This document shows, piece after piece, positions 1-64,000 of a stretch of DNA of 64,000 nucleotides; the first letter of the stretch is position 1; each line of letters begins with the position of its first letter. The stretch covers positions 1,364,001 to 1,428,000 of the forward strand of contig JAEPQB010000001.1 in assembly GCA_017640725.1 (NCBI GenBank), written 5' to 3'. Made by a program: the position numbers and the translations under genes. The DNA comes from Kordiimonadaceae bacterium. Lineage in GTDB: Bacteria; Pseudomonadota; Alphaproteobacteria; Sphingomonadales; Kordiimonadaceae. The notes beneath the pieces are model-generated. The model searched no databases and was not told the origin of the DNA. It saw nothing but the letters and a program-made list of their open reading frames with translations.

Positions 1-663
1 AATTTTGACCTGAAGAGTTTTTTCCTTCTGCACTTTGCCGGCACCGCGGCAAACCTTGCAGGGGTTGGTGATGATCTGGCCGTTGCCTTTACAGGTCGGA
101 CAGGTGCGCTCAACCATGAAGAAACCCTGGTTGGCGCGCACTTTGCCAGCACCGCCACACGTGCCGCAAACCTCAGGGCTTGAGCCCGGCTCGGCACCAG
201 AGCCGCCGCAGGGGTCGCACGAAACAGATGTAGGGATGGTGATCTGATCGGTTTTGCCGTTATAGGCATCCTCAAGCGAGATCTCCATATTGAAGCGAAG
301 GTCTGCACCACGCGCCGGTCCACGTCGACCACCGCGGCGACCGCCGCCACCCATGAAATCCCCGAAGAATTCTTCGAACACGTCAGAGAAGTCAAAGCCG
401 CCTGCACCAGCGCCGCCGCCAGGGCCACCCATGCCGTTTTCAAATGCTGCATGACCATACCGGTCATAGGCCGCACGCTTGTCCGGGTCCTTCAGGACGT
501 CGTAGGCTTCACCAAACTCTTTGAATTTTTTCTCAGCTTCCGGGTTGTCCGGGTTCCGGTCGGGATGGAACTCCATCGCTTTTTTGCGGAATGCTTTTTT
601 CAGCGTCGATGCATCGGCGTCTTTGCCAACCCCTAGAAGCTCGTAATAATCTTGTTTTGCCAT
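1..663 (-). CDS. dnaJ: Chaperone protein DnaJ (C-terminus cut by window edge)
   Basis: Co-chaperone that stimulates the DnaK ATPase and delivers unfolded clients. The first 221 codons are visible. The J domain starts [20 protein letters not shown] and carries the HPD motif (FHPDRNPDN). A Gly-rich linker (about residues 75-115) follows, then the zinc-binding region with all four CxxCxGxG repeats ([32 protein letters not shown]). The C-terminal substrate-binding domain lies outside the window. It sits downstream of dnaK on the same strand, separated by a terminator-like hairpin. Only the truncation limits the call. Confidence 0.97.
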
Positions 664-719
664 TGGCGTATTCCCAAAGCTTTTTCAAAAGCTTGAGAGC
701 GTGACCGACCAATTCTTTT

Positions 720-753
720 AAAAATGGCCGCCCCAACGGGTGCTGAGGCGGCC
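720..753 (-). terminator. Terminator-like hairpin between dnaK and dnaJ
   Basis: Reading the minus strand, a perfect 7-bp stem GGCCGCC/GGCGGCC with a 14-nt loop is followed by ATTTTT. It begins about 30 bases after the dnaK stop. It would lower read-through from dnaK into dnaJ, or define the 3' end of a dnaK-only transcript. The U-run is short, so termination may be partial. Confidence 0.6.
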
Positions 754-781
754 TTGTATTTGGTGCGGTCAGGCCACTCGA

Positions 782-2716
782 TTACTTTTTCTTGTCGTCT
801 TCGTCGACTTCTTCGAAGTCAACATCAACAACATCATCGTCGGCCTTTTCGCCAGCTTCAGCTGCTTGCGCTGCAGCGTCAGCCTGAGCGGCATCTTCAC
901 CGCCAGCTTCTTGAGCTTCCTTGTAGATGGCTTCGCCAAGTTTCATGGAAGCCTGAGCCAATGCTTCTGTTTTGGCTTTGATGTCTTCAACATCTTCGCC
1001 TTCAAGAGCGGTTCTGAGTTCAGCAACGGCAGCTTCAATGGCTGCTTTGTCTTCGTCAGAAACCTTGTCTTTGTGCTCTTCGATGTTTTTCTCAGCAGAG
1101 TGGATGAGAGCCTCGCCCTGGTTCTTGGCTTCAACCAGTTCTTTGCGCTGCTTGTCTGCTTCGGCGTTGGCTTCGGCGTCTTTCACCATAGCGTCGATAT
1201 CATCGTCCGACAGACCACCAGATGCCTGAATGCGGATCTGCTGTTCTTTGCCTGTACCTTTGTCTTTCGCAGACACATTCACAATGCCGTTGGCGTCAAT
1301 GTCGAAGGTCACTTCAATCTGCGGCACACCGCGTGGTGCTGCTGGAATACCAACCAGGTCAAACTGACCAAGCAGTTTGTTGTCAGCAGCCATTTCGCGC
1401 TCGCCCTGGAATACGCGAATAGTCACAGCGCCCTGGTTATCTTCCGCAGTTGAGAAGACCTGAGACTTTTTCGTTGGGATGGTTGTGTTGCGCTCGATAA
1501 GGCGTGTGAATACACCGCCAAGCGTCTCAATACCAAGCGACAGCGGCGTTACGTCGAGCAAGAGAACGTCTTTCACGTCGCCCTGCAGAACGCCCGCCTG
1601 AATGGCAGCGCCCATCGCAACCACTTCGTCAGGGTTCACACCCTTGTGTGGCTCGCGGCCGAAGAAGTCTTTTACGATTTCCTGGATTTTCGGCATGCGG
1701 GTTTGACCGCCTACAAGAATCACATCGTCAATCTCACCCGCGGCAAGGCCAGCGTCCTTGAGTGCTTTTTTGCAAGGCTCAAGCGTGCGCTTCACCAGGT
1801 CTTCCACGAGGCTTTCGAGCTTCGCACGTGTCAGTTTAATCTGAAGGTGTTTGGGGCCAGACGCGTCAGCTGTGATGAACGGCAGGTTCACTTCGGTTTG
1901 GCTCGAGGACGACAGTTCGATCTTCGCTTTTTCAGCTGCTTCCTTCAGGCGCTGCAGGGCCATTTTGTCCTGGCGCAGGTCAACCGTGTTTTCTTTTTTG
2001 AACTCGTCTGCGAGATAATCCACAAGACGCATGTCAAAGTCTTCACCGCCGAGGAACGTATCACCGTTGGTGGACTTCACTTCAAAGACACCGTCACCGA
2101 TCTCAAGAACAGAAACGTCAAACGTTCCACCACCAAGGTCGAAGACTGCGATTGTGTGGCCGTCTTCTTTATCAAGGCCATACGCAAGCGCAGCGGCTGT
2201 TGGCTCGTTAATGATGCGAAGTACTTCAAGACCCGCGATCTTGCCGGCGTCTTTAGTCGCCTGACGCTGCGCATCATTGAAGTACGCAGGAACCGTGATT
2301 ACTGCCTGGTCAACATCTTCGCCCAGGTAGCTTTCAGCAGTTTCTTTCATTTTCTGCAGGATCATCGCAGAGATCTGGCTTGGCGAATATTTTTCACCTT
2401 TGGCTTCTACCCACGCATCGCCGCCATCTGACTTGACGATGTCGTAAGGAACCATGCCCTTGTCTTTTTGCGTTGTAGGGTCGTCGAATGTGCGACCAAT
2501 CAAACGCTTGATAGCAAACAGAGTGTCTGCCGGGTTGGTGACTGCCTGACGCTTGGCTGGCTGACCTACAAGGCGCTCGCCTTCATCAGTGAAACCAACG
2601 ATAGAAGGCGTTGTACGTGCACCTTCTGTATTTTCAATAACTTTTGGTTTGGACCCGTCCATGATGGATACGCAAGAGTTTGTCGTACCCAAATCGATAC
2701 CGATTACTTTACCCAT
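782..2716 (-). CDS. dnaK: Chaperone protein DnaK (Hsp70)
   Basis: ATP-dependent Hsp70 chaperone of the cytosol. At 644 residues it has the usual full length. The N-terminal ATPase domain begins [20 protein letters not shown] and includes [15 protein letters not shown] and [12 protein letters not shown]. The substrate-binding domain follows ([19 protein letters not shown]). The lid ends in an acidic tail, [22 protein letters not shown] ribosome-binding site precedes the ATG. dnaJ follows on the same strand, and a sigma-32-type promoter lies about 130 bases upstream. Large ORFs antisense to it are shadows. Confidence 0.99.
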
Positions 2717-2849
2717 AATTTTACCTCATCCCTTTAGCAGCCGATCACCCGGGCCCGCGTTTGGCACCCGTTTGTAACCTCTTGGGCTTTGATTTTTCCT
2801 TAAGGTGGCAGGCCCGAACACAACCCGAAGCCCACCGGTTTCAGCGCCT

Positions 2850-2878
2850 ATATAAGGAGAGCACCCCCGCTTCGCAAG
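2850..2878 (-). promoter_or_regulatory. Sigma-32 (RpoH) heat-shock promoter of dnaK
   Basis: On the minus strand, CTTG (2878-2875), an 18-base spacer and CTTATAT (2856-2850) fit the alphaproteobacterial RpoH consensus CTTG-N17/18-CYTATNT exactly. It lies about 133 bases upstream of the dnaK ATG, leaving a long 5' leader. The rest of the dnaK-lepB gap (2717-3097) holds no other gene; it contains a small perfect inverted repeat GGGCC-TTTTT-GGCCC at 2921-2935. I saw no CIRCE element. Confidence 0.75.
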
Positions 2879-3097
2879 GGCTCTGGTGAATTAAATTTTC
2901 TGAGTAGCAGGCTAGTATTCGGGCCTTTTTGGCCCAATCTTAGCATAGGAAACACACGAGCATTTGATAGCGTCAAAAGGGCGGTTTATCGAAACAAAGA
3001 TTGCAATGGCAGTTCTCGAGACTAAACTTGCGGCGCAAAAACGCCAAAATTACGTAAGAAAAGCATATAAAAAGCGCGGAAATACAAAGGCACCCCA

Positions 3098-3892
3098 GTG
3101 ACAGTTGAGAATACCCCAGAAAAGGCAGCCCCCCAGACAAAAGTGGCTGACACCAAAAAAACAGCCGGCAATGAAGCTGTTGCCCTGGTCAAAGACGTTG
3201 TCGTTATTTTCCTGTTCTACGTGGTGTTTAGCACCTTTGGCTGGACCAGCTTTCACATCCCGTCTGGCAGCATGGAACCAACGCTGGAAGTTGGCGACCG
3301 GATTTTTGTCTCTAAAACGTCCTATGGTTACAACCGCTACAGCTTTTATTTCGACCCTTCTTTCATTTCTGAGGGCCGCCTGTTTGAAAGCGCGCCAGAG
3401 CGCGGCGATGTTGCCGTATTCACCCTGCCGAAGCGCGGCTATGAAGATTTTATCAAACGCGTGATTGGCCTGCCCGGCGACCGCGTTCAGATGCGAGCCG
3501 GTCGCTTGTACATCAATGGCGATTTGGTCGATCGCACACTGGTGCGAGAGCTGACTTACACCAGCTACAATGGCACGCAGCGCCGCGTGAAAGAGTATGA
3601 CGAAACCCTGCCAAACGGGGTAGTGCACCGGATTTACGAAAGCACCGACAGCGGCCTTTATGACAATGTTGGCCCGTTTGTGGTGCCACCCGGGCATTAT
3701 TTCATGATGGGTGACAACCGGGACGGGTCGTCCGACAGCCGGAACCTGAATGATATTGGCTATGTGCCAGCCGCCTATATGGTGGGCCGCGCCGACATCA
3801 CCACCTTCAGCCTGTATGACTGTGACCAGGGCAAGGATATTTTCTGCCCGGTTGGTGTTCCGCTCGGTCGTTTCTTCAATTCGATCGATTAA
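3098..3892 (+). CDS. lepB: Signal peptidase I
   Basis: Membrane-bound serine protease that removes signal peptides from exported proteins. It has 264 residues. One transmembrane segment (about residues 28-48) is followed by SGSMEPTL, in which Ser58 is the expected nucleophile. The general-base Lys120 lies in FIKRVIGLPGDRV. The box MGDNRDGSSDSR is conserved. The start is a GTG after AAAGG. It lies opposite in direction to dnaK, sharing the 381-base intergenic region, and is followed after 3 bases by a small gene of uncertain function. Confidence 0.97.
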   Translation: MTVENTPEKAAPQTKVADTKKTAGNEAVALVKDVVVIFLFYVVFSTFGWTSFHIPSGSMEPTLEVGDRIFVSKTSYGYNRYSFYFDPSFISEGRLFESAPERGDVAVFTLPKRGYEDFIKRVIGLPGDRVQMRAGRLYINGDLVDRTLVRELTYTSYNGTQRRVKEYDETLPNGVVHRIYESTDSGLYDNVGPFVVPPGHYFMMGDNRDGSSDSRNLNDIGYVPAAYMVGRADITTFSLYDCDQGKDIFCPVGVPLGRFFNSID

Positions 3893-3895
3893 GCA

Positions 3896-4258
3896 ATGAC
3901 CGACGAGTCTGGAAAAGGCCTCCTTACTTCGAAGGAAGTCCCAGAATGGTTTACCTACCCACCCGGGTTTCTAAGAATCTATAACCAAGGACTGGTGAAC
4001 TTTGAGCCTTGGAAAATCATTAAAGAAGACCGGTTAAGGTATCGACTTCAAGGATTGAAAAACAGATACCCAAAAAGAAACGTGATCCCTTTCGCAGAAA
4101 GACAAGATAATGACGATGTTGCTTGCTTTGAAAAAGGTGTAGTTGGTGTTGTCATAATACATGACTATGCTTCGCAAGGATGGGAGTCACGCGAAGGGTT
4201 CGACAGTTTCTGGGACTGGCTTAGATCCGCTTTAGAAGAAACAATCTATTGGGACTAG
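3896..4258 (+). CDS. Small SMI1/KNR4 (SUKH)-like protein
   Basis: A 120-residue soluble protein without signal peptide or membrane segment. The stretch NVIPFAERQDNDDVACFEKG and the C-terminal FDSFWDWLRSALEE resemble the core of SMI1/KNR4 (SUKH) proteins, a superfamily that includes many toxin-immunity proteins; this is my recognition, not a search. It starts 3 bases after the lepB stop, so it is probably co-transcribed. Its DNA is visibly more AT-rich than its neighbours, with codon use unlike lepB, which hints at acquisition. No toxin gene is adjacent. The function is open. Confidence 0.55.
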   Translation: MTDESGKGLLTSKEVPEWFTYPPGFLRIYNQGLVNFEPWKIIKEDRLRYRLQGLKNRYPKRNVIPFAERQDNDDVACFEKGVVGVVIIHDYASQGWESREGFDSFWDWLRSALEETIYWD

Positions 4259-4314
4259 GTTCCGTAGACTTTTGACGGATGCCAAGATTTGATGGCTGTA
4301 GTGCACGCTATCAT

Positions 4315-4983
4315 TTAATTCAGCCAAATCGGGTCTTTTAGCGTTTTCACAAAATCCTGATGCGCGGAAAGCTCTTCGTCGCTGACGGGAAATGTGCGTT
4401 TTGGCCGCTCCTTTTTTGGGCCCATCGGCGCCGCTGATTTTTCCACCGCCAGATCCAGGCCGGTTTGGCGACCGCCCAAAAGCTCGATGTAGACATCTGC
4501 CAGAATTTCGGCATCCAGGAGGGCGCCGTGCAGGGTGCGGTGGGTATTGTTGACGCCGAAGCGTTTGCAAAGCGCATCCAGGCTGTTGGCGGCCCCTGGG
4601 AATTTGGTCCGTGCGATCGCAAGTGTGTCAATGAACCGCTTGGTATGCAAAATCGGCTTGCCCGCGTTCTCAAGCTCCCAATTGATGAAGCGCATATCGA
4701 ATTCTGCGTTATGGGCCACCAGCACGCTGTCCGAGCCAACATACTCCAAAAACTCGTCCATCACCTCGGAAAACACGGGCTTGTCTTTGAGGAACTCGGT
4801 CGACAACCCATGGATTTTAAACGCACTTTCAGGCACATCCCTCTCGGGGTTCACGTAGGCATGATAGTTGGACCCGGTCAGCGACCGGTCCACCATTTCA
4901 ACAAGGCCGATCTCAATCAGGCGATCGCCTGTCATCGGGTCAAAACCGGTGGTTTCCGTATCGAAAATCAGCTCGCGTGTCAT
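4315..4983 (-). CDS. dnaQ: DNA polymerase III epsilon subunit (proofreading exonuclease)
   Basis: 3'-5' proofreading exonuclease of the replicative polymerase. It has 222 residues of the DEDDh type. Exo I is FDTETTGFDP with Asp8 and Glu10; Exo II is VLVAHNAEFDMRF; Exo III is HRTLHGALLDAEILADVY. The tail (PKRTFPVSDEEL) is the probable polymerase-alpha-binding region. Its ATG overlaps the coaE stop by 4 bases, making it the last gene of a coupled minus-strand operon ppsR-maf-aroE-coaE-dnaQ. Confidence 0.97.
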   Translation of the reverse strand: MTRELIFDTETTGFDPMTGDRLIEIGLVEMVDRSLTGSNYHAYVNPERDVPESAFKIHGLSTEFLKDKPVFSEVMDEFLEYVGSDSVLVAHNAEFDMRFINWELENAGKPILHTKRFIDTLAIARTKFPGAANSLDALCKRFGVNNTHRTLHGALLDAEILADVYIELLGGRQTGLDLAVEKSAAPMGPKKERPKRTFPVSDEELSAHQDFVKTLKDPIWLN

Positions 4984-5576
4984 GCACTGTCCTTTTGAAG
5001 CTCAGCCACAATTTGGGCCACCTGATCTCTGGCGTACTCAAGGCCTTTATCAGATTCAACAATATAGTCCGCGCCCGCGCGTTTTTCACTGTCTGGCGTT
5101 TGCCGGGCGACGATATTGTTGAATTTTTCTTCGCTCATGCCCGGGCGGGCAAGAACCCTTTCGCGCTGCACATCGGCGGGCGCCGAAACTACAACCACCT
5201 TATCGCACGCCTCATTCCCACCGGTTTCAAACAGCAAGGGTACATCAAGCACCATAAACTTGCTGCCATTCGCCTCAGCTTCTTCAAAAAAGGCGATGCG
5301 TTTTTCAGCCACCATGGGATGAATGATGGCCTCAAGCTTTTGCTTGGCTGTAGGGTCAGCGAACACGATTTTGCCGAGCGCATCACGGTCCAGTTCACCG
5401 TCGTTGATAACACCCGGAAACTCCGCAGCGATGGCAGGGATGGCCGGCCCGTTTTTCGCCTGTAGTTCATGCACAGCGGCGTCCGCATCAAAAACCGGAA
5501 CGCCGAGCGCGCGAAACATTTTGGCGGTTTCTGATTTGCCCATGCCGATCGAGCCTGTCAGACCAACAATTTTCAT
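4980..5576 (-). CDS. coaE: Dephospho-CoA kinase
   Basis: Last step of coenzyme A synthesis: phosphorylation of the 3'-OH of dephospho-CoA by ATP. It has 198 residues, the usual length. The P-loop is GLTGSIGMGKSET (residues 5-17). LFETGGNEACDKVVVVSAP and ARPGMSEEKFNNIVARQ are typical of the family. It overlaps aroE upstream and dnaQ downstream by 4 bases each, so translation is likely coupled. Confidence 0.97.
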   Translation of the reverse strand: MKIVGLTGSIGMGKSETAKMFRALGVPVFDADAAVHELQAKNGPAIPAIAAEFPGVINDGELDRDALGKIVFADPTAKQKLEAIIHPMVAEKRIAFFEEAEANGSKFMVLDVPLLFETGGNEACDKVVVVSAPADVQRERVLARPGMSEEKFNNIVARQTPDSEKRAGADYIVESDKGLEYARDQVAQIVAELQKDSA

Positions 5577-6442
5577 GATTCTGCCTTTTCAGTTTCACGC
5601 AGCGCGGCCAAAAGTTTTTGCCGCAAGTCGGCATCGAACCCAACATCTTTGCCGAACCAAAGCTTGAACGCGGCGGCCCCCTGATGCACCAGCATGCCAA
5701 GACCATCAACAGTTTTGAGGCCCCGCTCAAAAGCCCGTTTGAGCAAATCTGTTTGCATTGGCTTATAAACGATATCGTAGACGACACAATCAGACGCGGC
5801 GGCCGAAAGGTCCAAATCAAGCGTTGGTTGGCCAACCATACCGAGCGTTGTTGTATTCACAATCAATCCCGCCCCCATGACCGCATGGTGCCTGTCTGCC
5901 CAATCAACAACAGTGATTTTGCCGCGCCCGACCTCGTTCGCAACAGCTTGCGCCCTCTCGGATGTGCGATTGCACAGCATCAGATGCGTGACACCATCAT
6001 TCAGTAGGGCAAGGGCCGCAGCCCGCGCCGCGCCGCCAGAACCGATCATCAAAACTGGTCTGTCTTTGGGCCAGTCTGGAACGGTTTCATTCAAATGCTT
6101 TAGAAATCCGATGCCATCGGTGTTCACGCCAACTGAACTACCGTCCAGTTTGAAACTGACTGTGTTCACGGCACCCATTTCGCGCGCTGTCGGTGCGAGC
6201 TTGTCAAGAAAGGGCAGAATATTGGTTTTGTGAGGCACCGTGATGTTGAAACCCGCATACCCTGCTTTTTTGAACTGTTCAAACTGGGCCTCTAAGTTTT
6301 CTTCGGAAACTTCGATGGCTTCATAGCTGCCCTCAAGACCTGTCTGTTCAAACCAATGCATATGCATCAATGGCGACAGGGATTGACTGATGGGAAAGCC
6401 AATCACAGCAGCCTTTTTTATTGGTAATTTTGGGTCAGGCAT
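5573..6442 (-). CDS. aroE: Shikimate dehydrogenase (NADP+)
   Basis: Reduces 3-dehydroshikimate to shikimate in aromatic amino-acid synthesis. It has 289 residues. The shikimate-binding motif is FPISQSLSPLMH, the catalytic Lys region is NITVPHKTNILPF, the NADP-binding loop is GSGGAARAAALAL, and GLGMLVHQGAAAFKLWFG closes the domain. It starts 28 bases after maf and overlaps coaE by 4 bases. Confidence 0.97.
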   Translation of the reverse strand: MPDPKLPIKKAAVIGFPISQSLSPLMHMHWFEQTGLEGSYEAIEVSEENLEAQFEQFKKAGYAGFNITVPHKTNILPFLDKLAPTAREMGAVNTVSFKLDGSSVGVNTDGIGFLKHLNETVPDWPKDRPVLMIGSGGAARAAALALLNDGVTHLMLCNRTSERAQAVANEVGRGKITVVDWADRHHAVMGAGLIVNTTTLGMVGQPTLDLDLSAAASDCVVYDIVYKPMQTDLLKRAFERGLKTVDGLGMLVHQGAAAFKLWFGKDVGFDADLRQKLLAALRETEKAES

Positions 6443-6470
6443 CGAAGTCCACTACATTCACTGTGTTTGA

Positions 6471-7067
6471 TTACGTGCTTACCATGCCGCGACGGCGGAG
6501 AAAATCAATCACAGCGAGGAGCGGCAAGCCAAGAATGGTGAAATGGGAACCACTAACTTTCTCAAAGAGCTGAATGCCCCGGCCTTCAATCTGATAGCAG
6601 CCAACACTCCAATAGGCGTCTTCGCCAAGTGCGTCTAGATACTCTTCGATAAAACCGTCACTCAGCTCGCGGACATGCAGGGTCGCGCTATCGACTGCGC
6701 GCCAGATTGCTTGGCCATGCTCATACATCACGGCAGCCGATATCAGCTGATGCCTGTTTCCGGAAAGCTTCATGAGCTTGGATTTGGCCTCGTCCCGGTT
6801 TGCTGCTTTGGAGAAAATTTCACCGTCTTGCACCAGAATTTGGTCGGCGCCCAATACCAAAGCGTCCGGGTTCATCATGGAAACGGCCCGCGCTTTTGCG
6901 TCTGCAAGCGCGTCAGCGATATCGCGTGCAGACACACCGTCAGCAACCAGGCTGGCTTTGATCTCAGCTTCATCGACCGGCGCGGATTGCGCGTCAAACT
7001 CAATGCCGGCATTCACAAGCATTGCCTGGCGGGTTTGGCTTTTGGAAGCAAGGATGAGTTCAGGCAT
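6471..7067 (-). CDS. maf: Maf-family nucleotide pyrophosphatase
   Basis: Maf/HAM1-superfamily phosphatase that hydrolyses non-canonical or modified nucleoside triphosphates (house-cleaning) and is linked to septum control in some bacteria. It has 198 residues. The N-terminus MPELILASKSQTRQAMLVNA carries the S-x-R signature. DALVLGADQIL and the C-terminal EKVSGSHFTILGLPL match the family. It begins 7 bases after the ppsR stop. Which Maf subfamily it belongs to is not clear from sequence alone. Confidence 0.93.
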   Translation of the reverse strand: MPELILASKSQTRQAMLVNAGIEFDAQSAPVDEAEIKASLVADGVSARDIADALADAKARAVSMMNPDALVLGADQILVQDGEIFSKAANRDEAKSKLMKLSGNRHQLISAAVMYEHGQAIWRAVDSATLHVRELSDGFIEEYLDALGEDAYWSVGCYQIEGRGIQLFEKVSGSHFTILGLPLLAVIDFLRRRGMVST

Positions 7068-7074
7068 TATGGGC

Positions 7075-7950
7075 TCAGTCTATAGCCACATCAGGCTTTT
7101 TAATGCCGCGCGCATCCAGCCATTGGTGGTACCTGTTTAAAATTGCAGCTGCCGATTCTTCAATTGAACGGCGGGTTACATCGATGGTTTGCCACCCCCT
7201 GTCCGTGCAATAGCGGCGGCACATTTTAATCTCGTCCTGGATGAGCTGAAGGTCAGTATAGCTGCCTTCTTCATCCTCGTTAATCGAACGCAAGCGGTTG
7301 GTTCTGATCTGCGCCAACCGTTCCGGGCTTGTTGTCAGACCGATGACAAATTTATCCCGCAAAATGTCAAGAAGCGGTGGCATTGGCACATGCGGTACGA
7401 AGGGAACATTCATCGTTTTGTACCCCTTGTTAGCCAAATAAATGCTGGTCGGTGTTTTTGATGACCGTGACACACCAATCAGCACAATATCCGCTTGCGG
7501 CAAATCTTCGATCAGCTGACCATCATCATGCGCCATAGAAAACTGCAACGCATCAATCCGCTCGAAATAGTCGGCATTCAAAGAGTGTTGCCGCCCGGGC
7601 TTGTGCGATGCCTGAACGCCAAAATAGGAACCCAGGAGATTGATCACCGGGTCCAAAATCGGCAGCACTGGCAAGTTTGCATTTCGACATTCGTTTTCAA
7701 GAACGTCCCGAATTTCCGGGTTCACAAGCGTATACATAATCAGGCCAGGGTCTTCTTTGATGTCATCCATCAGGCGGTTCATTTGCATCGCGCTACGCAC
7801 CAGTGGCCAATAATGCTTGTGAACTTTCACGCCTTCAAACTGAACCAGAGCCGCAGAAACAATCGCTTCCAAAGTCTCGCCGGTTGAATCAGAAACAAGA
7901 TGCAGATGAAATTCGTCAGATACGCTGGATGATAAGCCGGTTGCGGACAT
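7075..7950 (-). CDS. ppsR: Pyruvate, phosphate dikinase / PEP synthase regulatory protein (DUF299)
   Basis: Bifunctional ADP-dependent kinase / Pi-dependent pyrophosphorylase that inactivates and reactivates PPDK or PEP synthase. It has 291 residues. The N-terminal FHLHLVSDSTGETLEAIVSA and the P-loop-like GVSRSSKTPTSIYLANKGYK are family signatures. The ATG follows GAGGTAAGCAT. It is the first gene of the leftward operon and borders the probable origin. The same gene (RP001-like) flanks the Caulobacter and Rickettsia origins opposite hemE. Whether the target is PPDK or PpsA cannot be told here. Confidence 0.95.
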   Translation of the reverse strand: MSATGLSSSVSDEFHLHLVSDSTGETLEAIVSAALVQFEGVKVHKHYWPLVRSAMQMNRLMDDIKEDPGLIMYTLVNPEIRDVLENECRNANLPVLPILDPVINLLGSYFGVQASHKPGRQHSLNADYFERIDALQFSMAHDDGQLIEDLPQADIVLIGVSRSSKTPTSIYLANKGYKTMNVPFVPHVPMPPLLDILRDKFVIGLTTSPERLAQIRTNRLRSINEDEEGSYTDLQLIQDEIKMCRRYCTDRGWQTIDVTRRSIEESAAAILNRYHQWLDARGIKKPDVAID

Positions 7951-8452
7951 ATATGCTTACCTCTTTCCTTATGGCTTGCGCTTAACCGAGTCGCCAAATG
8001 CTCGATTGAATAACCTTGTGGATAACCTAAAGGACAAGACCATGAACCAATAGGGTAAAATTTTTATCCGCAATTTACGCCGATGTCGTTTTGGGACTTG
8101 TTGATATTGTTAACAGTTAAAGGACAATGGGGACAAACACACCATATTTGCGTGCCCCACTGACAGATACACACATATACTGCCGATAATGAACATTAAA
8201 TTTCATAAGGAATCCGGGCATTTCCTGCAATCAGGAGATAAAACATCGGCTGGGCTTCCTACAGTCAACTGCGGCAATTTTGTATATTGATCCTTGGGAT
8301 AATCCTGTGGATAAACCGTTATCCCCAGAATTCACAGCCATCCACTAAAACCACATCTTATATTTATATTCTATTATTTATGGGGTCTGGGTGCGATACA
8401 GAGAACCCCGCGAAACGATCACCAGATTTTGTCTGCAGGAAAGGCGTCACTT
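7951..8452. other. oriC: Probable chromosomal replication origin (oriC) between ppsR and hemE
   Basis: A 502-base gene-free stretch between divergent ppsR and hemE, the conserved alphaproteobacterial origin site. Two perfect DnaA boxes TGTGGATAA lie at 8017-8025 and 8306-8314. One-mismatch boxes are TTATCCGCA at 8064-8072 and TTATCCCCA at 8319-8327. A very AT-rich tract at about 8346-8382, beside the second cluster, is a candidate unwinding element. The palindrome-like TTAACAGTTAA lies at 8110-8120. I saw no TTAA-N7-TTAA CtrA site. parA/parB and three parS sites lie 7.5-12.5 kb away, which supports an origin-proximal position. Confidence 0.8.
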
Positions 8453-9484
8453 ATGTCCAAGCTTTTGCTTGAAACCCTGAAAGGAAACCCATCGGAAAGG
8501 GTGCCATTTTGGTTCATGCGGCAAGCGGGTCGCTATTTGCCCGAATACCGGGAAGTTCGGGCGACAACAAAAAGCTTCATGGAGTTTTGCTATAGCCCGG
8601 ATAAAGCCGCTGAAGTCACGCTGCAGCCCATCCGTCGCTACAATATGGACGGCGCCATACTGTTTGCAGACATTCTGGTGGTGCCTGATGGCCTTGGGCA
8701 GGATGTTTGGTTTGAGACCGGTGTTGGCCCGCGCTTAACGCCAGTGACGGACGAAGAAAGTTTTTCCAGCCTTTCACTCAATGGGTTTCATGACAAAGTG
8801 GGCGCAGTTTATGAAACTGTGGCCAAACTCAAACATGAACTGCCAGCAGATAAAACCCTTCTTGGTTTTGCTGGTGCACCTTGGACAGTGGCCACTTACA
8901 TGATTGCCGGCGCTGGCAGCAAAGACCATGCAGCCGCCCGCCAGCTGGGGTATGGCAACCCGGAACTGTTTGGCAAAATTCTGGATCTGCTTGTCGACGC
9001 GACGGCTGCTTATCTCATCAGGCAAATTGATGCGGGCGCTGATGCGGTCCAGATTTTCGATAGTTGGGCCGCAGCCCTGCCCGAGCCTGCATTTGACGCT
9101 TGGGTGATTGAACCAACAAAAGCTATCGTTGATAAAGTGCGTGCCGAGCACCCGGATACACCAATTATTGGCTTCCCCCGGCTTTCCGGCACACAGTATG
9201 AGAAATTTGTTGATGCCACAGGGGTGAATGCTGTGTCTTTGGACACAGGCATGGACCTTGGCTGGACGGCAAAACACCTGCAAAGCAAGGTTTGCGTGCA
9301 GGGCAATATTGATCCGCATCTGGTGGTCGCAGGCGGACAGCCGATGCTTGATGAAGCCAAACGCATTTTGGATGGTTTGAAATCTGGCCCTCATATTTTT
9401 AATCTGGGCCATGGTTTTGTGCCTGAAACGCCGCCAGAAAATGTGGCTGAACTAAGTCGGTTTATTCTAAAATACAGGCGCTAA
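8453..9484 (+). CDS. hemE: Uroporphyrinogen III decarboxylase
   Basis: Decarboxylates the four acetate side chains of uroporphyrinogen III to give coproporphyrinogen III in haem synthesis. It has 343 residues from the ATG at 8453, chosen because AGGAAAGG lies 8-15 bases upstream; a TTG 24 bases earlier is less likely. Signatures are FMRQAGRYLPEYR, ILFADILVVPDGLG and, near the C-terminus, FNLGHGFVPETPPENV. It is followed by a small membrane protein gene and hemJ, so two haem-pathway genes share this unit. Confidence 0.97.
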   Translation: MSKLLLETLKGNPSERVPFWFMRQAGRYLPEYREVRATTKSFMEFCYSPDKAAEVTLQPIRRYNMDGAILFADILVVPDGLGQDVWFETGVGPRLTPVTDEESFSSLSLNGFHDKVGAVYETVAKLKHELPADKTLLGFAGAPWTVATYMIAGAGSKDHAAARQLGYGNPELFGKILDLLVDATAAYLIRQIDAGADAVQIFDSWAAALPEPAFDAWVIEPTKAIVDKVRAEHPDTPIIGFPRLSGTQYEKFVDATGVNAVSLDTGMDLGWTAKHLQSKVCVQGNIDPHLVVAGGQPMLDEAKRILDGLKSGPHIFNLGHGFVPETPPENVAELSRFILKYRR

Positions 9485-9486
9485 AG

Positions 9487-9816
9487 TTGAGTGAACAAGC
9501 ATACGGTGTCATTTGGTTGTTCGCCGTATTTTGGGGATCAATTGCAACGGGTCTCATCTACTTTCGGGATGAGAACAAAAAACGTTTTACACTGCTTACA
9601 GCGATGCGTTTTTTGGCGTTGTCCGCTGGCATCTATTTTATTCGTGACGAGTATCTTGCCCCGGCTGAGATAAATCGCGAATTTTTGCTGTTGATTGATA
9701 TTGCCAGCGGCATTTTTTTTCTTGTTGGACTTTGTATGTTAAGACCCTTGGCCCTGCAGTGGCGGCATGAAAGAGACAAAATGAAGAAAACAAATCAGGA
9801 AAAAACATGGAACTAG
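9487..9816 (+). CDS. Small membrane protein between hemE and hemJ
   Basis: 109 residues with three likely membrane segments (about residues 6-24, 38-53 and 66-86) and a basic C-terminal tail. I do not recognise a family. It starts with TTG 2 bases after the hemE stop and overlaps hemJ by 10 bases, so it is part of the hemE-hemJ operon. A supporting role in haem synthesis or membrane insertion of HemJ is conceivable from position only. Confidence 0.7.
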   Translation: MSEQAYGVIWLFAVFWGSIATGLIYFRDENKKRFTLLTAMRFLALSAGIYFIRDEYLAPAEINREFLLLIDIASGIFFLVGLCMLRPLALQWRHERDKMKKTNQEKTWN

Positions 9817-10256
9817 TCGGTTTTCTGGGAAGTGCTTACCTTTGGGTCAAAGCGTTTCATATCATCTTTGTGATCTTCTGGATGGCCGGCATGTTTATGC
9901 TGCCGCGGTATTTCGCTTATCACGTGCAGTATGATGTTGGCAGTAGTGAAGACGCCAAATGGATTGAGCGAGAAGCCCGGCTCGACAAAATTATCCTTAC
10001 ACCAGCCATGACCATTGCCTGGATTTTAGGCCTTAGTTTGGTTGCCCACATTGGCCTGGATGCCGGCGGCTGGTTGCATGCTAAGCTTTTGATAGTATTT
10101 TTGTTTTCCGGTTTCCACGGTGTCTTGACCAAAGAAAGAAAACGCCTTGCCGCCGGCGAGCGCAAGCGCAGCGAAAAATTCTATCGGCTGATTAATGAAC
10201 TGCCTGCGGTGGTCATCATCATTGTTGTCATACTCGCTATTACCAAACCCTTTTGA
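9807..10256 (+). CDS. hemJ: Protoporphyrinogen IX oxidase, HemJ type
   Basis: Membrane oxidase that converts protoporphyrinogen IX to protoporphyrin IX in bacteria lacking HemG/HemY. It has 149 residues with four membrane segments. YLWVKAFHIIFVIFWMAGMF and LPRYFAYH contain the conserved His and Arg of the UPF0093/HemJ family. The C-terminal FYRLINELPAVVIIIVVILA is also typical. It belongs to the hemE operon, and overlaps the upstream membrane protein by 10 bases. Confidence 0.93.
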   Translation: MELVGFLGSAYLWVKAFHIIFVIFWMAGMFMLPRYFAYHVQYDVGSSEDAKWIEREARLDKIILTPAMTIAWILGLSLVAHIGLDAGGWLHAKLLIVFLFSGFHGVLTKERKRLAAGERKRSEKFYRLINELPAVVIIIVVILAITKPF

Positions 10257-10567
10257 GGATTGAGTTTGTTGCAAAGCGACAAGCTTTAGAATTCTGTTTC
10301 TAGGGACCGTTCAAAAATCTTGACAGTTTTCCGAATGCTGGTAGCCTTTAGGTCGCAGGCGCATTCCGCCTGAACGTCACAACTTTCCCAAATTTGTTGC
10401 ACCATCCGTCATCAGAATTGGGAGCCAGTTTATTCAGACTGTGGCGACATCTGACTTTCGTCGCTGCTTTCAACCACTTCGGACCAATCAACTGATTACA
10501 CTATCAGAGCGCACATTCCGAACTTCAGGCCAACTGTCATTTCATTAACAAGAGTTTGGGCTATCCC
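10257..10567 (+). other. hemJ-rho intergenic region, rho leader
   Basis: A 311-base stretch with no gene that I can support. A good -35 hexamer TTGACA lies at 10320-10325, but the hexamer 16 bases on (TAGCCT) is a poor -10. The region probably holds the rho promoter and the untranslated leader; rho leaders are often sites of autoregulation, which I infer and do not see directly. Confidence 0.4.
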
Positions 10568-11824
10568 ATGCACCTTCAGGATCTGAAACAAAAATCACCC
10601 GCTGACCTTCTCTCCCTTGCAGAAGAAGTTGGCGTGGAAAACGCAAGCAGCATGCGCAAGCAAGACATGATGTTTGCCATTCTCAAGCACCTCGCCGAAG
10701 ACGATGTTGAAATTTCGGGCGGCGGTGTCATCGAAATTTTGTCAGACGGCTTTGGCTTTCTGCGAAGCCCAGAGGCAAATTATCTGCCAGGCCCGGATGA
10801 TATTTATGTCAGCCCCAGCCAGATAAGGCGCTTTGCGCTCAGAACCGGTGATACGGTTGAGGGGCAAATCCGTGCACCAAAAGACGGTGAACGCTATTTT
10901 GCGCTGCTTAAAGTATCCAGCATCAATTTTGATGAGCCAGACAAAACCAAGCACAAGGTGCACTTCGACAATCTGACGCCGCTGTACCCTGATGAGCGTC
11001 TTAAGCTTGATCCGGATGACCCGACGGTCAAAGACAAATCACCGCGCGTGATTGATCTTGTCGCTCCGATTGGTAAAGGCCAGCGCGCATTGATCGTGGC
11101 ACCGCCACGCACGGGTAAAACAGTTCTGCTGCAAAATATTGCCAAGTCCATTTCTGCCAACCACCCGGAGTGTTACGTGATCGTGCTTTTGATCGACGAA
11201 CGCCCCGAGGAAGTGACAGACATGCAGCGTTCCGTGAAAGGCGAGGTTGTCTCCTCCACCTTTGACGAGCCAGCATCCCGTCACGTGCAAGTCTCAGAAA
11301 TGGTGATCGAAAAAGCCAAGCGGCTTGTGGAGCACGGCAAGGATGTTGTTATCCTTCTGGATAGCATCACCCGCCTTGCGCGCGCCTACAACACCGTGGT
11401 GCCTTCGTCGGGTAAAGTTCTCACCGGTGGTGTGGACGCCAACGCGCTGCAGCGGCCAAAACGCTTCTTTGGTGCCGCACGGAACATTGAAGAAGGCGGG
11501 TCGCTCTCCATCATTGCAACTGCCCTGATTGAAACCGGCAGCCGCATGGATGAAGTGATCTTTGAGGAGTTCAAAGGCACGGGTAACAGCGAAGTTATTC
11601 TGGACCGCAAAGTGGCCGACAAGCGCGTGTTCCCGGCGATCGACATTCTCAAGTCCGGCACTCGGAAAGAAGAGCTTCTGGTCGACCCTGGCACGCTATC
11701 GAAAATGTGGGTGCTGCGCCGGATCCTCACCCCGATGGGCACCGTGGACGCGATGGAGTTTTTGCTCGCCAAGCTCAAAGACGCCAAAAACAACGAAGAT
11801 TTCTTCAACCAGATGAACAATTAG
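10568..11824 (+). CDS. rho: Transcription termination factor Rho
   Basis: Hexameric RNA-dependent ATPase that ends factor-dependent transcription. It has 418 residues from the ATG at 10568 ([15 protein letters not shown]), matching the usual start; a TTG 12 bases earlier is less likely. It has an N-terminal RNA-binding domain ([20 protein letters not shown]), Walker [16 protein letters not shown], Walker [17 protein letters not shown] and the R-loop region. A hairpin terminator follows. Confidence 0.98.
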
Positions 11825-11850
11825 TTCGGTTGATTAAACTGAAATCAGAT

Positions 11851-11881
11851 GGCCTGGCGGTTTTCCGCTGGGCCTTTTTTT
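11851..11881 (+). terminator. Rho-independent terminator after rho
   Basis: GGCCTGGCGG and CCGCTGGGCC form a 10-bp stem with two imperfect positions around a TTTT loop, followed by seven T. It lies 26 bases after the rho stop and ends exactly at the 3' end of the convergent hydrolase gene. Confidence 0.8.
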
Positions 11882-12597
11882 CATGCGTTGCTGAAGAAGC
11901 CCGTCAGTGATTTAGCAAGTGCTTCGGGCGCTTCGAGCGGCATCATATGGCCAGTGGTGGCAATGGTCGCGTCAATGTGTGAAAACTGAATATGCATTTC
12001 GTGCGAAAGCTCCTGCATGGGAGCCATGTCTGCGATTGCGTCTTCAGTGGCGCCAATCAGGTGAATAGGCATTTCAAGTCGTGGTAGCAGATCCGTTAGA
12101 TCTCGCCGATCAATCGTGGCCAGCAATTGATTGTGCAGGTTTTCGCGGACGGTGTCCTGCTCCATAGCGAGGATCACGTCCGTGATGGCACGGGTGTGCA
12201 TATGATCCGGGTGAACAAATTGCGCGAGCCGACGACGGGACATGCCTTTGTAGGTTTCTTTCAAAACTGCGGCTGCATTAGCCCGCCTCAACGATTTTTC
12301 GTGTTGCGACAGGCCGGTGAGGGATGCGGCGATCAAAGTAAGGCTTGTTGGTTTTATCTTGCCCGCAAGAGCGGCTTCAGCCGCCAAATAGCCGCCCAGT
12401 GAAAATCCAACGATATGGCCATTACCGGGGGCATGCTCTGCCACATGATCAACCATCTCGTTAAGTGTGCTGGCCTGCTCATATGAACCAAAACTAAGCT
12501 CGAAGTTTTGCAGGTGAGGTGTGACTTTCGACCAGAGTCTTTGGTCGCACGCCGTGCCGGGAACAAGGTGTATTTTAGCGCTTGCTTCTGGTGTCAT
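11881..12597 (-). CDS. Alpha/beta hydrolase
   Basis: 238 residues with an alpha/beta-hydrolase fold and no signal peptide. The nucleophile elbow is GFSLGGYLAAEAA and the oxyanion-side region is LVPGTACDQRLW. The C-terminal ATTGHMMPLEAPEAL carries the likely catalytic His, and LIGATEDAIADM the likely acid. The substrate is not deducible. It lies 3 bases downstream of the quinone oxidoreductase gene and is probably co-transcribed with it. Confidence 0.85.
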   Translation of the reverse strand: MTPEASAKIHLVPGTACDQRLWSKVTPHLQNFELSFGSYEQASTLNEMVDHVAEHAPGNGHIVGFSLGGYLAAEAALAGKIKPTSLTLIAASLTGLSQHEKSLRRANAAAVLKETYKGMSRRRLAQFVHPDHMHTRAITDVILAMEQDTVRENLHNQLLATIDRRDLTDLLPRLEMPIHLIGATEDAIADMAPMQELSHEMHIQFSHIDATIATTGHMMPLEAPEALAKSLTGFFSNA

Positions 12598-12600
12598 GGA

Positions 12601-13575
12601 TTACGGCGTCAGGATTGTCTGCCCTTTGGTTTGCCGTGCTTCCAGTGCAATGTGGGCCTGGGCAGCATGTTGAAGCGCATAGATTTGGCAGATATTGGCT
12701 TTGATGCTGCCATCTGCGATTTTTGCCATAACCGACGACGCGGACGAAACCAGGTCATCCCTCTCGGCCACATAGTCCATCAAGCTTGGCCGGGTGAGCA
12801 TCAGAGACCCTTTTTGGGCCAGCGTGGCGGGCGAAACCGGTGGCACGGGCCCGGTTGCATTGCCGAACGTGACCATCATGCCGCGGCGCGCCAGGCAGTT
12901 TAGTGACTTGTCAAACGTGGCCGCCCCTACACTGTCATAAACAACCGGCACACCTTTGCCGCCAGTGATGTTCATTACAGCCGTTTCAAAATCTTCGTCT
13001 TCATAAAGAATGGTGTGCTCACAGCCGTGCTCTTTGGCGATCTTTCCTTTTTTCTCAGACCCGACAGTGCCAATCACTGTGACGCCAATTGAGCTCAACC
13101 ACTGGCAGGCAATCAGGCCAACACCGCCAGCAGCAGCATGCCAAAGCACAGTGTCACCCGGTTTCACTTCGTAAAGGCGCTGTACAAGAAACTCGACCGT
13201 GCAGCCTTTGGTGAGCAAAGCTGCTGCATCCTGGTCTGTGACGCTATCGGGAATTTTCACCAACCGGTCCGCTGGCATGTTGCGTGCCTGGCTGTAGGCG
13301 CCTGGCGGTCCGGCGGGGTAGCCGACCCTGTCCCCGGCTTTAAAGTCTGTTACGCCCTCGCCCACACCCGCCACGAAACCTGCCGCCTCGATGCCGGGCA
13401 CCGCCGGCAGCGGCATCGGATACAGGCCAGAGCGATGGTAGGTGTCAATGAAATTGAGACCGATGGCTGTGTGCTGAATCTGAACGTCGCCGGGCTTTGG
13501 GGGCCCAAGGTCCACATTGGTGAGCTGCAGCACATCTGGCCCGCCGGTTTTGGTAAAGCAAATGGCGTGTGTCAT
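12601..13575 (-). CDS. NADPH:quinone oxidoreductase (zinc-independent MDR family)
   Basis: 324 residues, the QorA-like branch of the medium-chain dehydrogenase/reductase superfamily, which reduces quinones by one electron with NADPH. LNFIDTYHRSGLYPMPLP and GIEAAGFVAGVGEG form the catalytic half. The Rossmann motif is AAAGGVGLIACQWLSSIG, followed by KEHGCEHTI. The structural zinc cysteines of alcohol dehydrogenases are absent. It lies 9 bases downstream of the dienelactone hydrolase gene. Confidence 0.9.
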   Translation of the reverse strand: MTHAICFTKTGGPDVLQLTNVDLGPPKPGDVQIQHTAIGLNFIDTYHRSGLYPMPLPAVPGIEAAGFVAGVGEGVTDFKAGDRVGYPAGPPGAYSQARNMPADRLVKIPDSVTDQDAAALLTKGCTVEFLVQRLYEVKPGDTVLWHAAAGGVGLIACQWLSSIGVTVIGTVGSEKKGKIAKEHGCEHTILYEDEDFETAVMNITGGKGVPVVYDSVGAATFDKSLNCLARRGMMVTFGNATGPVPPVSPATLAQKGSLMLTRPSLMDYVAERDDLVSSASSVMAKIADGSIKANICQIYALQHAAQAHIALEARQTKGQTILTP

Positions 13576-13584
13576 TTTGCCAGC

Positions 13585-14283
13585 CTATAGATGCTCTTCA
13601 AAAAAAGTGGCGGTGCGAGCGTTGGCGAGGTTCGCGGCTCCTGTGTCCCAGTTAACACCGTCCGGGCGGGCAAATGCATGGTCGACACCCGCATAATCGA
13701 AAATCGAGACGTTCGCATTATTGTCGAGACCGGCATGGATCCGTGCTTGGGCATCTTTGTCGACAAAGCCGTCTTCTTCAGCGATGTGCAACAGGATTGG
13801 TCGCTTGAGCGCTGCCGCTTCGTCGAGCTTGCCATCAATGCCAACACCGTAAAAGCTGACGCTCGCGTCAGCGTCGGTGCGCGCTGCTGTCAGGTACGCG
13901 AGCAAGCCACCCAGGCAATAACCGACACTGCCGACCTTGCCGCTGCAGGCAGCGTGGGCACGTATATAATCGATTGTCGCGGCAATATCTTCGATGCCTT
14001 TGTCGACATCAAACCCTTGGTACAGTTCAAAGGCTTTGTCCCATTCCGCCTGGGATTTGTCTGTGATGTCCACGCCTGGTTCCTGACGCCAAAACAGGTC
14101 TGGGCAAATGGCGACATAGCCTTTGTCCGCCAGATCATCACAGATTTGGCGCATGCCGGCGTTTACGCCAAAAATTTCCTGAATGGCGACGATGGCTGGT
14201 CCTGACCCTGATTTTGGTAGAGCCACATAGGCATTAAAACTGCCGCTGCCATCCTTGGCGTCAATTGTTGTTGTCTCTGCCAT
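13585..14283 (-). CDS. Dienelactone hydrolase family protein
   Basis: 232 residues from the ATG at 14283 (MAETTTIDAKDGSG); a longer reading to 14487 adds an unconserved stretch that runs into ogt, so I reject it. The family motif EIFGVN is followed by a cysteine nucleophile elbow, VGYCLGGLLAYL, a catalytic Asp in HIAEEDGFVD and a His in AGVDHAFARPDG. Family members hydrolyse dienelactone or other cyclic esters; the natural substrate here is unknown. No chlorocatechol pathway genes are nearby. Confidence 0.88.
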   Translation of the reverse strand: MAETTTIDAKDGSGSFNAYVALPKSGSGPAIVAIQEIFGVNAGMRQICDDLADKGYVAICPDLFWRQEPGVDITDKSQAEWDKAFELYQGFDVDKGIEDIAATIDYIRAHAACSGKVGSVGYCLGGLLAYLTAARTDADASVSFYGVGIDGKLDEAAALKRPILLHIAEEDGFVDKDAQARIHAGLDNNANVSIFDYAGVDHAFARPDGVNWDTGAANLANARTATFFEEHL

Positions 14284-14350
14284 CGTCCCTGCTCCCAATC
14301 GTTCGAAATCTGTGAATTCTTCTATCAGCCTATAATCGGAATATGACAGG

Positions 14351-14845
14351 CTAACTGTCAAGCACGCCCGCATGTTCCAGCGCATACCCCTGCTCGATAG
14401 ACAATGCCCCCTCCAGCACAAGCAGGGCCCGCTTGGTATATAACCCGCCATCGCCCGAATAGCCCCCAAACTTGCCATTGCTGCCAACTATCCGGTGGCA
14501 CGGTATTAAAATGGGGATCGGGTTACGGCCGCACGCCCCACCAACCGCTTGCCCTGAAGAGCCTATTGACTTGGCAAGCTCGCCGTAGGTTGACGTTGAA
14601 CCGTAAGGAACCCGCTGCATGGCTTGCCAAACTTTGTTTTGATGCGCGGTACCGTTTGCATCAAGCGGCAGATCAAAGTCTGTCAGGTCGCCGTCGAAAT
14701 AGGCATCCAGCTGCGCCTTGGCTTCCTTGAGAAGCGGCGATGGGACTTGAAATGGCGACCAGCCCCAGTCCAATGACACAATCGAACCTTCAAGCTCCGA
14801 TATCGTGATGTCGATCACGGGCGTATGCATGGAGAGTTGGAACAT
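14351..14845 (-). CDS. ogt: Methylated-DNA--protein-cysteine methyltransferase
   Basis: Suicide DNA-repair enzyme that takes the alkyl group from O6-alkylguanine onto its own cysteine. It has 164 residues. The active-site motif is LIPCHRIVGSNGKFGGYSGD. The helix-turn-helix region VWQAMQRVPYGSTSTYGELA is typical. AGGATT precedes the ATG at 14845; an internal ATG 15 bases on is possible. It is a single-domain Ogt form without an Ada regulatory domain. Confidence 0.93.
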   Translation of the reverse strand: MFQLSMHTPVIDITISELEGSIVSLDWGWSPFQVPSPLLKEAKAQLDAYFDGDLTDFDLPLDANGTAHQNKVWQAMQRVPYGSTSTYGELAKSIGSSGQAVGGACGRNPIPILIPCHRIVGSNGKFGGYSGDGGLYTKRALLVLEGALSIEQGYALEHAGVLDS

Positions 14846-14983
14846 AATCCTGCCGCTGATATGAAGTGGACGACCAAGCTGTTGCGCCTCTTCTTGCTAA
14901 TGTGCGACAACTCAGCGAGCAAGAGAAAACACACCGTTGGGCAAAGTGGCAACATCGGGTTAAGCGCCGGGACTTTCTTATTG

Positions 14984-16345
14984 ATGAGCAATTCCGACAC
15001 TATTTTTGCACTTTCGAGTGGGCCTGGCACTGCGGGTGTTGCGGTCATTCGTCTCTCGGGTCCGCGGGCCCATGCAGCGCTTGTCGATATTTCAGGCAAG
15101 CCGGTGCCAGAACCTCGCCAAGCTGTGCTGCGCACGCTTTACGACCCAATCACCAGGGAGCGGCTTGATAGTGCGCTGGTTCTGGCCTTTGAAGGTCCTG
15201 CTAGTTTCACCGGCGAGGATGTGGTGGAAATCCACGCCCATGGAGGCCGCGCTGTGGTGGAAGGCATCTTGCAAACGCTCAGCAACCAGGAGGGTCTTCG
15301 TCCAGCGGAAGCTGGTGAATACTCGAGGCGTGCATTTGATAACAACAAGCTCGACCTTACAGAGGCGGAGGGTCTGAACGACCTCATCCATGCGCAAACA
15401 GCAGCGCAGCGCCAGCTCGCACTCAAGCAAATGGATGGATCACTTCGGGAGTTATATGATGGCTGGCGTGGCGACCTGCTTGCCCATTTGGCGCATCTGG
15501 AAGCTGACATTGACTTTCCCGATGAAGATATGCCGGAGGGCGTTGCTACGGCCGTTTTACCCAAAATATTGCGTGTCGGCGAAAGCATTACACAACATAT
15601 TGCGGATGGTGACCGAGGCCGCATGCTTCGCCGTGGTTTTCGGATTACGATTTTGGGCGAACCAAACGCAGGAAAATCTACACTCCTCAACGCGCTTGCA
15701 CGGGAAGATGTGGCTATTGTTTCCGATGAGGCCGGCACCACTCGCGACGTGATTGAGGTGCAATTGGACCTGGGCGGGTTTCCGGTTCGGCTCATTGACA
15801 CGGCAGGTATTCGCGAAGGTGACGGCGCTGTCGAGCAAGAAGGCGTCCGCCGTGCCCTCACCCGTGCTGAGGAAGCAGACCTGAGATTGGTGCTTGTGCG
15901 GGCAGACGACTGGCCAACTGTGCCCGACAGTATGCAGCAGTGGCTCAACCGAGGCAGCCTGCTTGTCATTTCCCAGGCGGACCGTGTGTCAGACCCATCG
16001 ATGTTTCACGTGAAACATAATGTTGGAGCAAGCGATATCGAGAGCGTGCCAGTTTCAGCAAAAAGCGGTATTGGTCTTGACGGCCTTATCACTCACATCG
16101 AAAATATTGTGGCCGAGAAAATGGCGCTGTCTGATGCGCCGGTGCTCACTCGGCTGCGGCACCGCACAGCGCTTGAAGAAGCCGTGGATCATATTGGGCG
16201 GTTTGAGCAAAACGCGGGTTTCGACGCTGTTTTGGCGGCTGAAGATGTGCGCATGGCGGTGCGAGCCATTGGTCGCATCACAGGTCGTGTCGGCGTCGAA
16301 GACATGCTGGACATTGTCTTTTCAGATTTTTGTATCGGGAAATAG
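14984..16345 (+). CDS. mnmE: tRNA uridine-5-carboxymethylaminomethyl(34) synthesis GTPase MnmE
   Basis: With MnmG it modifies wobble U34 of several tRNAs. It has 453 residues from the ATG at 14984 (MSNSDTIFALSSGPGTAG); upstream in-frame ATGs only add unconserved sequence. The N-terminal folate-binding domain is followed by a G domain with GEPNAGKSTLLNAL, DEAGTTRDVIEVQ and DTAGIRE. The protein ends in the catalytic CIGK. A parS site is built into its coding sequence and reads MFHVKH. Confidence 0.98.
   Translation: MSNSDTIFALSSGPGTAGVAVIRLSGPRAHAALVDISGKPVPEPRQAVLRTLYDPITRERLDSALVLAFEGPASFTGEDVVEIHAHGGRAVVEGILQTLSNQEGLRPAEAGEYSRRAFDNNKLDLTEAEGLNDLIHAQTAAQRQLALKQMDGSLRELYDGWRGDLLAHLAHLEADIDFPDEDMPEGVATAVLPKILRVGESITQHIADGDRGRMLRRGFRITILGEPNAGKSTLLNALAREDVAIVSDEAGTTRDVIEVQLDLGGFPVRLIDTAGIREGDGAVEQEGVRRALTRAEEADLRLVLVRADDWPTVPDSMQQWLNRGSLLVISQADRVSDPSMFHVKHNVGASDIESVPVSAKSGIGLDGLITHIENIVAEKMALSDAPVLTRLRHRTALEEAVDHIGRFEQNAGFDAVLAAEDVRMAVRAIGRITGRVGVEDMLDIVFSDFCIGK
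16002..16017. promoter_or_regulatory. parS site 1 (inside mnmE)
   Basis: TGTTTCACGTGAAACA, a perfect 16-base match to the canonical parS palindrome; the flanking A/T extends the symmetry to 18 bases. It is the loading site for ParB, whose gene lies about 4 kb downstream. In the mnmE frame it encodes FHVKH. Confidence 0.93.
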
Positions 16346-16374
16346 CCACAGAATCGTCCAGGCCAACTTTCCGC

Positions 16375-16390
16375 TGTTTCACGTGAAACA
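16375..16390. promoter_or_regulatory. parS site 2 (mnmE-mnmG intergenic)
   Basis: TGTTTCACGTGAAACA, identical to the canonical parS. It lies in the 144-base gap between the mnmE stop and the mnmG start, about 360 bases from site 1. Confidence 0.93.
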
Positions 16391-16489
16391 TGCCCTTTTC
16401 AGTCACGAGATCACAATGGCCTTTGACTCGCGAAACCAGTAAATATATAGGGTGCCAACTGAATAGTTTGAGCGTTTGGGTCTAAGGCT

Positions 16490-18376
16490 ATGAGCGACTT
16501 TGATGTTATTGTAATTGGTGGGGGCCACGCGGGCTGTGAAGCCGCGGCAGCAGCCGCGCGCACTGGCGCCGCGACTTTGCTGATTACTCATAAGCCAGAA
16601 ACCATCGGAGAAATGTCCTGTAACCCAGCGATTGGTGGCTTAGGCAAGGGCCACCTCGTCCGCGAGATTGACGCGTTGGATGGTGTCATGGGGCGCGTTG
16701 CTGATGCGTCGGGGATCCAGTTCCGCCTTCTCAATCGGCGCAAAGGCCCAGCCGTTCAAGGACCAAGGTGCCAGTCTGACCGCAAGCTCTACCGTGAAGC
16801 CATGCAGGCGGTTTTGAACGACTATGCCAACCTGACTATTCAAGCTGGAGCAGTCGAGGACCTGTTGTTTAATACCGACGTGCTGGATGGCAGCGCGGGC
16901 ACACCAACATGCACAGGCATCGTCACGGATGCTGGTCGTAAGGTCACGGCGAAAGCTGTTATCCTGACAACAGGCACCTTTTTGCGTGGTCTCATTCATA
17001 TGGGAGAGCGCAAAATTCCCGCGGGTCGGGTTGATGAGGCGCCGTCGCTGGGACTGTCTGAAACGCTTGAGTCTCTTGGTTTTGAGCTTGGTCGCTTAAA
17101 AACCGGCACCCCTGCGCGCCTGGATGGCCGCACCATTGATTGGACGCAGTGTATCGAGCAACCCGGCGACGAACCACCAACCCCATTTTCGTTCGAAACC
17201 GACAAAATAACCGTGCCGCAAGTCAGCTGTTATTTGACCCGAACGACTGAAGAAACTCACAAAATTATCCGGGACAACTTACATCGTGCCCCGATGTATT
17301 CTGGTCAGATCGACAGCAACGGCCCGCGCTATTGTCCGTCAATTGAAGACAAGGTTGTGCGCTTTGCGGACAAGTCGAGCCATCAAATTTTTCTGGAGCC
17401 AGAAGGCTTAGACGATCACACCGTCTATCCCAACGGCATATCAACCAGCCTGCCTGAAGACGTGCAGCAGCAAATGATCAAGTCCATTCCTGGCCTGGAG
17501 AACGCGGTGATCCTCAAGCCAGGGTATGCCATTGAATATGATTTTGTTGACCCTCGGGAATTGAAGCCGACGCTTGAAACACGCCGAGCTTCTGGGCTTT
17601 ACCTTGCCGGACAAATAAATGGCACAACAGGTTATGAAGAGGCCGCCGCGCAGGGGTTGATCGCTGGCGCCAATGCTGCACTGTCCACGCATGCAGAGAG
17701 TGAGGATTTCATTCTCGACCGCGCTGATGGATACATCGGTGTGATGATTGATGACTTGGTGACCCAGGGCACACGGGAACCATACCGAATGTTTACCAGT
17801 CGGGCCGAGTATCGTTTAACGCTACGGGCAGACAATGCCGACCAGCGCCTTACTGAAAAAGGGGCAGCTTTTGGCCTGGTGGGAGAACGGCGTCTTTCTG
17901 CATATCTGAAGAAAAAGGAAGCGCTCGACGATTTGAAAGAAACGCTTCTGTGTCTTTCACTGACACCCAATCAGGCGGCTGACTATGGTTTGAAAATCAA
18001 CCGTGATGGCGTGCGCCGTGATGGTGTCACCCTGCTCGGCTTTACAGATATCAGCTTTGAAAAGCTTAAGGAAATTTGGCCGGATGAGTTGTCAACTGTT
18101 ACAGACGACATTGCGCGGCAGGTTGAAATTGACGCCATGTACCGGGGCTATTTAGACCGGCAAAAACAGGATGTGGCTGCGTTCAGAAAGGACGAAGCCC
18201 TTCGCATTCCGGAGGCTCTCGATTTCTCGGCTATTCAGGGCCTGTCGAACGAGATGCGTGAGAAATTTTCGCAGGCCCGCCCAACCACTCTTGGTGCCGC
18301 TGCCCGCATTGCTGGAGTCACACCAGCCGCGCTGACAATTTTGCTGGCTCACATTAAAAAGCAAAAGGCTGCCTGA
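16490..18376 (+). CDS. mnmG: tRNA uridine-5-carboxymethylaminomethyl(34) synthesis enzyme MnmG (GidA)
   Basis: FAD- and NADH-dependent partner of MnmE in wobble-uridine modification. It has 628 residues, the usual length. The FAD-binding motif is [38 protein letters not shown] and the MnmG signature [20 protein letters not shown] are conserved, with [20 protein letters not shown] later. It ends with a 1-base overlap (TGATG) into rsmG. Confidence 0.98.
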
Positions 18377-19011
18377 TGGGCGCTGCTTCACGGGGCTACG
18401 GCCCTCAGGGTTTTGCAGAAGATATCGATGTTTCACGTGAAACATTGGACAAGCTCACTCTCTATGCTGATGAACTTGCAAAGTGGCAGCGCGCCAAAAA
18501 CCTGGTTGCCAATTCCACGATCGAAGACCGCTGGCGCAGACATTTCCTCGACTCAGCGCAGCTCGATAGTTTAATTCGCCAGCATTTTTCGGCGCCGATC
18601 AAGATTCTCGACATTGGCTCTGGTGCCGGTTTTCCGGGCCTGGTCCTGTCTCTCATGGGCTTGGGCAGTGTCGAGCTTGTTGAGTCTAACGGCCGCAAAT
18701 GTGTTTTCATGAACCAGATCGCCCGTCAAACCGGTGCCCAAGCGAAAGCTGTTAATGAGCGCATTGAAAAACTTACCCCGCGCCCTGTTGATGTGGTGAC
18801 ATCCCGCGCCTGTGCAAAAGTCGAACAGTTGTTGATTTGGGCCGAACCCTTTTTGGCACCCGCTTCAGAAATGTGGCTTTTGAAGGGGGAAGGCGTCGAA
18901 GAAGAATTGACCCAAGCCCGCGCTTCATGGAATATGGAAATCGAGCGGTTCAAAAGCCGATCGAGCCCTGATGGGGTAATCCTCAGGCTCAGCGCGATCA
19001 AAAAAAAATAA
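18376..19011 (+). CDS. rsmG: 16S rRNA (guanine(527)-N7)-methyltransferase
   Basis: SAM-dependent methyltransferase modifying G527 of 16S rRNA; loss gives low-level streptomycin resistance in several bacteria. It has 211 residues. The SAM-binding motif is ILDIGSGAGFPGLVLSL, followed by LVESNGRKCVFMNQI and VVTSRACAKVEQLLIWAEPF. A third parS lies in codons 18-24 and reads VSRET, a pattern seen in many RsmG proteins for this reason. It starts inside the mnmG stop codon. Confidence 0.97.
   Translation: MGAASRGYGPQGFAEDIDVSRETLDKLTLYADELAKWQRAKNLVANSTIEDRWRRHFLDSAQLDSLIRQHFSAPIKILDIGSGAGFPGLVLSLMGLGSVELVESNGRKCVFMNQIARQTGAQAKAVNERIEKLTPRPVDVVTSRACAKVEQLLIWAEPFLAPASEMWLLKGEGVEEELTQARASWNMEIERFKSRSSPDGVILRLSAIKKK
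18429..18444. promoter_or_regulatory. parS site 3 (inside rsmG)
   Basis: TGTTTCACGTGAAACA, again a perfect canonical parS, with flanking A/T giving 18-base symmetry. It is located at the 5' end of rsmG, about 2 kb from site 2 and 0.6 kb upstream of parA. Confidence 0.93.
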
Positions 19012-19045
19012 GCCGCTGTTTTGATTATGTTTTAGGGGTTGCTTC

Positions 19046-19846
19046 ATGCAGGACGGGGTGCGCGCTAGCATTATTGCAGTGGCCAATCAAAAAGGTGGTG
19101 TTGGCAAAACCACGACAGCCATAAATCTGGCAACGGCAATTGCTGCCGTGAAAAAAAAGGTTCTTGTGATTGACCTTGACCCTCAAGGCAACGCCAGTAC
19201 GGGCTTCGGCGTTGACCGCGCGAGCCGTGACATTACTTCCTATGATGTGGTTCTAGGCGCAGCGCCGATTGAAGATGCCATTCTCGAGTCTGAAATCCCG
19301 GGTCTTAGCATTATCCCTTCAACCATTGATCTATCGGGCGCGGATCTGGAGTTGGCAGAGTTGCCCCAGCGTAACTTTCGACTGCGTTACGCGCTTGAGA
19401 AAGCGCAAGTGCGCAATGACTATGATTATGTGCTGATCGATTGCCCACCTTCCTTGAGCCTTTTGACCATTAATGCGCTTGTGGCGGCTGATTCGGTACT
19501 TGTACCCTTGCAATGCGAGTTTTTTGCCCTTGAAGGCCTGAGTTTGCTGTTGAAAACGGTTGAGCAGGTGCGCGGCAGTTTGAACCCGATGTTGACCATC
19601 AACGGTGTGGTTCTCACTATGTTTGACCGGCGCAATAACCTTTCCGAACAAGTTGCAAGCGATGTGCGCGATTATTTGGGCGACAAGGTTTTCAAAACGG
19701 TTATTCCGCGCAACGTGAAGGTCTCGGAGGCGCCAAGCTTTGGCAAACCGGCGCTCCTTTACGATCATCGATGTACAGGTAGCCGCGCATACATTGATTT
19801 GGCGCGGGAACTATTAAACCGCGACGCTGCAGCACAGGCAGCTTAA
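19046..19846 (+). CDS. parA: Chromosome partitioning ATPase ParA
   Basis: Walker-type ATPase that moves ParB-parS complexes and so segregates the origin region. It has 266 residues. The deviant Walker A is ANQKGGVGKTTTAINLATAI, with DLDPQGNASTGFG and DYVLIDCPPSLSLLTINAL. It is the short chromosomal form without an N-terminal DNA-binding domain. It is followed by parB after 29 bases. Confidence 0.97.
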   Translation: MQDGVRASIIAVANQKGGVGKTTTAINLATAIAAVKKKVLVIDLDPQGNASTGFGVDRASRDITSYDVVLGAAPIEDAILESEIPGLSIIPSTIDLSGADLELAELPQRNFRLRYALEKAQVRNDYDYVLIDCPPSLSLLTINALVAADSVLVPLQCEFFALEGLSLLLKTVEQVRGSLNPMLTINGVVLTMFDRRNNLSEQVASDVRDYLGDKVFKTVIPRNVKVSEAPSFGKPALLYDHRCTGSRAYIDLARELLNRDAAAQAA

Positions 19847-19875
19847 CAATAAAAACAATGAGTTAGAGATTGGTT

Positions 19876-20787
19876 ATGGCCAAAACTGTAAGACAAGGAT
19901 TGGGGCGCGGCCTTTCAGCGCTTTTGGGCGATGACAGACCAGTTATTGAAGATCAGCCAACAGAGGCAGGTGTTAATGAAGCGGCTGCAGCACCGTCCGG
20001 ACGGCGCCGTCTGCCGATTGAGTTTTTGGAGCGTAACAGCGCGCAGCCCCGCTATCGGTTTGACGATGAAGCCCTGGAAGAGCTTGCGCTTTCAATTAAA
20101 GAAAAAGGCTTGCTCCAGCCCATCCTGGTTCGCGAGATTGGCCCCGAAAAGTTCCAGATTGTAGCGGGTGAGCGTCGCTGGCGTGCGGCGCAAAAAGCCG
20201 GCATTCATGAAGTGCCTGTGGTGGTGCGTGAGCTGACAGACACAGAAGTACTTGAAGTCGCCATTATTGAAAATATCCAGCGTGAGGACCTGTCAGCGAT
20301 TGAAGAAGCAACAGCGTACAAGCGCCTAATGGATGAATTTGGCCATACTCAGGAAGTTGTGGCCGGCATTGTTGGCAAAAGCCGTAGTCATATCACCAAC
20401 TTGCTGCGCCTTCTTAATCTACCACAAAAAGTTCGCGACCTGGTTGATGAAGGCAGGCTTTCCATGGGCCACGCCCGCGCGCTTTTGTCTGCCGATGACC
20501 CCATTACCCTGGCGGGCAAAGTTATCGCTGAAGGCATGAGTGTTCGCCAAACTGAAGCCGCGACAAAGTCCGGGCCTGTTAAGCGGCGCGAACCACAGCC
20601 GGGTGGCCGTGTCAAAAAAGCAAGCAAGGACGCAGACACAGTGGCGCTTGAAAAAGACCTGACAGCGGCCCTTTCCATGAAAGTGAGCATTGACCACCAG
20701 GGTGAAGGTGGCACTGTAACCGTGACCTATAAGACCTTGGAAGAACTCGACGAACTATGTTCCAAAATGGGTGTGTGCGGATTTTAG
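19876..20787 (+). CDS. parB: Chromosome partitioning protein ParB
   Basis: CTP-dependent DNA clamp that loads at parS. It has 303 residues from the ATG at 19876; a TTG 6 bases earlier is a weaker choice. The N-terminus (RQGLGRGLSALLGD) interacts with ParA in relatives. The CTP-binding motifs include QPRYRFDDEALEELALSIKE and VAGERRWRAAQKAG. A helix-turn-helix region (GHTQEVVAGIVGKSRSHITN) follows. Three matching parS sites lie upstream. Confidence 0.97.
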   Translation: MAKTVRQGLGRGLSALLGDDRPVIEDQPTEAGVNEAAAAPSGRRRLPIEFLERNSAQPRYRFDDEALEELALSIKEKGLLQPILVREIGPEKFQIVAGERRWRAAQKAGIHEVPVVVRELTDTEVLEVAIIENIQREDLSAIEEATAYKRLMDEFGHTQEVVAGIVGKSRSHITNLLRLLNLPQKVRDLVDEGRLSMGHARALLSADDPITLAGKVIAEGMSVRQTEAATKSGPVKRREPQPGGRVKKASKDADTVALEKDLTAALSMKVSIDHQGEGGTVTVTYKTLEELDELCSKMGVCGF

Positions 20788-20799
20788 CACCGCACCGCT

Positions 20800-21753
20800 T
20801 CAAGCAAGCTTGGCTTCCACGGCATCCCAAATTTGGGCTTGCAAGTTAACGCCGTCAAACTGGTTCACTGATTGCAGGCCGGTAGGCGATGTGACGTTGA
20901 TTTCCGTGAGCCAATCCCCAATCACATCGATGCCAACAAAGGTAAGGCCGCGTGCTTTAAGATCGGGACCGATGGTGTCGCAGATTTCAATTTCTCGCTC
21001 GGTCAGGCTTGAGCGAACAGCTTTTCCACCCGCCACCAAATTAGAACGAACCTCGCCTTCGGCTGGCACGCGGTTGATCGCACCCACAGCTTCACCGTCG
21101 ATCAGAATGATGCGCTTGTCACCTTCGCGGACCTCGGGCAGAAATTTTTGAACCATCACCGGCTCGCGTGAACCCATCAGGAACATTTCCATAAGGCTGC
21201 CGAGATTGCTGTCACCCTCTTTAAGGTGAAACACGCCTGCGCCGCCGTTGCCATACAGGGGTTTGACGATGATTTCGCCGTGCTTTTTTCGGAAGTCTTT
21301 CACCACGTCTTCACTCCGGGTGATCAGCGTTGGCGGCATCAAGTCTATGAATTTCATGACAAAAAGTTTCTCGGGCGCGTTCCTGACCTCCGCAGGATTG
21401 TTCATCACCAGAGTGTCGTCAGCGATCAAATCAAGAAGATGCGTTGCCGTGATATAGGACATGTCAAACGGCGGGTCTTGCCGCATCCAAACCACGTCAA
21501 CGGTACGCAGGTTGAGCTGCGCTGGTTCCGAGAGGAAGCTGAAATGGTTGCCCTTTTCGCGGCGAACCTCAACCTTTCGCGCTACCGCGAAAACAGACCC
21601 GTCTTCGTACGACAGGTCTTCCGCCAAATAGTGCCAAAGTTCAAATCCGCGCTCCTGCGCTTCAAGCATCAATACAAATGTGCTGTCACCATCGATGTTA
21701 ATGCCTTCCATTTCATCCATTTGGAAGGCGACTTTAAGATTTGACTTGGACAT
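20800..21753 (-). CDS. gshB: Glutathione synthetase
   Basis: Joins gamma-glutamylcysteine and glycine with ATP. It has 317 residues from the ATG at 21753, preceded by AAGGATC; a longer reading to 21786 lacks support. It has an ATP-grasp fold with [37 protein letters not shown] and the C-terminal [20 protein letters not shown]. It is convergent with parB (12 bases between stops). yraN and rsmI lie upstream on the same strand. Confidence 0.97.
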
Positions 21754-21800
21754 AATTGATCCTTGGTTTTTTGATCCGGACCGCACTCAGGGGAACAGAA

Positions 21801-22166
21801 TTACCACCCTGGGCGCCACGCATCCATCATATGGGTCGGAACCCTGCCGGGTGCAACCGCAATTACATCAAACCGACATGCAAATTCCTGTGAGGTCTGT
21901 TGTTGCAACCACACACTGGCTGCGGTTTCAATTCTGAGCCTTTGCTTTGAGGTGATGCTCTCAAAAGCGTCAGTAACAGATTGGCGGGCCTTGACTTCCA
22001 CAAAAACGATGAGGTCTTTTTTTTGCGCGATGATATCAATCTCGCCCGCCTTGCATTTAAACCGACGCGCCAAAACCCGATAACCTTTCAGCCGGAGCAG
22101 CATGGCGGCAAGGAATTCAGCAGACCGACCTTTCCTTTCTGCGGTTTGGCGGGGGTTTTGGCTCAT
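21801..22166 (-). CDS. YraN family protein (UPF0102)
   Basis: 121 residues with a restriction-endonuclease-like core: GEIDIIAQKKDLIVFVEVKA holds the Asp and the E-x-K of a PD-(D/E)xK site. The family role is not established. It lies 9 bases downstream of rsmI. In enterobacteria yraN, rsmI (yraL) and lpoA also cluster, which supports the call. Confidence 0.9.
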   Translation of the reverse strand: MSQNPRQTAERKGRSAEFLAAMLLRLKGYRVLARRFKCKAGEIDIIAQKKDLIVFVEVKARQSVTDAFESITSKQRLRIETAASVWLQQQTSQEFACRFDVIAVAPGRVPTHMMDAWRPGW

Positions 22167-22175
22167 ATCTCCCCC

Positions 22176-23057
22176 TTAAGAGCGGGCGTCTTTGTTTTTG
22201 CTGATCTCAAGCGCCAGCTGGTAAATCTCTTTTTTGCGTTCACCAGTAAGGTCAGCAATAAATGCCGCCGCTGATTTGACGCTCATGTGGCCTAAGGCCT
22301 TTTCAATCAAAAACTTGGTTTCAAAGGCCGACCCATCTGTTGAGGTCTCACCGGAAGGAGGCTCAATCACGACCACAACCTCCCCTTTGGGCGAGCCGGT
22401 GTTGGCATAGCGGCCGGCAAGCTCTATTAAGTCGCCCCGCACAACTTCTTCAAACTTTTTACTGATCTCACGGCAAACAGCCGCGCTTCTCGCCTCGAAT
22501 ACCTCAGCCGCATCTGAAATGCTGTCCGGCAACCTGCGCGCACTCTCATAAAACACCAATGTTGCGTCAATTTTTGCCGCTTTTTCGTACCATTTTTTCC
22601 GGGCGGATGACTTATTGGGCGAGAAACCAAGAAATATGAATCTGTCAGTTGGCAGGCCAGACAAAGTAAGCGCCGCAATGAGGGCCGACGGGCCCGGCAG
22701 TGAAGTGACATACAAATCTGCCTCAACTAAAGCACGCACCAATTTGTACCCGGGGTCTGAAATCAGCGGCGTCCCAGCGTCCGACACCAGGGCAACCACT
22801 TTGCCTTCATCAATCATGGCCTCAATTTTGGGGCGCATTTGCTCGCCGTTATGCTCGTGGTAGGCAATGAGCGGTTTCTTGATGAGATAGGCTTGTAAAA
22901 GTTTGCTTGTTATGCGGGTATCTTCGCACGCAATAACGTCGGCCGCCCGCAAGGTTTCGAGCGCTCTCGCAGAAATGTCGCCCAGGTTCCCTATGGGCGT
23001 CGCAACGATATGCAGTCCCGGCCTTAGGGTATTTTGCCTATCTTCCTTTTGCTGCAT
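22176..23057 (-). CDS. rsmI: 16S rRNA (cytidine(1402)-2'-O)-methyltransferase
   Basis: Uses SAM to methylate the ribose of C1402 in 16S rRNA. I chose the ATG at 23057 (MQQKEDRQNTLRPGLHIVAT) because AAAGGACAG lies directly upstream; this gives 293 residues, near the usual size. The tetrapyrrole-methylase fold shows VATPIGNLGDISARALETL, DAGTPLISDPGYKLV and LPGPSALIAALTLSGLPTDR. It is divergent from the LpoA-like lipoprotein gene. Confidence 0.95.
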   Translation of the reverse strand: MQQKEDRQNTLRPGLHIVATPIGNLGDISARALETLRAADVIACEDTRITSKLLQAYLIKKPLIAYHEHNGEQMRPKIEAMIDEGKVVALVSDAGTPLISDPGYKLVRALVEADLYVTSLPGPSALIAALTLSGLPTDRFIFLGFSPNKSSARKKWYEKAAKIDATLVFYESARRLPDSISDAAEVFEARSAAVCREISKKFEEVVRGDLIELAGRYANTGSPKGEVVVVIEPPSGETSTDGSAFETKFLIEKALGHMSVKSAAAFIADLTGERKKEIYQLALEISKNKDARS

Positions 23058-23261
23058 TTCTGTCCTTTGAAGCGAAGCATGATGCCCCGTAATTCTGCCA
23101 TTATTTTGCTTCATACCACGGCAAACTGTGTATCGCCGCCAAAGATTTCCAAAATAGTGAAATATGACAGCACACCAATTTACACCGATCAATATTCAGC
23201 TTAATGTCGCCGCAACCGGCAGGCGCTCGGCCTTTTTTCAATAGCTTGTGTAGGAAATAGT

Positions 23262-24659
23262 GTGAGGTTGAACGCACCAACAGCAAAATGCCTGACAGTT
23301 GGGCTGTTTGCCGCCCTGCTATTAGCTGGTTGCGGCGGTTCAGCACCAGTGCCCCGAACGGTTGCCAGCCCGCCCTCTGCCCAATCCGAACAACTTGGCT
23401 CTAGTGCTCCAACAGCCCTACCGGATCAATTGCCAGAGCAAGAAGCCAACGACAAAGATGGTCGGGCTGAGATCGTTGTTGCTCTGATGCTGCCGCTTTC
23501 GGGGGCCGATGAAGCGGTTGGGCAGGCATTGCTGCGGGCAGCCACCATGGCGCTTTTTGATGCCTATGACCCGTCACTGCGGTTGCTGCCGCTGGACACC
23601 GAAGGCGACCCAACTATTGCGGAAGTGCGCGCCGCTCAGGCCATCGAGGCGGGCGCGTCCATTGTTCTGGGGCCTCTACTGTCTTCCAATGTGCGGGCCG
23701 TTGCTGACACCCTCAATGACGCTGAAATTCCCATGCTTGGGTTCACCAATGACAGTGCGGCGGCGGGGCCGGGCCGGTTTATCATGGGCTTTTTGCCGGA
23801 AGCTGAGGTGAAACGCGTGGTGGATTATGCCGTTTCAACCGGTCATGAGAACTTCGGCGCATTGCTGCCGATGGGTCGTTACGGTGAGCGCATAAGAACA
23901 GCCTTTGGGGATACCATTGCGCTGTCGGGCGCTCAGGTCGAAGCCATTGAAAGCTATCCTCCTGACCCTGATGCTTTGTTTGAACCGGTAAAAAGGCTCG
24001 CGCGCTATGATGAGCGCCGCGACGATGTTCGCCGGGAGGTGCGCTTTCTGCGTGCACTCCGCGATGACCTTACCGAAGAAATAGCAAATGACCTTGAAGA
24101 CGCTGAGGTTATGGAAGGTGTTGAATTTGATGCCGTATTAGTGCCTGAAGGGGGCGCCTTAATGCGCACCCTTGCTCCTCTGCTGCCTTTCTATGAAATT
24201 GATCCCAACCGAGTGAAACTTCTGGGTACCGGCCTTTGGAACGATGAAGGCCTTTTGGGTGAGCCACCGCTCCAGGGGGCGTGGTTTGCGGCGCCAGACC
24301 CCGCTGCACCGCAGGGCTTTCTGGACCGATACGCTGAGACTTACGGAGAAGCGGCCCCTCGGATTGCCACACTGTCCTATGATGCCATGTCTCTTGTGGC
24401 ATTGTTGGCACGTACCGAAGAACCATTGGCGCCAGCGAGCGATGGCATAATTCCAAACCAGCCAGCCGCCACTCGGTTTTCTGCAGAAAACTTTTTGAGG
24501 CCCGAAGGGTTTAGCGGCCTTGATGGCCTGTTCAGGTTTTTGCCGGATGGCACCACCGAACGATCTCTTGCAATACTGGAAGTGAATCGCCGCGGCTTTC
24601 AGGTCATCGACCCGGCACCAGCAGAATTCCCGAGCTTTGGTTATGCGCTAAAGAACTGA
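23262..24659 (+). CDS. Penicillin-binding protein activator (LpoA-like lipoprotein)
   Basis: 465 residues. The lipoprotein signal ends in the lipobox LLAGC with Cys24 as the lipidation site. The body is a periplasmic-binding (type 1, LivJ-like) fold: VALMLPLSGADEAVGQALLR, GASIVLGPLLSSNVRAVADT and PMLGFTNDSAAAGPGRF. Homologues anchored in the outer membrane activate PBP1a, but the N-terminal TPR part of E. coli LpoA is absent. The start is a GTG. Next to rsmI and yraN, as in enterobacteria. Confidence 0.88.
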   Translation: MRLNAPTAKCLTVGLFAALLLAGCGGSAPVPRTVASPPSAQSEQLGSSAPTALPDQLPEQEANDKDGRAEIVVALMLPLSGADEAVGQALLRAATMALFDAYDPSLRLLPLDTEGDPTIAEVRAAQAIEAGASIVLGPLLSSNVRAVADTLNDAEIPMLGFTNDSAAAGPGRFIMGFLPEAEVKRVVDYAVSTGHENFGALLPMGRYGERIRTAFGDTIALSGAQVEAIESYPPDPDALFEPVKRLARYDERRDDVRREVRFLRALRDDLTEEIANDLEDAEVMEGVEFDAVLVPEGGALMRTLAPLLPFYEIDPNRVKLLGTGLWNDEGLLGEPPLQGAWFAAPDPAAPQGFLDRYAETYGEAAPRIATLSYDAMSLVALLARTEEPLAPASDGIIPNQPAATRFSAENFLRPEGFSGLDGLFRFLPDGTTERSLAILEVNRRGFQVIDPAPAEFPSFGYALKN

Positions 24660-24662
24660 CCC

Positions 24663-25844
24663 TCAGGCCAGCAGCTTCCCAAGAATGAAATTGAGCAAAG
24701 GGCGTCCTTTGTCTGTCAGCCAAACCCGTGAACCAAGGCGCTCCATATATCCAGAAACGATAAGATCATTAAGCACAGCGGCATTGATGTTTGTGCCCTC
24801 ATAGTTGCCAATATCCATGCCCCTGGAAAGTCGTAAGCCCATCATTATCCTCTCGATGGCTTCTGCCTCTGCATCGACTTCTTCAACTGTTTCAATGCCA
24901 AAGCCTCTGTTTTTCACCGCGTTTAGCCAATCTTCCGGACGTTTTACCTGCTGGTGAGCAATCAGACCCCAATTCCCATTGGGCAATCTGCCATGAGCAC
25001 CAGGCCCAATGCCCGCATAAAAACCACCGCGCCAGTAGGTGAGGTTATGCTGGCTTTCTTCCCCCGGCCGCGCGTGATTGGAAACCTCATAGGCTGGCAA
25101 TCCAGCTGCCTCAGTCACTTTTTGTGTCAATTCAAATAGCGCCGCCGCTTCGTCTTCATCCGGCAACGTGAATTTCCCGCGATGAAACTGATGATAAAAG
25201 GCAGTGCCTTCTTCAATGGTCAACTGATACAGCGACAGGTGCGACGGCGAAAAACTCAGCGCTTCCTGCAACTCTTCGCGCCAGTCTTCAAGTGATTGAT
25301 GAGGAAGCGCGTAGATAAGATCGAAGCTCACTCGGCTGAAGTTGTCTCGCGCAACTTCAAGCGCCGAAAGTGCTTCCTTGGAAGAATGAAGCCTGCCAAG
25401 AAACTTCAAAGAGCTATCCTTAAGGCTTTGAATTCCAACAGAAACCCGGTTCACGCCCGCAGAGGCATATTCAGCAAATCGGGCAGCTTCCACGCTAGAG
25501 GGGTTGGCCTCAAGCGTGATTTCAATATCGCTCGCGGGAGACCAATGGTCTTTAATGGCGTCAATGATTGCCGCTGTGGTATCCGGCGGCATCAGGCTCG
25601 GTGTACCGCCACCAAAAAAAACTGACGTTGCCGTTAAGTTGGGGAATTTCTCGGCAAAGGTTTCAATTTCCCTGAGCATGCCGTCGCGCCAGGACCTTTG
25701 GTCTACGCGATCGCGTACGTGGCTGTTGAAATCGCAATATGGGCATTTTTTGGCGCAGAAAGGCCAATGCACATAGATTGCGGCATCAGCTTTATGGTCG
25801 ACTACCGGAAAACTCGCAGCGTCAGGTTGATCTAAAACATGCAT
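24663..25844 (-). CDS. hemW: Radical SAM haem chaperone HemW
   Basis: 393 residues. The radical-SAM cluster motif is CAKKCPYCDFNSH. FFGGGTPSLMPPDT, ITLEANPSSVEAARF and GVNRVSVGIQSLKD are shared with HemN/HemW. Only three cysteines occur in the cluster motif, and length and start favour HemW (a haem-binding chaperone) over the oxidase HemN. It overlaps rdgB by 23 bases and is convergent with the LpoA-like gene. Confidence 0.92.
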   Translation of the reverse strand: MHVLDQPDAASFPVVDHKADAAIYVHWPFCAKKCPYCDFNSHVRDRVDQRSWRDGMLREIETFAEKFPNLTATSVFFGGGTPSLMPPDTTAAIIDAIKDHWSPASDIEITLEANPSSVEAARFAEYASAGVNRVSVGIQSLKDSSLKFLGRLHSSKEALSALEVARDNFSRVSFDLIYALPHQSLEDWREELQEALSFSPSHLSLYQLTIEEGTAFYHQFHRGKFTLPDEDEAAALFELTQKVTEAAGLPAYEVSNHARPGEESQHNLTYWRGGFYAGIGPGAHGRLPNGNWGLIAHQQVKRPEDWLNAVKNRGFGIETVEEVDAEAEAIERIMMGLRLSRGMDIGNYEGTNINAAVLNDLIVSGYMERLGSRVWLTDKGRPLLNFILGKLLA

Positions 25845-26424
25845 CTATTAACTGCCGGAACGCATCAGCCCGGTGGCTCATCGCGTGCTTGTCCACGGGG
25901 TCCATCTCCGCAAAGGTGAGGTCAAACCCGCCTGGAATGAAAATGGGGTCGTAACCAAAACCTTTCTCGCCCCGCATCGGCCAAGTGACAGAGCCAAACA
26001 CTTTGCCTTCAAAGCTTTCAGTATGGCCGTCAGGCCAGGCGAGTGAAAGCGCGCAGGTGAAGTTGGCGTGTCGGTTCGGATTGTCGCCCAGCTTATCGAT
26101 CACCGCCTTCATGCCGATGGCGAAGTCCCGATCTGGCCCCGCCCAGTCTGCAGTATAAATGCCGGGCTCCCCGCCAAGGCCGTGCACCTCAAGCCCACTA
26201 TCATCCGAGAGCGACGGCAGCCCAGACGCTTTCGCTGCGGCCAAAGACTTGATCTCCGCATTGCCAATAAAGCTGTCTGAGTCTTCCACCGGCACCGGCA
26301 GGCCAAGATCACCAACCGATACTGTTTCCACACCAAACGGCGCCAACAGTTCGCCGATCTCGCGAACCTTGCCTTTGTTGTGGCTGGCAATTACCAGTTT
26401 GTTGCCGTCAAAAAGCCGCGCCAT
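25822..26424 (-). CDS. rdgB: RdgB/HAM1 family XTP/dITP diphosphatase
   Basis: Removes ITP, dITP and XTP from the nucleotide pool. It has 200 residues. The substrate motif is VIASHNKGKVREI, with SLSDDSGLEVHGLGGEPGIY and GEKGFGYDPIFIPGG. It starts 6 bases after the rph stop and overlaps hemW, forming a coupled rph-rdgB-hemW unit that is common in this class. Confidence 0.96.
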   Translation of the reverse strand: MARLFDGNKLVIASHNKGKVREIGELLAPFGVETVSVGDLGLPVPVEDSDSFIGNAEIKSLAAAKASGLPSLSDDSGLEVHGLGGEPGIYTADWAGPDRDFAIGMKAVIDKLGDNPNRHANFTCALSLAWPDGHTESFEGKVFGSVTWPMRGEKGFGYDPIFIPGGFDLTFAEMDPVDKHAMSHRADAFRQLIDACFRST

Positions 26425-26430
26425 GTTTTG

Positions 26431-27156
26431 TTACCCGCGGTAGCTTGCAATCGCGGCTTCCTGCGCGCGCTTGATTTCGTCGCAGCCGATACGAGCAAGC
26501 CGCAGCAGCCGCATGAACTCTTCTTCACTGAAGGGTTCTTCTTCCGCGGTTGATTGAATTTCCACAATGCCGCCATTGCCGGTCAGAACAAAGTTGGCGT
26601 CAGTGGCTGCCGCGCTGTCTTCCGGGTAATCCAGATCCAGCACCGGCGTGCCCTCATAAATACCACAGGAAATTGCGGATACACTATCGGTGAACGGTGA
26701 AACTGCCAGCTCGCCCTCGCTAATCAACCAGTCAAAACACTGGCTAAGCGCCACATATGCACCGGAGATTGATGCCGTGCGTGTGCCGCCGTCAGCCTGG
26801 ATAACATCACAGTCGAGCCGGATTTGACGCTCGCCCATCAACTCAAGGTCAACAACAGCCCGCATCGCGCGGCCGATCAGGCGCTGGATTTCCTGCGTAC
26901 GACCAGATTGTTTTCCTTTGGCGGCTTCGCGTGCCATGCGGCCATGCGTAGAGCGCGGTAGCATGCCATATTCGGCTGTAATCCAGCCTTTGCCGCTGTC
27001 GCGCAACCACGGCGGTGTGCGCTCTTCATAGCTGGCGGTCACCAGAACGTGCGTGTCGCCAAACTTCACAAAACAGCTGCCCTCAGCATGTTTGGCAAAG
27101 CCAGGGATCATCTCGATCTTGCGCATTTCATCGTTGGTCCGTCCGCTCGGTCGCAT
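26431..27156 (-). CDS. rph: Ribonuclease PH
   Basis: Phosphate-dependent 3'-5' exoribonuclease that trims tRNA 3' ends. It has 241 residues. [52 protein letters not shown] and [20 protein letters not shown] are conserved. It is divergent from hrcA, with 195 bases between the starts. Confidence 0.97.
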
Positions 27157-27351
27157 GGAATTTCCTTTTGTCAGAGGTTGTTATGTGGCGTGCCCGCCAG
27201 TTGTTGCCTCTTCTAGCCTCGATACCCATATAGGTCAAAGGCCTTCGTGCAGTTTTGCCCTGAAATTCCAGCGTCTTTCAAGCGTTGACGAAGGCCGTTC
27301 GATTTATCTAACGTTTGCGTGCAGCATTTAAGGCGAAAGGAGAGGCGGCCC

Positions 27352-28389
27352 GTGTCGATTGCCAAGCTCACAGACCGCTCAAAATCAATCTTTCAGCAGA
27401 TTGTGCAAACCTACCTTGAAAGCGGGGACCCGGTGGGCTCCCGCACCATCAGCCGTGCGGATGGCATTAGCGTTTCTGCCGCAACCATTCGCAATGTGAT
27501 GTCAGACCTTGAGGAAGCCGGCCTGATTGCGTCGCCGCACACGTCAGCCGGCCGCGTGCCAACAGATCTGGGCCTCCGGCTTTTTGTTGATGGCATGATG
27601 GAAGTGGGCAACCTCACGACGGAAGAACGCGAGGCAATCAAAGGCCAGTGCGCCACATCCGGCAAACAGTTTGAGGATGTACTGTCAGACGCCACCAAAG
27701 CGCTTTCTGGTTTGTCCCAATGTGCGTCCCTCGTGATGGTGCCGCATCAGGAGGCGCGCGTTCGGCACATAGAATTTGTGCCTATTTCCTCTACCCAGGC
27801 GCTTGTGGTTCTGGTGTCAGAAGATGGTTTGGTGGAAAACCGGCTTATTGAAGTTCCGGTTGGGCTGCCAACATCGGCCTTGGTGCAAGCTACCAATTTC
27901 TTGAATGCGCGCTTGGCGGGCCGCGCGCTAGAAGATGTGCTCGCGTCCATCCAGCAGGAACTGGCCACACGCCAAAGCGAATTGGATACACTCACTGAAA
28001 AAGTGGTGGAAAGCGGCCTCGCTGTTTGGGCCGGCGGTGAAAATTCGGACAGCACGCTTATTGTCTCGGGCCAAAGCAACCTCTTGGAAAACGTTCAGGC
28101 AACCGAAGACCTGGACCGCATGAAACAACTGTTTGATGAGCTGGAGCGCAAAAAAGACTTGATCAAATTGATGGAACTCGCCAAAGACGGGCGCGGCGTG
28201 CGTTTGTTCATTGGGTCAGAGAATAATTTATTTTCCCTGTCGGGTTCATCTCTGGTGGTTTCTCCCTATATGAATGGCGCAAACAAGATCGTTGGCGTTA
28301 TTGGCGTGATTGGCCCTACCCGGCTGAATTATGCGCGCATCGTTCCAATGGTCGATTATACCGCCCAGGTGGTTGGCCGCCTGCTGTAG
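27352..28389 (+). CDS. hrcA: Heat-inducible transcription repressor HrcA
   Basis: Repressor of CIRCE-controlled chaperone genes. It has 345 residues from the GTG at 27352, chosen because AAAGGAGAG lies 8-10 bases upstream; a GTG 33 bases earlier lacks such a site. The N-terminal winged helix shows YLESGDPVGSRTISRADGIS and SAATIRNVMSDLEEAGLI. No CIRCE element is visible anywhere in the window, so its targets (usually groESL) lie elsewhere. grpE follows after 30 bases. Confidence 0.96.
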   Translation: MSIAKLTDRSKSIFQQIVQTYLESGDPVGSRTISRADGISVSAATIRNVMSDLEEAGLIASPHTSAGRVPTDLGLRLFVDGMMEVGNLTTEEREAIKGQCATSGKQFEDVLSDATKALSGLSQCASLVMVPHQEARVRHIEFVPISSTQALVVLVSEDGLVENRLIEVPVGLPTSALVQATNFLNARLAGRALEDVLASIQQELATRQSELDTLTEKVVESGLAVWAGGENSDSTLIVSGQSNLLENVQATEDLDRMKQLFDELERKKDLIKLMELAKDGRGVRLFIGSENNLFSLSGSSLVVSPYMNGANKIVGVIGVIGPTRLNYARIVPMVDYTAQVVGRLL

Positions 28390-28419
28390 GACGATTTACG
28401 AGTTAAGGATTAGGGCGAC

Positions 28420-29031
28420 ATGAGCGCAGAAGAAAAAAAACCCGCAGATGATGAGCATCAGGATGTCGAATCCGTGCCCGGCGAAAAGGCCCATACGGAC
28501 GAGCCGGACCCAATGCCCGAAGATGTTGATACCGAGCAAGACGCAGACCCGATTGCGGCGCTTACTGAAGAAGTTGCGACGCTCAAGGACCAGGTGCTGC
28601 GGGCACGCGCGGAAACCGAAAATGTTCGACGCCGTGCGGACCGCGACCGTGCCGACGCCAGCGCGTATGCTGTAACCGGTTTTGCGCGTGACATGTTGAG
28701 TGTCAGCGACAATATGCGCCGCGCGCTTGATAGCATGCCAGAAGATGTCGCGGACGAGATGAAAGCCTTTGTTGAAGGCGTTGAAATGACCGAGCGTGAG
28801 CTTCTCAAAACCATGGAAAAATACGGTATTGAGAAAGTAGAGCCGGAAGTGGGCGAGAAGTTCGACCACAAATTCCATCAGGCCATGTTTGAGGTACCAA
28901 CCGCAGACCATGCGCCGGGCAGTGTGATGCAGGTTGTGGCGGCTGGCTATGTGATCAAAGATCGGTTGCTGCGCCCGGCGATGGTGGGTGTTGCCAAAGG
29001 TGAAGCCAAGGCGGTGGATACCGAGGCGTAA
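28420..29031 (+). CDS. grpE: Nucleotide exchange factor GrpE
   Basis: Releases ADP from DnaK. It has 203 residues. The long acidic N-terminal region (residues 1-45) leads into a coiled coil (EEVATLKDQVLRARAETENV). The C-terminal beta domain shows MEKYGIEKVEPEVGEKFDHK and MQVVAAGYVIKDRLLRPAMV. It forms an hrcA-grpE unit that ends in a strong terminator. Its partners dnaK and dnaJ lie 26 kb away at the window start. Confidence 0.97.
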   Translation: MSAEEKKPADDEHQDVESVPGEKAHTDEPDPMPEDVDTEQDADPIAALTEEVATLKDQVLRARAETENVRRRADRDRADASAYAVTGFARDMLSVSDNMRRALDSMPEDVADEMKAFVEGVEMTERELLKTMEKYGIEKVEPEVGEKFDHKFHQAMFEVPTADHAPGSVMQVVAAGYVIKDRLLRPAMVGVAKGEAKAVDTEA

Positions 29032-29057
29032 GCTACTCCGCAAACCAAACCAGATTC

Positions 29058-29087
29058 AAAAGCCCCGCCACCGTGCGGGGCTTTTTT
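29058..29087 (+). terminator. Rho-independent terminator after grpE
   Basis: AGCCCCGC and GCGGGGCT form a perfect 8-bp stem around a 6-base loop, with AAA before and TTTTTT after. It starts about 30 bases after the grpE stop. The A-run on the other side lets it serve the convergent gene at 29089 as well. Confidence 0.88.
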
Positions 29088-29088
29088 G

Positions 29089-29562
29089 TCATGCGCTACT
29101 GGGTACCTTGAATGGTTTTTGAGCAGTCAGGAAGTCCACTGAGTCGTTGCCTGCCAATATGGTCTGCACCCATGCAAAAAAATTGTCAGAATCGAAATCA
29201 ATGCCGTCATACGTTGGGTCATATAAAACTGCCGCGTCCAGACGTGTTGAATATTCGGCGACAACTTCGCCATCTCGTTCCAATACGAACCTTCGCCGAA
29301 GCATATCAAAAAGGTTTTTCAGCGACAGTTTGAATTTTGCGCGGCATCCCGTGATATCTATTGATGTACCGTTTTGCGTCAAATAAACAGATTTGCCATC
29401 ACTCCAAAAGCAGAGCCAACTACTTTGGTGCATATGAGCATAGCCTTGAAATTCGGTAGATTTTTCAATTTGTTGGATTGACAAGTCGGGCATGAGCATG
29501 AGCTCACCATGTCTGCCCTCAGGGCCCATTCTTTCAAATATTGTCAGTATCACAGGTTCCAT
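29089..29562 (-). CDS. Hypothetical protein, 157 residues
   Basis: I do not recognise this protein. It is soluble, without signal peptide or membrane segment, and rich in Phe and acidic residues. A mid-protein stretch SSWLCFWSDGKSVYLTQNGT looks like beta hairpins. The DNA is more AT-rich than the flanking housekeeping genes, and the ribosome-binding site is weak. It stands alone, convergent with grpE and divergent from the hydrolase operon, as an acquired single gene would. Confidence 0.6.
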   Translation of the reverse strand: MEPVILTIFERMGPEGRHGELMLMPDLSIQQIEKSTEFQGYAHMHQSSWLCFWSDGKSVYLTQNGTSIDITGCRAKFKLSLKNLFDMLRRRFVLERDGEVVAEYSTRLDAAVLYDPTYDGIDFDSDNFFAWVQTILAGNDSVDFLTAQKPFKVPSSA

Positions 29563-29603
29563 AGGAACATCATTCCATCAACGGCGCGACATGTAAAGGG
29601 TGC

Positions 29604-29656
29604 TTGACAGGTAGTGTTTGTCCAACTATGTAAAGCGCACTTCACATAAAGTGAAG
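29604..29656 (+). promoter_or_regulatory. Promoter and palindromic operator of the hydrolase/membrane/XRE operon
   Basis: TTGACA (29604-29609), a 17-base spacer and TATGTA (29627-29632) form a plausible sigma-70 promoter. The palindrome CTTCAC-ATAAA-GTGAAG (29640-29656) covers the expected transcription start. Its position suits repression by the XRE regulator encoded as the third gene of the operon; that link is inference. Confidence 0.55.
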
Positions 29657-29703
29657 GAAACTAAACAAACAAAAAACTGAGTTACGACACGAGAGGAATA
29701 CTT

Positions 29704-30579
29704 ATGAGTTGTCTAGTTAAACGATCCTTATTGCTTCTATTTCTAATCGGTTCGCTCGCCTGGTCGGCGCGTGCTGATGTTGTTCGGGGCGGTAATGCTG
29801 AGGGGCCGGCCATTGTGTTTTTGCCGGGGCTCGCTTCTCACGGTGAGCTTTGGACACCATGGCTCAATGAATACCAATCGAGCCACCGCACCTATGTGCT
29901 CACCGCGCCAGGTTTTGCCGGGCAGCCTGCCATCCCTGAGGCGGGCTCCTATCTGGCCAAATTGGTCGCAGAAGTTGAAACGGCTTTGCGCGCCGACGGC
30001 GTGAACGGCGCCACTATTGTTGGGCATTCTCTGGGCGGCCTTGTCGCCCTTATGCTGAGCGCAGATGCGCCTGATTTGGTCGGCAAGCTCTTAATTGTGG
30101 ACAGTGTGCCATTTCTGGGCGGGCTTTTTATGCCCGGCTTGGCGCCAGAGATGGTTGCGCTTCAGGCGGGGCAGATGGCCCAGCAAATGCAAAACATGCC
30201 GCGCGATGCCTTCGATGCCCAGCAGCGCATGGGCCTGCGCAGACTGGCACTGAAAACGGAATTCCTGCCGACACTGGAGGCTTGGTCCGCCGCGTCTGAT
30301 CAGGCCACCATTGCGGCGGCGTTCAAGGAAACGCTATCCACGGACTATCGTACACAGTTGGCTGATATTAGTGTTCCGGCCATTATTCTGGCCGCCCACA
30401 ACGCCATGATGCCCTTTGGCCAAGAGCAATTGGCGGCGACCTACCGCGACCAGTATGGTGCGCTCAGCAACGCAGAAATCCGCACAGTGCCGGACAGCGC
30501 CCATTTTATTATGATTGACCAGCCAGCCGCTTTTTCTGACGCGCTTGCGGACACCCTAAAAGAAGGAACTAACCAATGA
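29704..30579 (+). CDS. Exported alpha/beta hydrolase
   Basis: 291 residues. A signal peptide (LLLLFLIGSLAWSARA) with likely cleavage after Ala24 directs export to the periplasm. The oxyanion motif is FLPGLASHGELW, the nucleophile elbow TIVGHSLGGLVALML and the likely catalytic His is in VPDSAHFIMIDQP. The substrate is unknown. The ATG follows GAGAGGA. It is the first gene of a three-gene operon and overlaps the next gene by 4 bases. Confidence 0.88.
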   Translation: MSCLVKRSLLLLFLIGSLAWSARADVVRGGNAEGPAIVFLPGLASHGELWTPWLNEYQSSHRTYVLTAPGFAGQPAIPEAGSYLAKLVAEVETALRADGVNGATIVGHSLGGLVALMLSADAPDLVGKLLIVDSVPFLGGLFMPGLAPEMVALQAGQMAQQMQNMPRDAFDAQQRMGLRRLALKTEFLPTLEAWSAASDQATIAAAFKETLSTDYRTQLADISVPAIILAAHNAMMPFGQEQLAATYRDQYGALSNAEIRTVPDSAHFIMIDQPAAFSDALADTLKEGTNQ

Positions 30580-30965
30580 TCACGGCTTTAAAAATATACA
30601 CCCGGGATATGCTCATCGGGTTCACAGCGTATGGATTGGTTCTGTTCGGGGTGAACAGTTATCTTTCGGGCACCGGTGCTGACTTGCCGCAAGCTGCCCA
30701 GGCCGGGTTGGCGCTGTTGCCCATGTTGCCGGTGCTTCTGGTCGTGAGGGCTGTGCTCGTATTTGCGCGCAGTTGGGATGAGCTGCAGCGCAAAAAGGCG
30801 ATGGAATCGGTACTGATCGCTTTCTTCCTGGTTGGCTTTGGCACCTTTGCATATGGCTTTCTTGAGGGCGTTGGCTTTCCCAAGCTCGATATCATATGGG
30901 TAATGCCCATGCTGATTGGCGCACAAGGCCTTGCTCTCAGCTTCGTTTCCTGGACTTACCGATGA
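30576..30965 (+). CDS. Membrane protein paired with an XRE regulator
   Basis: 129 residues with four likely membrane segments (about 13-30, 44-63, 76-97 and 104-126). A basic stretch between the second and third (RSWDELQRKKAMES) is typical of small membrane proteins that sit beside XRE regulators. I know no defined function. It overlaps the hydrolase by 4 bases and the regulator by 4 bases (ATGA). Confidence 0.75.
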   Translation: MITALKIYTRDMLIGFTAYGLVLFGVNSYLSGTGADLPQAAQAGLALLPMLPVLLVVRAVLVFARSWDELQRKKAMESVLIAFFLVGFGTFAYGFLEGVGFPKLDIIWVMPMLIGAQGLALSFVSWTYR

Positions 30966-31156
30966 ATAATCGTATTAAAGTACTGCGCGCAGAGCGGGAC
31001 TGGAGCCAGGCTGACCTTGCGGACCGGTTGGGTGTGTCGAGGCAAACCGTAATCGCCATTGAAAAGGGCAAGTATGACCCCTCACTGCCGCTCGCATTCT
31101 CGATCGCCCGCACCTTTGGGCAGGCGATTGAAGAGATTTTCACGCCAGATGCATAA
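30962..31156 (+). CDS. XRE-family transcriptional regulator
   Basis: 64 residues, essentially one helix-turn-helix: MNNRIKVLRAERDWSQADLA, then LGVSRQTVIAIEKGKYDPSL. I use the ATG at 30962, inside the stop region of the preceding gene; a longer reading from 30896 only overlaps that gene. This compact type usually controls its own operon. The palindrome at 29640-29656 is the natural candidate operator. Confidence 0.9.
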   Translation: MNNRIKVLRAERDWSQADLADRLGVSRQTVIAIEKGKYDPSLPLAFSIARTFGQAIEEIFTPDA

Positions 31157-31161
31157 GCCGA

Positions 31162-32757
31162 TCAGGCGCTTGCAAACTTGCCTGCGAGCGCCTCGTCAAT
31201 CAGGGCAATGGTCTCGTCAATGCCATAAAGCGCAATAAAGCCACCCATGCGCGGGCCCTGGCTTTGGCCAATCAGCACTTCGTAACAGGCCTTGAACCAC
31301 TCGCGCAGGTTCTCGAACTCTGCGTCTTTGCCGGCGGAGAAAACCTCGGTCATGATGACTTCCGGGTCATGCTCACCAGCGTCCAGGTCGGCGAGGCGCG
31401 CCTTCAGGCTTTCAAAAGCTTTCACTTCCTGCTCGGTCGGCATGCGGAAGCTTTTGGCTGGTTTGACAAAGTCCTCATAATAGCGGATCGCATAGCCCAT
31501 CAGCTTATCAAGCGTTGGGAATTTCTCTGCCGTAGCGCCCTCCACATAGCGGGCGACAAAGCCCCACAGTGTTTCTTTGTCTTCCGTATTGGCAACAGCC
31601 ACAAGGTTCAGCAGCAGCGCGAAAGAAACCGGTAATTCAGCTTTTGGCACATCACCACCATGAATGTGCCATGCCGGGTTCTTGTATTGGTCTGCCAGCT
31701 CCTGGCCATGGAATTTGTCGACAAAGGTATAATATTCGTCGACCGCCTTTGGGATCACGTCGAAATACAGCCGCTTCGCTTTCCGGGGTGCTTGGAACAT
31801 ATAGAGGCTCAGGCTCTCTGGCGCCGCATAAGCAAGCCACTCTTCGATGGAAATGCCGTTGCCTTTTGACTTGGAGATCTTTTGGCCCTGCTGATCAAGG
31901 AACATTTCATACGAAAGGGCTTCGGGTGGCTTGCCACCTAAAATTCGGCGAATGATGGACGACAGCTTGACGCTTTCATCCAGGTCCTTGCCGGCCATTT
32001 CATAATCAACATCCAGCGCGTCCCAGCGCATCGCCCAATCCACTTTCCACTGGCACTTCACATTGCCGCCGGTGACCGACCGTTCGTAGCGCGTGCCGCT
32101 CGCGCTTTCAAAAGCGATGATGCCTTTTTCCGCGTCAACAATCTCGACAGGTACCTGCAGCACTTCTCCCGTTTCCGGGCACAATGGCAGAAACGGGCTG
32201 TATGTCTGGCGCCGCTCTTCACCCAGCGTTGGCAGGATCACATTGATCACTTTTTCATAGCGCTGGCAGATTTTAATCAGTGTGTCATCAAATCGGCCAG
32301 ACTTGTAGCAGTCCGTTGAGCTCAGAAATTCATACTCAAAGCCATACTGATCCAGGAACGCTTGCAGGCGCGCATTATTGTGCTCGCCGAAGCTGTTGTG
32401 CGTACCAAACGGGTCTGGCACTTGTGTGAGCGGCTTGCCCAGCGCCTCCGCGAGAAGCTCCTGGTTTGGCACGTTGGTGGGCACTTTGCGCAAGCCGTCC
32501 ATATCGTCCGAGAAGCAGATCAGCTTTGTTGGCATGTCGGAAATTTCCTGAAACGCCCGCATGACCATGGTTGTGCGGGCAACTTCACCGAAGGTGCCAA
32601 GGTGCGGCAGGCCAGAGGGGCCATAGCCGGTTTCAAACAGGATGTAGCCTTTTTCAGGCACACCGTCCTTGAACCGTTTGACAAGCTTCTCGGCTTCCTG
32701 AAATGGCCAGGCTTTGGACGCGAGTGCGAGGTCAATATTTCCGGTCATGGATATCAC
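31162..32757 (-). CDS. lysK: Lysyl-tRNA synthetase, class I
   Basis: Charges tRNA-Lys. At 531 residues it belongs to the class I form found in archaea and many alphaproteobacteria, unrelated to the class II LysS. The HIGH-like motif is PSGLPHLGTFGEVARTTMV and the KMSKS-like motif is GQKISKSKGNGISIEEW. The start may be the ATG at 32757 or the one 9 bases later. It is convergent with the XRE operon (5 bases between stops). Confidence 0.96.
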   Translation of the reverse strand: MISMTGNIDLALASKAWPFQEAEKLVKRFKDGVPEKGYILFETGYGPSGLPHLGTFGEVARTTMVMRAFQEISDMPTKLICFSDDMDGLRKVPTNVPNQELLAEALGKPLTQVPDPFGTHNSFGEHNNARLQAFLDQYGFEYEFLSSTDCYKSGRFDDTLIKICQRYEKVINVILPTLGEERRQTYSPFLPLCPETGEVLQVPVEIVDAEKGIIAFESASGTRYERSVTGGNVKCQWKVDWAMRWDALDVDYEMAGKDLDESVKLSSIIRRILGGKPPEALSYEMFLDQQGQKISKSKGNGISIEEWLAYAAPESLSLYMFQAPRKAKRLYFDVIPKAVDEYYTFVDKFHGQELADQYKNPAWHIHGGDVPKAELPVSFALLLNLVAVANTEDKETLWGFVARYVEGATAEKFPTLDKLMGYAIRYYEDFVKPAKSFRMPTEQEVKAFESLKARLADLDAGEHDPEVIMTEVFSAGKDAEFENLREWFKACYEVLIGQSQGPRMGGFIALYGIDETIALIDEALAGKFASA

Positions 32758-32918
32758 CCTGTTTGGTTCATGAATTCGTTGCGGTTAAGGCGGCGGACCC
32801 TATGCATTCTGCCGCGTTGCGTCAAGCAAAACACTCATTCGTGACATTTGTCCAGACATGGGTGTTTTTGCTGCAAATTGCGCCTGTATTTTTACGCGGC
32901 ACGGACTATGCTCGCCTC

Positions 32919-35729
32919 ATGCAAGACTATGCCCCCCAAGACCTGTTGATTGATGCCGCGAAAGACAATGCCTCGCTCGCTGACCTGCCGGTTGCATCTG
33001 TTGGGGTAACCTCGGCCACTATTTTGTCTCCAGAGGGCGTTTTTGACACGATTTCCTTGGATGAAGCCGCGGATCAGTTAAGCCGCGAGCCTCATCTGCT
33101 GGTGAACCGCGTGGTGGCAGCGCGGCGCCTTGGATTGCCTGCGCTCAATGCCTATGACGTGCTAGAGTTGTTTGCCTTTATTCGGCCGGCCCGTTACTGC
33201 CTGCCCACAATTGGCGGCATGGTATCCGCACTTACGCTGGAGGTGGCGACGGGCAATCCGGAAGATGATTGCCTCGCCATCCAGGATATTGCTGGCAGGT
33301 TGCTGGAAGACCCGGCGGCGCAAACCTATCGCTACCGGGCCGGTGCATCGCGGGTGGCCATGATGATGGCGCGCGCGGGCTGGCCGTGGGGGCCGCTTGC
33401 CCTCAAGGCGCTAGACACTTACCCAGACCACAGCCGGGAAGACGGGCTTTCCGTATGGATGGCCCTGCCGGAGTGGGAGGACGGGGCGCCGCCCCCACCA
33501 CCGGGAGACGAGCCCGTTCAGCCAAGTGAGAGCCAAAGTCGTCTGAGCGAACTATTGGGCGAAGCTGCGGAAAGCCGGGAAGGACAAAAACGGTACGCGG
33601 CTGCTGCATCGCACCCTTTTCAGCCGCGCGAAATGGCCGAAAGCCCCAATTTGCAACTGTTGGAGGGTGGTACGGGAACTGGCAAAACGCTTGGCTATAT
33701 TGCACCTGCAAGCCTGTGGGCGGAAAAAAACGATGGCCCGGTTTGGCTGTCAACCTACACCAAAAACCTGCAGCGGCAGCTGGACCAAGAGTTATCGCGT
33801 TTGTTTCCGGACCCGAAGATCAAGGCAAAAAGGGCGGTTATCCGGAAAGGCCGGGAAAACTATGCATGTTTGCTGAACATTGAAGAAACACTGCGCGCGG
33901 TGATGATGCGCGCCAACATTAATTCGGCGTCTGGTGGTGGTGCCGGTTTTGACCGGGACCGTATCCTCATAGGCCTTGTGGTGCGCTGGGCGCGCTTTTC
34001 CCGGGACGGGGATATGATTGGCGGGGACTTTCCCAGTTGGCTTGGCGCTCATTTTGGTGCGGGCCGCATTGCTGGGCTCACTGACAGGCGCGGTGAATGC
34101 CTTTATTCTGCCTGTGCGCACTTTCGGAAGTGTTTTGTCGAAAAGACGGCCAGAAAAGCCAAACACGCGGACCTCGTGGTGGCAAATCATGCGCTTGTAA
34201 TTACTCAGGCAGCAACTCGGGGTGACGACCCGGATCTTCCGCGCAGATTGGTCTTTGACGAAGGGCATCATGTTTTTGACGCCGCAGACAGCGCATTTTC
34301 AGTGCGCCTGTCCGGACTAGAAGGCGCAGAACTCAGGCGGTGGATCCGCGGCAAGGAATCTGGCGGCAGCACCCGCGCACGAGGTCTCAAATCGCGCCTT
34401 GAGGAATTGGTGGCAGATGACCCCAATTGCCGGGCTCTTTTGGATGAAGTGCTGGAGGCTGCCCGTATTTTGCCGTCTGATAACTGGCTTGGTCGCGTGA
34501 CCGGTGCTGCGGCCATGACGCGCTTTGAAAGTTTCCTGATGCTCGGTCGTGCACAGGTGTTGGCACGTACCAACGCTGCCGGCCCCCACGGTCTAGAAGC
34601 ACCCGTGACTGATCCCATTGACGGCTTGGCCCCGGCGGCCCACAGCCTATCAGAGGCATTCGTTACGCTTTCGAAACCAATGGGTGCGCTTGCGGCAGCG
34701 CTCGCGATCAAGCTTGATGAAGAGAGCGATACGCTAGATAGCACTAGCCGTGGGCGGCTTGAGGCGTCGGCGCGGTCGCTCAAACTGCGTGCCGACACTG
34801 TTGGCGTTTGGGCCAGTATGGCGGAAAGCTTTGGCAGTCCGCCGCCTGAAGAATTTGTGGACTGGCTTGAAGTGGACCGAATTGACGGGCGCGAACGTGA
34901 TATCGCTTATTGCCGCCATTTTGTTGATCCCACAAAGCCCTTTGCTGACGTGGTGCTGTCAGGGACCCATGGGTCTCTAATTACCTCTGCGACCCTTCGC
35001 GACAAAGCAGGCGACAATGATGACTGGTCATCTGCCGATGTGCGAACGGGTGCGCAGCACCTGATGGCGCCGCCCAAACGCCTCAGTGTGGCGTCCCCCT
35101 TCGACTATCCTGATCAAACCCGCGTTTTGATCGTCAATGACGTGAACAAGGCTGATGCTATTCAGGTCGCGGCGGCGTACCGGGAACTTTTCCTGGCCTC
35201 TGGCGGTGGCGCTCTTGGGCTTTTCACAGCCATTAGCCGTTTGCGCGCCACATACCATCATATAGCGTCCGATCTGGAGGCGGCGGGCTTGCCGCTTTAT
35301 GGTCAGCATGTTGACCCGGTTGATACAGCAACACTGGTTGACATTTTCCGGGACGAAATGGATGCCTGCTTACTGGGGACCGACGCCGTGCGTGACGGTG
35401 TTGACGTGCCGGGTGACAGCCTTCGGCTGATTGTTTTTGACCGCGTGCCGTGGCCAAGGCCCACCATTTTGCACCGGGCGCGACGGGCAGCGTTTGGCGG
35501 CAGGGTTTACGATGAAATGCTGACACGCTTAAAGCTCAGTCAAGCTTATGGGCGCTTGGTCCGCCGGGCGTCAGACCGAGGCGTATTCATCATGCTGGAT
35601 GGTCAAACGCCAACACGTCTTTTGGATGCGTTTCCTGACGGCGTAACTGTGGATCGGATTGGACTTGCTGAAGCGGTGCAAGCGGTGCGGGCATGGAACT
35701 CCGACGACCTCTCGGCAGAGGGCATCTAA
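32919..35729 (+). CDS. DinG/XPD-like ATP-dependent DNA helicase
   Basis: 936 residues from the ATG at 32919; a longer reading overlaps lysK and is rejected. The first 200 residues carry no helicase motifs and may be a diverged exonuclease-like or accessory domain. Walker A is LLEGGTGTGKTLGY (about 248-261). Four cysteines (ENYAC, RGECLYSACAHFRKC) suit an iron-sulphur cluster. The DEAH-type box is FDEGHHVFDAA. Motifs V/VI are TDAVRDGVDVPGDSL and QAYGRLVRR. A superfamily 2, 5'-3' helicase is expected. Confidence 0.9.
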   Translation: MQDYAPQDLLIDAAKDNASLADLPVASVGVTSATILSPEGVFDTISLDEAADQLSREPHLLVNRVVAARRLGLPALNAYDVLELFAFIRPARYCLPTIGGMVSALTLEVATGNPEDDCLAIQDIAGRLLEDPAAQTYRYRAGASRVAMMMARAGWPWGPLALKALDTYPDHSREDGLSVWMALPEWEDGAPPPPPGDEPVQPSESQSRLSELLGEAAESREGQKRYAAAASHPFQPREMAESPNLQLLEGGTGTGKTLGYIAPASLWAEKNDGPVWLSTYTKNLQRQLDQELSRLFPDPKIKAKRAVIRKGRENYACLLNIEETLRAVMMRANINSASGGGAGFDRDRILIGLVVRWARFSRDGDMIGGDFPSWLGAHFGAGRIAGLTDRRGECLYSACAHFRKCFVEKTARKAKHADLVVANHALVITQAATRGDDPDLPRRLVFDEGHHVFDAADSAFSVRLSGLEGAELRRWIRGKESGGSTRARGLKSRLEELVADDPNCRALLDEVLEAARILPSDNWLGRVTGAAAMTRFESFLMLGRAQVLARTNAAGPHGLEAPVTDPIDGLAPAAHSLSEAFVTLSKPMGALAAALAIKLDEESDTLDSTSRGRLEASARSLKLRADTVGVWASMAESFGSPPPEEFVDWLEVDRIDGRERDIAYCRHFVDPTKPFADVVLSGTHGSLITSATLRDKAGDNDDWSSADVRTGAQHLMAPPKRLSVASPFDYPDQTRVLIVNDVNKADAIQVAAAYRELFLASGGGALGLFTAISRLRATYHHIASDLEAAGLPLYGQHVDPVDTATLVDIFRDEMDACLLGTDAVRDGVDVPGDSLRLIVFDRVPWPRPTILHRARRAAFGGRVYDEMLTRLKLSQAYGRLVRRASDRGVFIMLDGQTPTRLLDAFPDGVTVDRIGLAEAVQAVRAWNSDDLSAEGI

Positions 35730-35730
35730 T

Positions 35731-36777
35731 ATGTCACAAGAGCCACATGGCCGCAAAAAGAGGCTGGACTTTGTCACTGTAACATTTGGTGAAGAATTGG
35801 GGTTGCTCAAACTTCAAGCCAGATCATTTGCCCACTTCATGCCTGCGCAGCTCGTCTGCTCAATCCTTATCGTTGCCAACGATGACAGTTCCGATCAACT
35901 GGCGCGCCATATATCCGAAACAGTTGTGCCCTTGTACGGAGACCATGCACCAAAGGTGCGTGTGCTCGCGCGAACTGACCTCTGCGGCGATTATCAATTC
36001 AAACACCGAGGCTGGATCAGCCAACAAGTGTTTAAGTTGCTAGCAGCACGTCATGTGCAATCGGACGACTATGTCATTTTGGACACCAAAAATCACTTCA
36101 TTCGCGCAGTAGCCGCGAGTGATTTTTATGCAAGCAATGGCAAGCTGAAGCATCGCCGCACCAACCTGCTGCACACCCGGCGACCCAAATGGCTGAGGTG
36201 GCTGCAACAAGGCAAACAAAAAAAGCTGTCCCGGCGCTACACAGGCTCTATGCGATACTTTGGCCTCGACCCCATCAAATTTGCGGAGAATAGTGTGCCC
36301 AAAACGACGCCTTTTCCGATGAATACCGGTTTGGTTCGTGAGCTCATAACGCATGTGGAGGAGCGCGAGGGAGTGTCTTTTTCTGAGTGGTTTGAAAGCT
36401 ATTTCGAAGCAACCGAGTTCTATTTGCTGCAAGCCTATGCATCATACCGGGGCCTTAGTTTTCAAGACCTATATGAACGCAGTAAACCGGGTATTATTGT
36501 CTTGTATCCTGAGTCAGATGCTCGCCTGCAGCGCCTAAGCACCACGCTTGAGATGCTGGACAACGAAAAACAATATTACTGCATTGGCGTGCACCGGAAA
36601 CTCGGCGCTTGTTTGTCAGCTGAGCAGAAACAAGTGTTAAACGATTTTTGGCGAAAACGTGGCTTGATCGAAGACAATGAAGACTTCGATACCTTGATCA
36701 CTGACGAGGCGAGCAATCGCTTTAAAGCAAAACAACTTCCCAGTCCCAAAGGCCTCCAGCGCGAGGGGTCCCCATGA
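35731..36777 (+). CDS. DUF6492-like putative glycosyltransferase-related protein, copy A
   Basis: 348 residues from the ATG at 35731, directly after the helicase stop. No signal peptide or membrane segment. The pattern resembles DUF6492 proteins, sometimes grouped with glycosyltransferases: FVTVTFGEELGLLKLQARSF at the start, GWISQQVFKLLAARH, then ILDTKNHFIRAV, where a donor-binding acidic site would sit. FEATEFYLLQAYAS and YCIGVHRKLG follow. It overlaps a paralogue by 4 bases. The function is inferred only. Confidence 0.65.
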   Translation: MSQEPHGRKKRLDFVTVTFGEELGLLKLQARSFAHFMPAQLVCSILIVANDDSSDQLARHISETVVPLYGDHAPKVRVLARTDLCGDYQFKHRGWISQQVFKLLAARHVQSDDYVILDTKNHFIRAVAASDFYASNGKLKHRRTNLLHTRRPKWLRWLQQGKQKKLSRRYTGSMRYFGLDPIKFAENSVPKTTPFPMNTGLVRELITHVEEREGVSFSEWFESYFEATEFYLLQAYASYRGLSFQDLYERSKPGIIVLYPESDARLQRLSTTLEMLDNEKQYYCIGVHRKLGACLSAEQKQVLNDFWRKRGLIEDNEDFDTLITDEASNRFKAKQLPSPKGLQREGSP

Positions 36778-37703
36778 AGCCAACGCTTTTAGTTGTTGGT
36801 TTTTTAGGGGAACAGCGGTTGCTGGAGTTGCAAGCTCGCTCAATTGCCAAGTACGCACCTGATGCATTTCAAGACATCATATATGTCGCCAACGAACGTG
36901 ACCCGAGCGCTTTCCATCAATTGTTTGAAGATAAGCTGGCCCGAGAGCTCGGTCCGGTGGCTGATGTGGCTCAGGTTATCGATGGCAGCAAAGTCGCAAA
37001 AGTGCCCTTAACTCGCACCGACTGGCGCAGTCAGCAATCCCTGAAATTGTTGGCCCCGCGATATAGCAATACGGCGTCAATTCTGATTTTGGACTGCAAA
37101 AACCACTTTGTGAGGCCTGTATCATCTGCTGATTTCATTAATAGCGACGGCAGATTGATAACATACCGTTATCCGGTCAACGCGCGCTTCGTCGAGCAGT
37201 TCAAAAACGCCTGTGACTATTTTGGCATAGAACCCCCCTCATCAGAATTTCCCGCGTTGCCAACAGTCGCCCCCTTTTTGATGGACAGAGATACAGTGGG
37301 GGAAATGATCGAACTTGTTGAAAAACGGGAAAATCAAAGTTTTCACGAATTCTTTTGCGGCAACAAACGGTTTACAGAATTCTATTTTTATCTGGCTTAT
37401 CTGTTGTCCCAGTCAGCCACGCTTGAGGCATTGTATGAGGGTGGCCCCCGAAAACATCTGACGCTGTTTCGAAGTATGGCCGATAATCCAACCCAGGCCT
37501 TGGAACAACTATCTCACCTGAAGGATAAAAACATTACCATTTTGGGCGTTCATCGGCAGGTGTTGGCTCAGGCGAACCCAGAAATTTTGGCCGCAATCGC
37601 CCAACACTGGATAACATTTGGTCTGGTCCGCGACGAACAAGAAGCGGCTCACTTTTTGACGCCTGACCAAATCAAGCGAACAAGATGGTATTGGCCCTTC
37701 TGA
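36774..37703 (+). CDS. DUF6492-like putative glycosyltransferase-related protein, copy B
   Basis: 309 residues. It is a tandem paralogue of the previous gene, sharing LELQARSIAKYAP, RTDWRSQQSLKLLAPRY, LILDCKNHFVRPV, RFTEFYFYLAYLL and ILGVHRQVL in the same order. It lacks the basic loop of copy A (RRPKWLRWLQQGKQKK). The ATGA overlap suggests coupled translation. No sugar-nucleotide genes adjoin the pair; ugd is about 9 kb away. Confidence 0.65.
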   Translation: MKPTLLVVGFLGEQRLLELQARSIAKYAPDAFQDIIYVANERDPSAFHQLFEDKLARELGPVADVAQVIDGSKVAKVPLTRTDWRSQQSLKLLAPRYSNTASILILDCKNHFVRPVSSADFINSDGRLITYRYPVNARFVEQFKNACDYFGIEPPSSEFPALPTVAPFLMDRDTVGEMIELVEKRENQSFHEFFCGNKRFTEFYFYLAYLLSQSATLEALYEGGPRKHLTLFRSMADNPTQALEQLSHLKDKNITILGVHRQVLAQANPEILAAIAQHWITFGLVRDEQEAAHFLTPDQIKRTRWYWPF

Positions 37704-37804
37704 CGGCACGAAAATTAGTTGGCATCATTGCTATTTTGCTTGTGTGGAATGACCTGTCAAACTAGGGTCGCCCATAGTGATAAGACGCAGACAGAGGAAG
37801 AGCA

Positions 37805-38221
37805 ATGTCAACCATCAGCCCAGAAACCGCCCTCGTTTACACCATGGTTACCGTGTCTGCCTCAGATGACCAAATGACCGATAGCGAGCTCACACGAATG
37901 ACCGGTCTGGTTGGCTATCTGCCAGCGTTTCGCGACTATAATGTGGAGCGGCTGAGAACCGACACAGAGACTTGTACGCAGCTTTTGCAAAGCGAAGAGG
38001 GGCTGGACGCCGTGCTTGGGTTGATCGAAGAGGCAGTGCCGGAAACCCACTATGATCTCGTATATGCGCTTGCTTGCGAAGTGGCAGCATCAGACAGCAA
38101 CCTTACGCAGGAAGAACTTCGTCTGTTGGAATTGTTCCGTCATTATTTGAATGTCGATCGCTTAACAGCGGCCGCTATCGAGCGCGGTATTGCAGCCCGT
38201 CAGAAGTCATTTACCTTCTAA
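37805..38221 (+). CDS. TerB-like tellurite resistance family protein
   Basis: 138 residues, soluble and helical with many acidic residues. Two related halves are visible (VTVSASDDQMTDSELTRMTG and LACEVAASDSNLTQEELRLL), each with the acidic TerB-type metal-binding pattern. The family name comes from tellurite resistance operons; no other ter gene is present here, so the resistance role is uncertain. GAGGAAGAGCA precedes the ATG. It is convergent with the YceI operon. Confidence 0.85.
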   Translation: MSTISPETALVYTMVTVSASDDQMTDSELTRMTGLVGYLPAFRDYNVERLRTDTETCTQLLQSEEGLDAVLGLIEEAVPETHYDLVYALACEVAASDSNLTQEELRLLELFRHYLNVDRLTAAAIERGIAARQKSFTF

Positions 38222-38222
38222 G

Positions 38223-38858
38223 TTAGCGCGCCTCGAAAAACTCAACATCAATGGTGAGCGTGACTTCGTCGCGCACAAACGGCAGCCATTCCGACAGGCC
38301 AAAGTCGGACCGGTTGATTGTCGTCGTTGCGCTAAAACCAACGGTCTGACGGCCGCTTAAGGGGTTGGTGCCGCTACCAATAAACCGCGCATCCAGCTGA
38401 ACCAGCTGGGTGATGTCATTGATGGTGAGTGTTCCTTCAATAAGGGCGGTCGCGTCTGATGTGCGTGTAATGGTCCCTGACGTGAAGCGTGCGACGGGGA
38501 AATTCTCAGCGTCAAACATGCCCTTTGCCAGCAGTTTATCGTCCAGTTCAGGCACACCTGTGTGCAGGCTGCGAACATCGATCTCCACTGAAACTGCACT
38601 GTTTGCCGGGTTTGTATTATCAAGGTCCAATGAGCCGGAAACACCGTCAAACCGGCCCCGAAACTGTGAAAAACCAAAATGATTAACGCTGAACAATACA
38701 GAGGCGTGGTTTGGGTCAAGCTGGTAACTACCGGCTTTTGCGCGCTCTGCTTGCTCGTTCAATGGGTAAACAATAGACGCGACGCTTGCGCATCCTGCCA
38801 GCAGGACTGCCGCAGTAACCGATAGCACTAAAGTCCTGATTGCACTGCGGGACCTCAT
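38223..38858 (-). CDS. YceI family lipoprotein
   Basis: 211 residues from the ATG at 38858. The lipoprotein signal ends in LLAGC with Cys23. The mature part is a YceI lipocalin-like barrel (YQLDPNHASVLFSVNHFGFS, TINDITQLVQLDARFIG) known to bind polyisoprenoids in relatives. It overlaps the upstream YceI gene by 4 bases and is the last gene of a four-gene unit with a cytochrome b561. Confidence 0.92.
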   Translation of the reverse strand: MRSRSAIRTLVLSVTAAVLLAGCASVASIVYPLNEQAERAKAGSYQLDPNHASVLFSVNHFGFSQFRGRFDGVSGSLDLDNTNPANSAVSVEIDVRSLHTGVPELDDKLLAKGMFDAENFPVARFTSGTITRTSDATALIEGTLTINDITQLVQLDARFIGSGTNPLSGRQTVGFSATTTINRSDFGLSEWLPFVRDEVTLTIDVEFFEAR

Positions 38859-39433
38859 GGATCTGCCCTCTTCGCTGTAATCTCTATCTGCACGCCAACT
38901 TCCAAACCGACCCATTTGCCTTCTGCCCAAGGTCCTGAACCGACACCCAGGGTTTGTCGGTTGAGAGTTAACTCAGCCTGCATATGGGCCTGGTCGCCCA
39001 CCGTTTCCAACTGAAAAGGCAGTGACATGTCATGGTCAACACCAAGCACAGTCAGCACACCGTCCGCGATGAATTCTGTTGGTCCTGTTTGCTGAAACCC
39101 GTCAGCTTTGAAAACAATGCTCGGAAACTCAACAATGTTAAACCAGTCTTTCCCGGGAAGCGCGCCATCGCGCTGACTGTCGCCCGTGACGGCAGAAGCC
39201 GCGCTGATCGTGGCATGCACGCGGGCACTTGCTGGGTAATCCGGATCAAATTCAATGTTTGCGTCGAAGCGCTCAAATTGCCCTTCGAACGGGTTTCCGG
39301 TCTGGGTACCAGCAAACGAAATGCGGCTCTGGTCTTTGACCACATTCCAGTTGGTTGCGTTTGCATTGCTGGAAAGGGAGCCAACAAAAAGCAGAACTGC
39401 GCCCATAAAAAAGGTGCCTAACTTAGCCTTCAC
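38855..39433 (-). CDS. YceI family periplasmic protein
   Basis: 192 residues from the GTG at 39433, chosen for the AAAGGA 8 bases upstream; the longer reading runs antisense-like through the cytochrome gene. The signal peptide is FFMGAVLLFVGSLSSNANA. The YceI barrel includes WNVVKDQSRISFAGTQTGNP and VLTVLGVDHDMSLPFQL. It overlaps the cytochrome b561 gene by 11 bases and the YceI lipoprotein by 4. This fusion-free cytochrome/YceI pairing is common in proteobacteria. Confidence 0.92.
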   Translation of the reverse strand: MKAKLGTFFMGAVLLFVGSLSSNANATNWNVVKDQSRISFAGTQTGNPFEGQFERFDANIEFDPDYPASARVHATISAASAVTGDSQRDGALPGKDWFNIVEFPSIVFKADGFQQTGPTEFIADGVLTVLGVDHDMSLPFQLETVGDQAHMQAELTLNRQTLGVGSGPWAEGKWVGLEVGVQIEITAKRADP

Positions 39434-40001
39434 TAATCGTGTCCTTTGATGAAAACCACATACGTTTGAAAATGGCGTGTTTGAACCAAAATTGATGCTG
39501 TAGTGCCGCCAAAACATGGAGTGCCACCAGCGTTGCGGCTCCGTAGGCCATAGTCGCGTGGATCTGCTTAAAAATGGCTTCTGCTTGGGCCTTGTTGGCG
39601 GCCTCCGCAAGCCACGGTATGTGCGGCCAGGGTATCAGATCAAAAAGTACGGTCGGAATACTCCAGGGGGAGGCAGAAACCATCGCCCAGCCAGCGAGAG
39701 GAATCGTAAAACTGAGCAAATACAAAAGCACATGTGTTGCATGCGCGGCAGCGTCTCTCCACCCCGCTGCCAAGGGTTCCACTTTTTGGTGTGTAAGTCG
39801 CCAGACCAGGCGCAGGCTTGTCAGCAACAGCACGGAAATGCCGAAAGATTTGTGCCACTGATACAACTCAAACTTCAAAGAGAGTTGCTCATCGCCCAAG
39901 CGCGCCATAAAGAACCCGACAAACAGCAGGCCGACAATCATCAGCGCAATCACCCAATGCAACAGAACGGCAACCGAACTGTAAGACTTGGGAACGCTCA
40001 C
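39423..40001 (-). CDS. Cytochrome b561 family protein
   Basis: 192 residues from the GTG at 40001, which follows GGAGG at 7 bases. It has four membrane helices with the haem-ligand histidines expected in VLLHWVIALMIVGLLF, LYQWHKSFGISVLLL, HATHVLLYLLSFTIPLAGW and IHATMAYGAATLVALHVLAA. Members act as di-haem electron carriers between quinol and periplasmic acceptors such as superoxide. It sits between a TPR protein and two YceI proteins with overlapping ends. Confidence 0.92.
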   Translation of the reverse strand: MSVPKSYSSVAVLLHWVIALMIVGLLFVGFFMARLGDEQLSLKFELYQWHKSFGISVLLLTSLRLVWRLTHQKVEPLAAGWRDAAAHATHVLLYLLSFTIPLAGWAMVSASPWSIPTVLFDLIPWPHIPWLAEAANKAQAEAIFKQIHATMAYGAATLVALHVLAALQHQFWFKHAIFKRMWFSSKDTISEG

Positions 40002-40837
40002 CTTGAGCCCTCCGCATCCTTCAGGGGAAACGCAGCAATTTCCACCGTGTTTGGCTTGCCCCATTTGTCAATGCCATTGAATGGTTTGGCAACCAAAACA
40101 CCCTCTTCAATGCGGCCATCATCAGCAGATTTGAGGGCGGCCACTAGTGGTTTCAGCCGCTCATGCAAAATTGCTTCAAAGCCATCCTTTGGCGGCCAAG
40201 CAAGCATTTGCGCCGCAAGGTCCACAGCTTTTTCGCGGTCCGGCGCATTCCCGCGCGCCAGAAAACGAATGTATTCATAGGTGAGTGGTGCTTCCAGGTT
40301 GGGTAATACCAACGCCTCGGCGTAAAGCGATTTTGCTCGGGCCCGGCTAGCCCCTAAAAAAAGTCGTGCCAGCCAACCTTCTTCAGCAACCGCCGCATGC
40401 CAGCCTGCCAAAGAGCCTCTTGCGAGGGCGTTTTGTGGGTATAGCCGGATAAAAGCTTCGATCTCCCGTTTGGAGGCGCGCGCATAAGAAACTTTTCGCA
40501 GGCGAAGGCCTTCAAAACCAATGGCAATCGCGTGGCTGAGCGCTGCAACATAGTGATTGGGGTCAAGTCCCAGTGCTTGCTCGCAGTCCTTAAGCGATTG
40601 ATGCAGCGACTGCACGGCCTGTTCACCTGTTTCCATAAAGCCGCCAATGGCGAGGCCTGCCCTGCACGCCAAGGCAAAGCTGTCTGCTGTCGGATTATCT
40701 TTGGCAGCTTTTTGCGCCATCGCACGTGCCGCCATTAGATCGCCGGCGACAAAGGCGTCCCAGCCAGGCGTGCTTTGGGATCGTGCCGCCTGGGGAAGAC
40801 AAAAGGCAATCAGCAATGTCGCGACTATTATTCTCAT
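39998..40837 (-). CDS. Periplasmic TPR-like protein
   Basis: 279 residues with the signal peptide IIVATLLIAFCLPQAARS. The rest is helical with loose tetratricopeptide-like repeats (KDCEQALGLDPNHYVAALSH, REIEAFIRLYPQNALARGSL). No catalytic motif is evident. It overlaps the cytochrome b561 start by 4 bases and is the first gene of the TPR-b561-YceI-YceI unit, so an assembly or scaffolding role is a position-based guess. Confidence 0.75.
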   Translation of the reverse strand: MRIIVATLLIAFCLPQAARSQSTPGWDAFVAGDLMAARAMAQKAAKDNPTADSFALACRAGLAIGGFMETGEQAVQSLHQSLKDCEQALGLDPNHYVAALSHAIAIGFEGLRLRKVSYARASKREIEAFIRLYPQNALARGSLAGWHAAVAEEGWLARLFLGASRARAKSLYAEALVLPNLEAPLTYEYIRFLARGNAPDREKAVDLAAQMLAWPPKDGFEAILHERLKPLVAALKSADDGRIEEGVLVAKPFNGIDKWGKPNTVEIAAFPLKDAEGSR

Positions 40838-40918
40838 GCGTCAATCATATGCGGAAAGGATGAATGTTCGTTGAACACAATACGGTGAGCATGTGTTGCC
40901 GGACCAGTGTTGCGCGGT

Positions 40919-42367
40919 CTAAGCGCGCCAAAACCGCGGCGACAGCAAAACCAATACGGAAAATAACTCCAGTCGACCAACCAGCATGCCCAGAGACATG
41001 AGCCATTTGGCACTATCGTTCAGGCCGCCGAATGTGCCGGCGGGGCCCACATCGTCGCCCAGGCCCGGGCCTACGTTGGCCAGTGCGGTACCGGCGCTTG
41101 AAAAGGATGTGATCCAGTCAGCGCCGGTTGCTGAAATGGCGAGCGACAACAACACAAAAGTGCCAAGGAAAAGCGTCAGGAAACTCATCACAGAATTCCG
41201 TACATCCTCTCCAATGGGGCGACCGTTGTAGCGCGCAATAAACACGCCGTTTGGCTGCAGGATGTGGTCAATCCAGCTTTTCATCGACTTAAGAAGGACC
41301 TGAAACCGGAAGATTTTAATGCCGCAACTGGTTGATCCTGCGCAGCCACCAATAAACATCACCATGAAAAATAGCGTGGCCGAAAAACTACCCCACTGGC
41401 TGTAGTCGATGGTGGAGTAGCCCGTGCCTGTCAATATTGAGATGATATTGAAAATGCCGTATCGCACGGCTTCCGGCAGCGAAAACCCCTTCCAGAGTAT
41501 CAGCCAGGCAACCACGGCCAGGCACAGGAAAAACACAAGTTTCAAGAAACCTCGGACCTGCTCATCCTTCCAAATCGCGAGTGGCTTGCCGCGCAGGATC
41601 TGCAGATACAAAATGAAGGGAATGGAACCAATGATCATGAAGAAAGTCGACAGCATATCAATGCTGAAACTGTCGAACTTGCCAATTGATGCGTCAGATG
41701 TGGAAAAGCCGCCCGTTGCAATGGTTGTCATGGCGTGCGCGAGCGCGTCAAACGCCCCCATGCCCGCAACCAAATAGGCAAACATGCAAAGGGCGGTGAG
41801 CGCGACATAGACGCCGCTGATCACGCCAGAGATTTGACCCGCGCGGGGCAGGATTTTTTCAACCGTATCGAAGCTTTCCGCCTTAAAAACCTGCATGCCC
41901 CCCACCTGCAGCATGGGTAAAACGGCAACCGCCATTACAACAATACCGATGCCACCAAACCACTGCAGCAATGCGCGCCAGATCAAGATGCCCGGCGGGG
42001 CAGTATCAAGCCCGGTGATGATGGTGGACCCTGTAGTGGTTAGGCCGCTCATGGCCTCAAAATAGGCGTCGGTGTAGCTGAGATTCAGTTCCGAGAAAGC
42101 AAGAGGCAGTGCGGCAAAGGCGGGCAAAGCGGCCCAGGCGAGGAACGTCAGCAGGAACGCTTGCCTGAGGTTCAGCGCATCACCTGTACCGCGGTTGGCC
42201 AGCATGAACATGCCGCCGACGCTGGCGGACAAAAAAGCAGCAAGGACAAAGATTTCCCAGTCTTCATGACCAGCGATCAGGTCAAACATCACCGGGATGA
42301 ACATGCCGCCAGCCAGCATCAGCACCAAAGAGCCGAGCGTGTAGAGAACCGGTCGAAGATCGAGCAT
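40919..42367 (-). CDS. trkH: Potassium uptake protein TrkH
   Basis: 482 residues, ion-conducting subunit of the Trk potassium system in the inner membrane. Selectivity-loop regions are visible (SGLTTTGSTIITG, TIATGGFSTSDASI, ILTGTGYSTIDYSQ, TALANVGPGLGDDVGP), one per repeat unit. GGCAGSTSCGIKIFRFQVLL is conserved. The regulatory partner TrkA is not in the window. It lies 7 bases downstream of apaG on the same strand. Confidence 0.95.
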   Translation of the reverse strand: MLDLRPVLYTLGSLVLMLAGGMFIPVMFDLIAGHEDWEIFVLAAFLSASVGGMFMLANRGTGDALNLRQAFLLTFLAWAALPAFAALPLAFSELNLSYTDAYFEAMSGLTTTGSTIITGLDTAPPGILIWRALLQWFGGIGIVVMAVAVLPMLQVGGMQVFKAESFDTVEKILPRAGQISGVISGVYVALTALCMFAYLVAGMGAFDALAHAMTTIATGGFSTSDASIGKFDSFSIDMLSTFFMIIGSIPFILYLQILRGKPLAIWKDEQVRGFLKLVFFLCLAVVAWLILWKGFSLPEAVRYGIFNIISILTGTGYSTIDYSQWGSFSATLFFMVMFIGGCAGSTSCGIKIFRFQVLLKSMKSWIDHILQPNGVFIARYNGRPIGEDVRNSVMSFLTLFLGTFVLLSLAISATGADWITSFSSAGTALANVGPGLGDDVGPAGTFGGLNDSAKWLMSLGMLVGRLELFSVLVLLSPRFWRA

Positions 42368-42374
42368 GGATGCC

Positions 42375-42794
42375 TCAATTAACCTTCATCGAATAGTAAG
42401 GACTATCCAGCGAGAAGGTGGGTATCTCAATGAAAAAATGCTCGCCGTCCTCGTCCTGCATCTCATATGACCCTCTCATGAAGCCACTTGAGGTGCTGAG
42501 CGGCGTGCCGCTGGTGTAAACAAACCACTGGCCTGGGCCGATAATGGGTTGCTCACCGATGACGCCCTCGCCTTTCACTTCCTTCACTACACCAGAGGCA
42601 TCGGTAATGATCCAGTGGCGGTTCAACAGCTGCACGGTCATGTCAGTGTCATTGATGATTTTGATCCGATAAGCCCACACAAACTGGGCATTGTCCGGGT
42701 CAGACTGGTCATCCAGAAAATAGGACTGAACCGCCACACGCACACCGTCCGTGTCCGCCTCGAATGTCATGGCGCCATCAATAAGATCTTCCAT
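42375..42794 (-). CDS. apaG: ApaG domain protein
   Basis: 139 residues with an FnIII-like ApaG fold: VWAYRIKIINDTDMTVQLLN, RHWIITDASGVVKEVKGEGV, GEQPIIGPGQWFVYTSGTPL and MRGSYEMQDEDGEHF are family hallmarks. The name reflects linkage to apaH and a proposed Co/Mg link; the molecular role is unclear. It starts 3 bases after metZ, so it is probably co-transcribed with metZ and trkH. Confidence 0.94.
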   Translation of the reverse strand: MEDLIDGAMTFEADTDGVRVAVQSYFLDDQSDPDNAQFVWAYRIKIINDTDMTVQLLNRHWIITDASGVVKEVKGEGVIGEQPIIGPGQWFVYTSGTPLSTSSGFMRGSYEMQDEDGEHFFIEIPTFSLDSPYYSMKVN

Positions 42795-42797
42795 GTG

Positions 42798-44006
42798 CTA
42801 GACCCCGGCCACATCGAGAGCTTGCATGATATCGGCGACCAGGTCCTCAGGGTCCTCTAGGCCGATTGAAAGCCGCAACAGCCCCGGCGTAATGCCAAGT
42901 TCAAGGCGCGCATCTTCCGCCAGCGCTTTGTGGGTTGTGCTCCAGGGGTGTGTCGCGATCGAGCGCGAGTCGCCAAGATTGTTGGAGATATCAATGATCT
43001 GCAGCGCGTTTAAGAACGCAAACGCTTGCTCCCGGCCACCCGGCAGTTCTGCCACCACCATGGTGCCGCCCCTGTCCATTTGCTGCATGGCAAGCTCATG
43101 CTGCGCGAAGTCGGTACGGGCAGGGTGCCGCGTGTCATTAATGCGCGCGGCCATGGCTTCAGCCACTGTTTCAGCGCTGTCGCACATGGCGTTTACACGC
43201 AAATTCAGGGTTTCTAGGCCTTTCAGCATCACCCACGCGTTGAACGGCGACATCGCACAGCCCGTATGGCGATAGTAGGGATACAGGTGATCCTCGTCGA
43301 ACTTCTCGTCGCACAAAACAACGCCACCGAGACAACGGCCTTGGCCGTCAATGTGTTTGGTTGCCGAATAACACACAATGTCTGCACCCAATTCCATGGG
43401 GCGCTGCAGAACTGGCGTGGCAAAAACATTGTCGACCACCAGCCGTGCACCTGCGTTATGGGCAATGTCTGCGACCGCTTTCAGGTCAACGATCTCGAGC
43501 GTGGGGTTGGCCGGTGTTTCCAGGAACAAAACCTTGGTGTTGGGCTGAACGGCGGCCTTCCAGGCATTCAGGTTACGCCCGTCCACCAGTGTTGTTTCGA
43601 TGCCGTAACGAGGTAGCAGTTCATCCAGAAGCCAGCGACAGCTGCCAAAGAGGGCGCGGGCGCCAACCACATGATCGCCCGACTGTAAACCGGCAAGCAA
43701 AGACGCTGTCATCGCTGCCATGCCAGTACCGGTCGCTCGGGCAACCTCAGCGCCTTCAAGAACCGCCATTCGCTCTTCAAACATGGCAACCGTAGGGTTG
43801 GTCTGGCGCGAGTAGGTGAACCCCTCCGCGCGGCCGTCAAAACGCGCTTCCGCTTCTTCTGCGCTTTCGTAGGCAAAGCCGGACGTTAAAAACAAAGCCT
43901 CAGACATTTCGTCAAGGTTACTGCGCATGGAACCCGCCCGCACCATTTGGGTCTGGCGCGCCCATTTTGTGCTGATCGAACGGTCTTTTCCTGTGCGGTC
44001 CTTCAT
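42798..44006 (-). CDS. metZ: O-succinylhomoserine sulfhydrylase
   Basis: PLP enzyme that makes homocysteine directly from O-succinylhomoserine and sulphide. It has 402 residues in the Cys/Met metabolism family. EGFTYSRQTNPTVAMFEERM and the PLP-lysine motif YSATKHIDGQGRCLGGVV mark it. The full label fits MetZ better than MetB or MetC, but these are close relatives. The 5' leader carries a SAM-riboswitch-like signature, fitting control by S-adenosylmethionine. Confidence 0.93.
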   Translation of the reverse strand: MKDRTGKDRSISTKWARQTQMVRAGSMRSNLDEMSEALFLTSGFAYESAEEAEARFDGRAEGFTYSRQTNPTVAMFEERMAVLEGAEVARATGTGMAAMTASLLAGLQSGDHVVGARALFGSCRWLLDELLPRYGIETTLVDGRNLNAWKAAVQPNTKVLFLETPANPTLEIVDLKAVADIAHNAGARLVVDNVFATPVLQRPMELGADIVCYSATKHIDGQGRCLGGVVLCDEKFDEDHLYPYYRHTGCAMSPFNAWVMLKGLETLNLRVNAMCDSAETVAEAMAARINDTRHPARTDFAQHELAMQQMDRGGTMVVAELPGGREQAFAFLNALQIIDISNNLGDSRSIATHPWSTTHKALAEDARLELGITPGLLRLSIGLEDPEDLVADIMQALDVAGV

Positions 44007-44011
44007 AAGTC

Positions 44012-44090
44012 TTCTCCATGCACCCCCCTCAGGGTTGCCGCCACGTTGGCCCCAGTGCTGAGCGGCGTCAAGCCAAGAATGCGTGGGTGT
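44012..44090 (-). ncRNA. Candidate SAM-clan riboswitch in the metZ leader
   Basis: On the minus strand the leader reads GCCGC...GCGGCAACC, then a CCC-TGA-GGG mini-hairpin, then GGGTGC. The order paired segment - GGCAACC - hairpin - GGUGC is the core signature of the SAM-I/SAM-IV clan. The 3' end runs into GGAG, the metZ ribosome-binding site, so translational control is plausible. The 5' limit and the closing helix P1 are unclear to me. It could be a SAM-IV or SAM-I/IV variant. Confidence 0.5.
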
Positions 44091-44142
44091 TCAAAGAATG
44101 CAGTTGAGCCGGTGGGTGAATTGACGTTAAACAAAGACCAAT

Positions 44143-44217
44143 GCGGGTGTAGCTCAGTGGTAGAGCACGAGCTTCCCAAGCTCGGTGTCGAGGGTTCGAT
44201 TCCCTTCACCCGCTCCA
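44143..44217 (+). tRNA. tRNA-Gly (anticodon CCC)
   Basis: A full cloverleaf: acceptor stem GCGGGTG/CACCCGC, D-arm AGCTCAGTGGTAGAGC, anticodon stem CGAGC/GCTCG with loop TTCCCAA giving CCC, T-arm AGGGTTCGATTCCCT, discriminator T and an encoded CCA. It reads GGG glycine codons. It is a single gene between the divergent metZ and arsC. Confidence 0.96.
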
Positions 44218-44245
44218 TGATCACTGTTTTAAGGACCCCTCATCC

Positions 44246-44587
44246 ATGTCGCTCATCATTTGGCACAATCCACGCTGCAGCAAGTCCCGCCAAACGCTGG
44301 CAATTCTTGAAGAAAAAGGCCTGACGCCACAAATCCGGCTGTATCTTGAAGACGGGCCCAGCAAAGACGAAATCAATGCAGTTTTGTCCATGCTGGATAT
44401 CGAACCGCGTGCGCTGATGCGTACTGGTGAAGCCGATTACAAAGAGCAGAATCTAAAGTCTGTAGAAGGCGATGCGCTGATTGACGCAATGGCGGCCACC
44501 CCAAAACTGATTGAACGCCCGGTGGTGATCAATGGCGACAAAGCCGCTCTGGGTCGTCCACCAGAGAGTGTATTGGAAATTCTCTAG
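44246..44587 (+). CDS. arsC: Arsenate reductase (ArsC, glutaredoxin-coupled type)
   Basis: 113 residues of the ArsC/Spx family. The catalytic cysteine is Cys11 in HNPRCSKSRQTLAIL. LIERPVVINGDKAALGRPPE holds the family Arg. It would reduce arsenate to arsenite with glutathione and glutaredoxin. No arsenite pump or ArsR regulator is adjacent, so it may be a housekeeping YffB-like relative. It is convergent with the MATE gene, overlapping by 4 bases at the stops. Confidence 0.9.
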   Translation: MSLIIWHNPRCSKSRQTLAILEEKGLTPQIRLYLEDGPSKDEINAVLSMLDIEPRALMRTGEADYKEQNLKSVEGDALIDAMAATPKLIERPVVINGDKAALGRPPESVLEIL

Positions 44588-45951
44588 GTTGGCGCTACCG
44601 ATTCCGCGATTTTTCTCTCAATGAACGGGTAATAGAGAGCTTGTGACAGACCTCTACAACCGAGAAAAATCACAACCGTCCACCACAGCCCGAGAAGTCC
44701 CATGGCATCTGTCATGGGGCCAACAAGCGCGATGAACACACCAAAGGAAATCAACATGGTAACCATCATGGCCTTTGCCGCGGTGGCCCCAATAAAAATC
44801 CCATCAAATTGGTAGCACCACACCGACACCACTGGCAGCCAGACGATGGCTGGCAATGCCCCAATTGCTGCAGCTCTAACCGACGGCACATCAGTAAGCA
44901 CGCTGATGATGTTCTCGCCAACCCAGTAAAACCCCAAACTGTAAGCGATTGACGCTCCAACTGCCCATTTGCTTGTCACCCAAACCCATTTCCTGAAGTC
45001 GTGCCGCACACCTTTTCCATAAGCTGCACCAGCGAGTGCTTCAACGGCATAAGCAAACGCATCCAGTCCCAAGCTGATCAGCAGCATGAAAACATTCATG
45101 ACATGGCTTGCGGCCACCGCGCCTTCGCTGATGCCGTTGGCCTCACGCATCACCATGGTTAAGGCGGTCAGCAAAATGAGGGTGCGCACAAAAATGAACA
45201 CATTGGTTTCAAGCAGATGGCGGAAACCGTCATACGTCCATGTCAGTCCTGACCTTAAGGTGGCGAGTAATGCGCGACTGCCCAGAAAATGCGTCAGCAT
45301 AACAAGGCCCACAAAAGCGGCCAGCCATTCGGCCATCAAAGACCCTAGGGCGATCCCATCTGCCCCCATGCCAAACCCGAGCACAAACAGTAAATTCAGG
45401 CAGGCGTTGCTTATGTTCAGGACCAGTTGAATAACCAGGGCTGCTTTGGCTTTGGCAATGCCGATCAAAAACCCAGTGAAAGCATAAGTGGCGAGCACTG
45501 CCGGCGCCGACCAGATGCGAATATAAAAATAGTCACCGAATAGGGTCGCAATTCCTGCCTCAGGGCCCACAGCAGCAAGGGAAAGCGAGTACATGGGCAC
45601 TTGAACAGCAATCAATAGACTGGCGATCAATAGTCCAAGCCCCAATGAGCGGACCATGATCCGGCGCTGCGCCCCCTCGTCGAGCCTGCCACGGGCTTGC
45701 GCAATCAGGCCTGTGGTGCTCATGCGCAGGAAACCAAAGCTCCAGAAAATGAAGCTGAAGACAGTTGCGCCGACACCAACCGCCGCTAAGTGAGTAGCAA
45801 CGGGCAAATGACCTATAGCCCATGTGTCTACTAGCCCAACCAGCGGTGCAGACGAATTGGCGATGATCGCGGGGCCCGCTATGGCCCACACTTTTCGGTT
45901 CGCCGATTGTTCAGAACCAGCTTTAGGTTCAGAGGTTGGGTTGCTGCTCAT
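44584..45951 (-). CDS. MATE family efflux transporter (DinF-like)
   Basis: 455 residues with about 12 membrane helices. MATE hallmarks are IANSSAPLVGLVDTWAIGHL near the N-terminus and LGLDAFAYAVEALAGAAYGK in the second half, both typical of the DinF branch. It exports cationic drugs or metabolites with Na+ or H+; the substrate is unknown. It lies 9 bases downstream of ugd on the same strand. Confidence 0.93.
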   Translation of the reverse strand: MSSNPTSEPKAGSEQSANRKVWAIAGPAIIANSSAPLVGLVDTWAIGHLPVATHLAAVGVGATVFSFIFWSFGFLRMSTTGLIAQARGRLDEGAQRRIMVRSLGLGLLIASLLIAVQVPMYSLSLAAVGPEAGIATLFGDYFYIRIWSAPAVLATYAFTGFLIGIAKAKAALVIQLVLNISNACLNLLFVLGFGMGADGIALGSLMAEWLAAFVGLVMLTHFLGSRALLATLRSGLTWTYDGFRHLLETNVFIFVRTLILLTALTMVMREANGISEGAVAASHVMNVFMLLISLGLDAFAYAVEALAGAAYGKGVRHDFRKWVWVTSKWAVGASIAYSLGFYWVGENIISVLTDVPSVRAAAIGALPAIVWLPVVSVWCYQFDGIFIGATAAKAMMVTMLISFGVFIALVGPMTDAMGLLGLWWTVVIFLGCRGLSQALYYPFIERKIAESVAPT

Positions 45952-45960
45952 CTCGGTTCG

Positions 45961-47268
45961 TCAGAATTTGCGACCGATCCCAACATAGGTGAATCCATGC
46001 GCTTCAAGATCTGCGCGGGCATAGATGTTGCGCAAATCAACCATTAAGGGCGACTTCATGCGGCCCTTGATGTCTTTCAAGTCCAACGCGCGGAACTGGT
46101 TCCATTCGGTGATAATCACCAGCGCATCCGCCCCGTCAAGCGGGCCGTAAGCATCGTCATGGAAGGTAACATTTTCCAGCATTTCCTTCGCTTCATCCAT
46201 TCCCTTGGGATCAAAAGCATGGATGTTGGCGCCGGCCTTCTGCAGCGCTGGTATGATATCAAGCGAGGGGCTTTCGCGCATATCATCTGTGTTTGGCTTG
46301 AACGTTAGGCCCAATACGGCGATATGCTTGCCGTCCACGGAGCCGCCCGCTGCTTTGATGACTTTGTCAGCCATTGCAAGCTTGCGGTTCTCATTGACGT
46401 CAACCACGGAGCGCACAATGCGCATCGGCACGCCGTAATCGTCAGCCGAGTGCACCAGCGCGCGCGTATCCTTGGGAAAGCAGCTGCCCCCAAAACCTGG
46501 CCCAGCGTGCAGAAACTTGCTGCCGATACGTTTATCGAGGCCGATGCCCTTGGCGACAGACTGAACGTCGGCGCCTACCGCTTCGCACAAGTCCGCCATT
46601 TCATTGATGAAACTGATTTTGGTCGCCAGGAAAGCATTTGCGGCATATTTGATAATTTCCGCGGTTTCACGGTCGGTGAAAACAAGGGGGCTTTCGTTCA
46701 GGTTTAGCGGACGATAAAGCTCTTTCATGACAGACTGCGCACGTTCGTCTTCTACGCCAACCACCACACGGTCCGGGCGCATGAAGTCCTCAATGGCAGC
46801 CCCTTCCCGCAAAAACTCGGGGTTGGATGCCACACTGAATAAAGAAGGGTCCAGCCGGGCCAGTAGGCGCTTTTTGATTTCTGCGCCTGTTCCGACAGGT
46901 ACAGTTGATTTAGTGACCACCACCGTAAAGTCTTCAATATAGTCTGCGAGCTCTTCGACTGCTTCAAAAACATACTGAAGATCGGCATGGCCGTCGCCGC
47001 GCCGGCTTGGCGTGCCAACTGCAATGAATACGGCCTGTGCGCCCTTCATTGCATCTTCCAGGGACGTTGTGAAATGCAACAAGCCTTCAGCTTGATTGCG
47101 CGCCACCATGATATCCAGGCCGGGCTCAAAAATCGGGATCACACCTTTTTTAAGGGCGTCAATTTTCGCAGCGTCTTTGTCCACACAGGTCACTTGATGC
47201 CCGTATTCAGAGAAGCAAGTGCCAGACACTAGCCCGACATAACCTGTACCGATGACAGCGATTTTCAT
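45961..47268 (-). CDS. ugd: UDP-glucose 6-dehydrogenase
   Basis: Oxidises UDP-glucose to UDP-glucuronate with NAD, for acidic polysaccharides. It has 435 residues. The Rossmann motif is KIAVIGTGYVGLVSGTC, the catalytic Cys lies in GPGFGGSCFPKDTRAL, and GLTFKPNTDDMRESPSLDII opens the C-terminal domain. The start ATG at 47268 fits the family N-terminus. There is no capsule cluster around it. Confidence 0.97.
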   Translation of the reverse strand: MKIAVIGTGYVGLVSGTCFSEYGHQVTCVDKDAAKIDALKKGVIPIFEPGLDIMVARNQAEGLLHFTTSLEDAMKGAQAVFIAVGTPSRRGDGHADLQYVFEAVEELADYIEDFTVVVTKSTVPVGTGAEIKKRLLARLDPSLFSVASNPEFLREGAAIEDFMRPDRVVVGVEDERAQSVMKELYRPLNLNESPLVFTDRETAEIIKYAANAFLATKISFINEMADLCEAVGADVQSVAKGIGLDKRIGSKFLHAGPGFGGSCFPKDTRALVHSADDYGVPMRIVRSVVDVNENRKLAMADKVIKAAGGSVDGKHIAVLGLTFKPNTDDMRESPSLDIIPALQKAGANIHAFDPKGMDEAKEMLENVTFHDDAYGPLDGADALVIITEWNQFRALDLKDIKGRMKSPLMVDLRNIYARADLEAHGFTYVGIGRKF

Positions 47269-47442
47269 GCGTGAACTCCCTTCAAAGTGTTCAGCCAGTT
47301 GGCTTCGAGCAGGCCGGATTTTAGCCTGATTCCTCGCGACTTACGCCGTTTTTATTACGGTCTTGTGATAGACCACACTGCAATAAAGAGGAACACAAAA
47401 ATAGGAACCCGAAAAATCAGTCGCCGACATTATTCATAAAAA

Positions 47443-48120
47443 TTGAATTTTCACGAAGGGGAAACGCGGCATATCGCGTACCATCGACAGCGCAGAAACA
47501 AGGCGTTTGAAATAGAGGTCAAAACCCAGAGGTCAAAACCTAGAGTGCAAGAAGGCCGGCAGGACATAAGCGATGAGGCGCTGGTGGCACAGGTGTGCGA
47601 TGGAAGCAGCCAGGCGTTTGCTTGTCTGGTCGACCGGCATGGCCTGCGTTTCCGTGCCATTGCGTTGAGGACCTGCAAAGACGCCGCTCTCGCCGAAGAA
47701 ATGGTGCAGGAATCCTTTGTTAAACTCTGGACAAGGCCATCGGCTTTTAACGCCGATAAGGCCCGTTTCACCACTTGGTTTCATCGTGTGGTGGTAAATC
47801 GGTGCCTAGACGAATTGCGCAAGAAAAAGCCAGAAGCCTTGCCGGAAGGATATGACGCAGTTGATGAGCGGCCTGACGCGCAGGCGGATATGGAATCTGA
47901 GAGCGGCAAAGCAGTATTGATGGCCGCGCTCAACCGGCTGTCAGAGCGACAAAAGTCAGCGCTCTCACTCAGCTATCTTGATGGATACTCCAACCTGGAA
48001 GCCGCAGAGATAATGGACTTGAATTTGAAAGCATACGAAAGCCTGCTTGTGAGGGCGCGGGCCAAGATGCGAGAAGAACTGAAAGCAGAAAAAGCCGACT
48101 TGCTGTCGGTCTATGCTTAG
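47443..48120 (+). CDS. ECF-type RNA polymerase sigma factor
   Basis: Up to 225 residues from a TTG at 47443; the true start may be the GTG at 47545, because the first 34 residues are unconserved and cross a tandem repeat. Region 2 is LVDRHGLRFRAIALRTCKDA and EEMVQESFVKLWTRPSAFNA. Region 4 is LSERQKSALSLSYLDGYSNL. It would direct transcription of stress or envelope genes. It is followed by a small membrane protein and a CpxP-like protein, the usual sigma/sensor arrangement. Confidence 0.9.
   Translation: MNFHEGETRHIAYHRQRRNKAFEIEVKTQRSKPRVQEGRQDISDEALVAQVCDGSSQAFACLVDRHGLRFRAIALRTCKDAALAEEMVQESFVKLWTRPSAFNADKARFTTWFHRVVVNRCLDELRKKKPEALPEGYDAVDERPDAQADMESESGKAVLMAALNRLSERQKSALSLSYLDGYSNLEAAEIMDLNLKAYESLLVRARAKMREELKAEKADLLSVYA
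47514..47541 (+). repeat. Tandem 14-bp direct repeat before the sigma factor
   Basis: AGAGGTCAAAACC occurs twice, at 47514-47526 and 47528-47540, giving a 14-base period; AGAG follows as the beginning of a third copy. It lies immediately upstream of the GTG at 47545. Two GGAAC boxes (47390-47394, 47404-47408), which resemble ECF -35 elements, lie further upstream, but I see no convincing -10. Confidence 0.7.
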
Positions 48121-48130
48121 GAGGCCAGCC

Positions 48131-48508
48131 ATGCCAAACGATAAAGACGTGTTATCTGATGACGATCTTGACCTGATTTTTTCGCAGGTACGCACGCGAG
48201 ACAATGACGACCAAACGGCAGACCATAAGGCATTTCTAAATCAATTGTCAGCCATACCATCTATGCACCCACAGCAAGATACTGTGCACGCAGGGGTGTT
48301 GAGCGAATTGATCGACAGATGGTTGTCACCCTCATTCCTATTGTCGGCTCGAGGTCTGGTGTCCCAAGGTGCATTTGCTCTGGTGCTTCTGGCATCAGGA
48401 GTGGCGACGGGCCTTGAACTCGCTGAAACAGAAACAGACTTTTACGATTATGATGTGAGTGCGAGCCTTTTTGGTGATGATACTTCAGATTATTCAATTG
48501 ATGGCTAA
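48131..48508 (+). CDS. Small membrane protein, possible anti-sigma factor
   Basis: 125 residues from the ATG at 48131, which follows GGAGG at 7 bases. The acidic N-terminal half (DDDLDLIFSQVRTRDNDDQT) is followed by one membrane segment, about residues 78-95 (SQGAFALVLLASGVATGL), and an acidic tail rich in Asp and Tyr. It has no recognised anti-sigma domain. Its place directly after the sigma factor, with cytosolic and membrane parts, suggests an anti-sigma role. Confidence 0.7.
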   Translation: MPNDKDVLSDDDLDLIFSQVRTRDNDDQTADHKAFLNQLSAIPSMHPQQDTVHAGVLSELIDRWLSPSFLLSARGLVSQGAFALVLLASGVATGLELAETETDFYDYDVSASLFGDDTSDYSIDG

Positions 48509-48553
48509 AGCCGTGAAACAAGCAAAAGGCATGGATCCGCAGAAGGTGAACAT

Positions 48554-49063
48554 ATGAGCAAGTCAACAAAATGGGTGGTGGCTGTGTTGGCACTGTCGTT
48601 GGCCCTGAATGTATTTGTCATTGGGTTTGCCCTTGGTAAACGTGTGATTGGTCCGAAAAGTAACCCACCAACGGCTTCTGGCCCAAGCACAGGCGGTTTG
48701 AATGTTCGATCGCTAGGGAAATACCTAACCCCTGAAGAACGCCGTGAAGCGCGACGTTTGCTTGCGCAAAATCAGGACTATCTGCGCGAGAGAGGTCGGC
48801 AACTGCGCCAGAGTGAGCGCAAGATCCGTGAGCTGTTGACAGAGCAATCGGTCGACATGGAGGAACTTGCCGCGGTGGTTGCGGAGCACGAAAGCCTGAT
48901 GCGCGATTTGCATCTAACCATGCGCACAGAAATTCTGATGTTTGCTGCGACATTGGATCATGAAACCCGCCAAAAAATCGCGGCCGATTTGTTTCGGCGA
49001 CCTGCCAGACGCGGCCCTGGTGCGCGCAATCGCCGACAACCACCACCGGGCGGATTTCAGTAA
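48554..49063 (+). CDS. CpxP/CnrX-like periplasmic sensor protein
   Basis: 169 residues. An N-terminal membrane anchor (VVAVLALSLALNVFVIGFAL) is followed by a helical, charged periplasmic part (LTPEERREARRLLAQNQDYL, LLTEQSVDMEELAAVVAEHE) typical of heavy-metal-resistance / CpxP-like proteins (periplasmic heavy-metal sensor family). The Arg- and Pro-rich tail is low complexity. It is the third gene of the sigma cassette and probably senses envelope or metal stress. Confidence 0.82.
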   Translation: MSKSTKWVVAVLALSLALNVFVIGFALGKRVIGPKSNPPTASGPSTGGLNVRSLGKYLTPEERREARRLLAQNQDYLRERGRQLRQSERKIRELLTEQSVDMEELAAVVAEHESLMRDLHLTMRTEILMFAATLDHETRQKIAADLFRRPARRGPGARNRRQPPPGGFQ

Positions 49064-49136
49064 ACCCAAGGCTTTGCGTGGGTCTGTCAAAAAATTGATT
49101 TGGCCAAAACCCGCGCGTTTGTGCTAAAATTAACCC

Positions 49137-50078
49137 ATGACCACTGGCTCGATATTGCCGACGTTTGGGCCTGCGCCTCCAAACATACGTCGCGCGGTGA
49201 TTCCGCGCGAGCTTCAGCCTGAGCTTCCCAATGTTGCGGACCGTGTGCGCAATCCACCCCCGCCCGCCGAACCCGAACCCCAGGAAAGGCAGTCATTTCT
49301 TGCCGAACAAGGCTCGCAGGGAAGGCCAATTTCCGCTGCTGGTCTGACGGCAGTATCGGCGCAGGAAGGGGACGAAGACGCACAAGCAGTTCGACCCGCT
49401 CCGCCGCCGCCGGAGGCCCCCTCCGCGGCTACGCGTCGACTTAATCAGGCTGTTGAATCGGCAAACCAATCTGATGATGGTGAAAATGCCCGCGGCCTTA
49501 CCGAAGAAGAAGAGGCCTACGTCAGGGAGCTGCAGGCGATCGACCGCGAAGTACGTGCCCATGAGGCCGCGCACGCAGCCAAGGGCGGCGCCTATGCAGG
49601 GCGGCCATCCTATGAATATGTCACTGGTCCGGACGGCATTCGTTATGCCGTTTCGGGAAGCGTGCAAATTGACACGGGCACCGTTCCTGGTGACCCGGAA
49701 GCCACTATCAGAAAGCTTGAAACCGTGCGCCGCGCCGCGCTCGCGCCGTCAAGCCCATCTGGCCAGGACAGGGCGGTTGCTGCGCAGGCCGAAGTTGGTA
49801 TTCGGGAAGCGGAAGCAGAGTTGCGAGAAAAGCGCTCCGAAGAGGCTCAAGCTGAAGCCAGCAGCGGCCCAGGCGGTGTTGAAGGTGAAGACGACACCCA
49901 GGCCCAGCCGTCTGTTTCTGAATTGATCGCCGAAAACCAAAGTGAAGATGAAACGGCGGATGATACGCCGTTTGCAACAAACCTTGTGGCACAAGCGGCG
50001 TTCTCACAGGCGGCTTCCACGCAAACCGCCTTTTCCCCCAACAACCAATCGCAGCGCGGCATTGATTTGATCGCTTAA
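49137..50078 (+). CDS. SprA-like putative metalloprotease
   Basis: 313 residues. The first 130 are Pro/Glu/Ala-rich and probably disordered. The conserved core holds VRAHEAAHAAKGGAYAGRPS (an HExxH-like HEAAH motif), YVTGPDGIRYAVSGSVQIDT and PGDPEATIRKLETVRRAALA, as in the SprA-related family. The C-terminal part is again low complexity. No signal peptide is seen. Protease activity is not proven for this family. It lies 73 bases after the CpxP-like gene. Confidence 0.82.
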   Translation: MTTGSILPTFGPAPPNIRRAVIPRELQPELPNVADRVRNPPPPAEPEPQERQSFLAEQGSQGRPISAAGLTAVSAQEGDEDAQAVRPAPPPPEAPSAATRRLNQAVESANQSDDGENARGLTEEEEAYVRELQAIDREVRAHEAAHAAKGGAYAGRPSYEYVTGPDGIRYAVSGSVQIDTGTVPGDPEATIRKLETVRRAALAPSSPSGQDRAVAAQAEVGIREAEAELREKRSEEAQAEASSGPGGVEGEDDTQAQPSVSELIAENQSEDETADDTPFATNLVAQAAFSQAASTQTAFSPNNQSQRGIDLIA

Positions 50079-50079
50079 A

Positions 50080-51165
50080 CTAACCCGTGTGATCCGCGCC
50101 AACAGCTTCAGCGACCGTTGCAAAGCCATCTTTTTTCAACAGCTTGTTCAGGTCTTTTTTCACCCGCTCCACAAGGCCCGGGCCTTCATAAACCAGCATC
50201 GAATATAGCTGCACCAATGAAGCGCCAGCCCGAATTTTGGCGTAAGCATCTGCGCCCGAGCTTATTCCCCCTACGCCGACCAATGGAATTTTGCCATCTG
50301 TCGCTTTGTAGACCTTGGCCAGCATGTCGGTGGAAGGCTCAAACAAGGGCTTGCCAGACAGGCCGCCCATTTCGGTTTTGTCGGCTGATTTGAGAAATTC
50401 AGGCCGTTCTATCGTTGTGTTGCTGACAATCAAGCCATCAATATCGCTCGCGAGCGCAATGGCCGCGATGTCTGCCACATCTTCTTCTGTCAGGTCTGGC
50501 GCAATTTTAACCAGCATTGGCACCCGCGCCATGCCGTCGCTGACCTTTTTCTCACGCACTTCAAGTACGCGGCTTATCAAGTTTTCAAGCGACGCGCGCG
50601 ACTGCAAAGCCCTTAAGCCCGGCGTGTTGGGGCTCGAAATATTGACGGTGAAATAGTCACTGAGGCCATAGAGACGCTCAATACAGGTCACATAATCGGC
50701 TGTGCGGTCTTTCGCTTCTTTGTTGGCGCCAACGTTGGCCCCGACAATGCTGCGGTTTGGCCCGTAGGGTGGCTTGAAGCTCTGCAACCTCTTTGCGAAG
50801 GCTTCCACGCCTTTGTTGTTGAAACCAAACCGGTTGATCACGGCGCGGTCAGCGCTCAGACGGAATAGCCTTGGCTTTTCGTTGCCGGGTTGCGGCTTGG
50901 GGGTGACTGTGCCTGCTTCCACAAATCCAAACCCCATGCGCTGAGCACCGGCAAGGGCTTCAGCGTCCTTGTCAAAGCCAGCTGCCAGCCCAACCGGGTT
51001 ATCAAATGTCAGCCCGAAAACGTCGGTTTTAAGCGCCCTGTATCTTTTGGGCGGAAACGGCACACCCGTAATCCCACGCCGAAGCATATTGATTGTCAGT
51101 GTGTGGGCCTTTTCAGGGTCCAGGCTGTGGATGAATGGTCTCGCAAAAGGAAAAAGATCAATCAT
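50080..51165 (-). CDS. pyrD: Dihydroorotate dehydrogenase (quinone), class 2
   Basis: Membrane-associated FMN enzyme oxidising dihydroorotate to orotate. It has 361 residues. The N-terminal helix region MIDLFPFARPFIHSLDPEKA suits class 2. NPVGLAAGFDKDAEAL, FGFVEAGTVTPKPQPGNEKP, VNISSPNTPGLRALQ (catalytic Ser) and VGVGGISSGADAYAKIRAGA are conserved. It overlaps the DUF952 gene by 8 bases. Confidence 0.97.
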   Translation of the reverse strand: MIDLFPFARPFIHSLDPEKAHTLTINMLRRGITGVPFPPKRYRALKTDVFGLTFDNPVGLAAGFDKDAEALAGAQRMGFGFVEAGTVTPKPQPGNEKPRLFRLSADRAVINRFGFNNKGVEAFAKRLQSFKPPYGPNRSIVGANVGANKEAKDRTADYVTCIERLYGLSDYFTVNISSPNTPGLRALQSRASLENLISRVLEVREKKVSDGMARVPMLVKIAPDLTEEDVADIAAIALASDIDGLIVSNTTIERPEFLKSADKTEMGGLSGKPLFEPSTDMLAKVYKATDGKIPLVGVGGISSGADAYAKIRAGASLVQLYSMLVYEGPGLVERVKKDLNKLLKKDGFATVAEAVGADHTG

Positions 51166-51526
51166 TGGCTTTCATCCACTCATGGGCCACCGACAGATCA
51201 AATTGCCCGCTTGGTTGGCGGTCTATTTTCCAGGTCCTTATGGCCAAAGACACATCCAGCGGCGCATAGAGATGCGGAAACAGCTGGCCCCCGCGGGATG
51301 GTTCCCATTTCATTGCTTCTTCAGCAAAACTCGCACCGTCAAAAACTAAAAGGCGGCAGCAATCCACATCTGAAAAATGTTTGTTCACGGTCCCTTCCAA
51401 TTGGGCGAATGTGGAAAAATGAATAAAACCATCCAGCTGGTCAGCGGGGGACCCCGGAAACTCAGTGCTCTGTTCCGCTTGCCGCCATTCAGGCTCGCGA
51501 AGAATTTTAAAAATCCAATCGGTCAT
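51158..51526 (-). CDS. DUF952 domain protein
   Basis: 122 residues from the ATG at 51526 (MTDWIFKILREPEWRQAEQS). DQLDGFIHFSTFAQLEGTVN and FPHLYAPLDVSLAIRTWKID are family signatures. Its fold is related to ADP-ribosyltransferase-like glutathione/DUF952 proteins, but the role is unknown. It overlaps pyrD by 8 bases, a linkage common in alphaproteobacteria. Confidence 0.9.
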   Translation of the reverse strand: MTDWIFKILREPEWRQAEQSTEFPGSPADQLDGFIHFSTFAQLEGTVNKHFSDVDCCRLLVFDGASFAEEAMKWEPSRGGQLFPHLYAPLDVSLAIRTWKIDRQPSGQFDLSVAHEWMKAND

Positions 51527-51701
51527 GGCGATGGGATACGGTGAGACGCTGTTCGTTGCAAGCCCCAAAAGTCACAGCATAACGGGTCAGCCATTGAGAC
51601 TAATTCCGGAGAATCTTGCAGCAATCCCTTGTTTTGACTCGCAGAAAACTACACATAGATAGACAATAGCCGTGAAAAACGGCAGCGCGAGGAGACCTGA
51701 C

Positions 51702-52727
51702 GTGGCAAAAGAAATCTGGTTGTGGATCAAGGAAAAGCTGGGCGCTTTGTTTGGCTGGTTCGGCGATGGTCTGCTTGGGCTTTGGCGATACATTGCCGGA
51801 TGGTTGCGCACTGTTTCAGGCAGTACATGGCGAAAAGTAGCCGTCGGAACTCCCCTTGCCTTCTTCGTTTATATCCTGATCGGGATGCCGATTGTGAACC
51901 GGATTGATGACAGCCTGGCTGTTGATAGCGTCGCACCACCCGGTGGTTCGGCCACCGTGTCAGCGGTGACTTATCTGGTGCGCCGCGAAACCGAGCACAA
52001 TAATTGGACACCCAATGACCCCGTTTTGCTGCCTGGCTGGTGGCTGGATAACACGCCAAACTATCAAAAAGGCATCATGGGGGCAGTGTCCCGCTTCTCA
52101 TTTGAGCTGCGTGACCAACTGGGTCGGCGTCGCGGCTCAAGCTCGGTAGATGAAAACCTGGAAAAAGCGGCAAGTAATCTGTCGATTGAGCCAGAGCGCT
52201 GGATCATCGACATGTCCACCAGCTTCTTGCCGACCAAACCGTCAGACCAATATTACAGGGAAGCGTTGGGGCAGCTTGATACCTACAATGCCCAATTGGG
52301 CACCGGCCAATCTGTGTTTGATCGGCGGTCAGATAATTTGCTCGCAACACTTGATCGCATCGCGCTCGACCTTGGAGCATCATCAGCATCTCTGGACACG
52401 TATGTAACGGACCATGCTGGCGGTATCGTGCCCGACTTTGGCGCCGATGACCTGTTTTATCAGGTGAAAGGTCAGGTCTATGCCTACACGATCCTCTTGA
52501 AAGCGATCCGCAAGGACTTTGCAGACGTGATTGAAACGCGTGAAATTGCTGCTTTGTATGATGATTTACTCAAGTCCATGAATGCAGCAGCAACGCTGGA
52601 CCCCCTTGTTGTCAGTAACGGTGCGGTGGATGGCATCCTGATACCTAACCATTTGTCAATGCAGGGTTTTTACCTTCTTCGGGCCCGAACCCAGCTGCGT
52701 GAAGTCAGCAATATTCTGCTTAAATAG
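51702..52727 (+). CDS. DUF2333 family membrane-anchored protein
   Basis: 341 residues from the GTG at 51702, preceded by GAGGAG at 7 bases. A Trp-rich amphipathic N-terminus (WLWIKEKLGALFGWFGDG) is followed by one membrane segment at about residues 45-65 (AVGTPLAFFVYILIGMPIV) and a large periplasmic domain (LLPGWWLDNTPNYQKGIMGA). The family function is unknown. It stands alone between divergent DUF952 and the downstream usp gene. Confidence 0.85.
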   Translation: MAKEIWLWIKEKLGALFGWFGDGLLGLWRYIAGWLRTVSGSTWRKVAVGTPLAFFVYILIGMPIVNRIDDSLAVDSVAPPGGSATVSAVTYLVRRETEHNNWTPNDPVLLPGWWLDNTPNYQKGIMGAVSRFSFELRDQLGRRRGSSSVDENLEKAASNLSIEPERWIIDMSTSFLPTKPSDQYYREALGQLDTYNAQLGTGQSVFDRRSDNLLATLDRIALDLGASSASLDTYVTDHAGGIVPDFGADDLFYQVKGQVYAYTILLKAIRKDFADVIETREIAALYDDLLKSMNAAATLDPLVVSNGAVDGILIPNHLSMQGFYLLRARTQLREVSNILLK

Positions 52728-52801
52728 GCGCGAGCAGGGCTTTTTCCTCGCTTGCAAGCGCGCCAATTGCCTGCCAAGCTGCTTTTGAAGGGGAAGAAGG
52801 C

Positions 52802-53308
52802 GTGGTTGAGGAAATTCACGGACCCATAAGGCCTGTTGCCAAGCGACACCGCAAACTTGTGGTGGTTGTGGACGATTCACCAGAATCAAAAGTTGCTATT
52901 CGCTTCGCTGCAGCGCGTGCCGTACATATTACAGGCGGCGGGCTTATTCTTTTCCATTGCATAAGGCCCGGCGAGTTTCAGCACTGGATGGCCGTTGCTG
53001 ACCGAATGCGGGAAGAGGCATTTGAGGAAGCCGAAGAATTGCTCTCTGGTATTGCGCAGCAGCTCAATGACTATTGCGGCGTTGAACCGGACATTGTGGT
53101 GAGTGAAGGCGAACCTGCGGACGAGATGATCAAGTATCTCGAGTCCAGAGATGACATTTTTGGACTTGTCCTCGGCGCCGGAGAAGAAGCCGGCCGGCCT
53201 GGGCCCCTTGTAGATTATTTCACGGGTGCCGCCGTCAGTGGACTGCCTTGCCCCGTGTTCATCGTCCCCGGCACCATGACGTATGAACAAGTTGACGCGA
53301 TGGCTTAG
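52802..53308 (+). CDS. Universal stress protein (UspA family)
   Basis: 168 residues from a GTG. The Usp fold shows LVVVVDDSPESKVAIRFAAA at the start and FGLVLGAGEEAGRPGPLVDY with GLPCPVFIVPGT at the end. The canonical G-2x-G-9x-G(S/T) ATP motif is degenerate. It is convergent with the epimerase gene, overlapping by 4 bases at the stops. I saw no FNR box in its short upstream region. Confidence 0.92.
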   Translation: MVEEIHGPIRPVAKRHRKLVVVVDDSPESKVAIRFAAARAVHITGGGLILFHCIRPGEFQHWMAVADRMREEAFEEAEELLSGIAQQLNDYCGVEPDIVVSEGEPADEMIKYLESRDDIFGLVLGAGEEAGRPGPLVDYFTGAAVSGLPCPVFIVPGTMTYEQVDAMA

Positions 53309-54183
53309 GCACCTTTTTCTTGTTTTAGCAGTTTAGGCAAAGCGGTTTTATAGTCTGGCCAATTGGGTTCCCAGCCAAGCAAATCCTTGGCTTTTTGATT
53401 GCTGACGCGTTTATTTTCTTCGTAAAAGCTTCGGCCCATCGGGCTTAAATTTGCATCTTCAATCGGAACTTCCGGTGGTGCCTCAACGCCCAACAAATCT
53501 GCGGCATAAGCGATGACGTCTTGGGGGGGTGACGGCAGGTCATCTGCCAAGTTAAACACCTCGCTTGTGAGTGAAGACTGGGCCGCAAGCCACAGGGCGC
53601 TGGCGATGTCTTCGCGGTGAATTCGGCCAAACACCTGACCCGGCTTGATCACACGACGCGATTTTCCGTCCATCACCGACCGGATAGCGTTTTTTCCAGG
53701 CCCATATATTCCGGCAAGTCGAAAGATGTGTACTGAAGCCGCTGTTTCCTCACCAAGCGCGGTCCAGGCTTGCTCTGCCAAAAGCCGCCGCTTGCCGCGT
53801 TCCAGGCTGGGTTTTGTTTCTGAGCCTTCGTCAACCCATGCACCATCGTGATTGCCATAGACATTGGTGCTCGACAGATACCCAATCCATTTCAGGTTCG
53901 GCAGGGCTTTGAGGGCCTTGCTAAACCGCGCCAGTGCAGGATCCCCCTCCGGCCGCGGCGCTATTGAGACCAGAACATGGGTTATGTCATCTGGCAGGCT
54001 TTCCGTACCGTCAAAAGCCAGAGGCCCAATGCCCCGCTGTTTCAGTTCCGCCTGTACTTCCTCTCGTCGCCAAGTTGCCGAAACTTGCCAGCTTTCAGCC
54101 AAAACTCGCTGCATAAAAGCGTATGCTGTGAACCCGGGGCCAAAGACCAACAGGTGAGGTGACTGTTTTGTTATTTGGTTCAC
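53305..54183 (-). CDS. SDR-family NAD-dependent epimerase/dehydratase (YeeZ-like)
   Basis: 292 residues of the extended short-chain dehydrogenase family. The dinucleotide motif is diverged (LLVFGPGFTAYAFMQRVL). WIGYLSSTNVYGNHDG carries the Ser/Tyr region of the active site, and IFRLAGIYGPGKNAIRSV follows. GRIHREDIASALWLAA is typical of YeeZ-like proteins. The substrate is unknown. Its start faces the TPR gene at 54232. Confidence 0.88.
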   Translation of the reverse strand: MNQITKQSPHLLVFGPGFTAYAFMQRVLAESWQVSATWRREEVQAELKQRGIGPLAFDGTESLPDDITHVLVSIAPRPEGDPALARFSKALKALPNLKWIGYLSSTNVYGNHDGAWVDEGSETKPSLERGKRRLLAEQAWTALGEETAASVHIFRLAGIYGPGKNAIRSVMDGKSRRVIKPGQVFGRIHREDIASALWLAAQSSLTSEVFNLADDLPSPPQDVIAYAADLLGVEAPPEVPIEDANLSPMGRSFYEENKRVSNQKAKDLLGWEPNWPDYKTALPKLLKQEKGA

Positions 54184-54231
54184 GGTATTTCTGCCTTGAA
54201 ATTGCCACGCCTTTTGGCCAGTGTCCGCCGC

Positions 54232-55053
54232 ATGAAGAACATGCTCTCAAACTTTTTGGCCACCATAGCCGTTTTCTCTGGGCTCGCCAGCTCTTTTGGC
54301 GCTCAAGCGCAATCAGGAAATGACGATGCAAACCGGTACGGAAAGTGCGTGGACACGGCGGAGCGGGCCCCGGACCGTGGCATCAATTTGGCGTTGGAGT
54401 GGCAGTTGGAAGGGGGCGGTGTGCCTGCGCGCCACTGTGAAGCGCTTGGTTTGTTTTTTGCCGGTGAATATTCAGAAGCGGCAATCCGACTGGAGAATTT
54501 GGCGGACGACATGCGCATCGGTCGCGGCATGCCACTGCGCGGCGATGAGCGCAGTACAGCGACCGCCAGCATGCTGGCTGACACCTACCGACAAGCCGCT
54601 AACGCGTGGCTCAAGGGCGATGAACTGGAGCGCGCTGAAGCCGCCATCGGGCAAGCTTTGGCCCTGGTACCTGAAAAGTCCGCACTTGAAGATTCGATCC
54701 GTGAAGACCATGCCTATATTGCCGCCGCGGAAGGGGACTATCAGCTCGCCTTGGAAGAGCTTGACTTCGTTTATCGCCGCAATCGGCAACGAACGGACCT
54801 GTTGTTGTTTATCGCGTCCGCAGCGCGTGCACTCGAAAATTATGCCCAGGCGGAAACATCACTGAATCAGTATATCGAAGCCTTTCCGTCTGACCCCTCG
54901 GCTTTTCTTGAGCTTGGGAATCTCAAGGATGCAACAGGCGACCGCACGGCGGCACGGTCGGCTTGGCTGAAGGTCCTCTCAATTTCGGAAGTTGGCCCGG
55001 ACGCAGACGCCGCCCGCGCCAACCTGGAACGCATTGACGTGGCGAAAAACTGA
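54232..55053 (+). CDS. Exported TPR protein
   Basis: 273 residues from the ATG at 54232 (MKNMLSNFLATIAVFSGLAS); earlier starts overlap the epimerase gene. A signal peptide ends around GAQAQ. Three to four tetratricopeptide-like repeats follow (LERAEAAIGQALALVPEKSA, YAQAETSLNQYIEAFPSDPS, AFLELGNLKDATGDRTAARS). There is no catalytic motif. It is convergent with the MurF-like gene (7 bases between stops). Confidence 0.8.
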   Translation: MKNMLSNFLATIAVFSGLASSFGAQAQSGNDDANRYGKCVDTAERAPDRGINLALEWQLEGGGVPARHCEALGLFFAGEYSEAAIRLENLADDMRIGRGMPLRGDERSTATASMLADTYRQAANAWLKGDELERAEAAIGQALALVPEKSALEDSIREDHAYIAAAEGDYQLALEELDFVYRRNRQRTDLLLFIASAARALENYAQAETSLNQYIEAFPSDPSAFLELGNLKDATGDRTAARSAWLKVLSISEVGPDADAARANLERIDVAKN

Positions 55054-55060
55054 TCAGGCT

Positions 55061-56821
55061 TTAGAAGCGCACTTCTGCTTCATAGAGGTCAGGCAGGTTG
55101 TTTTCGAACAAGACAACGTCAGCAGACTTCCAATTGTTTTTCACCCATGCTTCGGCCGCATCTTGTGTTGTAAAAGTCATGACTGTGGTGCTGCCGTCGT
55201 TTGCGGCCTCCAGACCCTTCACAAAAGTCGGAATCCGGTCGGGCGTTACGACACACACCACGTCCGCATGCTCGGCTGCCAATCTGCCAAGACGCTCGTG
55301 CTCCTGATCGTGAATGGCACCCAGCTCGACCATGCCCGGTGTTACAAGAATGCGCCGACCGCCAGTATCTACCAGCACATCCATGCATTCCAGCGCAGCG
55401 GCAAAACCAATTGGGTTGGAGTTGTAGGCATCGTTGATGATGGTTGGCGCTTCGGTTGATTTGGACACTTCAAGCCGGTAGCGAATTTGCGGCACAGTCG
55501 CGAGTGCACCTTTGATCGCAGACCATGGCAAGCCAAGGGCCCGGGCGGTAGCGGCAGCCACAACGATATTGCCGGCTTGATGCTCGCCAAACAGAGGCAC
55601 CTGAAGTGTCTGCTTGTCCTCTTGCTCTCGGACGTCGATTTTCAGGCCGTCTGGCGTGATTTCATAGCGTTCGAGTACAATGTCACCGGTTCCCCCGACT
55701 TGGATATAATCGCCTTCAACGGCACTCATGCGTTCGCTCAGCAAATGAGCAGGGATACCATCTGTGCTGACAACTGCCTTTCCGCCTTTCTTGAAAACCG
55801 CTTCTGCAATCTCAAATTTGGCTTTTGCTACCGTTTCAAGAGTTTTAAAACGTTCATAGTGTGCGGCGCCAACAGCGGTGACCAAGGCAACATCCGGCGG
55901 CGTGAGCCTGCACAGGCGCGCAATCGACCCGGGACCGTAAGCGCCCATTTCCACAATGAAATATTGATGCTCCGGCGTCAGTTGCTCGCGAATAACCCGC
56001 GTGATGCCCATTTCCGTGTTTACGCTACCGGGCGTGGCAAGCGTTGGAGCAGCAGCTTCCAAAATATGGGCTAAAATATGCTTTGTAGACGTTTTGCCAA
56101 ATGAGCCGGTGATGGCGACAACTTTTGGCGCCAAGCGGTTGAATTTCTCGACAGCTTCATTTCTGAATTTGGCTTTGACGCGTTCTTCTGCGGGCTCCAA
56201 AAGCTTGTTGGCCAAAATCCCAATGAACGGGAGCGCTTGTATTATCGCGATGGTGAGCAACCCAAAGGCAGCAAACCGCCAGTCATGGCTCAGGTTCATA
56301 AACTCCAGACGGTCAAACCACCCCGCAGCTGATGCATCATAGGAAACGCTGTATGTGGACCCATGGGGGCCCAAAGACGCGAGGATGAGGGCGCCCGCAA
56401 CGCTCGCCAAAACCAACAGATAATAAGTGCGCAAGATGCGCTTTACTCGATCCGTACGGACAAGAGGCTTTTTGTTGTCTTTTTGTGCAGCCACAGATTT
56501 TGCCGCACCAGCCGCAAGGCTGATCGCAAACACAACAAATGGACCAAAGACAAGCCAAGGCACGCTTTCGCGCATGTTTGCTGACAGGTCGCTTTGCATG
56601 ACGCCGGACCACAGGACGGCAATCAACAAGCCAAAGCTTGCTGTCGTATCAAAAGCCCGCTTTTCGCGGAACCAGTCAACGAAACGCGCATTGTCATATT
56701 CTTCCTGCTGGAAAAACATCATCAAGGCCGAACCACGTGTCACGGCAAACAGGTACACTGCGGCACCCATCATAGCGGCGATTGATGTTAGAACAGGATC
56801 GAGAGAGGAGAGATCAGTCAT
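55061..56821 (-). CDS. Membrane-anchored MurF-like Mur ligase
   Basis: 586 residues, much longer than MurF (about 450). The first 210 residues carry five likely membrane helices (about 12-37, 58-76, 88-107, 131-151, 180-207). A complete Mur ligase follows: P-loop ITGSFGKTSTK (237-247), IVEMGAYGPGSI, GAAHYERF, FGEHQAGNIVVAAA and NDAYNSNPIGF, all MurF-type motifs. ATP-dependent joining of an amino acid or dipeptide is expected, at the membrane. It is last in an operon with a hydrolase and a D-Ala--D-Ala ligase. Confidence 0.85.
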   Translation of the reverse strand: MTDLSSLDPVLTSIAAMMGAAVYLFAVTRGSALMMFFQQEEYDNARFVDWFREKRAFDTTASFGLLIAVLWSGVMQSDLSANMRESVPWLVFGPFVVFAISLAAGAAKSVAAQKDNKKPLVRTDRVKRILRTYYLLVLASVAGALILASLGPHGSTYSVSYDASAAGWFDRLEFMNLSHDWRFAAFGLLTIAIIQALPFIGILANKLLEPAEERVKAKFRNEAVEKFNRLAPKVVAITGSFGKTSTKHILAHILEAAAPTLATPGSVNTEMGITRVIREQLTPEHQYFIVEMGAYGPGSIARLCRLTPPDVALVTAVGAAHYERFKTLETVAKAKFEIAEAVFKKGGKAVVSTDGIPAHLLSERMSAVEGDYIQVGGTGDIVLERYEITPDGLKIDVREQEDKQTLQVPLFGEHQAGNIVVAAATARALGLPWSAIKGALATVPQIRYRLEVSKSTEAPTIINDAYNSNPIGFAAALECMDVLVDTGGRRILVTPGMVELGAIHDQEHERLGRLAAEHADVVCVVTPDRIPTFVKGLEAANDGSTTVMTFTTQDAAEAWVKNNWKSADVVLFENNLPDLYEAEVRF

Positions 56822-57585
56822 GTCAGGCTATTTTTCTCCAAAAAGCGTTTCATGACGGCCTCGCATTGATATGCCCCGCGGGTCAAAATATCCCAGTGGT
56901 CGTAACCTTCAAGGGTGTGAAACTCTGCTTTATTCATCAGTTTCTGATATCGCTCGCCAAACTCTGGTGGTGTTTCCGTATCCAATGCACCGTATATCAA
57001 GCAAACAGGACATGTCACCCCTCTGGCCTCTGAGCTCAGGTCCTCATTCACAACCTTCACAAGCGTTGGCCGCATGTCGCCAGCATTCCGATAATCGGCG
57101 CTGCCAAACCGGTTTTCAAATTGGGTGCGCAGTTTGGTGCCGAACAGCCTGTCCGTGACCCGTGTGGCTTTGCCCCATGTTCGGATGATTTTGGCGCGAA
57201 GCTTAAAACTCAAAGACCGTTTTTTTTGAAGGCCTGCACCAGCGATACCTACAATGCCCGCAACCAAATTGGGGTGGTGGGCCGCCAGCTGAATGGACAC
57301 CCGAACGCCAAAGCTGTGCCCAACAAAGATATGGGGGCCGGTTCCTTCGAGTGCTTTTGCCAGTTCTTCGGCATACTCGCGTGTACCATTGCCAATTGCG
57401 CTGACGGGTGTTTTGCCGAAACCCGGTTGGTCAAACAACCGGTTCTGCGCATTATTGGAGAACAACCCCGCCAATCGAGCAAAGGCCGTCAGGTCCTGGC
57501 CCCAGCCATGTAACCAGATGATGCTGGGTCCATTGTTGCCCAGGGTTTCGCTGTGCCAGGTTTTAGATTCGGATGTGCCAGTCAC
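56818..57585 (-). CDS. Alpha/beta hydrolase of the ddl/MurF-like operon
   Basis: 255 residues without signal peptide. IIWLHGWGQDLTAFARLA is the oxyanion region, FVGHSFGVRVSIQLAAHHP the nucleophile elbow with GHSFG, LIYGALDTETPPEFGE the likely acid and LEGYDHWDILTRG the likely His. It overlaps the MurF-like gene by 4 bases and lies 9 bases after ddl. A role in trimming or recycling an ester- or amide-linked D-amino acid product is a guess from context. Confidence 0.85.
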   Translation of the reverse strand: MTGTSESKTWHSETLGNNGPSIIWLHGWGQDLTAFARLAGLFSNNAQNRLFDQPGFGKTPVSAIGNGTREYAEELAKALEGTGPHIFVGHSFGVRVSIQLAAHHPNLVAGIVGIAGAGLQKKRSLSFKLRAKIIRTWGKATRVTDRLFGTKLRTQFENRFGSADYRNAGDMRPTLVKVVNEDLSSEARGVTCPVCLIYGALDTETPPEFGERYQKLMNKAEFHTLEGYDHWDILTRGAYQCEAVMKRFLEKNSLT

Positions 57586-57594
57586 AGGTTGCTC

Positions 57595-58809
57595 TTATGC
57601 AAAAATTGTTGCGCCGCCGCTCGCCGCGTCCGTTGACCCGAGGCGGTCTGCTGACAGCCGAAAGCCCTCGTTGATCATATCGTTGGTCAGCTGGAGGAAA
57701 TTGACGCCCGGGTTGGCGGCTTCCCACAGGAAATACGCGAACGACCCGGGGATGGTGTTGGCTTCGTTGAACCACAGCTCACCGGTTTCACTGTCGCAAA
57801 GAAAATCAATGCGAACACTGCCAGCCAATGAGAGCGCTTCAAAAACCGCGACGGAAGTCTGCCTGATGATGCTCTCCTGTTCGTCGCTCAATTCGTCGGG
57901 GTTTAGAACCCGATTAAGTGACGCCATGCCCTCGCTGGGACCGGTATCAAGCTTAGGGCCACCGGGCGTGCCACCGGCGAGATATTTGTTTTCGAAGTCT
58001 AACACCTCGGTTTTGCTGAGCGGGCGTTCGATGGCGGAGGTTTCTACCGCCAGGTCTGCGTTCCTCCGCGTCGCCACATTGTATTCCACAAGATTGGCTA
58101 CAAAGGGTTCGATAATCGCAGAGCTGTCCAGCCTGAATATGGCCATGAGGGCGGCGACCAGTCCATCAATGTCATCCGCTTTCGAGACACCAACGCTGGA
58201 ACCCAAATTACTGGGTTTCGCAATCACCGGGAATGTGTTTTTACCAAGGGCTTCCCTTAGCTGGTCTGACAGTGTTTCAGGGTCCAGAAACGCGCCTTTT
58301 TCAGGCTTCGAAACTGTCAGCTCAGGTAGAACATTCAAACCACGTTGGCGGGCAACAGATTTGGCAAACTGCTTGTTCATAGTGGCAGCAGCGCCGAGCG
58401 AACGGCACCCTGCAAACGGGATACCGGCAAATTCCAAAAGACCCTGAAGAGTACCGTCTTCACCGTTCGACCCGTGGATTGCGGGCACCATCAGGTCAAA
58501 CGGCACATATTCCGTTTTTTCCCCAAGAAGCCCCTTTTTCTGTGTGATGAATCTGGGTTGGTCAACCGCAGTTGCTGCCAGGTCGAGCGTCAATTGGGTT
58601 AACTGGGTTTCATGCGACACCGGATAATTGGATCGTTTTCTGAGCGCGTCCCCAGTCCACCACTGGCCGAGCGGGTCTACGTAAACCGGCAGACCCTCAT
58701 ATAGAGTTGGGTCGAGCGCTTCGATAAATTGAAGACCGGTAAGGATGCTGACGTCGTGTTCTACGCTGCGGCCACCAAAAATGACGGCGATCACTTTTTT
58801 ATCGGTCAT
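57595..58809 (-). CDS. ddl: D-alanine--D-alanine ligase
   Basis: 404 residues, longer than common Ddl (300-370). N-terminal IFGGRSVEHDVSILTGLQ, VPAIHGSNGEDGTLQGLLEF, KPSNLGSSVGVSKADD (ATP-grasp loop) and FNEANTIPGSFAYFLWEA cover the known active-site segments. It joins two D-alanines for peptidoglycan. It is the first gene of a three-gene unit with a hydrolase and a membrane MurF-like ligase, so the product may be another D-Ala-D-X ester or dipeptide. Confidence 0.93.
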   Translation of the reverse strand: MTDKKVIAVIFGGRSVEHDVSILTGLQFIEALDPTLYEGLPVYVDPLGQWWTGDALRKRSNYPVSHETQLTQLTLDLAATAVDQPRFITQKKGLLGEKTEYVPFDLMVPAIHGSNGEDGTLQGLLEFAGIPFAGCRSLGAAATMNKQFAKSVARQRGLNVLPELTVSKPEKGAFLDPETLSDQLREALGKNTFPVIAKPSNLGSSVGVSKADDIDGLVAALMAIFRLDSSAIIEPFVANLVEYNVATRRNADLAVETSAIERPLSKTEVLDFENKYLAGGTPGGPKLDTGPSEGMASLNRVLNPDELSDEQESIIRQTSVAVFEALSLAGSVRIDFLCDSETGELWFNEANTIPGSFAYFLWEAANPGVNFLQLTNDMINEGFRLSADRLGSTDAASGGATIFA

Positions 58810-59031
58810 GAATACCCCTTTGTCGGATAGCGCTTAGGCTGTTGGATTGGTGTAACCAAAAGCGTTACGTGCGCAAAGCGAAATCATGAAAAACCATAAG
58901 GATGGCAGCTTCGTGGCTACTTTTTTGACGAGGGACCGTACGTATTCATGAAGGCATGGTTTTTAATGGCTGTCTATGAAGCGCCTTCCAAGCGTGGACA
59001 GGGCAAAGTTACTGAATCCGGGAGGGCATGT

Positions 59032-59940
59032 GTGATCATCAAAAAACTGTTGCTTGCTGTGATCGCCGCGGGAGCTTTTTTGACTACTAGCGTGACCGCT
59101 CAAACATGGGGCTCAGCGACGGTGAGAACTGAAAAAGTGGCTGGCGGCGTTTATGTGCTGTTTGGGGAAGGAGGCAACGTCGGCGTTTTGGTTGGTGCCG
59201 ATGGCGTATTAATAGTGGACGACCTGTTTGCGCCCTTGGCAGGCAAAATCAAAACAGCAATTGAGGCGTTGTCAGACAAACCTATCCGGTTTGCAATCAA
59301 CACCCATTTTCATGACCATAGTACTGGAGGCAACGAAAGTCTGGGCAAAACGGGCACCGTTATTATTGCTCATGAAAACGTGCGAATTCGCATGGCAGCT
59401 GGCACATTAATAAGTGAAGCCAAATTCCGAACTGACCCACAAGCGGGCCCCGCCCTACCGGTCATCGCCTACAAAAACCAAACAGTTCTTCATATGAACG
59501 GAGAAAAAGTGCGAATTCATTATGTGCACAATGCCCACACGGACGGAGACAGCATTGTTCATTTTGAAGGGTCTAACGTTATTCATATGGGTGGTACTTT
59601 TTATGTGGGCACCTTCCCGTTTATTGATCTGGACAATGGCGGTTCGTTAGATGGCTTGATTGCGGCTGCTAATAAAGTACTGAGCATGGCTGACGCTGAT
59701 ACACGTATAATTCCAAGTCATGGCTCTGTAACTGATAAGGAAGGGCTCAAACTTTACCGCGATATGTTGGTTGATGTCAGAGAAAAGGTTTCTGTCCTGA
59801 AATCTCTTGGCTGGGGCCTTGAAGACGTGCAGGGGTCTTTTGTGCTCGACGACCATTTGCCATACTTTGGCCAATCCAGTGAAAGCGGAGCCAACTGGGC
59901 TCGTTCATTTATCGGTACTGTTTTTAACAGTATCTGGTGA
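59032..59940 (+). CDS. Secreted metallo-beta-lactamase-fold protein with degenerate metal site
   Basis: 302 residues from the GTG at 59032, preceded by GGGAGG; earlier ATGs lack such a site. The signal peptide is LLLAVIAAGAFLTTSVTA. The fold and most motifs match its neighbour at 60113, but the metal site is altered: THFHDHSTGG replaces THFHGDHTGG, so the Asp and third His of H-x-H-x-D-H are displaced. HMGGTF replaces HMGDTF, losing the bridging Asp. The final motif is PSHGSV. Probably not catalytic as a dinuclear hydrolase. Confidence 0.85.
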   Translation: MIIKKLLLAVIAAGAFLTTSVTAQTWGSATVRTEKVAGGVYVLFGEGGNVGVLVGADGVLIVDDLFAPLAGKIKTAIEALSDKPIRFAINTHFHDHSTGGNESLGKTGTVIIAHENVRIRMAAGTLISEAKFRTDPQAGPALPVIAYKNQTVLHMNGEKVRIHYVHNAHTDGDSIVHFEGSNVIHMGGTFYVGTFPFIDLDNGGSLDGLIAAANKVLSMADADTRIIPSHGSVTDKEGLKLYRDMLVDVREKVSVLKSLGWGLEDVQGSFVLDDHLPYFGQSSESGANWARSFIGTVFNSIW

Positions 59941-60112
59941 ATCGGGTCGCTTTGGGTAGTTCCACTGCAGTGCGACCTTTCGTTTGGGAATACATTGACG
60001 CTCTTTTTGAAGCGCGCCCGTCTATATCAACTGAGCGTGACTGCAATTGACGGTCCACGACGTGTCGTTAAGATGAGCTCCCGGGTGTGACATAGGGTCT
60101 AGGAGAATTATT

Positions 60113-61009
60113 GTGACAATCAAAAAACTGTTGCTTGCCGCCTTATCGGTTGGCGCCTTTATGACGACTTCTGTCAGTGCACAGAATTGGGACGCGGTTC
60201 AAGTGCGCAGCGAAAAAGTAGCGGGAAATGTTTACGTGCTGTTTGGTGCCGGCGGCAACATTGGTGTTTCAGTTGGTGAAGACGGCGTTTTTATCGTGGA
60301 CGACCAGTTCGCGCCGCTGACCGAAAAAATCAAAGCGGCAATTGCGGAACTGTCTGACAAACCAATCCGGTTTGCGATCAACACCCATTTTCACGGTGAC
60401 CACACAGGTGGCAATGAAAACCTGGGCCGCGAAGGCACAGTAATCGTCGCCCATGACAATGTGCGCATTCGCATGGCGGCGGGCTCTTTCATCAAAGCCT
60501 TCAACAACAGAACAGAACCACAGGACGGATTTGCGCTGCCCACAGTGACCTTCAATGATCAAGCGTCCCTGCACTTAAACGGCGAGCAAACGCGCATGCA
60601 TCATGTGTCCAATGCTCATACAGACGGCGACAGCATTGTGCATTTCGAGGGTTCTAATGTGGTTCATATGGGGGACACATTCTTCAATGGCCGTTTTCCC
60701 TTCATTGACGTCGATAGCGGCGGCTCTATTGACGGTGTCATTGCAGCGGCAAACAAAGTGCTCGGTATTGTTGATGAAGGAACTCGGATCATCCCTGGCC
60801 ATGGACCTGTTTCCGACAAAGCTGGCCTGATGATGTACCGTGATATGTTGGTCACGGTACGAGACCGCGTGGCAGAGATGAAGTCCGCGGGCAACTCGCT
60901 TGAAGAGGTTGTCGCTGCTGGTGTCGTGGATGACTTTAAGGAAAATTATGGCGCCGGGGGCGAGCAGTGGCCGGCAGCTTTTGTTAGCTTTGTTTATAAC
61001 AGCCTTTAA
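60113..61009 (+). CDS. Secreted metallo-beta-lactamase-fold hydrolase
   Basis: 298 residues from a GTG after AGGAG. The signal peptide is KKLLLAALSVGAFMTTSVSA. The metal motif THFHGDHTGG is intact, with HMGDTFF and IPGHGPVSDK completing the two-metal site. This resembles subclass B3-like or general periplasmic MBL hydrolases (quinoprotein-relay / MBL group); a beta-lactamase activity cannot be assumed. It is a tandem paralogue of the gene at 59032, and ends in a strong terminator. Confidence 0.92.
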   Translation: MTIKKLLLAALSVGAFMTTSVSAQNWDAVQVRSEKVAGNVYVLFGAGGNIGVSVGEDGVFIVDDQFAPLTEKIKAAIAELSDKPIRFAINTHFHGDHTGGNENLGREGTVIVAHDNVRIRMAAGSFIKAFNNRTEPQDGFALPTVTFNDQASLHLNGEQTRMHHVSNAHTDGDSIVHFEGSNVVHMGDTFFNGRFPFIDVDSGGSIDGVIAAANKVLGIVDEGTRIIPGHGPVSDKAGLMMYRDMLVTVRDRVAEMKSAGNSLEEVVAAGVVDDFKENYGAGGEQWPAAFVSFVYNSL

Positions 61010-61030
61010 CGCGTTGTTTTTGGGTGAAGC

Positions 61031-61055
61031 GGGCGCCAATGGCGCCCCTTTTTTT
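61031..61055 (+). terminator. Rho-independent terminator after the MBL pair
   Basis: GGGCGCC-AAT-GGCGCCC, a perfect 7-bp stem with a 3-base loop, is followed by C and a run of seven or more T, 21 bases after the stop of the second MBL gene. Confidence 0.9.
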
Positions 61056-61068
61056 GTGCTTTTTTTGT

Positions 61069-61563
61069 TTATTCTGCGGGTTTCGCTTGGAACCAGGGCT
61101 CAAAACGCTTGAAATAAACTTTCTGAATCAGACGGTTCGCGATGGTAATGGCTATCAGGTAGAGAATGCCCAGAATCGAAAAATACTCCATTAAGCTATT
61201 GAACGAGAAAAAGCGCATGCCCTGGGCTATAGCCGCCAAGTTCAAGCCCATAAAACTGTAGGCCATATTAAAATAATGGTTCAGCAAATGGCTTTTTTCA
61301 CCGGTGGACCGGTATTGGTACATGGCATACCAGCCGCGCGTTATGGTGACGGTGGTGATTACTGAAAACACGTGGAATATCGAAGGGTGGCCAAAATTAT
61401 ACAGGCCAAACCCCGATAGAGCGGTGAGTAGCATGGCGACGGCATAACCGATGCCAATCACTCGATGGTTTTTTCCACCAACACGCTGAGTGAAAATTAA
61501 AAAAGCTGTGACATAAGCGCTGATGGCGCCAAAGGTGTGTAGGGTTGCAAATGTGTCATGCAT
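61069..61563 (-). CDS. DUF2306-like membrane protein
   Basis: 164 residues from the ATG at 61563 (MHDTFATLHTFGAISAYVTA). Five likely membrane helices; HTFGAISAYVTAFLIF, GKNHRVIGIGYAVAMLLTAL and LNHYFNMAYSFMGLNLAAIA place histidines near membrane faces, as in DUF2306-type proteins. The function is unknown. It follows the winged-helix gene by 31 bases and is the last gene of a three-gene operon. Confidence 0.72.
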   Translation of the reverse strand: MHDTFATLHTFGAISAYVTAFLIFTQRVGGKNHRVIGIGYAVAMLLTALSGFGLYNFGHPSIFHVFSVITTVTITRGWYAMYQYRSTGEKSHLLNHYFNMAYSFMGLNLAAIAQGMRFFSFNSLMEYFSILGILYLIAITIANRLIQKVYFKRFEPWFQAKPAE

Positions 61564-61594
61564 GGTCTTTCTCGCTGTCGTTTCTCGGGTTTTG

Positions 61595-61906
61595 TTATTT
61601 GTTTTCTTCTGGTGCGGGGCCAATCATCGCTGCCAGGCCTTCCACATAAGCTTTGAAGGCTGTCTCGCCTTCAGCTGACATTTTGATTTTGGTCTGCGGC
61701 TTGTTGTCGACGAAGTTTTTACTCACCGTCACATAGTTTTTTTCTTCAAGTTTCTTGAGGTGTGTACTGAGGTTGCCGTCAGAGACTTTGAGCGCCTTTT
61801 TGAGGGCGACAAACTCTGCCTCGCGTGCTGTTGCGAGGTACGACATGATCGCAAGCCGCACACGGGAATGGATCACATCGTCAATGATGCGATAATCGAA
61901 ACTCAT
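61595..61906 (-). CDS. Winged-helix transcriptional regulator
   Basis: 103 residues: VIHSRVRLAIMSYLATAREA, FVALKKALKVSDGNLSTHLK and KLEEKNYVTVSKNFVDNKPQ form a single winged helix of the ArsR/MarR-like (HTH_34) type. It has no sensor domain. It overlaps the upstream membrane protein by 1 base. Autoregulation through the palindrome at 62545-62563 is likely. Confidence 0.9.
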   Translation of the reverse strand: MSFDYRIIDDVIHSRVRLAIMSYLATAREAEFVALKKALKVSDGNLSTHLKKLEEKNYVTVSKNFVDNKPQTKIKMSAEGETAFKAYVEGLAAMIGPAPEENK

Positions 61907-62517
61907 CAGCTTTCTGCAGCTTTGTCGTGTGCCAAGCGGCGCATCATCTGGCCGGGTAGCAGAATAAGCAGTGCGCTTGCCCCTGCGAGCACAAGCAGCA
62001 TTTCCGCGTCATAAGTTTTTTGAACTGTTGCGAAGATCAAGATGAGCCACCAGCCGGCCGCAACCGCGCGCAAGGCGCGCAATTCTGTCACCAGCGAAAT
62101 CACATAAAATGCACTGGCAATCACACCGCACGCGAGCACAGTGATGGCCTTTGGATTGAACACACTGGACGCAACAGCTGCTCCAAAATGCAACACCATG
62201 GTAATGCCAACCGCTAACCAAGCACCATTGTATGCGGTAACTGCAATGTTGGTTTCTGCTTCATGAGCACATGCGTTTCTGCCGTATAAAAAGGATGATG
62301 ACCAACCCACGGCGAATGCGGGCAGCCAAATAGCAAGCGAGCCACCCGGCACATAACCATAAACCTGCAAATATTGCGCAATGTAGGAAACCATCAGAAC
62401 AGCACCCCAGATCATAAGGTGTGCACCATCGAACGCTGCCTTTTGCCGACCTGCGTTCATCATCCGTCGAATGAGGGCCAAATCATCTGCTGCGCTGCGT
62501 GAAGCTGGGCTGTCCAT
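61906..62517 (-). CDS. Membrane protein, first gene of the winged-helix operon
   Basis: 203 residues from the ATG at 62517 (MDSPASRSAADDLALIRRMM), with GGAG 7 bases upstream; longer readings run through the operator. Five to six membrane helices follow (LMIWGAVLMVSYIAQYL, LAIWLPAFAVGWSSSFLYG, AWLAVGITMVLHFGAAVAS and others). I do not recognise a family. It is paired with a winged-helix regulator and a DUF2306-like protein. Confidence 0.78.
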   Translation of the reverse strand: MDSPASRSAADDLALIRRMMNAGRQKAAFDGAHLMIWGAVLMVSYIAQYLQVYGYVPGGSLAIWLPAFAVGWSSSFLYGRNACAHEAETNIAVTAYNGAWLAVGITMVLHFGAAVASSVFNPKAITVLACGVIASAFYVISLVTELRALRAVAAGWWLILIFATVQKTYDAEMLLVLAGASALLILLPGQMMRRLAHDKAAES

Positions 62518-62544
62518 CGAGTGTCTCCAAATTTTGTAACAAAG

Positions 62545-62563
62545 TACTTTGAAATACAAAGTA
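62545..62563 (-). promoter_or_regulatory. Palindromic operator upstream of the winged-helix operon
   Basis: TACTTTG-AAATA-CAAAGTA, a perfect 7-bp inverted repeat with a 5-base spacer, centred 37 bases before the first start codon. It covers the transcription start expected from a -10 AATAAT at 62574-62569 (minus strand). It is the best candidate binding site for the operon's own winged-helix regulator. Confidence 0.65.
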
Positions 62564-62596
62564 ACCAAATTATTCAAGAATTCAAGGTTTTCCAGT

Positions 62597-62610
62597 TTGA
62601 TGTGCATCAA
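62597..62610 (-). promoter_or_regulatory. Perfect FNR/FnrL/FixK box
   Basis: TTGAT-GTGC-ATCAA matches the FNR-family consensus TTGAT-N4-ATCAA exactly, and the symmetry extends by one base on each side. Its centre lies 41.5 bases upstream of the start point expected from AATAAT (62574-62569, minus strand), the classical class II activation position. The rest of 62518-62900 holds no gene that I can support. Confidence 0.7.
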
Positions 62611-62900
62611 ATTGTGTGGATTCTTTTCCCGAGTGGCCTAGGAAGCCATCAGTTTCGTCCAGTACGATCTAACTGGACAAGTGGTGCGCTTCAATTATGT
62701 CGACGTCACGGCACAAGTTCTGCATCAAAAGGTTAGAAAAAATGTACCTATTAACCGAAAGAACATATTGTTGGGTACAGCACAAAGCAAAACATGGTGA
62801 TCATGCTGCAACTACCAGAAATTGATCTTGATATTGCCAACCCTCGAAAGTGACTACAATAGCTGACCGGGGTCACTTAAAAAAACAGCGGAGCCAAATT

Positions 62901-64000
62901 GTGACAGTTTTCTCCTCCACGGGCAGCTTAGTTTCTTCTGGCCCCAGTCTCGAAGACCTCCGGGTAGTTTATGGAGACCTGTTTAACGGTGCGCTGGCAG
63001 TGGGGCCGCCAATTCCTGGGCGGCTGTCAATAATTAACACGGCGAACCGGCCTTGGGTTGTCATGGATTTAGCGGCTGTAAAGCGCTCCTTTCGGCCCAA
63101 TTCGATCCGGGAACACTATTATTCACCCTCTCGCCGCCCGTTCGACAGTGATGGTTCAAAAACTGACCAGTTGGTGCGCTGCCATGTTAATATTGCAGAA
63201 CTCATTCAATCACTTGCCGAAGACAGGCCGGAAACTCTTTATTTGCGGGTGTCTCCGCATACACACTCGGAGCACCTTGTGGGTTTGCTCCGAGCGCAGT
63301 TTCCGAAAACGCGCGTTATCGTCGAGTTTTATGACATGAGTTGCTTGTTTGACAGACCAACGCTGAACAGTATTTTTGCTGCCGATATTGAAGCTGTTGA
63401 TAAGGCGATTTTGGGCTGCAGGGCGGCCATTCACCTTGCTGACGCTGTTGTGGTCAAGATGGGTGGCGCAGAGTTCGAGCTGTGGAAGAAAGACTTTCCA
63501 GTGTCCTTCGTATCATACTTTCCATCGTTGGAATCGGGTGCTGCTGCACCGACTAGACATGGGACAGACAACGCCCTCGGCCCACTGAAAATTTTGTATG
63601 CGGGTTCACTTAGCGCGCGCGAACTTATCGGCGGTACCGGTAGCGTACCGGGCGCAAATTTTGTCAAATACTTCGATAAACTGGCGGAAAAATCCGAATT
63701 CGAGTTGACAATTGTAAATGGTGTACATGGTAGCGAAGCGGAAGACAGCAGCGACAAATTTTTCGCTCTTCAAGCGCGTTATCAGGATCCGCCCAGATCG
63801 ACCTATCGCCGGGCCATGTCGCGAGACATATTGATTGAGTTCGCGGGCGCGTTTGATGTCGGTTTATGTTGCGCACACTACAAAGACGATGTGGTCCAGC
63901 AGGTAACACGCTTGGGGCTCCCCAATCGCATGATGTCCTACATTGCAGCAGGCCTGCCTGTGGTGATTGATGATCGGTTTAGCTATGCGGCAGACCTTGT
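62901..64000 (+). CDS. Glycosyltransferase-like protein (C-terminus cut by window edge)
   Basis: An open frame from the GTG at 62901, preceded by GGAG at 7 bases, runs without stop to the window end (366 codons). I read a two-domain layout: an N-terminal part (SGPSLEDLRVVYGDLFNGAL) and, after KILYAGSLSARELIGG, a C-terminal part ending in RMMSYIAAGLPVVIDDRFSY. That last motif is typical of the donor-binding half of GT-B glycosyltransferases. No signal peptide. The donor and acceptor cannot be told. Possible partners lie beyond the window. Confidence 0.7.
   Translation, partial: MTVFSSTGSLVSSGPSLEDLRVVYGDLFNGALAVGPPIPGRLSIINTANRPWVVMDLAAVKRSFRPNSIREHYYSPSRRPFDSDGSKTDQLVRCHVNIAELIQSLAEDRPETLYLRVSPHTHSEHLVGLLRAQFPKTRVIVEFYDMSCLFDRPTLNSIFAADIEAVDKAILGCRAAIHLADAVVVKMGGAEFELWKKDFPVSFVSYFPSLESGAAAPTRHGTDNALGPLKILYAGSLSARELIGGTGSVPGANFVKYFDKLAEKSEFELTIVNGVHGSEAEDSSDKFFALQARYQDPPRSTYRRAMSRDILIEFAGAFDVGLCCAHYKDDVVQQVTRLGLPNRMMSYIAAGLPVVIDDRFSYAADL

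Follow-up and report, generated by a model that had tools for sequence, protein, structure and literature searches.

Which regulators act at the promoter of a membrane-protein operon near the end of a 64,000-nucleotide stretch of DNA from a Kordiimonadaceae bacterium (hereafter the window)? The original prediction described an oxygen-responsive promoter with local repression, in which a perfect FNR-type box lies at -41.5 and a palindrome covers the start of transcription. The box is indeed present without a mismatch, and no other perfect match is found in the window. Likewise, the operon encodes two membrane proteins and a winged-helix regulator, and the palindrome does cover the start expected from AATAAT (+1 = 62562). 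It was said to overlap the box, and here only part of the claim holds: the palindrome is perfect and overlaps the promoter, but box and palindrome are 33 bases apart. The features are listed in Table 1. We consider it likely, from comparison of sequences, that this is the promoter of an autoregulated membrane-protein/HTH_34 operon with a P0002 operator over the -10 element and a possible added input from an FnrL-like protein.

Table 1. Features of the operon and its promoter (positions in the window).
Feature	Position	Strand	Description
FNR-type box TTGATGTGCATCAA	62597-62610		0 mismatches
TTGAAT	62580-62585	-	place of the conserved TTGACA -35, 16 bases before TACTTT
AATAAT	62569-62574	-	-10 of the original prediction; start would be 62562
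TACTTT	62558-62563	-	-10 position of the conserved promoter, kept in 15/15 orthologue promoters
Palindrome TACTTTG-N5-CAAAGTA, TACTTTGAAATACAAAGTA	62545-62563		perfect; probable HTH_34 operator
CAAAGTACTTTG	62540-62551		third half-site, adjoining the operator; formed by this half-site with the palindrome
P0001	61906-62517	-	203-aa hydrophobic membrane protein; no Pfam/NCBIfam match
P0002	61595-61906	-	103-aa HTH_34 winged-helix protein (PF13601), helix VSDGNLSTHLKKL
P0003	61069-61563	-	164-aa membrane protein; DUF2306-like, 21 bits, below the curated cut-off of 31.6

We compared the promoter with those of 15 orthologues from the Kordiimonas family (L011-L025; three loci were left out, namely L026, where the contig stops at the gene, and L027 and L028). 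All 15 have a -35 element, TTGACA in 12 and TTGACT in three, followed after 16 (11 promoters) or 17 bases (four promoters) by the palindrome, which is in every case placed over the -10 element. The palindrome is perfect in 12 promoters, carries one mismatch in the other three and is always preceded by a T. It is also perfect in L027 and has two mismatches in L028; L029 and L030, which are weak matches to P0001, have no HTH_34 match, and their nearest palindromes have three to four mismatches. The corresponding core of the window is TTGAAT-16-TACTTT, the only -35 among the 16 family promoters that departs from TTGAC[A/T]. From this conserved promoter transcription would start near 62551. The arithmetic behind -41.5, which is the class II activation distance of FNR, is correct if AATAAT serves as the -10; with the conserved -10 the centre of the box falls at -52.5. 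A match of five in six to a -10 element at one given place has a chance of about 0.015, considering the local base composition.

Next to the palindrome lies the third half-site, which could hold a second dimer; CTTTG is found at this place in 13 of the 16 family promoters, the window included, and the full ACTTTG in six. In the whole genome, ACTTTG-N5-CAAAGT occurs perfectly once, at the window promoter. Allowing one mismatch adds 10 more places, giving 11 compared to 17 for the backwards control, and thus a count that is not above the control. The strength of the palindrome is its conservation, not its genome count.

The protein encoded directly downstream of P0001 is an HTH_34 protein: P0002 scores 97.2 bits against Pfam HTH_34 (PF13601), with a cut-off of 27. 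P0001 itself gave no match in Pfam and NCBIfam, and the AlphaFold model built from three sequences has a mean pLDDT of 53.8, too poor for a structure search. Its identity to homologues in the closest same-genus loci is 80% and 72%. Among the 20 loci from other genomes that were found with P0001, a P0002-like HTH_34 gene directly follows the P0001 homologue in 18, and nine of these 18 also have a relative of P0003 within the examined flank. Past the end of the operon, the plus strand of the window encodes two tandem proteins of the metallo-beta-lactamase superfamily (58948-59940 and 60113-61009). An order like that of P0001 and P0002 is seen when HTH_34 is taken as the starting point. Of the 24 strong HTH_34 loci (set 1, below), 15 have a frame with at least three hydrophobic stretches immediately ahead of HTH_34, a count that excludes L094, whose upstream frame looks spurious. 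For six other upstream membrane proteins of HTH_34 loci no match above the Pfam cut-off was obtained. When the profile of P0001 was compared with those of five groups of other HTH_34 partners, two groups gave 97.9% and 94.2% and the remaining three 0.3-2.5%. P0001 appears related to the former two, and an N-terminal stretch like DLALIRxMMEAGR is common to all three.

Sites related to the palindrome were also sought near other HTH_34 genes, over the full length of each locus (about 3.2 kb) and not just in the DNA upstream of the operon. Set 1 comprises 24 strong HTH_34 loci (L076-L099; all with E values of 1.2e-16 or lower) from 200 genomes of the phylum. ACTYTG-N5-CARAGT with at most one mismatch is found in 12 of the 24, and the other 12 are without it. 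When these halves are set at any of 11 other spacings (0-4 and 6-11), 0 to 2 of the 24 loci have them, and 59 shuffled half-sites hit a mean of 0.56 loci, with a maximum of 6/24 (two shuffles close to the real half-site). At the same threshold, the motif was seen in none of six weak HTH_34 loci and in none of 24 loci from the own genome. If two mismatches are allowed, 15 of the 24 strong loci have it, but so do 6 of the 24 from the own genome.

Since the half-site seemed to track the recognition helix in set 1, a class prediction was made for a held-out set 2 of 20 further HTH_34 loci, taken from 385 genomes of the class, and was written down before these loci were read. Class A helices (.DGNLS.H) were expected with ACTTTG and class B helices (.DGNL[DEG]AH) with ACTCT[G/A]. 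In set 1, six of eight class A helices have the class A site, and in L094 a class A helix is accompanied by a hybrid site that is closer to class B; seven of 11 class B helices have the class B site and none the class A site. In set 2, the class A site accompanies six of eight class A helices and none of seven class B helices, and the class B site five of seven class B helices and none of the eight class A helices (Fisher p=0.002, with relatedness ignored; because related sequences are not independent, such p-values are optimistic). Class B loci without a site number 4/11 in set 1 and 2/7 in set 2. L098 in set 1 was counted as a miss despite having almost no upstream DNA. L076 and L077 in set 1 and L108 in set 2 belong to class D, the last having no site, and L116 and L120 in set 2, which were not assigned to any helix class, each carry a class B site. 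The prediction for class C failed in set 2, where its spacing was wrong; the form taken from set 1, ACTTTCC-N5-GGAAAGT, is found with at most one mismatch in four of five class C loci, two from set 2.

The helix of P0002, VSDGNLSTHLKKL, fits the class A rule proposed here, and a perfect ACTTTG-N5-CAAAGT site lies alongside. This agreement in class between helix and site makes the palindrome, with high probability, the operator of P0002, and we predict that it is very probably an autoregulatory one. Its position over the -10 element would make repression the natural outcome. The local repression of the original prediction is thereby well supported at the level of sequence, by the palindrome over the -10 in all 15 orthologues and by a half-site that follows the HTH_34 helix.

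Some further observations concern these loci. The genome has a second membrane-protein/HTH_34 pair (L077, at C6:1006113; 575-591 and 817-1761 of the locus), with the helix VTQGNLSVQ and an upstream palindrome of another 6-N5-6 form, AGTTTACATTATAAACT. In L088, L092, L096 and L099 the gene after HTH_34 resembles, by eye, undecaprenyl diphosphate synthase, and ACTTTG-N5-CAAAGT occurs at two places in each of the four, one copy in L096 being mismatched.

We then analyzed the FNR-type box. As a conserved control element it was rejected, since no perfect box occurs within 300 bases upstream in any of the 15 orthologues (L011-L025). The best match among them has one mismatch (L017) and lies at another distance, and all others have two to four mismatches. 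The possibility that the box serves the plus-strand gene at 62850 was set aside by eye; the class II -10 place there reads GTGGCC. In the whole genome (4.04 Mb) there are six perfect N4 boxes compared to none for the pattern read backwards. TTGAT-N(0..14)-ATCAA occurs at 166 sites, or about 11 for each spacing (the backwards control has 11 altogether), so that the N4 spacing is not over-represented. Boxes with one mismatch number 225 compared to 48 for the backwards control, and TTGAY-N4-RTCAA 21 compared to 17. By one automatic coding rule, two of the six N4 boxes are non-coding compared to one of 40 sites with other spacings (p=0.04). This rises to 4/6 compared to 3/40 (p=0.003) after the starts on both sides were corrected by eye, by which L002, L004, L159 and L160 moved. 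The boxes of the window and of L004 had scored as coding only because a frame extends upstream of the likely start; the box of L005 was kept as coding, because its start resembles a signal peptide. The 40 controls are the first among the matches listed, all on contig C6 and one per stretch, with four neighbour sites inside the same stretches omitted. This is modest evidence that some perfect N4 boxes are probably real FNR sites. Another perfect box, at 1501-1514 of L003, lies in the gap between genes that resemble, by eye, rpoN and a ribosome hibernation factor.

A candidate activator is encoded in the same genome. Locus L007 encodes a protein of 240 aa that scores best with the NCBIfam models FnrL (131.1 bits) and FixK (129.5 bits), both below their cut-offs of 300, and as it is below the FnrL equivalog cut-off we call it FnrL-like only. 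Its Cys 12, 15 and 111 line up with cysteines in an FNR of solved structure, it has another Cys at 23, and its recognition helix reads TVETVSR compared to TVETISR in FNR. The protein thus carries predicted Fe-S cysteines and an FNR-like recognition helix. Counterparts with at least 71% identity are found in five of 19 genomes of the genus, the own included, and in a sixth genome the match is at 32%. The genomes of L011, L012 and L013 encode an FnrL that is 95-96% identical, yet their promoters are without a perfect box, and a missing regulator does therefore not explain the missing box. According to PMC2908626, the extended regulons of FNR-type regulators differ among close relatives, and a species-specific gain would therefore be normal. 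Since the FnrL-like protein is encoded, oxygen control is possible as such a gain. The oxygen response claimed by the original prediction is hence plausible from the encoded regulator, but all 15 orthologue promoters, including those of three genomes with a nearly identical FnrL, are without a perfect box, which speaks against it. The box, which is seen in this species alone, may or may not be functional.

Two other features of the genome concern oxygen regulators. The palindrome TTGACGAAAGTCAA occurs at 2256 of L008 and at 3694 of L067 (C6:278658 and C6:416462), once ahead of a hemN-like gene and once about 0.8 kb ahead of ccoN, and nowhere else in the 19 genomes of the genus. It is likely an oxygen-regulator site, and its presence in one of 19 genomes means that it gives no genus-wide yardstick. 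For Rhodobacter, PMC4634722 gives TTGATnnnnATCAA among the FnrL sites. Beside the hemN-like gene, L008 also encodes (1021-1773) a Crp/FNR-family protein with a cysteine-rich C-terminus, CSACSNEFPC.

How do these results bear on the promoter as a whole? In the arrangement we prefer, a P0002 dimer would bind ACTTTG-N5-CAAAGT over the -10 element and block RNA polymerase, and P0001, made just before P0002, would probably adjust this repression according to some signal. The core would be the conserved one, with a TTGACA-like -35, 16 or 17 bases and TACTTT. In this species, where the -35 is TTGAAT, the upstream FnrL-type box may add activation at low oxygen, either at -41.5 from the alternative AATAAT start or at -52.5 from the conserved start. 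We regard it as very improbable that the palindrome serves a different regulator or works at the RNA level, with neighbourhood as its only link to HTH_34. The binding of P0002 is a prediction, and the second HTH_34 gene of the genome has the different palindrome AGTTTACATTATAAACT, but the site tracks HTH_34 loci at one spacing and its half tracks the recognition helix.

The alternatives that concern the box are closer. It could be a chance match without function, with HTH_34 control acting from the conserved promoter only, and we put this at somewhat below an even chance. Six perfect boxes compared to about 11 for each other spacing, 225 one-mismatch matches in the genome and the lack of a perfect box in the promoters of relatives all fit such a match; the preference of perfect N4 boxes for non-coding DNA, the exact class II spacing to AATAAT and the encoded FnrL-like protein do not. 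These same three points, together with the perfect box itself, the low chance of the AATAAT match (about 0.015), the aligned Cys 12, 15 and 111, the FNR-like helix, TTGAAT as sole departure from the family -35 and the variability of extended regulons (PMC2908626), would fit a main start that is an FNR class II promoter, activated by the FnrL-like protein at low oxygen and repressed by HTH_34 over +1. This we hold to be possible but rather unlikely, as no orthologue promoter has the perfect box, even where FnrL is 95-96% identical, the N4 spacing is not enriched genome-wide and the conserved promoter would place the box at -52.5. This reading is the original prediction in full, and it is compatible with the operator part of our preferred explanation.

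For the common HTH_34 family, these results provide a concrete candidate operator and a testable helix-to-site rule, by which the targets of other HTH_34 genes become predictable. They also illustrate how little a perfect FNR box proves by itself, since conservation favours another promoter start and another regulator. As a hypothesis, the P0001-type membrane protein gates the HTH_34 repressor. More tentatively, and with doubt, one may see in HTH_34 and the multi-helix membrane protein that often precedes it a widespread, undescribed signalling pair. In it, the membrane protein would gate the repressor, the half-site (ACTTTG, ACTCTG/A or ACTTTCC) would be readable from a few helix residues, and a decayed -35 and a newly acquired FnrL class II box would recently have rewired the pair to oxygen in this species.

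Our searches of the open-licence literature found no operator and no helix-to-site rule for the HTH_34 family. A relative of P0002 with a solved structure is PH1061 (PDB 1ub9; phmmer E 2.3e-8), an HTH_34 protein recorded as hypothetical. Small DNA-binding proteins encoded together with multi-helix membrane proteins are also a feature of the LytTR regulatory systems. P0001 and P0002 resemble these in the pairing of their genes, but the DNA-binding fold differs. Finally, the promoter shares with class II promoters of FNR and FnrL the perfect box and, if AATAAT is the -10, the class II distance; it differs from them in that the box is unconserved and that a conserved promoter with another -10 occupies the same place.
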